A stretch of DNA of 30,037 nt from a virus. The notes below the pieces were generated by a model. It searched no databases and was not told the origin of the DNA. It was given only the letters and a program-made list of their open reading frames with translations. The stretch is from positions 1 through 30,037 of the IMG/VR virus record IMGVR_UViG_3300032896_000442, one strand, 5' to 3'. A program made the translations under genes and the position numbers. Below, piece by piece: positions 1 through 30,037 of this stretch. The number at the start of each line of letters is the position of its first letter. Positions within the stretch are counted from its first letter, which is position 1.

Positions 1-162
1 GCGGCGATCGACGTAATGATCAACCGGGGCCAGGTCAATGCCCGGTCCGTAGCTGGCGATGCGCGTTTGGACTACGGCGATCCGTTCAGCCGCGAAGAGG
101 CCGAACGGATCGTCTTCGGCACCAACGAGACCGGAGGAGGCGACGATGAGCCTGCCGAGTGA
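1..162 (+). CDS. C-terminal fragment of an unrecognised protein (cut by the window edge)
   Basis: Frame 1 is open from the first base and ends at TGA 160-162, giving 53 residues with the segment REEAERIVFGTNETGG and an acidic end. An internal ATG lies at base 16 but has no ribosome binding site before it, so the gene more likely begins outside the window. Its end overlaps the start of the next gene at 146 by 17 bases, and that gene's GGAGGAGG binding site lies inside this reading frame, which is typical of a coupled phage operon. No function can be assigned. Confidence 0.55.
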   Translation, partial: AAIDVMINRGQVNARSVAGDARLDYGDPFSREEAERIVFGTNETGGGDDEPAE

Positions 163-559
163 CTTCATCCCGCAAGAGGAGATCCTGCTGCGGAAGATCA
201 AGTACGCGATCGTCGGGAATCTCGGATCGTCGGTAGTCGATTCGGCGGAGCTCCGGCAGATGCAGGATCTGATGATGGACCGCATGGCCTACCGGCTGCA
301 GGTCGAGCTGCTGTCGAACGAACTCGGTCGGATCGTCTTCACCTTCCCGGCGACACCCTGGGATCACTGGAAGCGCGATTGGCTCCCGCGCCTCGGACGC
401 CTGGGTCGGTGGTATCTGCGCCGCCATCCCATTCGAGAGTCCGCGTCGGTCACCTCAGCCTCAGCGACCTTCCCGAAGGCGCACGTCGCCTATCCGAAGG
501 AGTTGGGCGAGATCCGCTTCCTGCTCCAGACCGAGCCGAACTACCGGTTGGAGCGATGA
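146..559 (+). CDS. Hypothetical phage protein with a FPATPWDHWK motif
   Basis: A 137-residue protein. The start at 146 is chosen because GGAGGAGG lies just upstream; an upstream in-frame ATG at 59 has no such site. The middle of the protein reads as an amphipathic/beta stretch followed by FTFPATPWDHWKRDWLPR, then a basic segment (LGRWYLRRHPIRE). Short proteins with a 'tFxFPAtwwdHfK' core recur among actinobacteriophage hypotheticals as far as I remember, but I know of no function for them. The stop overlaps the next start as ATGA (556-559). Function unknown. Confidence 0.75.
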   Translation: MSLPSDFIPQEEILLRKIKYAIVGNLGSSVVDSAELRQMQDLMMDRMAYRLQVELLSNELGRIVFTFPATPWDHWKRDWLPRLGRLGRWYLRRHPIRESASVTSASATFPKAHVAYPKELGEIRFLLQTEPNYRLER

Positions 560-1491
560 GCGCTCTTCGCCACAAGCAAACGCAGGTCTCGAGCACGGCG
601 CTCCACCTTCGCGAGACCGAGCGCGAAGCGATCAGGCCCGGCCAGCGGGAACTCCGCCGGCCGGTCCGGCGCCGGAAGAAGGGACGTCGGCTGCCCTTCA
701 ACTGCTCGGTCAAACGTGGCCAAGTGGCCGACGTCGACGGCGTCGTGGTCCGGGTCCGCGAGGTCCGGCAGATCGACGCCACCGAGGACCACCCCGGCGA
801 GTGGCTCATAAAACTCGAGGACGCCGAATCCTGGGCTGTCCCGAAACGAGCAGAACCCGCCCCGGTCACAGGGCCTCTCAGCGACGATCACCGTAAGCAG
901 GTCCTCGCCTTCGCAACGCATCTGGAGTTCCCTGACCCGTGCCCGGTCTCGAAAGGCGACGTGATCGAGGTGATCGAGGACGTCGAGGTCCTCATCGGCC
1001 AGGCCATCCCGGTCAGGGGCAAGGCCGCCCACAAGGTCAAGATCACCGTCCGCGATTTCCGCCCCGAGCATCTGCTGCGGCGCAGCCTGCCGGCGACCAA
1101 CACCGGCCGCATGAAGGCAATGACCAAGGCCGAGAGAGAAGCCGCCCGCCTCGACGGCGCGTACACCGATCGCCCCGAGCTGTCCCTGGGCGGCGACGAT
1201 CGCGGATCACGCACCGGATCGGCCGCGAACCTACACGGCGACAATCAATCCGCCCAAGACCCCGGGGAATCCGTCCCGCCCGGCTGGGAAGATAAAGGAG
1301 TGGCAGAGCGAGTGACCAGAATGAAGGAAGCGCAGTCCGAGGCCGAGCGAGCGAAGCGCGAGGCCGACGCCCGAGCGAAGATCGGGCGGACCTTGAAGGG
1401 CCTGAATCCCGCTCAGTCGATCGCCCTGCTCGCCTACATCGAGAAGGGCTGCCAGATGGCCGAGAGCGGCGAACTGGACGAAGCGGCATGA
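556..1491 (+). CDS. Hypothetical protein, basic N-terminus and C-terminal coiled coil
   Basis: A 311-residue protein starting at the ATG of an ATGA overlap; the frame is open further upstream but that part is antisense-like and out of register with the preceding gene. About the first 50 residues are very rich in Arg/Lys. Residues about 55-180 alternate hydrophobic and charged residues like a beta-rich domain (VADVDGVVVRVREVRQID, then VSKGDVIEVIEDVEVLIGQ). A low-complexity linker follows, then a Glu/Ala/Arg coiled coil near residues 250-285 and a short helical tail. A nucleic-acid-binding role is possible from the charge but is only a guess. It sits in an operon with genes on both sides by 4-base overlaps. 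Confidence 0.75.
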   Translation: MSALRHKQTQVSSTALHLRETEREAIRPGQRELRRPVRRRKKGRRLPFNCSVKRGQVADVDGVVVRVREVRQIDATEDHPGEWLIKLEDAESWAVPKRAEPAPVTGPLSDDHRKQVLAFATHLEFPDPCPVSKGDVIEVIEDVEVLIGQAIPVRGKAAHKVKITVRDFRPEHLLRRSLPATNTGRMKAMTKAEREAARLDGAYTDRPELSLGGDDRGSRTGSAANLHGDNQSAQDPGESVPPGWEDKGVAERVTRMKEAQSEAERAKREADARAKIGRTLKGLNPAQSIALLAYIEKGCQMAESGELDEAA

Positions 1492-1805
1492 CCGACCCGC
1501 CCGCATTTCCGGGCTCGCTCACGGGAAGAGTGTTCTTCCCGGAAACCCGCGACCCGCTTCGGTGCCCGAGGTGTGAGACGCCCTGGAAGACTCTCGGCCT
1601 CAGCACGGGCGATGATCGGGAAACCCTCGCTCACCTCGCCGCGTCGGTCCCGGGGCTCATCGGGCTGACGCCTAGAGCGTTCCCGGTTCGCGACATCACC
1701 GTGAGCTGCGTCAACGATCACCAATTCCCGATCGAGAGAATCCACCGAGACCCGGATGGCGGCGAGATCACCGGCGTCGACGTCGGCGACGAGATACGTA
1801 CCTGA
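1488..1805 (+). CDS. Hypothetical small protein with a possible zinc-binding CxxC
   Basis: A 105-residue protein that starts at the ATG of an ATGA overlap with the previous gene. It carries CPRC at residues 26-29 followed by a Trp, and another Cys followed by a His near residues 74-77 (SCVNDHQF), so a small zinc ribbon of the C-x2-C...C-x3-H kind is plausible. The second half is acidic with repeated Asp-Gly. It is the last gene before a 420-base gene-free structured stretch, so this small operon may end here. I do not recognise the family. Confidence 0.65.
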   Translation: MTDPPAFPGSLTGRVFFPETRDPLRCPRCETPWKTLGLSTGDDRETLAHLAASVPGLIGLTPRAFPVRDITVSCVNDHQFPIERIHRDPDGGEITGVDVGDEIRT

Positions 1806-2024
1806 CCGAGCAACCCTGCGGTTGCGTACCGCCGCTCGACCGTCTATTCTGCTCGGCAGTCGGATCGGGACTGCCACACACGGATGGCTCTTCCGCAGAA
1901 CTATGGGGTCATTGCCCCTTCCCTGAAACGACTCCTCAGCCTTTCGGCCTGACGCAGTAACCGCCCCGCGGTCAGGCCCATCAGCTTCACGCAAGACGCG
2001 TGCCGCGCACACGATGTGCGACCA

Positions 2025-2056
2025 CTCGGCCGACGCTTCTCCCTACGTCGGCCGAG
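2025..2056 (+). repeat. 11-bp perfect inverted repeat (hairpin)
   Basis: CTCGGCCGACG at 2025-2035 pairs perfectly with CGTCGGCCGAG at 2046-2056 around a 10-base loop. There is no T-run after it, so it is not a standard terminator. It lies nine bases before the first tRNA-like unit and may be part of the same folded RNA or a processing or regulatory stem. Confidence 0.6.
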
Positions 2057-2064
2057 GAACTTAC

Positions 2065-2131
2065 CGCTGGCAGGTTGGACCACCAAGGGTTACCGGACCC
2101 TAGGCGCGTGTTCGATTCCGCAACGTCAGCG
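2065..2131 (+). ncRNA. tRNA-like element 1 (reduced D-arm)
   Basis: Bases 2065-2071 pair with 2125-2131 over 7 bp (one G-T), like an acceptor stem. Inside are a 4-bp hairpin (2075-2078 with 2083-2086), an anticodon-like hairpin GGGT/ACCC (2087-2090 with 2097-2100) and, after five bases, the T-loop motif GTTCGATTC at 2110-2118 on a stem with one bulge (2106-2108 with 2119-2121). The order matches a tRNA, but the anticodon-like loop has six bases, the D-like arm is tiny and the T-stem is imperfect. It could be a degenerate phage tRNA, a tRNA mimic, or chance structure. Confidence 0.35.
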
Positions 2132-2149
2132 ACCCCTTCCTTCGCGAAG

Positions 2150-2214
2150 GGCAGCGCGCCAGCCAACCAACCGCACTGGAGCGGGAAGGGTTCGAGCCCC
2201 GGGGGCGCGCTGCC
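2150..2214 (+). ncRNA. tRNA-like element 2 (11-bp closing stem, no D-arm)
   Basis: Bases 2150-2160 pair perfectly with 2204-2214 over 11 bp. Inside are a 4-bp hairpin (CCGC 2171-2174 with GCGG 2181-2184, six-base loop) and a T-arm-like hairpin GGGTTCGAGCCC at 2188-2199, a common tRNA T-arm sequence. No D-arm is visible. It follows element 1 after 18 bases, which include the 12-bp palindrome CCTTCGCGAAGG (2139-2150). It ends 11 bases before the ATG of the gene at 2226, so it could also act as a translational control structure for that gene. Confidence 0.35.
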
Positions 2215-2225
2215 ACCTACTTCTC

Positions 2226-2411
2226 ATGCTGAAAAAGATCCCGATCACGGACATCCCGCCCCGGAATCCCGGCATCTACCCGGCCAACCGCATCTGCGAT
2301 CGGCCTGGCTGCGGCGCGGTTCTGTCCCGAAACAACCCGAACGATCGCTGCTGGCCTTGCCTCGGGCCAGAGAGCGGCACTGTCGAGACGAGGCCGGAGG
2401 AATCACCATGA
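2226..2411 (+). CDS. Small zinc-ribbon protein
   Basis: A 61-residue protein. Four cysteines in the pattern C-x4-C...C-x2-C (CDRPGCGAVLSRNNPNDRCWPC) form a clear zinc ribbon, a type seen in many small actinobacterial and phage proteins and usually linked to nucleic acid or protein binding. The start at ATG 2226 is chosen because the zinc ribbon and MLKKIPITDIPP begin there, while upstream sequence is the structured gene-free stretch. No good ribosome binding site is visible, and the 11-bp stem ending at 2214 would crowd the site. The stop overlaps the next start (ATGA-like, 2408-2411). Confidence 0.65.
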   Translation: MLKKIPITDIPPRNPGIYPANRICDRPGCGAVLSRNNPNDRCWPCLGPESGTVETRPEESP

Positions 2412-2854
2412 AGCAGCAATACCAAGTCGATGTGAACCTGACCGCCCAACCCATTGCTCGCGAGGAGCAGGACAAGCTCGGTCCGTACATCCCGTCGCTT
2501 CACGACGTAGAAGCCACTATCACCGTCCAGGTCGAAGCCGAGGACGGGCAGGAAGCGATCCGTGTAGGGATCGACAAGGTCCGGGACATGGTCGAGCCGC
2601 TCGAAGACGACGCGCCTGAAGGACCGACGTTCGGTCCCGAGGAACCCGAGACCTGCACCGACTCGAACGCCGAGGGTGAGGCCGAGGGCCACACCACCGG
2701 CACGATGACCCTCGACGTCGGTGACCTGGTCGCCCCGCTCGGCCAGCTCGTCATCACCACGGACACCGGACCGAACGGAGACACCACCATCACGGTCAGC
2801 CACGTGCTGCCCTTCTCGGCCGTCCCGTTCGCGTCCGCCCAGATGAGGTACTGA
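2408..2854 (+). CDS. Hypothetical acidic beta-rich protein
   Basis: A 148-residue, strongly acidic protein with a GGAGG binding site at 2397-2401. Two regions rich in alternating hydrophobic residues (about 5-50 and 100-148) flank an acidic Asp/Glu/Pro/Gly linker. The segment ATITVQVEAEDGQEAIRVG in the first half resembles the beta-alpha pattern in the next gene (2856), so the two may be distant paralogues. No family recognised. It is in operon with its neighbours. Confidence 0.65.
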   Translation: MKQQYQVDVNLTAQPIAREEQDKLGPYIPSLHDVEATITVQVEAEDGQEAIRVGIDKVRDMVEPLEDDAPEGPTFGPEEPETCTDSNAEGEAEGHTTGTMTLDVGDLVAPLGQLVITTDTGPNGDTTITVSHVLPFSAVPFASAQMRY

Positions 2855-2855
2855 G

Positions 2856-3101
2856 ATGCCGACGCATCGAGTTACGGCCCAATTCAACGTGGTCGCCCAA
2901 ACTCCCGAGGACGGAAAGCGTCCGCAGGCGTTCTACGGTGACGGCCTCACTGTTGATATCCAGCTGGACATCGAGGCAGACAACCTGACCATGGCCACAG
3001 TCAAGGCCGCGGACGAAGCGATCGACAAGGTGGCGCAGCAGCTCGGCGTCACGATCGTGACCGACGAAGCCGAGCGCCCCGAGCCCGACCAGGCGAGCTG
3101 A
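2856..3101 (+). CDS. Hypothetical small protein, possible paralogue of the gene before it
   Basis: An 81-residue protein that starts one base after the preceding stop (TGAGATG). The N-terminal half is beta-like (HRVTAQFNVVAQ) and is followed by IQLDIEADNLTMATVKAADEA, an amphipathic helix and a short acidic tail. The layout strand-strand-helix-strand is like the first half of the gene at 2408. No function assigned. Confidence 0.65.
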   Translation: MPTHRVTAQFNVVAQTPEDGKRPQAFYGDGLTVDIQLDIEADNLTMATVKAADEAIDKVAQQLGVTIVTDEAERPEPDQAS

Positions 3102-3103
3102 CC

Positions 3104-3325
3104 ATGGCCGCCGTCGACCCGGTCACCGTTCAAGTCAAGGTCGAAGTAGCTGAGGTCGAGCGCATCAAGCTCGAACCCGGCGACGTCCTGCACCTTCACT
3201 TCGAGGACCCCGTACCGATGGCCACGATCCAGGCTGCGGCGGAGCAGCTTCGCGAGATCTTCGGCGAGGGCAAGACGATGGTCACGCAGGGCAACGTCAG
3301 CACCGCCATCGTGAGGTGTCCCTGA
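3104..3325 (+). CDS. Small phage protein with LxPGDVL motif
   Basis: A 73-residue protein starting two bases after the preceding stop. The segment KLEPGDVLHLHFEDP followed by an amphipathic helix AAAEQLREIFGEGKTM and a final strand matches a layout ('LxPGDVLvlr ... lreqlxexFPgxxvlvl') that I recall in many small siphophage proteins of unknown function. It is the last gene before the second gene-free stretch. Confidence 0.7.
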   Translation: MAAVDPVTVQVKVEVAEVERIKLEPGDVLHLHFEDPVPMATIQAAAEQLREIFGEGKTMVTQGNVSTAIVRCP

Positions 3326-3352
3326 TGTTCCGGACCGGTCATACAATCTTGC

Positions 3353-3464
3353 GGGCGGCACGAAGCGGCATATGGCGTGGCCGTGGCAACCAGACAGCCG
3401 CGGGTCCAATGAGGGGTCTGGATTTCCCTCGGTCCCGCTGGGGTTCGAATCCCCCTGCCGCCCA
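3353..3464 (+). tRNA. Candidate unusual tRNA or tRNA-like RNA with long variable arm
   Basis: GGGCGGC at 3353-3359 pairs perfectly with GCCGCCC at 3457-3463, and A3360-T3456 can add an eighth pair. The T-arm is textbook: GGGG-TTCGAAT-CCCC at 3440-3454. A D-loop-like AAGCGGCATATGG lies between ACG and CGT at 3360-3378. An anticodon-like arm can be drawn at 3384-3400 (7-base loop holding CAG, which would be Leu), but position 33 would be C, not the usual U, and one stem pair is mismatched. Bases 3401-3437 fold as a very long variable arm (GCGGG/CCCGC type outer pairs, GAGGG/CCCTC inner pairs). Length is 112, above the normal 75-95. No CCA is encoded; A3464 would be the discriminator. Alternatives: an allo-tRNA-like molecule, a degenerate tRNA, or an attachment-site copy of a host tRNA 3' end. 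Confidence 0.45.
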
Positions 3465-3649
3465 TGATTCACCCCCCGTCCCCGGCTTTTTTTGAGGACG
3501 TGGGGGCTGTTGACTCCGCAGCCAGTCACTTTTCTCTCCCCGATAGCAATGGGTCGCGAGCTCTCGCACCGCCCCTCCCCGAGATTCGGCCTGTGATGCC
3601 GAATCCCTCACGGTCCTGACGGGACCTTCACCGGTCGATCGAGGTCATC
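3465..3649 (+). other. Gene-free stretch with further hairpins after the tRNA-like element
   Basis: Between the tRNA-like element and the start at 3650 there is no gene. Visible structures: 3477-3481 pairs with 3496-3500, extended by a C-run/G-run, around a loop holding seven Ts (3487-3493); GCGAG/CTCGC near 3556-3567; GATTCGGC 3583-3590 with GCCGAATC 3598-3605 (8 bp, 7-base loop); GGTCC 3612-3616 with GGACC 3622-3626. The last lies 24 bases before the start codon of the P-loop/HNH gene. I see no clear promoter. Confidence 0.45.
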
Positions 3650-4321
3650 TTGGCTCGCTCGAAAAATAATCGGCGGCGGGTCGTCCTGATCTGTGGTCCG
3701 CCGGGTGCCGGCAAGACAACGATCGCCCGAGAGATCGCCGAGATGGAAGGGCTTCGACTCTTCGATCGTGACGACCCCGAGTGGGTGTCTGAGAAGCAGT
3801 TCACCACGGCTCTTCGCGAGGTTGGTCAGAGCCGATCGGCAAGGGCTGTCGTTATCCGGTCCGGCGCAACGCGGTCCGCCCGCGGCCGGGCAGTGAAGAT
3901 GATCCGGCCGGACCTGGTCCGCATTGTGGACACACCCTTGACCGTGTGCGTCGATCGAATCCGCCAACGGGCACGGCCGGGGAACATGCGTCGGGAGATG
4001 GCCGCCGCCGAGAAATGGTGGCGAACCTTTGAGCCCGGCGAGCCGATCGCACCGCCACCGAAGATGAAGACCGCCGGCACCGCGGCGCGAGGGTACGGCA
4101 GCCGGCATCAGAAGCTCCGCGACCAGTGGGCTCCGAAGGTTGCCGCTGGCGTCGTGAACTGTGCCCGGTGCGGCGAGCCGATTCCGCCCGACGCCAAGTG
4201 GGACCTGGGCCACGTCGACGGTGACCGCACCCGATACCAGGGACCGGAGCATCGTCGCTGTAACCGGGCGACCGCGGGCAGGCGCAAGGAGAAGAAACCG
4301 GGCCGATCGCGGGAGTGGTGA
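3650..4321 (+). CDS. P-loop NTPase/kinase-like domain fused to HNH endonuclease
   Basis: A 223-residue protein with TTG start (GAGGTC a few bases upstream). Residues 11-24 are a Walker A (VVLICGPPGAGKTT), followed by a kinase-like fold with FDRDDP at 39-43, a strand ending VDTP at 93-96 and an Arg-rich helix after it, as in AAA_33/shikimate-kinase-like proteins. Residues 149-206 are an HNH nuclease: CxxC at 171-174, DLGH at 185-188 (catalytic His 188), and EHRRCN at 200-205 completing the zinc site. HNH proteins beside terminase are known to work with it in HK97-like phages. The fused N-terminal NTPase is less usual; it may power or regulate cleavage. The stop is directly followed by the small terminase start. 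Confidence 0.85.
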   Translation: MARSKNNRRRVVLICGPPGAGKTTIAREIAEMEGLRLFDRDDPEWVSEKQFTTALREVGQSRSARAVVIRSGATRSARGRAVKMIRPDLVRIVDTPLTVCVDRIRQRARPGNMRREMAAAEKWWRTFEPGEPIAPPPKMKTAGTAARGYGSRHQKLRDQWAPKVAAGVVNCARCGEPIPPDAKWDLGHVDGDRTRYQGPEHRRCNRATAGRRKEKKPGRSREW

Positions 4322-4687
4322 ATGACCGTCAAAGAACTGAAAGCTGAGGCGAAGCGGCGAGGGATCACCCTTCCGTCGCGAGCCAAGAAGGCCGAGATCG
4401 AAGAGCTGCTCGGCATCGGCGTCGAGCGCACGGTCGTCGCCGGTGTCGAGCGCGACCTGGCGGAACTCGCCAAGCGCGCCCCGGCTCTGCTGAATACCGC
4501 GCTCGCCGCAACTGCACTCGAGTTGGCCAAGCAGCTGGACAGCAAAACGAACTCGGCCACGTCGAAGTCGATGTGTGCGAAGTCGCTCACCGAGACCATG
4601 GACCGGCTCGACGAACTGGCTCCGCCGAAGAAGGAAGGCGACCGACTTGATGCTCTCGCGGCTCGACACGCTGATCGGCGCACGTAA
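4322..4687 (+). CDS. Terminase small subunit with N-terminal SAP-like domain
   Basis: A 121-residue protein starting immediately after the HNH gene stop. Residues 1-30 (VKELKAEAKRRGITLPSRAK, then EIEELL) look like a SAP/Rho-N-type helix-extended loop-helix DNA-binding motif. The C-terminal half (SATSKSMCAKSLTETMDRLD, then LAPP and DRLDALAARHADRR) matches actinophage small terminases, which recognise phage DNA and hand it to the large subunit. It overlaps the large terminase by 38 bases, which supports coupled translation. Confidence 0.8.
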   Translation: MTVKELKAEAKRRGITLPSRAKKAEIEELLGIGVERTVVAGVERDLAELAKRAPALLNTALAATALELAKQLDSKTNSATSKSMCAKSLTETMDRLDELAPPKKEGDRLDALAARHADRRT

Positions 4688-6119
4688 GCCCCGGATTCGC
4701 CAGATCCCCGAACGCGCCGTCAGCATGTCCACCGGAGATGCGGCGGTCGAACTTGCGGAGATCGCCGGCCTAAACCTCGATCCCTGGGAGCAGGATGTTC
4801 TCCGGGAATCGCTCGGGGAGACCCCGGAGCGGAAGTGGGCGGCCTTCGAAGTCGGAATCGTCTGTGCGCGCCAGAACGGGAAGACCGAGATCCTGATCGC
4901 CCGGATGCTCGCCGGCCTCTTCCTGCTCGAAGAGCGGCTCATCATCTTCTCCGCCCATCAGTTCGACACCGCGCTCGAAGCGTTCCAACGACTCCAGGAC
5001 GTGATCGAGGCGGTCCCGGAGTTCTCGGCCCGGGTCGCGAAGATCACCATCGCGAACGGTAAAGAGGGCATCACCCTGAAGTCCGGCCAGAAGGTGAAGT
5101 TCAAGGCCCGCACGAAGAAGGGCGGCCGCGGGTTCACGGCCGATTGCCTGATCTACGACGAGGCGATGGACCTTCCCGATAACGCCCACGGCTCGACCCT
5201 CCCGACCCTTTCCGCCCGACCGAACCCGCAGGTTTGGTACGCAGCCTCGGCCGTCGATCAGTGGCAGCATGAGAACGGGATCGTCCTCACCCGCATTCGC
5301 GATCGAGCCATCGAGGGCGACGACGACGCACTGGCCTACTTCGAGTGGTCGATCGACGCCGAGAATCCCGAGGAAGTCACGGCGACGATCGCCACCGACC
5401 CGCTGAACTGGGCCGAAGCGAACCCCGCGCTCGGCATCCGGATCTCTACGGAACACGTTGCTCGCGAGCAGCGAGCGATGGGAAACCGCGAGTTCGCGGT
5501 CGAACGGCTTGGCGTGGGCGACTGGCCGCGCACCGATGGTCTGGCCGAAACGGTCCTCGACACCGGTGCCTGGGCTGAACTTCTCGATGTCGATTCTCAG
5601 ATGCTCGATCCGGTCTATCTCGCCTGGGACACCACCCCCGACCGGTACATGACCGCGATTGCTGCGGCCGGGAAGCGCGAGGACGACCTATGGCACGTCG
5701 AGGTCATCCGACACAAACGCGGTTCCGGATGGCTCGCCGCTGACCTGGCCGAACTCGTCAAGGCCCACAAGCCGTCCGGTGTCGGGGCCGACAAGGGCTC
5801 GCCTGCCGGTGTGCTGATCTCCGATGTGAACGACATGCTGTCGATCGAGGTCGAAGAGTTCAACGGTCGCGACTACGCGAACGCCTGCGGCATGTTCTTC
5901 GACGCTGTCGCGGACCGAACCCTTCGCCACCCCGGCTCCCCCGAACTTGACGACGCGGTCTCCGTTGCTACGAAGCGATCGCTCGGAGAAGCCTGGGCCT
6001 GGGCCAGGCAGTCCGGCGATATCTCCCCTCTTGTCGCCGCCAGTCTCGCTCTCTGGGGAGCCCGAAATGCCGAAGGAGCGTCCGTCTACGAAGACCGCGG
6101 CGTGATCGTCCTCGACTGA
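4650..6119 (+). CDS. Terminase large subunit
   Basis: A 489-residue DNA packaging motor with nuclease. Start ATG 4650 is chosen for AAGGAAGG at 4629-4636; an upstream in-frame ATG at 4575 lies deep in the small subunit gene. The ATPase has a Walker A variant ARQNGKTE at residues 73-80 and Walker B LIYDEA at 167-172. The C-terminal RNase H-like nuclease shows acidic residues at D327 (LAWDTTPD), D381 (GADKGS) and D434/D435 (ELDDAVSVA), in the usual order. Length fits HK97-type large terminases. It cuts concatemeric or circular phage DNA and pumps it into the prohead through the portal encoded downstream. Confidence 0.95.
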   Translation: MLSRLDTLIGARKPRIRQIPERAVSMSTGDAAVELAEIAGLNLDPWEQDVLRESLGETPERKWAAFEVGIVCARQNGKTEILIARMLAGLFLLEERLIIFSAHQFDTALEAFQRLQDVIEAVPEFSARVAKITIANGKEGITLKSGQKVKFKARTKKGGRGFTADCLIYDEAMDLPDNAHGSTLPTLSARPNPQVWYAASAVDQWQHENGIVLTRIRDRAIEGDDDALAYFEWSIDAENPEEVTATIATDPLNWAEANPALGIRISTEHVAREQRAMGNREFAVERLGVGDWPRTDGLAETVLDTGAWAELLDVDSQMLDPVYLAWDTTPDRYMTAIAAAGKREDDLWHVEVIRHKRGSGWLAADLAELVKAHKPSGVGADKGSPAGVLISDVNDMLSIEVEEFNGRDYANACGMFFDAVADRTLRHPGSPELDDAVSVATKRSLGEAWAWARQSGDISPLVAASLALWGARNAEGASVYEDRGVIVLD

Positions 6120-6142
6120 TTTCACAGATCGGAGCACCACCT

Positions 6143-6310
6143 ATGACGTACATCTTCCTCGGCGGGCTCGCCGCGATCGTCGCCGGCATCGCCATGATCA
6201 CCATCCCCGGTGCGCTCATCATCGGCGGAGCAATGGCTGCGGCCGTCGCGTATCTCAGCGAGCGCGAGAAGCTTATGAAGAGGTCCGCCGCGATGGACGG
6301 CACTCAGTGA
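6143..6310 (+). CDS. Tiny membrane protein with two hydrophobic helices
   Basis: A 55-residue reading frame between terminase and portal. Residues 3-20 and 22-36 are hydrophobic (IFLGGLAAIVAGIAMI, then a Pro-Gly turn and ALIIGGAMAAAVAYL), followed by a charged tail SEREKLMKR. Its stop overlaps the portal GTG start as GTGA (6307-6310), a strong sign of a real coupled gene. GGAG lies ten bases ahead of the ATG. Function unknown; a membrane hairpin in this position could act in DNA injection, superinfection immunity or simply be a carried gene. Confidence 0.7.
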   Translation: MTYIFLGGLAAIVAGIAMITIPGALIIGGAMAAAVAYLSEREKLMKRSAAMDGTQ

Positions 6311-7527
6311 GTTTCCTCGGTGGTGTGATTGTCGGTGCCGAGGGCAGGTCCGGCACATGGACGCTGGAGGAACCCGGAGAGATGCTGGAGACCCTCACCG
6401 GTGGCCGTACCTATACCGGCCGCCCGGTCAGCATTCAGGGTGCCCTTCGCTTCCCTGCGGTCCTGGACTGCGTCGTGCTGGTCTCCAGTTCGGTTGGCGG
6501 GATGCCCCTGATCGTGTACCGATCGGACAGTGACGGCGGGAAGATCCGGGATCGAAATCACCCGACCTGGCCGATGCTTCACGACAACCCGAACCCGGAG
6601 ATGTCGGCGGACGAGGTCTGGGAGATCGTGGTCTGCCATCTCCTGCTGTGGGGCAACGCCTATATGGCGAAGGTCCGGGACAGCCTCGGCATCGTTCGGG
6701 AACTGTGGCCGATCTCACCGCACCGAGTCAGCGTCAACCGTGACGCACAGAAGCGCAAGGTCTTCCATGTAGACGGCGCACCGTTCTACTCGCAGGACAT
6801 CCTTCACTTCCGCGGCCTTTCCTCAGGTGGCTTGGTCGGGCTTTCTCCGATACAGCTCTGCCGGCAGACCATGGGAATCATGGCCGCTCAGGAAAAGTTC
6901 CAGGGCGAGTTCCTCCGGAGTGATGGCAAGCCGAACGTCATCCTTCGCCACCCGAAAGAGCTTTCGGAGCCTGCGGCCAAGCGCCTCAAAGTGTCTTGGG
7001 ACAGCGTCAAAGCTGGCGGAGCAGCGATCCTCGAAGAGGGGATCGAGGTCGACAAGTGGACGATGCCGCTCGACGATGCGCAGTTCTTGGAGCAGCATCA
7101 GTTCTCCGACCTCCGTGTGGCGCAGATGTTCCAGGTGCCGGCGGGCAAGATCGGAGCGAAGTCGGGCGATTCCCTGACCTACTCGACCAACGAGCAGAAC
7201 GGGATTGATCTGGTCACGTACACCCTTGGCCGCTGGATGAAGCGGATCGAGGGAGGCCTGAAGATCGACCCGGCGCTCTACCCGCGCTCGGTCGGTCAGG
7301 CGTCTTCTCACTTCCCCGAGTTCTTGGCTGACGGTCTACTCAGGACCGACGTCAGGACCCGGTACTCCGCCTACATGCTCGGCATCAAGGCCAAGTTCCT
7401 GACGGTGGATGAAGTCCGCCAGATGGAGAACCGACCGGCCCTGACTGCTGAACAGATCGCCGCCTTCGCCGGACCTGTCGAGCCCACCGAAGAGAACCCT
7501 TCTGACGCGCCCTCAAAGGAGAGCTGA
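6307..7527 (+). CDS. Portal protein (HK97 family)
   Basis: A 406-residue protein with GTG start coupled to the small membrane gene. It forms the dodecameric ring at one capsid vertex through which DNA enters and leaves. The sequence follows HK97 gp3-like portals: VSIQGALRFPAVLDCVVLVS near the start, then MPLIVYRSD, HPTWPMLHDNPNPEMSADE, LLLWGNAYM, RELWPISPHRV, the DILHFRG segment, and VDKWTMPLDDAQFLE with FRVPAGKIG-like residues further on. Length is normal for the family. It lies between terminase and protease as expected. Confidence 0.95.
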   Translation: MSFLGGVIVGAEGRSGTWTLEEPGEMLETLTGGRTYTGRPVSIQGALRFPAVLDCVVLVSSSVGGMPLIVYRSDSDGGKIRDRNHPTWPMLHDNPNPEMSADEVWEIVVCHLLLWGNAYMAKVRDSLGIVRELWPISPHRVSVNRDAQKRKVFHVDGAPFYSQDILHFRGLSSGGLVGLSPIQLCRQTMGIMAAQEKFQGEFLRSDGKPNVILRHPKELSEPAAKRLKVSWDSVKAGGAAILEEGIEVDKWTMPLDDAQFLEQHQFSDLRVAQMFQVPAGKIGAKSGDSLTYSTNEQNGIDLVTYTLGRWMKRIEGGLKIDPALYPRSVGQASSHFPEFLADGLLRTDVRTRYSAYMLGIKAKFLTVDEVRQMENRPALTAEQIAAFAGPVEPTEENPSDAPSKES

Positions 7528-7528
7528 C

Positions 7529-8365
7529 ATGCCGCGCATTCCCTCATGCATCACGACTGTCGATATTCGGTCCCGTCCCGAGCTGCTCCAGGAACTGCGA
7601 AGCCAGCCGGGCGCACATCCCGAGCGGCGCATGGCTTCCACACAAGTCGAGGCCCGCGCCAGCGATGACGGCGACAGTTTCACGATCGTCGGCATGGCTG
7701 CGGTCTTCAATGACCTGTCGGTCAATCTCGGCGGCTTCCGCGAGAAGATCGACCGCGGGGCATTCCGAAAGGTCCTCCGAAAGGATCCCGACTGCTACTG
7801 CCTACTGAACCATGACGGGAACCTGATCCTTGGCCGGACCCATGCCGGCAGCCTCTCCCTGAGAGAGGACGGGAAGGGTCTCGCCTATGAGACCACACCC
7901 GGCGACACGAGCGTTGCCAGGGATGCGCGGGAATGGATCGACCGCGGCGAGATCAACCAGTCCTCGTTTGGCTTCCGAGTCGCTGACGACTCTTGGGAAG
8001 AGGATCCCGAGACCGGTGTTCTGATCCGGACGATCCATGAGTTCTCGGAGCTTTACGACGTGAGCCCCTGCGTCTATCCGGCATACCCAACGACCGATGC
8101 CGGGCTCAGGTCTCTCGACAAGTTTGTTCGTGGCGAGGAAGTCACGGCCGAAGAAAGGGCGGAGATTCAGTCTCTGCTCGACAACAGCAGTACCTCAGAC
8201 GAAGAGGTTCCCACGGAGCAAGACCCCCCGGCCGATGGCCAGGAGCGGGGCGGCGAGGCCGGGGAACCCGAAGGCCATTCAGAAGCTGAGGCAACCGAAA
8301 CGCAGGACGGGATCTCTCCCGTAGCGGCGCGTTCTCGGATTCACGGGCTCACCGCCCAAATCTGA
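7529..8365 (+). CDS. Prohead maturation protease (HK97 U35 type)
   Basis: A 278-residue serine protease that removes the capsid protein delta domain and itself during prohead maturation. AAAGGAG precedes the ATG. Diagnostic parts: GMAAVFNDLS at 55-64, the RGAF segment at 77-80, catalytic His 95 in LLNHDGNLILGRT, and catalytic Ser 145/146 in NQSSFGFR. The core ends near VSPCVYPAYPTTDAGLRSL; the last 70 residues are an acidic Glu/Gln-rich tail that may serve as a scaffold-like extension. The first 34 residues are a nonconserved lead and Met 35 is an alternative start. Confidence 0.93.
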   Translation: MPRIPSCITTVDIRSRPELLQELRSQPGAHPERRMASTQVEARASDDGDSFTIVGMAAVFNDLSVNLGGFREKIDRGAFRKVLRKDPDCYCLLNHDGNLILGRTHAGSLSLREDGKGLAYETTPGDTSVARDAREWIDRGEINQSSFGFRVADDSWEEDPETGVLIRTIHEFSELYDVSPCVYPAYPTTDAGLRSLDKFVRGEEVTAEERAEIQSLLDNSSTSDEEVPTEQDPPADGQERGGEAGEPEGHSEAEATETQDGISPVAARSRIHGLTAQI

Positions 8366-8395
8366 AAACAGACCGCCCGAAGGAGGGCTATCCAC

Positions 8396-9598
8396 ATGAC
8401 CCCCGCACAGCTCGAGGAGCTGCGGCACCGCCGCGCTGCTCTCGTAACCGACATGCGCGGAATCAGCGATACCGCTGAGACCGAGAACCGCAACCTGACC
8501 GCCGAGGAGACGCAGGAGTTCGAGCGTCGCGAAGCGGACTTCCAGGACCTGACCGAACGCATCCAGCGCGCCGAGACGCTCGACGGCATGGAGCCGAGGA
8601 TGACTCCCGCTGCTGCCACCGGCAACGACGATGTCGACCCGGACGAAGTCCGCTCCGGCACCGGTACCGAGGAGTATCGCTCGGCATTCGAGTCGTTCCT
8701 GCGGAGCGGCTTGGGCGAACTGACCGATGAGGAGCGGACCACGCTCAACACCGCGACCGACGCCGACGGTGGCTTCGCCGTGCCGGAGACGTGGGGTGGG
8801 CTGATCCAGCCGCTGCGCGACTACGGAATCATCCGGACGCTCGCGAACGTCATCCAGACTGAGGACGGCGGGAAGATCCACTACCCGCGGGAGAAGGATC
8901 TGATGAGCGACTTCGCGATCGTCGGGGAGGAGCAGCCGATCCCGAACGACGGTTCCGAGTTCGATGAGGTCGTGTTCGACGCGTACAAGTACGCGAAGAT
9001 CATCAAGGCTTCGGAGGAGATGGTCCAGGACGCCATCTTCGATGTCGAGGCATACGTGCAGGACCGGGCGGGCTTCAAGCTCGGGCTGTCACAGAACGCC
9101 GATTTCGTCAACGGCAACGGTACGGGCAAGCCGATGGGCCTGTTCGCCGGTGCCGTGGTCGCTAAGACCGTCGCGTCGCCGACCACGATCACCATGGACG
9201 AGGCGATCGACCTGCAGTACTCGGTCATCGGTCCGTACCGGGCAAATGGCGTCTACATCGCCGCCGACGCCTCGCATGCTTCCTTCCGGAAGTTGAAGGA
9301 CTCGGATGGTCAGTACCTCTGGCAGCCGAGCGTCCAGGAAGGCCAGCCGGATCGTTTCATCGGCAAGCCGATCTACGCCGATCCGTCCGTCCACGCGATC
9401 GCTGCATCCAAGCGTCCTCTCGGATTCGGTGACGTGAAGCAGGCGTACACGATCCGTGACGCCGGTGGGGTCTCGATCAAGTTCCTCGATCAGACCTACG
9501 CCGAGAACGATCAGGTCGCCTGGAAGGTGAAGCTCCGCTCGGACGGTGACATCACCGATCCGAACGCCTTCAAGGTGCTCGCCACTCCGGCCTCGTAG
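8396..9598 (+). CDS. Major capsid protein (HK97 fold)
   Basis: A 400-residue capsid subunit with GAAGGAGGG upstream of ATG. Residues 1-75 are a charged coiled-coil delta/scaffold domain (QLEELRHRRAALV then ERREADFQDLTERIQRAE). The mature part starts near residues 95-105 (EEYRSAFESFLRSG). Typical landmarks follow: GGFAVPETW, the E-loop, EEMVQDAIFDVEAYVQDRAG, NGNGTGKPMG, the segment ending in LWQPSV, and the C-terminal KVKLRSDGD. With protease and portal upstream, this is the standard HK97 head module. Likely the most abundant protein; a hairpin follows the stop. Confidence 0.96.
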   Translation: MTPAQLEELRHRRAALVTDMRGISDTAETENRNLTAEETQEFERREADFQDLTERIQRAETLDGMEPRMTPAAATGNDDVDPDEVRSGTGTEEYRSAFESFLRSGLGELTDEERTTLNTATDADGGFAVPETWGGLIQPLRDYGIIRTLANVIQTEDGGKIHYPREKDLMSDFAIVGEEQPIPNDGSEFDEVVFDAYKYAKIIKASEEMVQDAIFDVEAYVQDRAGFKLGLSQNADFVNGNGTGKPMGLFAGAVVAKTVASPTTITMDEAIDLQYSVIGPYRANGVYIAADASHASFRKLKDSDGQYLWQPSVQEGQPDRFIGKPIYADPSVHAIAASKRPLGFGDVKQAYTIRDAGGVSIKFLDQTYAENDQVAWKVKLRSDGDITDPNAFKVLATPAS

Positions 9599-9615
9599 GA
9601 GGCCCGCAGTTCCCC

Positions 9616-9645
9616 ACCCTCGGCCGGGTCAAACCGGCCGAGGGT
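9616..9645 (+). terminator. 12-bp hairpin after the capsid gene
   Basis: ACCCTCGGCCGG at 9616-9627 pairs perfectly with CCGGCCGAGGGT at 9634-9645 around GTCAAA. It is followed by CTTCCCC, not a T-run, so it is a weak or partial terminator, or a stem that protects the capsid mRNA 3' end. Its place, 18 bases after the capsid stop and 41 before the next ATG, fits dampening of downstream expression relative to capsid. Confidence 0.6.
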
Positions 9646-9686
9646 CTTCCCCTGTCAATCCCTCGCCGTCAAAGGAGAACCTCGCC

Positions 9687-9968
9687 ATGGCGAAGCAGCA
9701 GAAGATCAAGATCAGGCACCTAATCGGTGCGGCCGGTCCCGGTGGAACCGTCATCAATGCGGGAGATGAGGAAGAGGTCGACAACGATCTCGCCCTGCGC
9801 TTGCTCAACGAGGGTCGAGCCGAGGCCATCGGTGGCAAGGTTCCCGCGAAACGGGCCGAGCAGCGTGACGGAAGTGCCAAGAAGCCGGCGGCCAAGAAGC
9901 CGGCGGAGAAAGCTGAGAAGGCTACCGGCGATGGCCAGGCACGGATGGCCGCCGAAGCCACGAAGTAG
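9687..9968 (+). CDS. Small head protein with Lys/Ala-rich tail
   Basis: A 93-residue protein; the start is fixed by AAAGGAG at 9674-9680. Residues 1-45 form a small beta-like domain (KIRHLIGAAGPGGTVINAGD then VDNDLALRLLNEGRAEAI). Residues 50-93 are a Lys/Ala/Pro-rich tail (KKPAAKKPAEKAEKATG). The N-terminal domain has the same plan as the start of the protein at 10944. Such small proteins between capsid and connector genes are common, sometimes as decoration or stabilising proteins, but the role here is not known. Confidence 0.7.
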   Translation: MAKQQKIKIRHLIGAAGPGGTVINAGDEEEVDNDLALRLLNEGRAEAIGGKVPAKRAEQRDGSAKKPAAKKPAEKAEKATGDGQARMAAEATK

Positions 9969-10502
9969 ATGGCTACCGTCGTCACAGTCCAGGAAGTCAA
10001 GGACTTTGTCGTCGGTGTTGTCGATGATGTTCCCGAGGATCCCAAGATTCTCGAAGCAATCGAGCTGGTCCAGGACCGTCTCGAAGACGCCTGCCGGTGC
10101 GCGTTCATTCCACAGACCCGCACCGAGCAGGTTGAGGCACACGACGGGAAGGCACTGCTCAGCCGCCCACTCGTGATCGAAGTATTGGAGGTCGACGGCG
10201 AAGAGTCCTCGATCGCCGGTCCTTTCCCGACCGGCCGCATCCCACTACACAACGGTGACCGCGTCGTGAAGTACCGGCACGGGTGGGAAGAGACCCCGCG
10301 GCCGATCAAGCGAGCGGCCCTGCTGCTGATCCGTGATCAGTTGACACCGGACCCGAGTGACTTCAATAGCCGGGCCACATCTGTCAGCAACGAGGAAGGC
10401 TCCTTCGCGCTCGTCACCCCCGGTGTGCGCGGCGCGATCTTCCCGATCCCGGAGGTCAATCAGATCGTCCGAAACTACGCCTATGTGGGTGACGTCGTAT
10501 GA
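9969..10502 (+). CDS. Head-tail connector protein (adaptor, gp6-like)
   Basis: A 177-residue protein that starts immediately after the previous stop (TAGATG). It opens with TVQEVKDFVVGVV and has a helical VQDRLEDACRCAF segment, then a beta region with VEAHDGKALLSRPLVIEVLEVDG, and late helices RPIKRAALLLIRDQL. This plan (helix bundle plus 'wxxxPxxikxAxxllaxxl') is usual for connector proteins of the HK97 gp6/SPP1 gp15 group, which form a ring under the portal. Position two genes after the capsid supports it. Confidence 0.75.
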   Translation: MATVVTVQEVKDFVVGVVDDVPEDPKILEAIELVQDRLEDACRCAFIPQTRTEQVEAHDGKALLSRPLVIEVLEVDGEESSIAGPFPTGRIPLHNGDRVVKYRHGWEETPRPIKRAALLLIRDQLTPDPSDFNSRATSVSNEEGSFALVTPGVRGAIFPIPEVNQIVRNYAYVGDVV

Positions 10503-10924
10503 GCAGCTCGGTCCCGAAGGTCGCCCTTCACGTGGAGCAGCTCTTCATCGACGCTCTCACCGGCGAGGACGTGAAGGTGTTTTTCGGATACGGCGAGGCC
10601 AGTGAGATGGTGACGATCTCGATGGGCTCAGACTTCAGCCGGGAGTTCAAGCTGCTCGGTCCGAGCCCCGTTCCACTCGAAGAGAAGTTCAACATCGAGA
10701 TCTCGGTCGAGGTTTGGAAGGCCTCAGGCAAAGACTTGAAACCCGCCTATGTCCGCTGCTGGGACATCTTCGACCTAATCGAGGACGCGGCCCGGGGCGA
10801 CCACGAACTTGACGACATGTCGTTTGACGCCCTTCTGAGCAAGGGCGACCAAGAGTTCTTCACGGTCGACAAGGCCCAGATCTGTCGAATCCGATCCACC
10901 CTCGCGGGCACCGCTCGCATATAG
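10499..10924 (+). CDS. Neck or tail-terminator type protein
   Basis: A 141-residue protein starting at the ATG of an ATGA overlap with the connector. It has a short N-terminal helix (HVEQLFIDAL), then KVFFGYGEASEMVTISMG and FNIEISVEVWKASGKD, then a helix CWDIFDLIEDAARG. The mixed alpha/beta pattern with VEVWxxSG resembles tail-terminator (lambda gpU-like) proteins, which cap the tail tube. It occupies the expected position between connector and tail tube. Assignment rests on position and pattern only. Confidence 0.6.
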   Translation: MSSSVPKVALHVEQLFIDALTGEDVKVFFGYGEASEMVTISMGSDFSREFKLLGPSPVPLEEKFNIEISVEVWKASGKDLKPAYVRCWDIFDLIEDAARGDHELDDMSFDALLSKGDQEFFTVDKAQICRIRSTLAGTARI

Positions 10925-10943
10925 ACAAAGGAGGGCCCCTCTC

Positions 10944-11348
10944 ATGGAGGTCCAGTTCAACGAGGGGCCTGAGTCCCTTTCTATTCCCCTGCTCGGTGTC
11001 ATCGCCAAGCGGGGTGAACCGATCAACGTGCCGGACTCTGTCGGCACCAACCTGCTCGATCAGGGCTGGGTCAAGGCCGGCGGCACACCGTCGCCCGAGC
11101 CATCCCCGGCTGCGATCAAGAAGGCCGAGGAACTCGGTATTCCGATCGCTTCGGTCGAGGGCACCGGTGCCAACGGCAACGTCACCGTCAAGGACGTCAA
11201 GGCCGCTGCCAACGTCGCGGAAGCCGACGACGGCGAGAAGCCGGAGGCGTCCAATGCCGACGACGGCGAGGACCCCACCGACCCGGAGGCCGACGCCGCC
11301 GGCGCTGACAACCAGGTCGATGAGACCGCCAACGAGGAGACGAACTAA
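10944..11348 (+). CDS. Protein with peripheral-subunit-binding-like domain
   Basis: A 134-residue protein, ACAAAGGAGG upstream. Residues 1-45 are a small beta domain (VPDSVGTNLLDQGWVK) like that of the protein at 9687. Residues 53-88 read SPAAIKKAEELGIPIASVEG followed by TGANGNVTVKDV, a close match to the 2-oxo acid dehydrogenase E3-binding (PSBD) fold, which is normally a docking domain in E2 subunits. The last 45 residues are an acidic Asp/Glu/Ala tail. A docking or capsid/tail cementing role is possible; a metabolic role is unlikely in this position. Confidence 0.7.
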   Translation: MEVQFNEGPESLSIPLLGVIAKRGEPINVPDSVGTNLLDQGWVKAGGTPSPEPSPAAIKKAEELGIPIASVEGTGANGNVTVKDVKAAANVAEADDGEKPEASNADDGEDPTDPEADAAGADNQVDETANEETN

Positions 11349-12337
11349 TGCCGCACGGTTCAGGGCTTGATGCCCAGTTGGGTGTAGCACTCGAGGCCAC
11401 GTATGGCACTCGCGTAGCCCCCGTCACTTTCCTGCCCTTCGAGTCGGAATCTCTGACTCTCAACAAGACGTACATCGAGACTCAGCCGCTGATGGCGGGC
11501 GTCATGGTCCAGCCCGAGGGCTACCACGTGTCGTCCACCCGCTCGGTCGAGGGTTCGATCGAGCTGCAGTACTTCGACCGCGGCATGGGGAAGTTCCTGA
11601 CCATGCTCACCGGCGGGGTGATCCCGATCGTCACGCCGGGTGGTGCGGTCGCGGCCAGGACGCAGACCTTCCCGATCGGTCTCACATCGCCGGTCGGCAA
11701 GTCACTTTCGCTCCAGGTTGGCAGGCCCGACACGGACGGTGTGGTTCGTCCCTTCGACTACTTGGGCTGCAAGGTCACCGAGGCGGTGATCTCGATCGAG
11801 TCCGGCGAAGCAGCGACCTTGTCGCTGAACATCGACGGCCGTGATGAGAAGACCGATCAGACGCTCGGCACCGCGACCTACTCTGCTGCGGCCCGTCCGT
11901 TCGGCTTCCGCCGGTGGGAGATCTCGATTGCCGGTGCCCCGCACATGAAGTGCAAGACGCTGACGATCACGGTTCCGGTGAACATGGCGACGGACCGCCA
12001 CAACCTCGGGAACTCTGGGGTGAAGGACGAGCCGCTCGTGAACGCTCAGTCCGACATCACCATGGCCGCAACGTTCGAGTTCGCGTCCCTGGCCGACCAT
12101 CAGCGATACCTCAACGAGACGATCGTGTCGCTCGTTGCCAAGGCCACGAACGATCTGATTGAAGGGGCGTTCAGCTACGGGTCCGAAATCACCATCCCCT
12201 CCGCGAAGCAGATCAGCTCCGGCCCGGTGGTCGGTGGCGCTGACCTCCTCACCGTCGATGCTGAGTTCAAGGCGCTCTACAACGGGACGAACGCCCCGAT
12301 GACGATCGTCAACACGAACACCGACACAGCGCTGTAA
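11348..12337 (+). CDS. Major tail tube protein
   Basis: A 329-residue protein whose ATG overlaps the previous stop by one base (TAATG). The start LDAQLGVALEATYGTRVAPV with LPFESESLTLNK is the usual opening of siphovirus tail tube proteins of the 'phage tail tube protein' family. VSSTRSVEGSIELQYFDRGMG, FDYLGCKVTEAVISIESGEA and FEFASLADHQRYL are typical strands later on. It polymerises into the tube around the tape measure. Location just before the neck gp10-like protein and chaperones fits. Confidence 0.85.
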   Translation: MPHGSGLDAQLGVALEATYGTRVAPVTFLPFESESLTLNKTYIETQPLMAGVMVQPEGYHVSSTRSVEGSIELQYFDRGMGKFLTMLTGGVIPIVTPGGAVAARTQTFPIGLTSPVGKSLSLQVGRPDTDGVVRPFDYLGCKVTEAVISIESGEAATLSLNIDGRDEKTDQTLGTATYSAAARPFGFRRWEISIAGAPHMKCKTLTITVPVNMATDRHNLGNSGVKDEPLVNAQSDITMAATFEFASLADHQRYLNETIVSLVAKATNDLIEGAFSYGSEITIPSAKQISSGPVVGGADLLTVDAEFKALYNGTNAPMTIVNTNTDTAL

Positions 12338-12340
12338 CCA

Positions 12341-12817
12341 ATGCCCGGCAGCACCTACCGCCCGCCGGCGGGGTCTGCCGGGTCAAGGGGCGGGGTCGCC
12401 AATTCCTCGGATGCGTTCGAGATTGTCGGCCTCGCCCAGTTCCGCCGCGACCTCGGGAAGATCGACAAGGATCTGAGCAAGGAGATCAATCGGTATCTCC
12501 GCCAGATCGCGACCAGCGCCCGGGACACGGCTCGCTCCAACGCGCCGCTCGGGGCGACCGGCAAGCTCCGCAGGTCGATCAAACATTCGGTCAAATCAAA
12601 AGAGATGTCCCTGTACTCCGACCTGGAGTATGCCCCCGCCCACGAGTGGGGAACGTCGGGAAAACCGGACTCGAAGGTCCAGCCCCGAGGCGTGCCGATC
12701 CGCATCAAGCGCTCACAGATGCTCGGCCGTGCCGTCTTCACGAGGGCCGACGACATCGAGAACCACCTACTCGGGCTGGTTGATCACCTCGCCCAAGTCA
12801 ACGGATTTGACGACTGA
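12341..12817 (+). CDS. HK97 gp10-like neck/tail completion protein
   Basis: A 158-residue protein starting three bases after the tail tube stop. FEIVGLAQFRRDLGKIDKDL, the helical YLRQIATSARDTARSNAP and the GKLRRSIKHSVKS segment followed by APAHEWGTSG are the hallmark of the HK97 gp10 family (helix, 'P..TG.L..S', then 'Y.....e.GT'). These proteins sit at the head-tail junction. The C-terminus has FTRADDIENHLLGLVDHLAQ. The first 25 residues are Gly/Ser/Pro-rich; an alternative start is not obvious. Confidence 0.82.
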   Translation: MPGSTYRPPAGSAGSRGGVANSSDAFEIVGLAQFRRDLGKIDKDLSKEINRYLRQIATSARDTARSNAPLGATGKLRRSIKHSVKSKEMSLYSDLEYAPAHEWGTSGKPDSKVQPRGVPIRIKRSQMLGRAVFTRADDIENHLLGLVDHLAQVNGFDD

Positions 12818-12828
12818 CCAAACGTGGT

Positions 12829-12877
12829 GCCCCCGGCCGTCTCGACAGGGCCGGGGGCTACCGCGAACTGTCGAGAC
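12829..12877 (+). promoter_or_regulatory. Hairpin with loop complementary to downstream leader (pseudoknot or switch)
   Basis: GCCCCCGGCC (12829-12838) pairs with GGCCGGGGGC (12849-12858). The whole 10-base loop GTCTCGACAG (12839-12848) is perfectly complementary to CTGTCGAGAC at 12868-12877. The second partner ends 11 bases before AAAGGAG of the tail chaperone gene. The two pairings could coexist as a pseudoknot or compete, so this may tune transcription past the tail tube genes or translation of the chaperone. CTGTCGA also recurs at 12878-12884. Confidence 0.6.
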
Positions 12878-12901
12878 CTGTCGAAACAAAGGAGATTCAC
12901 C

Positions 12902-13249
12902 ATGGCCAAGAAGCTGAACGCAGCAACCGATCTTTTCGAGATCGTAGAGGTTGACCTCTGGGGTCCGACCTACACCCTCCGGCAGCCGACCCGCAAGATC
13001 GAACGCCAGATGGACGAAGTCCTCGAACAGCTCGAAGGGCTCCCGGCCGACGCCACTGACGAACAGACACTCGCGGCAATTGCCGAGGTTGTGAACGTGC
13101 TCCTGGAGCCCGTCCCGGACGAAACCGGCAAGAAGACGGCCGCGAAGACCGTGCTGAAGAACAAGTACAAGGACGAGTCGATCGGACTCGGCCACGTCAA
13201 CCAGCTCTTCAACGGCCTCATGGAGATGCGCTCAGAACGCCCTTCCTGA
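12902..13249 (+). CDS. Tail assembly chaperone, short form (gpG-like)
   Basis: A 115-residue protein. ATG 12902 follows AAAGGAGATT with good spacing. FEIVEVDLWGPTYTLRQPTRKIERQMDEVL and the helical LAAIAEVVNVLLEPVPDE stretch followed by HVNQLFNGLMEM fit siphovirus chaperones, which sit directly before the tape measure and coat it during tail assembly. The stop TGA at 13247-13249 is bypassed in part by a frameshift to make the long form. Confidence 0.82.
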   Translation: MAKKLNAATDLFEIVEVDLWGPTYTLRQPTRKIERQMDEVLEQLEGLPADATDEQTLAAIAEVVNVLLEPVPDETGKKTAAKTVLKNKYKDESIGLGHVNQLFNGLMEMRSERPS

Positions 13250-13383
13250 CCAAGGGGCAGGAAGACGAGTTCTTCCTGTTCCGAAAGTTCTTCGGCATGT
13301 CGGCCGAAGAGGTCGACAACACGCCCCTCTGGGAGATCGACGTTCTGACACGCGGCCTCTCGAAATACCTGCGCAGAAAGTAG
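12902..13383 (+). CDS. Tail assembly chaperone, long form by predicted -1 frameshift (gpGT-like)
   Basis: The -1 frame is open across the gpG stop and ends at TAG 13381-13383. It encodes FLTKGQEDEFFLFRKFFGMS followed by AEEVDNTPLWEIDVLTRGLSKYLRRK, a normal chaperone extension with no start or binding site of its own. The shift must occur in the shared open region before 13247. The only candidate I see near the stop is C-CCT-TCC (13240-13246), where the Pro codon can re-pair with CCC; it is not a classic XXXYYYZ heptamer because the second codon re-pairs imperfectly. The frameshift itself is established for this gene position in lambda-like tails; the exact site is inference. Confidence 0.72.
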
Positions 13384-13404
13384 CCCGAAAGGAGGGCCGA
13401 CCTG

Positions 13405-16400
13405 ATGGCGAGATCCAGTGCCAAGCGCCGTGCCCTCGAAATCGTGTTCGGCGTCGATTCCACTGGAGTCAGCGCCGGCATGCGTCGCGTATCCCGGGAG
13501 ACCGGCAAGTACAACACTCAGGCCAAGAAGCAGGCATCCACGACACGTCAGGTGGGGTCCAGCATGGCATCGGCCGCGAAAGCGGCCGCTGGTCTTGCAG
13601 CCGCGTACTTGTCGATCTCGCAGGGCAAACAGGCCATCGTCACAACGCAGGACCTCGCCCTGACCACGATGGGTCTGAACCGGAACCTGGGCCTCGCCAC
13701 GAAACAGGCGTCCCGCTGGGCGGTCGTATCCAAGGCACGCGGTGTCGACTCGAAGGCGCTGGTCATGGGATTCACGACCCTGTCGAAACGGATCGAGGCG
13801 ACGAAAGACGGAACCGAGTCGGCCCTGAAACCGTTCAAGGAACTGGGGATCACACAGAAGGAACTTGCCTCAGCTTCAGGGAACTACTCGAAGCAGATCG
13901 ACATGGTCGCCAAAGCCCTCGGGAACGCGGAAGGTTCCACGAAGCGCCAGGCAGCCGCCCAGACCCTGCTCGGCCGGGGCTACGCCACGATCCTCCCGAT
14001 GTTCTCGAAGGGTGCGGCGGGACTGAAAGATCAGCTCCGCTGGGCCGACGAGTTCGGCGCGACCCTGGACGAAAAGACGATCGCGAAAATGGATGCGCTC
14101 ACAATGGCGCAACGCCGATCGAAGGTCGCGACGATGGGCCTGCAGATCGCGTTCGCGAAGCATGCGACACCGGCGGTCACCGAGGCGTACAACGCCTACG
14201 GCGATTTCGTCAAGCTGATCAACAGCAACGATCTGACCCGCGACCAGAAGGTTGCGCAGATCCGGAAGCAGTACGAGAAGTACAGCGAAGTGATCCTCGA
14301 CACGATCACGGACCTCGCTCCGGAGATCGCGCAGCGCGCTGGTGAGACCGGTGTCGAGATCGCCAAGGGCATCGGCCGTGGGTTCATGGACACCGGGATC
14401 CTCGGCAAGGCCGCAATCGGTGTGTGGCTGTTGAAGTCATTCGGCGGTGCGAGCGCGATCGTCGCCGCCGGCAAGACGTTCGGCAAGCTCTATGGAGGGG
14501 CGGCCGCGAAGACTGCAGCGACTGAGATCGCAGCGACTTCGGCGGTAGCTTCGATGGGAGGCGGAGCGGCCACTGGCGCTGCCACAGCCGGGGCCGCGGC
14601 CGGCGGAGTCATCGGCAAACTGAAGACGTTCGGCAAGCTCGCGGGCAAGGCCGCCCCCTGGGCGGCGGCTATTACCGCCTCACTTGACGTAGTCGATGCT
14701 GCCTTCCGGGACAACACCCCCGAGAAGAACGCCATGGACGAGATCGACCGTCTGATCGAGGGTCGCAAGAAGAACCTTGCGTGGCTCGAAGAGGCGACGC
14801 AGGACGTGTCTGACTTCATCGGTCCAGACGACGCGCAGAAGACCAGCGTCGACATCGCTGAGGACGCCCAGAAGTTCAAGGACGTACTCGAAGAAATCAG
14901 GAAGACGAGTGGCGCTCAGGCGTTGACACTCCGCAGCCAGGGGATCGAGTATCTGAAAAACCTCGACATCTCCGTTCAGCAGGAGAAGGTCCTTCGCCGC
15001 ATCCTGAACGCGACTGCGAATGCTTCGGCGCACGGTGGTAAACCGCAGCTTCGGATTGACCAGTTCTCCGAGCTTATTCGGGGCGGAGAGTTTGTCGGCG
15101 GAGACCTCCAGAAGGCCACCGACAAGCAGCTCGCCATGGTCTCGCGGAGCTACAACAAGTTCACGCCGCAGTGGCGGAATGCCGTCTGGCAGACCTTGAA
15201 GGCCCAAGAGTCTGCGGTCCGCCGGAACTGGACCCGCAACGGGAAGTTGACGAAAGAGGGTCTCCAGCGGATCAAGCAGATCCAGGAGCGCCGGAAGAAC
15301 ATGCTCGCGGGGGCCGACCCGATCGGTATCGCCAAGGGCATCGTCAACGGCTGGAAGAAGGCGAAGAACGCCAATCAGATCAACATGGGCCAGATGGTGC
15401 GGCAGCTCCGCGACTTGCCGCCCAAGGCCCGTCAGTCGGCCGCGAAGACGATGCTCGACTACGCCCGGGAACTGGAGAACAAGCAGAAGCTTCCCGAGGG
15501 GACGGTCAAGCGCCTGAGGTCCAAGATCCTCCTCAGTCTCGGGCCCAAGATGTGGAAGTCGATGAAGTCGGACGCCACCGGCGGAATGGACGGCGTCGCA
15601 GATGCGTTCAAGCGAGGGTCGGACAAGTCCGACAAGGCCATGGGGAAGCTCTCCGATTCGGCCAGGAAGCACGCTCGGAACGTCAAGGCGGCGGTTCGCG
15701 GAATCAACTCGCCGGTGAGAACCGCTTACGAGGGGCTGGCATCCGACGCCAACGTCGCCGCCGGCGCGTTCGGAGCGAAGAGCCAGGTCAAGCTCGCATT
15801 TCGCCGCGGGGGTCCTGTACCTCTCGGCAAGGGCAAGTTGGTCCCCGTCCGGGTCTCTCCCGGAGAACGTGTCGATTACCAGGGCCGGTCGTGGACGGTC
15901 CCGGGGCGCCCCGAGAAAAAGGACTCCGTCTACGCCGAGTTGCCCCAGGGTGCGGCGGTGATGACCTGGGATGGCCAGGCCAGGATGGCGAAGGGTGAAT
16001 CGCGGGCGAAAGCGATCCGGAATCAGCTCCCCCATTTCTCCACCGGTGGCAAGGTCGGTGCCCCGAAACTGCGTGGTGGAAATCCCCATGCCACGAGCGT
16101 CGGGCAGGCCAGCATCGACACGATGCGAAAGGCCGCCCTGAAATGGGTGGAGGAACATTCCGCGACCAACACTGGGGCGATCCGGAACTACAAGGGTGTG
16201 CCGATGGCCGACTGGGTTGCCGGCGCACTGGAATACGCAGCGAAGAAGGGTGCGTCTCCGCAACCCACATCCGGCTACCGGTCCCATGCGTACAACGTGT
16301 CTCAGGGCCGGTTCTACTTCTCCGAACACGAGGAAACGAAATATCCGGGCGGCGCAGTCGACTTCGGTGGCTACACCACCGGGCTCTCGGCGAAGATGTC

Positions 16401-18072
16401 GGTGGTCAACGCGACCCGGGACTACAAGTACCCGTTGCTCGCACCGATCGGATTCCGCGACGATGGTCACGCCTCCGGTACCGGACATCGCAAGGGTGGA
16501 CTGATCCGGGGCTACCAGTTTGGTGGTCGTGTCCGGGCGATGACCGACGCGCTGATCCGCCGCGGCTACAGCCCGAAGGCGGCGGCCGGAATAATCGGGA
16601 ACGCCTACCGGGAAGCCGGACCCGACCTCAACCCTTACTCGGTCGGAACCGGTGGCGGTGGCCTGTTCGGCTTCACGACCTCACCGATCAGCCTCGCCGA
16701 CTTGAAGGCGGACGCCGCCCGACGCGGTGTGGACTGGGGTGACATCGACTTCCAGATCGGGTTCATGGACCGGCACATGCCCGCCGACCTGAAGGCGCGG
16801 CTCAACGCATCGAGCGTGGCCGAGGCCACGTCCCTGTTCATGGCCGAATGGGAGCGTCCCGGTATTCCGGCCGAGGACGACCGGCAGCGCGGAGCGGCGA
16901 TCGCGTGGGGTCTGATGCGGGAGCGTCAGAAGGCGAAGATCAAGGGCACCAAAGCGAATCTGCGGCAGACGAAAAAGCTGTGGCGGCGGATCAAGACCGG
17001 TCCGAACTCGAAGATCCCCGGCGCGGGACCGAACGCGAAGCGCCTGGCGAAGAAGTCGAGCAGGGCGATCCGGCGAGCGATGAAGGCCGCAAGAAACTTC
17101 GATTTCGAGGGCGCGACAGAAGGCAACATCAAGGGCCGGAAGGCTCGCAGGAAGTCCCATGAACTGACCACCCGGCGTCGGAACGCTGTGCGTGACCGCC
17201 GCAAGGACCGGAACAACAAGCCCGATCGGCCGACCGCCCCCGGTCATCATCCGCCGGCCGTGCCGCCGTCGCCTGGAGGCTGGGATCCAAGCAAGCCGTT
17301 CAGTGCGACCAACGCCCCCGGTCGCGGCTACCTCTCGGATGAGACTCGCAACATGCTCGGCCTGTACGGCACCGGCTGGCAGGCTGACCGCAACACCCTT
17401 GATACCGGTCTCACCGTCGCTCAGACCACAGCCAGGAAGGACGATGACGCGGCCTACTTCCGGGCGATCCTGGAGATGGAGCGCGCCCGGAAGAACGACA
17501 ACAAGAAGAAGCTGCTCGATTCGACCCGGAAGCTGAAGAGGCTCGGTGGCGCGAAACGTCTGGACGAGATCCGTGAGGAACTGAAGGACCCCAACGCCAG
17601 GAAGGCCCGGCTCGAGAAGCGCCTGGAAGAGATTGACAAGGAACTCGGCAAGTCGAAGATCTCGAAGGAGCGTAGGGCCGCGCTGAGGGCCGAGCGGGGC
17701 AGGGTGCGCGGGAAACTCGGGTTGGCGAAGGATGACATCCGCGAACTGAACCAAGAGCGGAAGAGGATCAAGGACACGATCAGTGTCCAGGACACCGCCC
17801 TCGACAACGTAAACAGCGCGACGAGCGAGGTCAGTTCGGCCGAGCAGGGCCTGGCCGATCTGAATGAGGACACCGGTTCCGACTCGTCTGCCTCGGACAT
17901 TCTCGCGGAGCTGAAAGCGATCAGAGAGTCGAACGAGAAGCTGCTCGCGGAGCAGAAGGCGATGTCCGCGATTGGTGGGGCCGAGTTCGGCCGCTACGTC
18001 AAGGACTGGCTGTCCGGCGAGATCGTCGGCAAGCAGAACGTCGGTCAGTCCAACCCGACCATGAGGTACTAG
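13405..18072 (+). CDS. Tape measure protein with two cell-wall hydrolase-like domains
   Basis: A 1555-residue protein, GAAAGGAGGG upstream. Residues 1-330 are the helical tape-measure start (ALEIVFGVDSTGVSAGMRRV). Residues about 328-470 are hydrophobic and Ala/Gly-rich, the usual membrane-prone region. Residues about 903-1030 resemble an M15/DD-peptidase-like fold: TSGYRSHAYN (about 955), SEHEETKYPGGAVDFG (about 973) with the S-x-H...A-x-D pattern, and GHASGTGH (about 1021). Residues about 1042-1174 match phage tail lysozyme: AAAGIIGNAYREAG with catalytic-type Glu 1070, then GGGLFGFTT. The end (1370-1510) is Lys/Glu/Arg coiled coil. It sets tail length and probably opens the cell wall on DNA entry. 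Confidence 0.92.
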   Translation: MARSSAKRRALEIVFGVDSTGVSAGMRRVSRETGKYNTQAKKQASTTRQVGSSMASAAKAAAGLAAAYLSISQGKQAIVTTQDLALTTMGLNRNLGLATKQASRWAVVSKARGVDSKALVMGFTTLSKRIEATKDGTESALKPFKELGITQKELASASGNYSKQIDMVAKALGNAEGSTKRQAAAQTLLGRGYATILPMFSKGAAGLKDQLRWADEFGATLDEKTIAKMDALTMAQRRSKVATMGLQIAFAKHATPAVTEAYNAYGDFVKLINSNDLTRDQKVAQIRKQYEKYSEVILDTITDLAPEIAQRAGETGVEIAKGIGRGFMDTGILGKAAIGVWLLKSFGGASAIVAAGKTFGKLYGGAAAKTAATEIAATSAVASMGGGAATGAATAGAAAGGVIGKLKTFGKLAGKAAPWAAAITASLDVVDAAFRDNTPEKNAMDEIDRLIEGRKKNLAWLEEATQDVSDFIGPDDAQKTSVDIAEDAQKFKDVLEEIRKTSGAQALTLRSQGIEYLKNLDISVQQEKVLRRILNATANASAHGGKPQLRIDQFSELIRGGEFVGGDLQKATDKQLAMVSRSYNKFTPQWRNAVWQTLKAQESAVRRNWTRNGKLTKEGLQRIKQIQERRKNMLAGADPIGIAKGIVNGWKKAKNANQINMGQMVRQLRDLPPKARQSAAKTMLDYARELENKQKLPEGTVKRLRSKILLSLGPKMWKSMKSDATGGMDGVADAFKRGSDKSDKAMGKLSDSARKHARNVKAAVRGINSPVRTAYEGLASDANVAAGAFGAKSQVKLAFRRGGPVPLGKGKLVPVRVSPGERVDYQGRSWTVPGRPEKKDSVYAELPQGAAVMTWDGQARMAKGESRAKAIRNQLPHFSTGGKVGAPKLRGGNPHATSVGQASIDTMRKAALKWVEEHSATNTGAIRNYKGVPMADWVAGALEYAAKKGASPQPTSGYRSHAYNVSQGRFYFSEHEETKYPGGAVDFGGYTTGLSAKMSVVNATRDYKYPLLAPIGFRDDGHASGTGHRKGGLIRGYQFGGRVRAMTDALIRRGYSPKAAAGIIGNAYREAGPDLNPYSVGTGGGGLFGFTTSPISLADLKADAARRGVDWGDIDFQIGFMDRHMPADLKARLNASSVAEATSLFMAEWERPGIPAEDDRQRGAAIAWGLMRERQKAKIKGTKANLRQTKKLWRRIKTGPNSKIPGAGPNAKRLAKKSSRAIRRAMKAARNFDFEGATEGNIKGRKARRKSHELTTRRRNAVRDRRKDRNNKPDRPTAPGHHPPAVPPSPGGWDPSKPFSATNAPGRGYLSDETRNMLGLYGTGWQADRNTLDTGLTVAQTTARKDDDAAYFRAILEMERARKNDNKKKLLDSTRKLKRLGGAKRLDEIREELKDPNARKARLEKRLEEIDKELGKSKISKERRAALRAERGRVRGKLGLAKDDIRELNQERKRIKDTISVQDTALDNVNSATSEVSSAEQGLADLNEDTGSDSSASDILAELKAIRESNEKLLAEQKAMSAIGGAEFGRYVKDWLSGEIVGKQNVGQSNPTMRY

Positions 18073-20055
18073 ATGGCGAACGAGGGCCTGAAAATCAAAC
18101 TTCCCGGGGCCGGTGGTGCCGAACTCGATCTGAACGGGTCGATCTGGGGTCTCTTCGAGCTGAATCTGGGGAACGGTGCGAAGCGTGACGAGATGGTCGC
18201 CTCGACCGATGCCAACGGCGCTCTGCCGGCGCGGATTCCATTTCGCGACAACCGAGAGGTCACGGCCCGTCTCCAGCTGAGACCGCAGTCAACGATGGAT
18301 CTCGCGCTCACTGCTGTTGGGACCCTCGAATCATTCTTGGAACAGGCCGAAGTCAACGCCGGAGCGCAGGACCCGGCGATCGACACGGTCCGGTTCATCT
18401 ACCAGCCTGCCGGTTCAACCAAGTCATTCACCCTCCCGATCTATCAGGCCTCGATCGAGGATGTGCCTAAGGTCGTTGAGGGCGGCGATGCCGGGTTCTT
18501 CCTGAAGGCCCCGGTCGTCTTGATCAAGGCGAGCTGTGATCCCTACGGCTACGGTGCTCTCCGCACCTATCTGGATACCACCACCAGTGCGGCCGCGATC
18601 GCACCTTCCGTGACGATCCCCGGTGGTCCGGGTGATGCGCCACCGTGGCTCCGGATGAAGGTGAAGGACGTCTCCTCCCGTCTGCGTGGCCGCCTGGTCG
18701 TCGGTCTTCGCAGACGCGAAGCCGGTGTGAACCCGACAGTCCTCGCGAGCGCCATGACGCCGATCGCGGGAACGATCGCCTCAGGTTTCATGTTCGGCAC
18801 TTCGGCCGACTGGTCTGTTGTCGGCCAGGTGCCCCGCGAATCACGTCTCGGTACCTTCCGGTTCTATCTGATGACCGCGTTCGGTTCCGGTCAAGCCCGG
18901 CTGTGTTGGGCAGAGGCAGGTGGATCCCGACGTTCCCTGCCCGCGGTCGATGTCGGCGGCGCAGGGGTCGCGGACATCCTCTTGGGAAGTGTCTCCGCAA
19001 AGGCGCCCTGGGATGCTTGGATCGAAACTAAAGGTGACGTTCGTTTCTTCAGTCGGACGATCATCCCGAACGACTGCCTCATTGAAGCAACAGGACCGAT
19101 GGCAGGAAGGCAACTGGCGGGCGCCGGCTTGCTCACCGATGATCTGGCCACGGTTTCCACCCACATCGGATCCCGGACCGGATGGACCGCCGCCGGGTCC
19201 CACAACGCCTCGCCCAGCTGGCCGGTTTCGGTCGCGAATGGTGCGACCCGCACCGTTGTGTCGATGACAGCACCGGCGTTCGCGTATGCCACCGGCATCA
19301 ACGCGCTCGAAGCTGACCTGCGTTTCAGGACGAAGACGATCCCGGGCGGGAGCTTCAGCGTGTTTGACTTCTCGAAGCCGTTTCAGGGCGGGTTCGTTCG
19401 GTGGAAGAACACCACGAATTTTCTCGTTGCTGGCTGGGCACTCAACGGAACTTTCTCCGGCAAACCGGGCCTGTGGGCCTGCATCGGTGGTGTCTACTAC
19501 CTGCTTTGGATGGGACCGGCGACCGACGTGATGAACCCCTGGTTCACGCTCTTCGGTGGCTACTACGAATGGCGAATCCAAACTACCCTTGATGGCCGCT
19601 GGTATGTCAGTGTCGAGGCCCGAAGCACCGTCACCGCCGGTGTGTTCTGGAGCGCCACAGCCTCCGGTGCCCATGGTGCGCTCATCCAGGGTGAGGACCT
19701 CGGGGATCCCGCGAACGCGAGAGTTGGTCTCTACGACAACTACAGCTACGCAACCCCCGGATTGGAACGCCGCTCGTTCGGAGTCCAGGCCTCCTCCCTG
19801 GCCGGCGTGACCCCACCCCCGATCCCTACAGACGGAACGCTCACCCTCGACGGGCCGACCATGTTGACCTCAGGCGGGGCGGAATATCTGTACGCCGGAT
19901 CGTCCGGCCTCACGATCGCTCCCGGCGTCGACAACAACCTCACGCTGTTCGCCCGTCGAAGTGCCGGGCGACACAAGGACTCCAGCACCGGCAACACCGA
20001 CCCGCTCGACATCGACATCGAGGGCCACCCCCGATATCTGACGGTCCCTCACTGA
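18073..20055 (+). CDS. Distal tail (Dit-like) protein with inserted jelly-roll domain
   Basis: A 660-residue protein directly after the tape measure. The first 170 residues (ELDLNGSIWGLFELNLG, then REVTARLQLRP and a helix LESFLEQAEV) follow the Dit/minor tail plan, ending with the SCDPYGYG segment common in these proteins. Residues about 370-585 look like a concanavalin/LamG-type jelly roll (LEADLRFRTKTIPGGSFSVF, WRIQTTLDGRWYVSVEARS), a fold used for carbohydrate binding. The last 60 residues form a separate strand-rich tail. A hub protein with a built-in receptor-binding domain is likely. Confidence 0.78.
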   Translation: MANEGLKIKLPGAGGAELDLNGSIWGLFELNLGNGAKRDEMVASTDANGALPARIPFRDNREVTARLQLRPQSTMDLALTAVGTLESFLEQAEVNAGAQDPAIDTVRFIYQPAGSTKSFTLPIYQASIEDVPKVVEGGDAGFFLKAPVVLIKASCDPYGYGALRTYLDTTTSAAAIAPSVTIPGGPGDAPPWLRMKVKDVSSRLRGRLVVGLRRREAGVNPTVLASAMTPIAGTIASGFMFGTSADWSVVGQVPRESRLGTFRFYLMTAFGSGQARLCWAEAGGSRRSLPAVDVGGAGVADILLGSVSAKAPWDAWIETKGDVRFFSRTIIPNDCLIEATGPMAGRQLAGAGLLTDDLATVSTHIGSRTGWTAAGSHNASPSWPVSVANGATRTVVSMTAPAFAYATGINALEADLRFRTKTIPGGSFSVFDFSKPFQGGFVRWKNTTNFLVAGWALNGTFSGKPGLWACIGGVYYLLWMGPATDVMNPWFTLFGGYYEWRIQTTLDGRWYVSVEARSTVTAGVFWSATASGAHGALIQGEDLGDPANARVGLYDNYSYATPGLERRSFGVQASSLAGVTPPPIPTDGTLTLDGPTMLTSGGAEYLYAGSSGLTIAPGVDNNLTLFARRSAGRHKDSSTGNTDPLDIDIEGHPRYLTVPH

Positions 20056-21653
20056 TGATGGTCGAAGAGAAACCGCCGGCGGAAATCACCGCCGAAGTCT
20101 TCACGGCCACCGGTGAAGGGTTCCGCTGGGACCCGGCCGCCCGCAATGTCGAGAAACGACCGCTCGACATCGCGTTCGAGACCGAGGCCGGGGAGGGATT
20201 CGCGTCGTCCTCGGTGACATTGAGGCGTCCCGGCGACCAGGAATACGCCGACCTGTCTCTGCTCAATGAACTCCGCTTGAACACCGGTGGCGGCCAGCGG
20301 GCCTATGAAGGCCGGGCACAAGGCGTGCCGGTAGGTGAGGCATGGCAATTCGACTGTGAGGGCTGGATGTCTCACGGCCGCCAAAGAACCTTCACTGACT
20401 TTCTGGTTGAGCGCGACACCTCGCAGCTCGGCGAGATCAGCACCTACCGCCGACAGGTTCTCCTTGCGTTCACCCAGACCCTCGATAAGGCGTACACGGT
20501 CGCAGCGGACCGTGCCCTGAACTGGACCGGGGAGGCTGGCCAGTCAATCCCGGCCGGGTCCCGGGCAGAGCTCGCATACATCGCCCCCCTCGGAACGCGC
20601 ATCGGGAAGGTGATGTACCAGGGCACGCAGGGCAACGCGGCCAACGTTGCGGCCCCCGACATGGTTACGGCCGACGACGACCAGATCAACAACCAGGTCA
20701 CCTACGGCATGACCCTAGACGGGACGCTTCGCACCATCAACCTGACGGACAGCAAGCGCGCATTCGTGCTCGGTGCGCTCGCATCGGCAACCCACACTCC
20801 CGCGGCTACCGCTGGGTTCTGGCGGACGATCGCGCTGCTCGCGACCTACAACGAAAGTGGAGTCCCGACGATCACACGAGACGGCGAACCTGACGGCATC
20901 GCCGCATCGGACGGGATCACCTACCTCGCCAACAAGTACGCGCCGAAACTCAGCACCGCCGGGGTCGAAGCCACCAGCTACCCGATTCCACACGCCACAT
21001 GGCGCGACCCGGTCACCTTTCACGAGGCAGCGAAGCAACTCAACAGCTTCCACGGCTGGCGACTCGGAGTGTGGGAGAATCGCACCCTGGAGTTCGGTCC
21101 CTACGATCTCACCACCTCAAACTGGCAGGTCCGCAACGGCATCAACGGCGTTCGGGTCGAGACCCCCGGTGACACCACCGAGAACATCTTCAACGGCGTC
21201 TGTGTCACCTTCACCGACTTCACCGGCGTTCAGCAGCGAATCACCCCGCTCGACGCGGCCGACCTTCACGACACGTCGGACTGGATCGCGGCGAACCAGT
21301 GGGGTGACCAAGCATGGTTCGATCTCCCTGAGATCACCTGGCGCTGCTCGAAGAACGATGCCGTGGCAATCGGCGCGATCGCCCTGACCGAAGCGAACCG
21401 GGCGAAGCGCCCATCGACCATCACCGTCCCGATGTACATCCAGGACATCGAAGGGCACTGGCAGCCGTCATCCCTGGTGCGAGCCGACCAGACGATCAGC
21501 GTCCTCAACCAGCACTCCCCAACGCCTCGGAAGATCACCAAGACAAGCTGGCGAAACCACGAACTGACCGTGACGACCGACAACGCGGTCGGCAACCAAG
21601 AGGCCCTGAACGCCCGAATCATCGGTGCGCTACAAGCCGCAGGCCTGATGTGA
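20055..21653 (+). CDS. Tail hub / tail-associated protein (Tal-like)
   Basis: A 532-residue protein whose start overlaps the preceding stop (TGATG). The N-terminal third (FETEAGEGFASSSVTLRRPG, LLNELRLNTG, AWQFDCEGWMSH) is the typical beginning of the gene after Dit in actinophages, with hub-like beta barrels. The middle has KLSTAGVEATSYPIPHATWR and helix FHEAAKQLNSFHGWRL, as in tail-hub proteins that use prophage tail endopeptidase folds. The C-terminus ends with a strand block and short helix ALNARIIGALQAAG. No protease active site is clear. It should cap the tail tube with the Dit-like protein. Confidence 0.75.
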   Translation: MMVEEKPPAEITAEVFTATGEGFRWDPAARNVEKRPLDIAFETEAGEGFASSSVTLRRPGDQEYADLSLLNELRLNTGGGQRAYEGRAQGVPVGEAWQFDCEGWMSHGRQRTFTDFLVERDTSQLGEISTYRRQVLLAFTQTLDKAYTVAADRALNWTGEAGQSIPAGSRAELAYIAPLGTRIGKVMYQGTQGNAANVAAPDMVTADDDQINNQVTYGMTLDGTLRTINLTDSKRAFVLGALASATHTPAATAGFWRTIALLATYNESGVPTITRDGEPDGIAASDGITYLANKYAPKLSTAGVEATSYPIPHATWRDPVTFHEAAKQLNSFHGWRLGVWENRTLEFGPYDLTTSNWQVRNGINGVRVETPGDTTENIFNGVCVTFTDFTGVQQRITPLDAADLHDTSDWIAANQWGDQAWFDLPEITWRCSKNDAVAIGAIALTEANRAKRPSTITVPMYIQDIEGHWQPSSLVRADQTISVLNQHSPTPRKITKTSWRNHELTVTTDNAVGNQEALNARIIGALQAAGLM

Positions 21654-21666
21654 AAGGAGAACAGTC

Positions 21667-21903
21667 GTGAGCCCTTCCGATGTCGGCCAGATCCTTGATC
21701 GGCTTGCCCGAATGGAAGTCAAGCTTGACAACCAGAGTGAGGACGTTCGAGAAGTGAAAGACCTCGCCACGAAAACGAATGGGCGAGTCACAAAACTCGA
21801 AGCGTCCCGCGAGCGAGACAAAGGTTTCCTCGCAGCCGTTGCCTTGCTCATGCCGGTGGCCACCGCCGTCATTTCGGCGTGGGCTGTCTCGGCACTTTTC
21901 TAG
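21667..21903 (+). CDS. XhlA-like coiled-coil plus single transmembrane protein
   Basis: A 78-residue protein with GTG start and AAAGGAGAA ahead. Residues 5-50 form a charged coiled coil (ILDRLARMEVKLDNQSEDVR), and residues 53-78 are one hydrophobic helix (GFLAAVALLMPVATAVISAWAV). This plan matches XhlA/hemolysin-type lysis accessory proteins that sit just before the endolysin and holin. It probably anchors in the cytoplasmic membrane and helps host lysis. Confidence 0.72.
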   Translation: MSPSDVGQILDRLARMEVKLDNQSEDVREVKDLATKTNGRVTKLEASRERDKGFLAAVALLMPVATAVISAWAVSALF

Positions 21904-21936
21904 TCGCCTGAAAAGGCCTACATATAAGGAGGGCCC

Positions 21937-22764
21937 ATGGCCCAGAAGAGAGAGGTCCACCGAGGCCTTGGTCTAACGACGCCCCTTACCCGGGGCAAGG
22001 ATGTCGAAGTACTCCAGGCCGAACTCAACGAGCAGTTCAAGCACTTCGAGGTCGATCGTCGCATCCTGGTCGACGGCGAACTCGGACCCGCGACGATGAG
22101 CGCGGCCCGCCAGATCGCCTACGCGATGGGCGTGACCGGCAAGAACCGGCGGAAGCTCCGCAACGGCCGGATCACGCAGCACACGCAGAAGCTGATCCGG
22201 GAAGGCCGCGAGAAGTCTGCACTCGAGCGGATGCTGACCGTCCGGCGGAAGCCGTACCGGAAGAAGCTGCGCAAGCAGTTCGACCGGACTGGTGGCGAGA
22301 AGGCCCTGGCCGAGGCGAAGCGCCGCAACGGCGTAGTCGAGATCCCGGCCAACTCGAACTGGGGCGGCTGGGTCCAGAAGTTCATCGAGTTCACTGGCTA
22401 CACCTTCCCCGTCTACTGGTGCGGCTGTTTCGTCGCCTGGTGCGTGGTGAAGTTCGGCCTCGCCCGCATCGAGACCGTGATCAGGCTCGGCTTCAACGAG
22501 TACATCGTGGCCGACGCACTAGCCCACCGGAATGGCCTCGTCGCCGTTGGATTCTCCGAAGCCCGCGCCGGCGACATCACGGTCTACACCTACCCGCATA
22601 TCGGGCTCGTGGACCACCTGATCGACAACGACACGATCGCCACTCAGGAGGGCAACACGTCTGCTCAGGGATCCGGCGGATCTGACTCGAACGGCGGTGG
22701 CGTCTACCCGCGCACCCGTTCTCGTGGCGAGGTCCGTTGTATCGCCCGTCCCAACTACCGGTAA
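21937..22764 (+). CDS. Endolysin with CHAP/NlpC-like cysteine peptidase or amidase domain
   Basis: A 275-residue protein, AAGGAGGG upstream. Residues 15-75 resemble a peptidoglycan-binding unit (GKDVEVLQAELNEQ ... VDGELGPATMSAARQIA). A basic linker (about 90-130) is followed by a catalytic domain at 138-275: WCGCFVAWC with probable nucleophile Cys 162, His 221 in YPHIGLVDH, and QEGNTSAQGSGG at 237-248 supplying the polar residue. This pattern is that of CHAP-type peptidases/amidases that cut peptidoglycan at lysis. Neighbours are an XhlA-like protein and a holin. No signal peptide is visible, so release should depend on the holin. Confidence 0.88.
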   Translation: MAQKREVHRGLGLTTPLTRGKDVEVLQAELNEQFKHFEVDRRILVDGELGPATMSAARQIAYAMGVTGKNRRKLRNGRITQHTQKLIREGREKSALERMLTVRRKPYRKKLRKQFDRTGGEKALAEAKRRNGVVEIPANSNWGGWVQKFIEFTGYTFPVYWCGCFVAWCVVKFGLARIETVIRLGFNEYIVADALAHRNGLVAVGFSEARAGDITVYTYPHIGLVDHLIDNDTIATQEGNTSAQGSGGSDSNGGGVYPRTRSRGEVRCIARPNYR

Positions 22765-22795
22765 CCCGCCGACAACTCGAAGTAGGAAAGGCAAC

Positions 22796-23272
22796 ATGCC
22801 TAGGAAAAACCAGTTGGTGAAGAGAAACCGCATCGGCATCCATGAACCGTCCCTCCCAATCGCCGCCCCGTCGATCATCGAATCCCCGACCGCGACGCTG
22901 ACCAGCTTCATCTCTCTGGTCATGGCATTCGTCGTCGGCTTCGGTGGTGACGTGTCCTGGTATTGGGTCGCCGCTCCGATCATCGTCGGCGCCGGGATTC
23001 TGTCGGCCTTCAACCCGCGATGGGCCGAGGCCCACGGGGTTTTCTACCGGCACCCGGCCCTATTCACCGCCGCGCTCGGATATCTGATCATGCTCGCCGC
23101 CGAGCTGCTCAACCAGTGGGCCGGCACGAGCATCCCGATCACGGACGATCTCGGGGCTCTCGTCATCGGCGCGCTCACCGCGATCGTCGGCTTCGCGTTC
23201 CCGAAGAACGGATACCCGGAGTGGTTCGCTGTCCTGTTCGGCCCGAGCGAACCGAACCCGCGGGAGGAGTAG
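22796..23272 (+). CDS. Holin
   Basis: A 158-residue protein; ATG 22796 is chosen for AGGAAAGG just ahead. After a 30-residue basic and Pro-rich lead come four hydrophobic segments: about 36-53 (SFISLVMAFVVGFGG), 57-72 (WVAAPIIVGAGIL), 87-105 (LFTAALGYLIMLAAELL) and 117-135 (LGALVIGALTAIVGFAF). It follows the endolysin directly. This agrees with a phage holin, which makes pores in the membrane and lets endolysin reach the wall. The family is not identified. Confidence 0.75.
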   Translation: MPRKNQLVKRNRIGIHEPSLPIAAPSIIESPTATLTSFISLVMAFVVGFGGDVSWYWVAAPIIVGAGILSAFNPRWAEAHGVFYRHPALFTAALGYLIMLAAELLNQWAGTSIPITDDLGALVIGALTAIVGFAFPKNGYPEWFAVLFGPSEPNPREE

Positions 23273-23275
23273 GCG

Positions 23276-23491
23276 GTGGGGCGGTGGTGTCAATACTGGC
23301 CGTGCCCTCGTTCTCTGGAGGGCCGGTCAGCCAAGGTGAAGTACTGCTGCGAGTCACACAAGACCATGGCCAACCGAATGAAACGGGAAGGCGGACCACC
23401 GCCCTCTGACGGACCAGAATCGTTCTGGAAGGGTCTTGGTCGGGTCAGGCGTCCTGTTCACGGTCAGTACCCGGTCCCGTCCAATCTATGA
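23276..23491 (+). CDS. Small zinc-finger protein
   Basis: A 71-residue protein with GTG start; GGGAGGAG of the holin's last codons is its binding site. WCQYWPCPRSLEG and KVKYCCESHKTMANRMKRE form the C-x4-C...C-C-x2-H pattern of a short zinc ribbon, similar to small proteins ending in 'YCSxxCRxxxxRxR' that bind nucleic acids. The last 30 residues are Pro/Gly-rich. It may be a late regulator or HNH remnant, but no nuclease motif is visible. The stop overlaps the next start as ATGA. Confidence 0.65.
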   Translation: MGRWCQYWPCPRSLEGRSAKVKYCCESHKTMANRMKREGGPPPSDGPESFWKGLGRVRRPVHGQYPVPSNL

Positions 23492-23757
23492 AGGGTTCAC
23501 GATCGCGGTTCGATCGAGCTTGTGATGATCGCGAACGGTGGGCCGAATTGAAGGGGTATGACGGATGGACCCGCTCACCCGCCGTGATCGCCGAGGAGAT
23601 GCAGGAGGAAGCCGTCGACATACCCGTTTGGGGGAAGGGGATCAGGCAGCACCCGATCACCGGCCGCCAACGTCTACTTCTCTGGTCGATCCGTCAGGTG
23701 GCCGCTCTAGCTTGGTATCTGACCGATCATCTTCGGCGATCACTGGAGCGACCATGA
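23488..23757 (+). CDS. Hypothetical protein at the end of the late operon
   Basis: An 89-residue protein starting at the ATG of an ATGA overlap. It is charged, with AELKGYDGWTRSPAVIAEEM, then PVWGKGIRQHPITGRQRLLLW and a C-terminal amphipathic helix IRQVAALAWYLTDHLRRSLE. No family is recognised. It is the last + strand gene before the strong hairpin at 23791-23834 and the convergent lipoprotein gene. Confidence 0.6.
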   Translation: MKGSRSRFDRACDDRERWAELKGYDGWTRSPAVIAEEMQEEAVDIPVWGKGIRQHPITGRQRLLLWSIRQVAALAWYLTDHLRRSLERP

Positions 23758-23790
23758 AGACCCGATAGAGCAATACAGAAGCACTGATGA

Positions 23791-23834
23791 CGAGAGCCCC
23801 CGGCGCACACCGCGCCGGGGGCTCTCGGTGTTTT
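23791..23834 (+). terminator. Strong rho-independent terminator of the late operon
   Basis: CGAGAGCCCCCGGCGC (23791-23806) pairs perfectly with GCGCCGGGGGCTCTCG (23812-23827) over 16 bp around a 5-base loop, followed by GTGTTTT. This is a classic terminator for the + strand operon. It sits between convergent genes; the last T lies in the stop codon of the minus-strand lipoprotein gene. Read from the minus strand there is no T-run, so it would work less well in that direction. Confidence 0.88.
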
Positions 23835-24670
23835 CAGCCAGGCTGTCCACCCTGAATCACTTTGATGGCATCCAGGGGGTCGCCTGTCACATCCTTGGCG
23901 TCAACGGAAGTTGCGAATTGTGGAGCACCATCGAACGGCCCTTGCCCGACCTCGTAGGCGGCGCTATCGACGTACACAGGGGACCCCGCGGCAAAGGTCT
24001 TGCGCACGAGCGCGGCCGACTGTTTCAGCGCGGTAGCGTGAGCAGCCCGCCCGGCCACCTTGAAGGGAAGGGTCCACGAGAAGCTGACCCCGCCGTCATC
24101 CGTGGCGATCGCAGAGATAGTGATCTTCCCGAGTACTGACGCGGCTATCTGGCAAACTTCGGGGAAGGAATCGGCTTCGCATTTCTTGGCAGGGAGGGTG
24201 GGTAGTGGGCCGCCTTCGGTCTTGGCCGGCAGACGCTCACCTCCGCTGAAGATGCTCTTGATTCTCCATCCCTCGCCCTGGTCGAAAAGGCTCACGGTCA
24301 TCCCGCTCTCCGCAAGCAGGACAGTTGCCGCTTTCCCGAACGTCTTGGACTGAGCTACTGCGACATTGCGGTAGTTGGCCAGGCCCGACTCCGCGACCTC
24401 TGCCTGAGTGAACTTGACGAAACCTGGACAGTCGAAAGTGTCGGCCCGAGCGCGTCCACCCAACATGAATCCCATCACGGACTTTTCGCCAGCGGGGCTG
24501 AGTCCTTTGCAGAACGCGCTGTCATCACCTCGACCGAGCGCCTGGAATGTCTGGATCGTGACCTGTTCCGGTGTGCGTGAGTCGGCAATGACGTCGCTGG
24601 AATCACCACAACCGATTGCCATTGTGGCTGCCATCAGACCCAAAATGATCGTCGCATTTACTCGCCTCAC
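23834..24670 (-). CDS. Secreted lipoprotein, probable lysogenic conversion gene
   Basis: A 278-residue protein with GTG start and GAGGGGG upstream on the minus strand. The N-terminus has Arg-Arg, a hydrophobic stretch ATIILGLMAATMAIG and Cys 21, a lipobox (the -3 residue is Ala instead of the usual Leu). After it comes TPEQVTIQTFQALGRGDDSA, a beginning common to NTF2-like lipoproteins in actinobacteria, with DCPGF and FSGGERL further on. Opposite orientation to the structural genes and closeness to the repressor are typical of a 'moron' expressed in the lysogen. Superinfection exclusion at the cell surface is possible, but not shown. Confidence 0.75.
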   Translation of the reverse strand: MRRVNATIILGLMAATMAIGCGDSSDVIADSRTPEQVTIQTFQALGRGDDSAFCKGLSPAGEKSVMGFMLGGRARADTFDCPGFVKFTQAEVAESGLANYRNVAVAQSKTFGKAATVLLAESGMTVSLFDQGEGWRIKSIFSGGERLPAKTEGGPLPTLPAKKCEADSFPEVCQIAASVLGKITISAIATDDGGVSFSWTLPFKVAGRAAHATALKQSAALVRKTFAAGSPVYVDSAAYEVGQGPFDGAPQFATSVDAKDVTGDPLDAIKVIQGGQPG

Positions 24671-24955
24671 AGATTCCCCCTCTTAGTTAGTCCGGCTGTA
24701 TAAGTCTGGGCGCCGTCGTGGCAGCCCGCAATTTCCGTGAAATCTGGCAGTCGCCCCAGTCACTTTCCACACCCTCGGCCAGAACACAGGTTTGATTGAG
24801 CAATCAGGCCATTGGGAGGCGCTGAGTCTGGAGATATGAACGCCAGGACGGCGCGGCCGATCAAGGATGAATGGAGAACCAAGACGATCGTAGGAAACGA
24901 GAGTTGGAGGCACTCTGGCGGCTGGAGGATCTCGGCCCAGACGTAGCCCCCATAG
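24671..24955 (-). other. Stretch between lipoprotein and repressor genes
   Basis: 285 bases without a convincing minus-strand gene; short frames here have no binding sites and atypical composition. It holds the promoter candidate for the lipoprotein (24697-24702), and the start of a doubtful + strand reading frame (24871). G+C looks lower near 24671-24710. I see no further repeat or strong hairpin. Confidence 0.4.
24697..24702 (-). promoter_or_regulatory. Candidate -10 box for the lipoprotein gene
   Basis: Read on the minus strand, TTATACA contains TATACA ending 26 bases before the GTG start at 24670. That spacing leaves a short leader with the GAGGGGG site. No clear -35 hexamer lies 17 bases further up, which is common in actinobacteria. 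It suggests an independent promoter, as expected for a gene expressed in the lysogen. Confidence 0.35.
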
Positions 24956-25062
24956 TCAGCCACGTCCGCGTTCACCTTCGCCAGAACCTCGGCCTCGATC
25001 CCGATCCCGCTGAATTTCCAGACCCAGCTCGACCTCGTCCGAAGTTGTATCGCGTGAAATAG
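24871..25062 (+). CDS. Doubtful small protein antisense to the repressor end
   Basis: A 63-residue frame beginning MENQDDRRKRELEALWRLED with a plausible amphipathic helix and a Pro-rich end. It overlaps the 3' end of the repressor gene on the other strand, whose own C-terminus is low complexity there. No good binding site precedes it (AAGGAT only three bases off). It could be a real small protein, an antisense regulator transcript, or chance. Confidence 0.25.
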   Translation: MENQDDRRKRELEALWRLEDLGPDVAPIVSHVRVHLRQNLGLDPDPAEFPDPARPRPKLYRVK

Positions 25063-25402
25063 CCTCGGCCTGACCATGGCGCTCGAAGTGGATGCGCTCA
25101 CGGATCGGCGCGGCTTCCATCCGTGCCTGCCGAAGCTGGAACTCCTCGTCGCCCAAGTATTTCTCCCCGGCCTCGCGTAAGGGTTCGTCGGTTAGTGCCG
25201 CCTCCCATCCCCACCGGATGAACCATCTCGGGACGCCGCACATTTCGGCAATCACCGGTAGCTCTAGCCGACCTACTTCCCGCTTCCCGAGTTCGATCGC
25301 CCGGATCGTGTCGCCGCTCCGGTCAATCGCTCTGCCGAGTTCCTCCCTGGACAGACCCGCGAAGGTCCTCGATGCCCTGATCCGTTGTGGAATGCCATTC
25401 AT
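24956..25402 (-). CDS. HTH-type (XRE) repressor, CI-like
   Basis: A 148-residue protein with start at ATG 25402; the frame is open up to 25492 but that would overlap the operators and the divergent gene. Residues 5-58 are a helix-turn-helix of the Cro/CI (XRE) type: RIRASRTFAGLSREELGRAI, DRSGDTIRAIELGKREVG, ending VIAEMCGVPRWFI. The C-terminus is charged and low complexity; no peptidase domain (S24) or dimer domain is visible, so RecA-driven self-cleavage is not expected. Divergent from the Cro-like gene across 81 bases, in the place of a phage immunity repressor. Confidence 0.75.
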   Translation of the reverse strand: MNGIPQRIRASRTFAGLSREELGRAIDRSGDTIRAIELGKREVGRLELPVIAEMCGVPRWFIRWGWEAALTDEPLREAGEKYLGDEEFQLRQARMEAAPIRERIHFERHGQAEAISRDTTSDEVELGLEIQRDRDRGRGSGEGERGRG

Positions 25403-25483
25403 CGGGGAAAACCTATTGGGAAATCGCGGGAGGTTTTCGGGGAATTTCTCCATGTTTCGGGAGAATCTGCTACGTTTCGGGGA
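25403..25483. promoter_or_regulatory. Operator region with 20-bp-spaced TTTCGGG repeats
   Basis: Between the divergent repressor and Cro-like genes, TTTCGGGGAA occurs at 25435-25444 and 25475-25484, and the variant TTTCGGGAGAA at 25455-25465: three copies exactly 20 bp apart, about two turns of DNA. A related TCGGGGAAAA lies at 25402-25411, and inverted CGAAAC at 25493-25498 just inside the right gene. Regular same-face spacing suggests cooperative binding of the repressor and/or Cro-like protein and control of both promoters. The downstream gene starts right in the last copy, so its mRNA may be leaderless or start nearby. Confidence 0.65.
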
Positions 25484-25768
25484 ATGAACCAACGAAACGG
25501 GAGTCGAAAGCGTTTGCCGAATGGCGAACCCTGCGAGACGAATCGCGAGTTCTTCACGCTGATGGTCAAGAAAGGGATGTCGCCGCGAGCCCTAGCCCGC
25601 AAGTCGGGGGTCTCGCACAAGACGATTGAACTCGTCATCGACGGTTGGATACCCTCGGCCCGCGTCCAAGGGGCCCTGGCAACTCAGCTCGGAGTTGATC
25701 CCGACGAACTGTGGTCAATCGAAGCCCAGCTACGGATACGCGCCGCGAAGAAACGGGCCCGAACATGA
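25484..25768 (+). CDS. Cro-like HTH protein
   Basis: A 94-residue protein. Residues 22-78 are an XRE-type helix-turn-helix (FTLMVKKGMSPRALARKSGV, SHKTIELVIDGWIPSARVQG, ALATQLGVDPDELW). It is the first gene of the rightward early operon, opposite to the repressor, and is the likely Cro counterpart. ATG 25484 has no separate binding site because the operator repeat TTTCGGGGAA abuts it, so translation may be leaderless; Met 27 is a possible alternative start. Stop overlaps the next gene as ATGA. Confidence 0.72.
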   Translation: MNQRNGSRKRLPNGEPCETNREFFTLMVKKGMSPRALARKSGVSHKTIELVIDGWIPSARVQGALATQLGVDPDELWSIEAQLRIRAAKKRART

Positions 25769-25986
25769 GCGGCGCAGCTCCAGTGGATTTCGTTGGTCTG
25801 CGTCGCGACCAGGGTAAGACCTTGAAAGAGAAGGCCGAGGAGATCGGCGTTACCGTCGCCGCCCTACAGCGCGCTGAGAAGGGCACTGTCCCGACCCCCG
25901 GCAACGCGAAAGCGATTGCCGAACATTATGGGTTCACCGTCTCCCAAGCGTGGCCGCTCGAAGAGGCGAAGGCTGGCGTCGAATGA
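25765..25986 (+). CDS. Second small HTH (XRE) protein
   Basis: A 73-residue protein beginning at the ATG of an ATGA overlap. VDFVGLRRDQGKTLKEKAEE, IGVTVAALQRAEKGTVPTPG and NAKAIAEHYGFTVSQAWPLE show a helix-turn-helix of XRE type over almost its full length. It may be an early regulator, anti-repressor partner, or replication-linked DNA binder. Confidence 0.72.
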   Translation: MSGAAPVDFVGLRRDQGKTLKEKAEEIGVTVAALQRAEKGTVPTPGNAKAIAEHYGFTVSQAWPLEEAKAGVE

Positions 25987-26198
25987 TCTGGTTCGGTATT
26001 GCGCTTGCCCTCACCTTCGCCGCTGTGATCGGTTTTCTCAACGCCGAGCGCAAGACCCGCGCCGCACGCCGGCGACAGGCGAAGATCCGACCGTTCGATC
26101 GGGAACTCGAACTCGAGAACCCACTGCTGATGGACGCAATCCGGTTTTGCCGTGGCCGCTCGCCGATCGACCTTGAAGAGGCACGTAGCCGGTCATGA
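25983..26198 (+). CDS. Small single-pass membrane protein
   Basis: A 71-residue protein starting at an ATGA overlap. Residues 1-21 are one hydrophobic helix (MIWFGIALALTFAAVIGFL), followed by a strongly basic segment (ERKTRAARRRQAKIR) and then an acidic/neutral tail. The basic segment after the helix fits the positive-inside rule with an N-out topology. Unknown function; early phage membrane peptides sometimes alter host physiology. Confidence 0.65.
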   Translation: MIWFGIALALTFAAVIGFLNAERKTRAARRRQAKIRPFDRELELENPLLMDAIRFCRGRSPIDLEEARSRS

Positions 26199-26479
26199 AG
26201 TCTGCGGACATCACAGTCGATTTCGCGAAGGCCCTGCGCCGCGCCCACAAGCGTCAGCAGGAGACCCTCGGTCCGCTCTTCGAGGCGTTTGAGGAAGCCA
26301 CCGATCCCGTCGCCCGGTATGACATCGCGAAGGACATCCTAGAAACGAGCAATGAAGCGGCGGTCACGTTCAACCAGGACGTCCGCCGAGCTACCGACAT
26401 CGCGGACACCCGGCGGAAGACCACGCCTGGGGATCTCGAAGCTGCTCTACGCGAAAGGGTGGCGGGTGGCCCGACTTGA
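26195..26479 (+). CDS. Hypothetical helical early protein
   Basis: A 94-residue, mostly helical, charged protein (FAKALRRAHKRQQETLGPLF, EEATDPVARYDIAKDILETS, DVRRATDIADTRRK). It starts and ends with ATGA/TTGA overlaps. No family recognised. Confidence 0.65.
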   Translation: MKSADITVDFAKALRRAHKRQQETLGPLFEAFEEATDPVARYDIAKDILETSNEAAVTFNQDVRRATDIADTRRKTTPGDLEAALRERVAGGPT

Positions 26480-26868
26480 GTCTCGAACCAGCCGATCAGC
26501 TTCCCGCATTCCTGCTCTACGCGAAGGACTGGCTCAACTCCGAGTCGGTCTCGACCATGACCTACGAAGAGAAGGGCGTGTATATCGACCTGCTCTGTAT
26601 CGCTTGGACGAAGGTCGGTTTACCGAAGGACGAGGCGAAGATTGCCCGGCTTCTCGGGCTCACCCGCCCGGCTTTCAGGAAAATCTGGCGGACGATCGGC
26701 GAGCATTGGGAACCCTCCGGCGAGCGCCTCTTCAACCCTCGCATGGAGGAGGTCCGCAAGAAGGCGAATGCCAACGAGAGGGTCAAGGAGATCCGGCGGA
26801 TCCAAGCCAAGGAAGCCGCAGACAAGCGGTGGGCGGCGGAGCGCGCCAGGAACGCGGAGGCTGCGTGA
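26476..26868 (+). CDS. DUF1376-like (YdaU-type) replication-module protein
   Basis: A 130-residue protein with TTG start in a TTGA overlap. The first 85 residues (LPAFLLYAKDWLNSESVSTM then EEKGVYIDLLCIAWTKVGLP and KIARLLGLTRPAFRKIW) match the DUF1376/YdaU pattern: 'Dwl.....ms.eerG.Yi.LL..aW..gglP.d...iarll'. The C-terminus is a Lys/Arg/Glu helix (RRIQAKEAADKRWAAERAR). The family is usual just upstream of phage origins and replication genes and may bind DNA through a winged-helix-like fold. It is directly followed by the putative origin. Confidence 0.8.
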   Translation: MSLEPADQLPAFLLYAKDWLNSESVSTMTYEEKGVYIDLLCIAWTKVGLPKDEAKIARLLGLTRPAFRKIWRTIGEHWEPSGERLFNPRMEEVRKKANANERVKEIRRIQAKEAADKRWAAERARNAEAA

Positions 26869-26873
26869 GTTCG

Positions 26874-26970
26874 ATGCGACCGCATATGCGTCAGCAATGC
26901 GACCGCATATGCGCGGGCATATGCGTCGGCATATGCGACCCCCCCGCTTTCGGGATGCGACCGCATATGC
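26874..26970. repeat. Iteron-like array of GCATATGC
   Basis: The palindrome GCATATGC occurs at 26882, 26905, 26917, 26929 and 26963 (first bases). Three of them are extended to ATGCGACCGCATATGC (26874-26889, 26897-26912, 26955-26970). The second, third and fourth copies are spaced exactly 12 bp. Such clusters of short repeats bind initiator or origin proteins in phages and plasmids. It is not a CRISPR array: units and spacers are far too short. Confidence 0.75.
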
Positions 26971-26997
26971 AAAACCTTAAACCTCCAATCTACGAAG

Positions 26998-27046
26998 TGG
27001 TTAACCAACCTTGTGGTGAAAAAAGGAGCCTCGTTGGTCGACCAAC
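26998..27046. repeat. Two palindromes TGGTTAACCA and GTTGGTCGACCAAC
   Basis: TGGTTAACCA at 26998-27007 and GTTGGTCGACCAAC at 27033-27046 are both perfect palindromes and share the outer TGGT...ACCA. Their centres are 37 bp apart. They lie next to the iterons and may bind a dimeric regulator or a replication protein, possibly one of the HTH proteins of this operon. Confidence 0.5.
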
Positions 27047-27184
27047 CACCTTGGAGTTGTCGATTACCGGCGCGGGCGCGTGTGCGCGAGGCCGAAAGGG
27101 TCGCCGGTGGATTGCCGGATAGAACAATTCCTGACCCGGTATCCAACTCGCGAGTCCTTGCCCCCGGCTCACCGGGAGGCGAAT

Positions 27185-27538
27185 GTGACTCGCGACCAGA
27201 TCCAGCGAGCAGCCGAAACCGTCCTCAGCGACAAGCTCCCGCTCCGCGATGGTCTCGTGTTGCGTCAGGCTCTCGCAATCGCCGAGTTCGACGCTTCCGG
27301 AATCACAGCCGTCTGGAAGGAAGTCCACCATCAGCTCGAAGCGAGCCTGCCCGAGGCGACCTACCGGATGTGGCTCGCTCCAGTTCACGTCGCCGCAGTC
27401 CGGGGCGGAACGATCCACCTCGCCTGCGCCGACTCCATCAGGACTTGGGTCGAGCGTCGGTATCGCCCGATGATTCTGCGGGCGCTCAAGCAGGCAGCAC
27501 CGGAGTTCATCGAAATCACATTCGAGGAGGTCACCTGA
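27185..27538 (+). CDS. DnaA domain I-like protein (replication initiator helper)
   Basis: A 117-residue protein. Residues 43-114 match the N-terminal (domain I) of DnaA: VWKEVHHQLEASLPEATYRM followed by WLAPVHVA and GGTIHLACADSIRTWVERRY with a final strand FIEITFEEV, parallel to the W...L...LP...W..P...L...W....Y pattern of DnaA. DnaA domain I binds the DnaB helicase and itself. No AAA+ ATPase or DNA-binding domain IV is present, so it is far shorter than DnaA (about 450 residues). GTG 27185 is chosen for GGGAGG with a 5-base gap; GTG 27107 (AAAGGG ahead) is a possible longer start. Next to the origin, it may load or divert the host helicase. Confidence 0.82.
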   Translation: MTRDQIQRAAETVLSDKLPLRDGLVLRQALAIAEFDASGITAVWKEVHHQLEASLPEATYRMWLAPVHVAAVRGGTIHLACADSIRTWVERRYRPMILRALKQAAPEFIEITFEEVT

Positions 27539-27539
27539 G

Positions 27540-27746
27540 ATGGGCCAACCAAAGGAACAGGTCGAGCGTCGCGTGACCATCACGTTCAAGTCCACACAGG
27601 TCATCACCGTCATGGCCCAGAACGCTGCCGAAGCGAAACGAGCGTCCAGGGACCCCCGCAACTGGAAAACGATCGGCCTACCGAAGCGCGACGACGTTTC
27701 AATCCGAGCGGCCGCCGGCATCAAGGGCAACGGTGACCCGTCGTGA
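27540..27746 (+). CDS. Hypothetical small beta-rich protein
   Basis: A 68-residue protein with GAGGAGG ahead at 27523-27529. The first 25 residues are beta-like (RRVTITFKSTQVITVMAQ) and are followed by NAAEAKRASRDPRNWK, the usual layout of short phage proteins with a 'v.a.s..eA...A' motif. No function assigned. The stop overlaps the next GTG start (GTGA). Confidence 0.65.
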   Translation: MGQPKEQVERRVTITFKSTQVITVMAQNAAEAKRASRDPRNWKTIGLPKRDDVSIRAAAGIKGNGDPS

Positions 27747-28291
27747 GCCTCACGATCGAACAGGCCCGCGCCGATGGCTTCGATGATCTCGACGCCGCAA
27801 TCAGGGCACAGGAGACAACCAAGCCGTTCTGGACCAAGCGAATCCGAGAAACGATCCACGAGATCCTGATCCGCAAGGGCACTTTCTCTGCCAATGACCT
27901 CGCGTCGATCGAGATCCCCGCGATCCACTCTGGCCTGATCCCCGGCCAGGTGCGTGGCGTGGCCACGAAGGGACTGATGCGAAAGATCGGACACACAACC
28001 TCGACCATCCCCACCAGGCATGGCGCTGAGATCAGGACCTACGAAATCACCGACCTGGGGCGCGAACGCCTCGCCGGGGTCGGGGCTGGAATGGACTCTC
28101 CTCCAGGGGCCAGCTCCGATCCGGGCGAGGAAGCGTCCGACATCGCCGCCGATTCCAAGACCGGCAGCGAGGTGGGGTCAGAACCGAGCTCGGAGGAAGC
28201 CCCCAACTCCCTGGCCTCCTCCGAGCCGGTCCCGCTCTTCGACCTGGGCCAACCTGGCAGATTCACCGATCCTGATCAGAGGAACGACTGA
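27743..28291 (+). CDS. Winged-helix-like early protein with acidic tail
   Basis: A 182-residue protein with GTG start in a GTGA overlap. Residues 28-110 look like a winged-helix domain: FWTKRIRETIHEILIRKGTF, SANDLASIEIPA, RGVATKGLMRKIG, and a strand HGAEIRTYEITDLGRERL. The last 70 residues are low-complexity Ser/Glu/Pro/Gly. DNA or protein binding in the replication module is likely; details unknown. Confidence 0.65.
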   Translation: MSLTIEQARADGFDDLDAAIRAQETTKPFWTKRIRETIHEILIRKGTFSANDLASIEIPAIHSGLIPGQVRGVATKGLMRKIGHTTSTIPTRHGAEIRTYEITDLGRERLAGVGAGMDSPPGASSDPGEEASDIAADSKTGSEVGSEPSSEEAPNSLASSEPVPLFDLGQPGRFTDPDQRND

Positions 28292-28617
28292 TGGGGAACG
28301 ATCAGATAGCCGTAGTCCTGTGCGCGACCGACGACCACGAGACCGTCTGGGTCACCCGCGAGGGAACCACCAGGGGCCAGGCGCAGCGAGCCGCTGCTGA
28401 CGAGATCGGATGCGACTTCACAGAGGTTCGAGTCACGGTCGGACACATGCGGCAGCTGCGCTCGGCCGAAGCTCGCGAACTGCTGCCGTGGGCCGATCCG
28501 GAACATAGCTATTGGGGCTGCGAACCCGACCACTCTGGAGCCATCAAGGTGTGGCAGTGCGACCACAAACCGATGCCATTCATCGTGCCCGCGTCCACCG
28601 CCAAAGGAAGCTCCTGA
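28291..28617 (+). CDS. Hypothetical early protein
   Basis: A 108-residue protein whose ATG overlaps the previous stop by one base, with AGAGGA upstream. It begins with IAVVLCATDDHETVWVTREG, has an amphipathic helix QAQRAAADEIGCDF, and ends with a Trp/His/Cys-bearing segment (YWGCEPDHSG, VWQCDHKPMPF). Two Cys and several His could bind a metal. No family recognised. Confidence 0.6.
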   Translation: MGNDQIAVVLCATDDHETVWVTREGTTRGQAQRAAADEIGCDFTEVRVTVGHMRQLRSAEARELLPWADPEHSYWGCEPDHSGAIKVWQCDHKPMPFIVPASTAKGSS

Positions 28618-28619
28618 CC

Positions 28620-28841
28620 ATGGCCAAGAAGGCGAGAGACGCAGACGTGATCCCGCTCCTCTACAACCGCAAGCAGGCCGCGAAGGCTCTGGGCGACATG
28701 AGCATCGACCACTTCGAGCGCCACGTCCAGGCGGAGCTGCCCTGCGTCTACTCCGGCCAGCTCCGGATGTACCGGCCGCAGGACCTCACCGACTGGATCA
28801 AGCGGAACCTGTCGAGCCCCGGCGAGTCGAGGGCCGCGTGA
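28620..28841 (+). CDS. Excisionase-like HTH protein
   Basis: A 73-residue protein; ATG 28620 follows AAAGGAAG. Residues 11-68 (PLLYNRKQAAKALGDMSIDHFERHV then VYSGQLRMYRPQDLTDWIKRNL) match the MerR-like winged HTH of recombination directionality factors (Xis) and of HTH_17 proteins: helix 'RkqAAkaLg', turn, wing and 'yr..DL..wi'. Its stop overlaps the integrase start (GTGA), so the pair is coupled. It would favour excision over integration. Confidence 0.8.
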   Translation: MAKKARDADVIPLLYNRKQAAKALGDMSIDHFERHVQAELPCVYSGQLRMYRPQDLTDWIKRNLSSPGESRAA

Positions 28842-30037
28842 TGATGGCCGGCCGCGACACGAAGTCCAGGTACCAGGGAGTCTTCGGTCGCCACTCGATC
28901 AACTGCCCGAAGACCCCGAACCCGAAGGCGAAGTGCAAGTGCTCGCCGCGGTATTACGGCGCGGTCTATGACAAGCAGCTCGGGCGGGTCCGCCGCACCA
29001 CCAGGTTCGACCTCGCGATCGAGGCCCGGAACGCCCGGAATGACCTCCTGAAGCTGGTCGAGTCCGGGGTCCCGCTCGGACGATCGGATATGACAGTCGA
29101 GGACGCGACCGAACGGATGGTCCAAGCCGCCCGCGACGGGGTCTTCCTGAACAAGCACGGCCGCCGCTATCAGGACTCCGCGGTGGTCAACCTCGAATCG
29201 AGCCTCAACCGCCTGCCTGAGTCGATGAAGGACCGCCGCCTCGACATCATCGCCAAGGGCGATGTCCAGCGGCTGATCGATTCGCTGCTGGGGGAGGGGC
29301 TGTCCGGATCCCGCATCCGCTCGATCGTCAACTCGCTCCGGGCGCTCTACCGGTACGCGGTCGATCGCGACTTCGCCTTGGCGGACCCGTCCGCCAACAT
29401 CAGGCTGCCCGCCCTCAACTCGGTCGCCCGAGATCGGGTTGCCACGCCGACCGAGATGGTCGCCTTGATCGACGCGCTTCCGATCGCGGACCGGCCGGCC
29501 TGGGCGATCGCCGCGTACACCAGCGCCCGCGCCTCGGAGATCCGCCGGCTCGACTGGACCGACGTCGATCTGAAACGCGGGATGATCCGGCTGCCCGGCC
29601 AGAAGTCCGAGGCCGCCATGCGCATCCTCCCGATCGTCTCGCCGCTCCTCACCACCCTGCGAGCCGAGCACCTTCGCCAGGGCCGGCCTGACGACGGAAA
29701 GGTGTGCCCGCCGCGGCGAGCGTCTAAGTCGGGGATGTTCAGCACAAACATGCTCTTGAAGCGCGGCTACCGGGCATGGGAGGAAGCGAAACTCACCCCG
29801 ATCAAGCTCCACGAGTGCCGGCATACGTGCGCGACGTGGCTCGATCACGCGGGGGTGAGCCCCAAGGTGGTGTCCGTATGGATGGGTCACGCCACCCCCG
29901 GCGCGCAGCCCGGCGCGGCCTCGATCACCCTGCGCCTCTACACCCACATCCTCGACGGCGAGCTGGTGCGCGCTGGCCAGCAGCTCGACCAGTTCATCGC
30001 CGATCGCCTCGAAGCCGATCGTGAGGTTTCGGGATGA
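28838..30037 (+). CDS. Tyrosine-type integrase
   Basis: A 399-residue site-specific recombinase. GTG 28838 is coupled to the xis-like gene; ATG 28841/28844 are alternatives. The N-terminus has a Cys-rich segment (NCPKTPNPKAKCKC) followed by a YYGAVYDKQLGRVRR strand, an AP2/arm-type DNA-binding start that I associate with Thermoleophilia-like integrases. The core-binding SAM-like domain runs about 85-175. The catalytic domain shows R231 (ARASEIRRLDW), H325-x-x-R328 (HECRH), H351 (WMGHA) and nucleophile Y368 (LYTHI), the full R-H-R-H-Y set. The stop codon is the last base of the window, so any attachment site after it is not seen. Confidence 0.95.
   Translation: MMMAGRDTKSRYQGVFGRHSINCPKTPNPKAKCKCSPRYYGAVYDKQLGRVRRTTRFDLAIEARNARNDLLKLVESGVPLGRSDMTVEDATERMVQAARDGVFLNKHGRRYQDSAVVNLESSLNRLPESMKDRRLDIIAKGDVQRLIDSLLGEGLSGSRIRSIVNSLRALYRYAVDRDFALADPSANIRLPALNSVARDRVATPTEMVALIDALPIADRPAWAIAAYTSARASEIRRLDWTDVDLKRGMIRLPGQKSEAAMRILPIVSPLLTTLRAEHLRQGRPDDGKVCPPRRASKSGMFSTNMLLKRGYRAWEEAKLTPIKLHECRHTCATWLDHAGVSPKVVSVWMGHATPGAQPGAASITLRLYTHILDGELVRAGQQLDQFIADRLEADREVSG

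Follow-up and report, generated by a model that had tools for sequence, protein, structure and literature searches.

A putative iteron-type replication origin beside a DUF1376 gene in the genome of a temperate phage

Introduction

What is the function of a compact cluster of short repeats lying between two genes of a phage genome? The question is posed by a 316-bp gap in an IMG/VR virus record of 30,037 bases (the window, by which we mean the whole stretch of DNA analyzed). The window carries portal, protease, capsid, tail tube, endolysin-like and integrase genes; the closest relatives of its terminase are mostly actinobacteriophages, and hence an actinobacterium is the likely host. These terminase-based close relatives gave no DUF1376 match in the records searched. 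The gap belongs to a plus-strand operon, located downstream of divergent HTH regulator genes, which includes a DUF1376 gene, the gap itself and then a gene for a DnaA domain I-like protein. Farther along, ARAGORN calls a tRNA-Pro (ggg) at 28163-28236 on the minus strand, within a 182-aa open reading frame (27743-28291) upstream of the integrase gene; the call may be spurious, or the sequence may belong to an attachment site.

A preliminary description of this DNA, made by reading the sequence alone, had viewed the gap as an iteron-type replication origin. Initiator genes that contain their own origin are of an already known kind. In phage lambda, iterons and an A/T-rich tract lie in the middle of gene O (PMC7466680), and in the RepA_N plasmid pSK41 the Rep boxes are situated in the middle of the rep gene, where the linker of the protein is encoded by the origin (PMC5703833). 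DUF1376 occurs in phages of Proteobacteria, cyanobacteria, Pelagibacter and others; in the open-access literature naming the family, we found no link between it and a replication origin. Here, we analyze the gap and its two flanking genes and compare them with the DUF1376 genes of other phages.

Results

A phased array of repeats next to the weakest duplex of the window

The sequence GCATATGC occurs five times in the window, always within the gap, against an expectation of 0.15, and none of 100 shuffles contained five or more copies. All five lie exactly where the preliminary description had placed them (table 1), and its additional claims, that ATGCGACC precedes three of them (at 26874, 26897 and 26955) and that the middle three are 12 bp apart, were also found to be correct. 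Its count was accurate for exact copies but overlooked a sixth, degenerate site. The resulting six GCA-n-TGC sites are separated by 12, 11, 12, 12 and 34 bp, distances of about one and three helical turns, and thus form a helically phased array that is entirely contained in the gap. The G+C content of the gap is flat across codon positions (0.58/0.60/0.58), unlike that of both flanking genes (0.60/0.45/0.81 in the DUF1376 gene), and for this reason the gap is probably non-coding.

The A/T-enriched segment of 56 bases that had been described after the repeats is real, and nearest-neighbor energies identify it as the weakest duplex in the entire 30-kb window. The windows of lowest G+C (35% over 40 bp and 39% over 56 bp, compared with a mean of 63.5%) and the least stable windows of 40, 56 and 80 bp all start at 26965-26971, immediately abutting the last iteron. 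Such a melting profile had been proposed as a check, as had a GC-skew analysis; the latter showed no switch in the cumulative skew of the window and was uninformative, giving no support. The two TGGTnnACCA palindromes reported to follow the repeats are present and are the sole copies in the window, one within the A/T-rich segment and the other just past it. No DnaA box (TTWTNCACA) was found in the window; the preliminary description had noted that the GCATATGC iteron does not match the DnaA-box consensus. An Rfam search returned nothing.

Table 1. Position and basis of the features in and around the gap
Feature	Position	Strand	Basis
DUF1376 protein, 130 aa; proposed iteron-binding initiator	26476..26868	+	PF07120 8.5e-10
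Iteron 1, GCATATGC	26882..26889	+	motif search of window
Degenerate iteron, GCAATGC	26894..26900	+	core present in other class A DUF1376 genes
Iteron 2, GCATATGC	26905..26912	+	motif search of window
Iteron 3, GCATATGC	26917..26924	+	motif search of window
Iteron 4, GCATATGC	26929..26936	+	motif search of window
Iteron 5, GCATATGC; borders A/T-rich segment	26963..26970	+	motif search of window
A/T-rich segment, least stable 56 bp of window; putative unwinding element	26971..27026		G+C and nearest-neighbor energies
Palindrome TGGTTAACCA, inside A/T-rich segment	26998..27007		TGGTnnACCA search
Palindrome TGGTCGACCA	27035..27044		TGGTnnACCA search
Stand-alone DnaA domain I-like protein, 117 aa; possible helicase recruiter	27185..27538	+	PF11638 6.6e-10

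The proteins encoded on either side of the array

The upstream gene, which had been called DUF1376-like, does belong to this family, its match of 39.3 bits exceeding the Pfam gathering score of 30.1. The protein ends in the motif KEAADKRW, which assigns it to class A of the domain ends considered below. Its AlphaFold model (pLDDT 91.9) shows a winged helix that leads into a long helix at the C-terminus. A Foldseek search of this model against the PDB gave no match at E 1e-3; in a second-look alignment, the top structural neighbors were the N-terminal domains of staphylococcal RepA_N initiators, the first-ranked of them (Z 7.4, rmsd 5.3 over 88 residues) lying in the range of the common winged-helix arrangement, with the winged helices of DnaD and of the origin-recognition complex close behind. 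At the level of sequence no match to RepA_N (PF06970) was found, a Pfam scan at E 0.1 giving DUF1376 only; nor did Pfam give any phage O family hit for its DNA-binding domain, and PHROG relates the protein to "primosomal protein" families (3e-8). The solved structures retrieved by sequence for DUF1376 were chance hits and were discarded.

The preliminary description had also recognized a DnaA domain I-like gene after the palindromes and had taken it for an initiator gene. The domain itself is well founded: beyond the DnaA_N profile, the 117-aa protein has a match (E 4e-4) to the DnaA domain I in structure 4tps, chain B, and the sequence GGGAGG at 27174-27179 stands ahead of the GTG start of the gene. 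The initiator role is weaker, since the match to TIGR00362 is confined to the first 72 positions of that model and neither Pfam nor TIGR00362 reveals an AAA+ domain or the DnaA-box-binding domain IV; with these missing, the protein would be at most accessory. The residues of Escherichia coli DnaA domain I that contact the helicase, E21 and F46, align with T and S, neither being kept. Searches of IMG/VR (with peptide patterns), of the phage records and of the collected loci produced no relatives of the protein. The main role of DnaA domain I is thought to be the recruitment of the helicase (PMC10201431), which makes a division of labor with DUF1376 plausible; judged by adjacency and fold family, the 117-aa protein is perhaps a helicase recruiter.

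Arrays of the same repeat inside DUF1376 genes

To compare the array with others, IMG/VR was scanned for three clustered copies of GCATATGC, blind to the encoded proteins, and this yielded 91 stretches. In 31 of them, corresponding to 17 lineages at 70% identity, a DUF1376 open reading frame was detected at the array with a profile made from eight DUF1376 proteins that had been chosen by protein similarity or annotation; the contigs of IMG/VR are redundant, and the lineage counts are more trustworthy than those of loci. The control palindrome GCTATAGC gave 31 stretches, none with an adjacent DUF1376 gene (31/91 versus 0/31, Fisher p 2.7e-5), and the one DUF1376 frame in this control set was at the far end of its contig. 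Only the strict profile was counted; an iterated one drifted into Lin1244/Lin1753-like proteins not adjoining the array and was rejected. The arrays lie at or near the end of the DUF1376 domain, mostly no more than about 110 bases past it, and the commonest spacing among these relatives is the 12 bp of the window. Hence the repeats and their spacing, whose loss in relatives the preliminary description had regarded as damaging to its reading, are kept beside DUF1376.

In all 31 relatives the array is located inside the DUF1376 gene, in contrast to the window, where it is outside; no relative with the same split layout (array outside the gene, followed by a DnaA domain I gene) was found. Depending on the lineage, the GCATATGC core is translated as I-C, A-Y-A or H-M, and some DUF1376 genes use two or three frames at once. 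That a single DNA core is read in three frames, and is untranslated in the window, argues for selection on the DNA and not on the peptide. The other point held to count against an origin was translation of the segment with codon-level conservation; in the relatives the array is indeed translated, though in three frames, and the gap in the window shows no codon-position G+C signature.

The strict profile left 60 of the 91 stretches without DUF1376, from which it appears that GCATATGC also serves other roles. Among the AT-rich contigs, six (L113, L139, L147, L161, L175 and L191) have GCATATGC arrays at 12/33-bp spacing and also carry a Lin1244/Lin1753-like frame that matches the drifted profile; in several of them this frame is 1.1-1.5 kb downstream of the array and possibly encodes a related initiator with a separate origin. 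Contigs of G+C about 0.7 (L118, L126, L128, L138, L143, L152, L167, L172, L179 and L184) bear GCATATGC triplets at 24/33-bp spacing without DUF1376. In others of G+C about 0.64 (L107, L124, L154, L157, L178 and L194) the spacing is 25/13 bp, and in several of these the array adjoins a conserved short frame with no Pfam match.

Repeats found by starting from the protein

A complementary set was assembled from named phages with DUF1376 and from 98 viral loci collected by protein similarity alone, and the tails beyond the domain were examined. Of 23 tails, 22 from relatives and one from the window, 8 had at least four copies of a 9-mer, compared with 5% of other windows; for single tails this copy count discriminates weakly. 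Helical phasing worked better: by a criterion chosen on the named phages and applied to the independent set, phased triplets were found in 6 of 12 dereplicated tails versus 1% of other windows. Two of these six (L270 and L280) proved to be 6-bp coding repeats, leaving 4 of 12.

The named DUF1376 phages suggested a second core, CGTTCAAC. Three clustered copies of it were present in at least 120 stretches; among the matches listed, 73 of 120 had the array just after a DUF1376 domain, mostly in 11-bp steps. Alignments of diverse DUF1376 proteins proved too divergent to scan the collection with, and a pair and a trio served in their place for gathering the 98 loci. In the named phages, DUF1376 genes have DnaB, DnaC, P and DnaA-like genes as neighbors.

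The end of the domain and the type of iteron

Two motifs at the end of the DUF1376 domain are accompanied by different repeats. Tails that follow A-x-x-S/A-A-x-x-R-W (class A) contain on average 2.42 GCA-n-TGC and 0.08 GTT-n-AAC sites, whereas those that follow A-G-K-x-S-A-x-x-R (class B) contain 2.11 GTT-n-AAC and 0.17 GCA-n-TGC, against a background of 0.17-0.19. In a larger set, the iteron core expected from the end motif is the one present in 60 of 61 representatives; the window, with its class A protein and six GCA-n-TGC sites, conforms to the rule. A phylogenetic tree shows eight changes of iteron class, which provide three informative independent pairs on supported branches; all three agree and none disagrees (p 0.25). 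Shared ancestry accounts for part of the correspondence, and since motif and iterons are adjacent in the DNA, recombination may also have exchanged them together. A third ending, NGxKGGR (class C; L237, L240, L241, L242 and L244), is followed by tails with neither type of iteron, some of them carrying TAAAGCTAA-like repeats.

Discussion

With considerable confidence, we read this region as the origin from which a temperate phage, probably one of an actinobacterium, replicates, and which is bound and opened via the upstream DUF1376 protein. The array, its phasing, the adjacent weak DNA and the association of DUF1376 with iterons across relatives all argue for the iteron-type origin originally proposed. 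As computed, these features, together with the motif-iteron correspondence and the fold, are those from which we infer binding, opening, helicase recruitment and origin function. The DUF1376 protein would bind the phased GCA-n-TGC iterons, and the resulting complex would strain and open the adjoining A/T-rich segment; the replicative helicase of the host could then be recruited, plausibly with the aid of the DnaA domain I protein of the next gene. In most relatives the iterons are located within the DUF1376 gene, in the linker that joins the DNA-binding domain to a C-terminal part of variable sequence; in the window the coding sequence ends ahead of the array, which therefore falls in the probably non-coding gap. 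The family as a whole is best read as winged-helix initiators that bind iterons and in which the origin is normally part of the initiator gene itself.

The preliminary description had suggested either the DUF1376 or the HTH proteins of the operon as the binder of the iterons; comparison now favors the former, and the latter survive in an improbable alternative, namely that the array is an operator at which an HTH regulator controls transcription of the DnaA domain I operon and not replication. HTH genes do exist in the window (24956-25492, 25385-25768 and 25765-25986), some GCATATGC arrays without DUF1376 adjoin genes for HTH_3, HTH_19 or CI-type repressors, and the TGGTnnACCA palindromes resemble operators. 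Yet the array is some 900 bp from the nearest HTH gene and adjoins DUF1376, as it does in 31 other stretches; moreover, it abuts the weakest duplex of the window, and a scan of 26400-27600 for sigma-70-like promoters, the one promoter type covered, found none.

That the array is invariably encoded within the gene in the relatives, and that the window frame stops just ahead of it in a reading frame open far past the stop, might also suggest that the repeats are the decayed or frameshifted 3' end of a longer ancestral DUF1376 gene, with the origin function lost. We regard this as very unlikely: loss of coding would not keep DNA sites, and here the iteron cores are perfect, both the phasing and the melting segment are preserved, and the codon-position G+C is flat. 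Least credible of all, to the point of being hardly tenable, is the notion that the GCATATGC arrays are a by-product of repeat-rich, low-complexity linkers. The tails are indeed often of low complexity (e.g., NKNKN or DTDTDT), but a single DNA core is translated in three different frames among the relatives and left untranslated in the window, the core changes with the protein motif, and the tails are enriched relative to other windows taken from the loci concerned.

Understood as an origin bound by DUF1376, the locus has an ordinary mechanism with several known counterparts. Lambda O shares with the DUF1376 genes the design of an origin within the initiator gene, and lambda O-like replication proteins resemble the C-terminus of YdaU; the window differs in that its DNA-binding domain is DUF1376 and not the O N-terminal family, its origin is non-coding, and its possible partner, DnaA domain I, is in a separate gene. 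The same design is found in the RepA_N initiators (pSK41 and pTZ2162), whose winged-helix N-terminal domain binds Rep boxes in its own gene, although the structural match of the window protein to them is modest and there is none in sequence. The Rac prophage of E. coli has an active origin, oriJ (PMC3945230). Its ydaU gene encodes DUF1376, is followed by the gene for YdaV, a putative ATP-binding protein, and has TGTTCAAACA-type repeats just past the domain (L022, 500-600); the interior of ydaU is accordingly a candidate location of oriJ. Unlike those of the window, the Rac iterons belong to the GTT-n-AAC type and lie within the gene, and no DnaA domain I protein is present. In Sinorhizobium phage phiLM21, gp31-gp33 comprise DnaB, a DUF1376 protein whose gene has three TTCAACGGACG repeats, and a DnaA-like protein; the latter resembles the DNA-binding domain IV, whereas that of the window is domain I.

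What is new is the placement of DUF1376 among the initiators that carry their origin, the motif-iteron correspondence and the split layout. A wider synthesis, which we put forward tentatively and consider more doubtful than the origin itself, is that DUF1376 constitutes a large class of phage initiators with an intragenic origin, in which a short C-terminal motif, AxxSAxxRW or AGKxSAxxR, would select the palindromic iteron GCA-n-TGC or GTT-n-AAC, and that in the window the initiator has come apart into a minimal DUF1376 protein that binds the DNA and a borrowed DnaA domain I that recruits the helicase in trans to an origin free of DnaA boxes. The comparisons give DUF1376 a concrete proposed function, along with a predicted location for the origin in each genome that carries the family, and the two-class correspondence of motif to iteron is open to simple binding assays. 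The split layout of the window would separate origin binding from helicase recruitment and bears on the minimal needs of a phage initiator.
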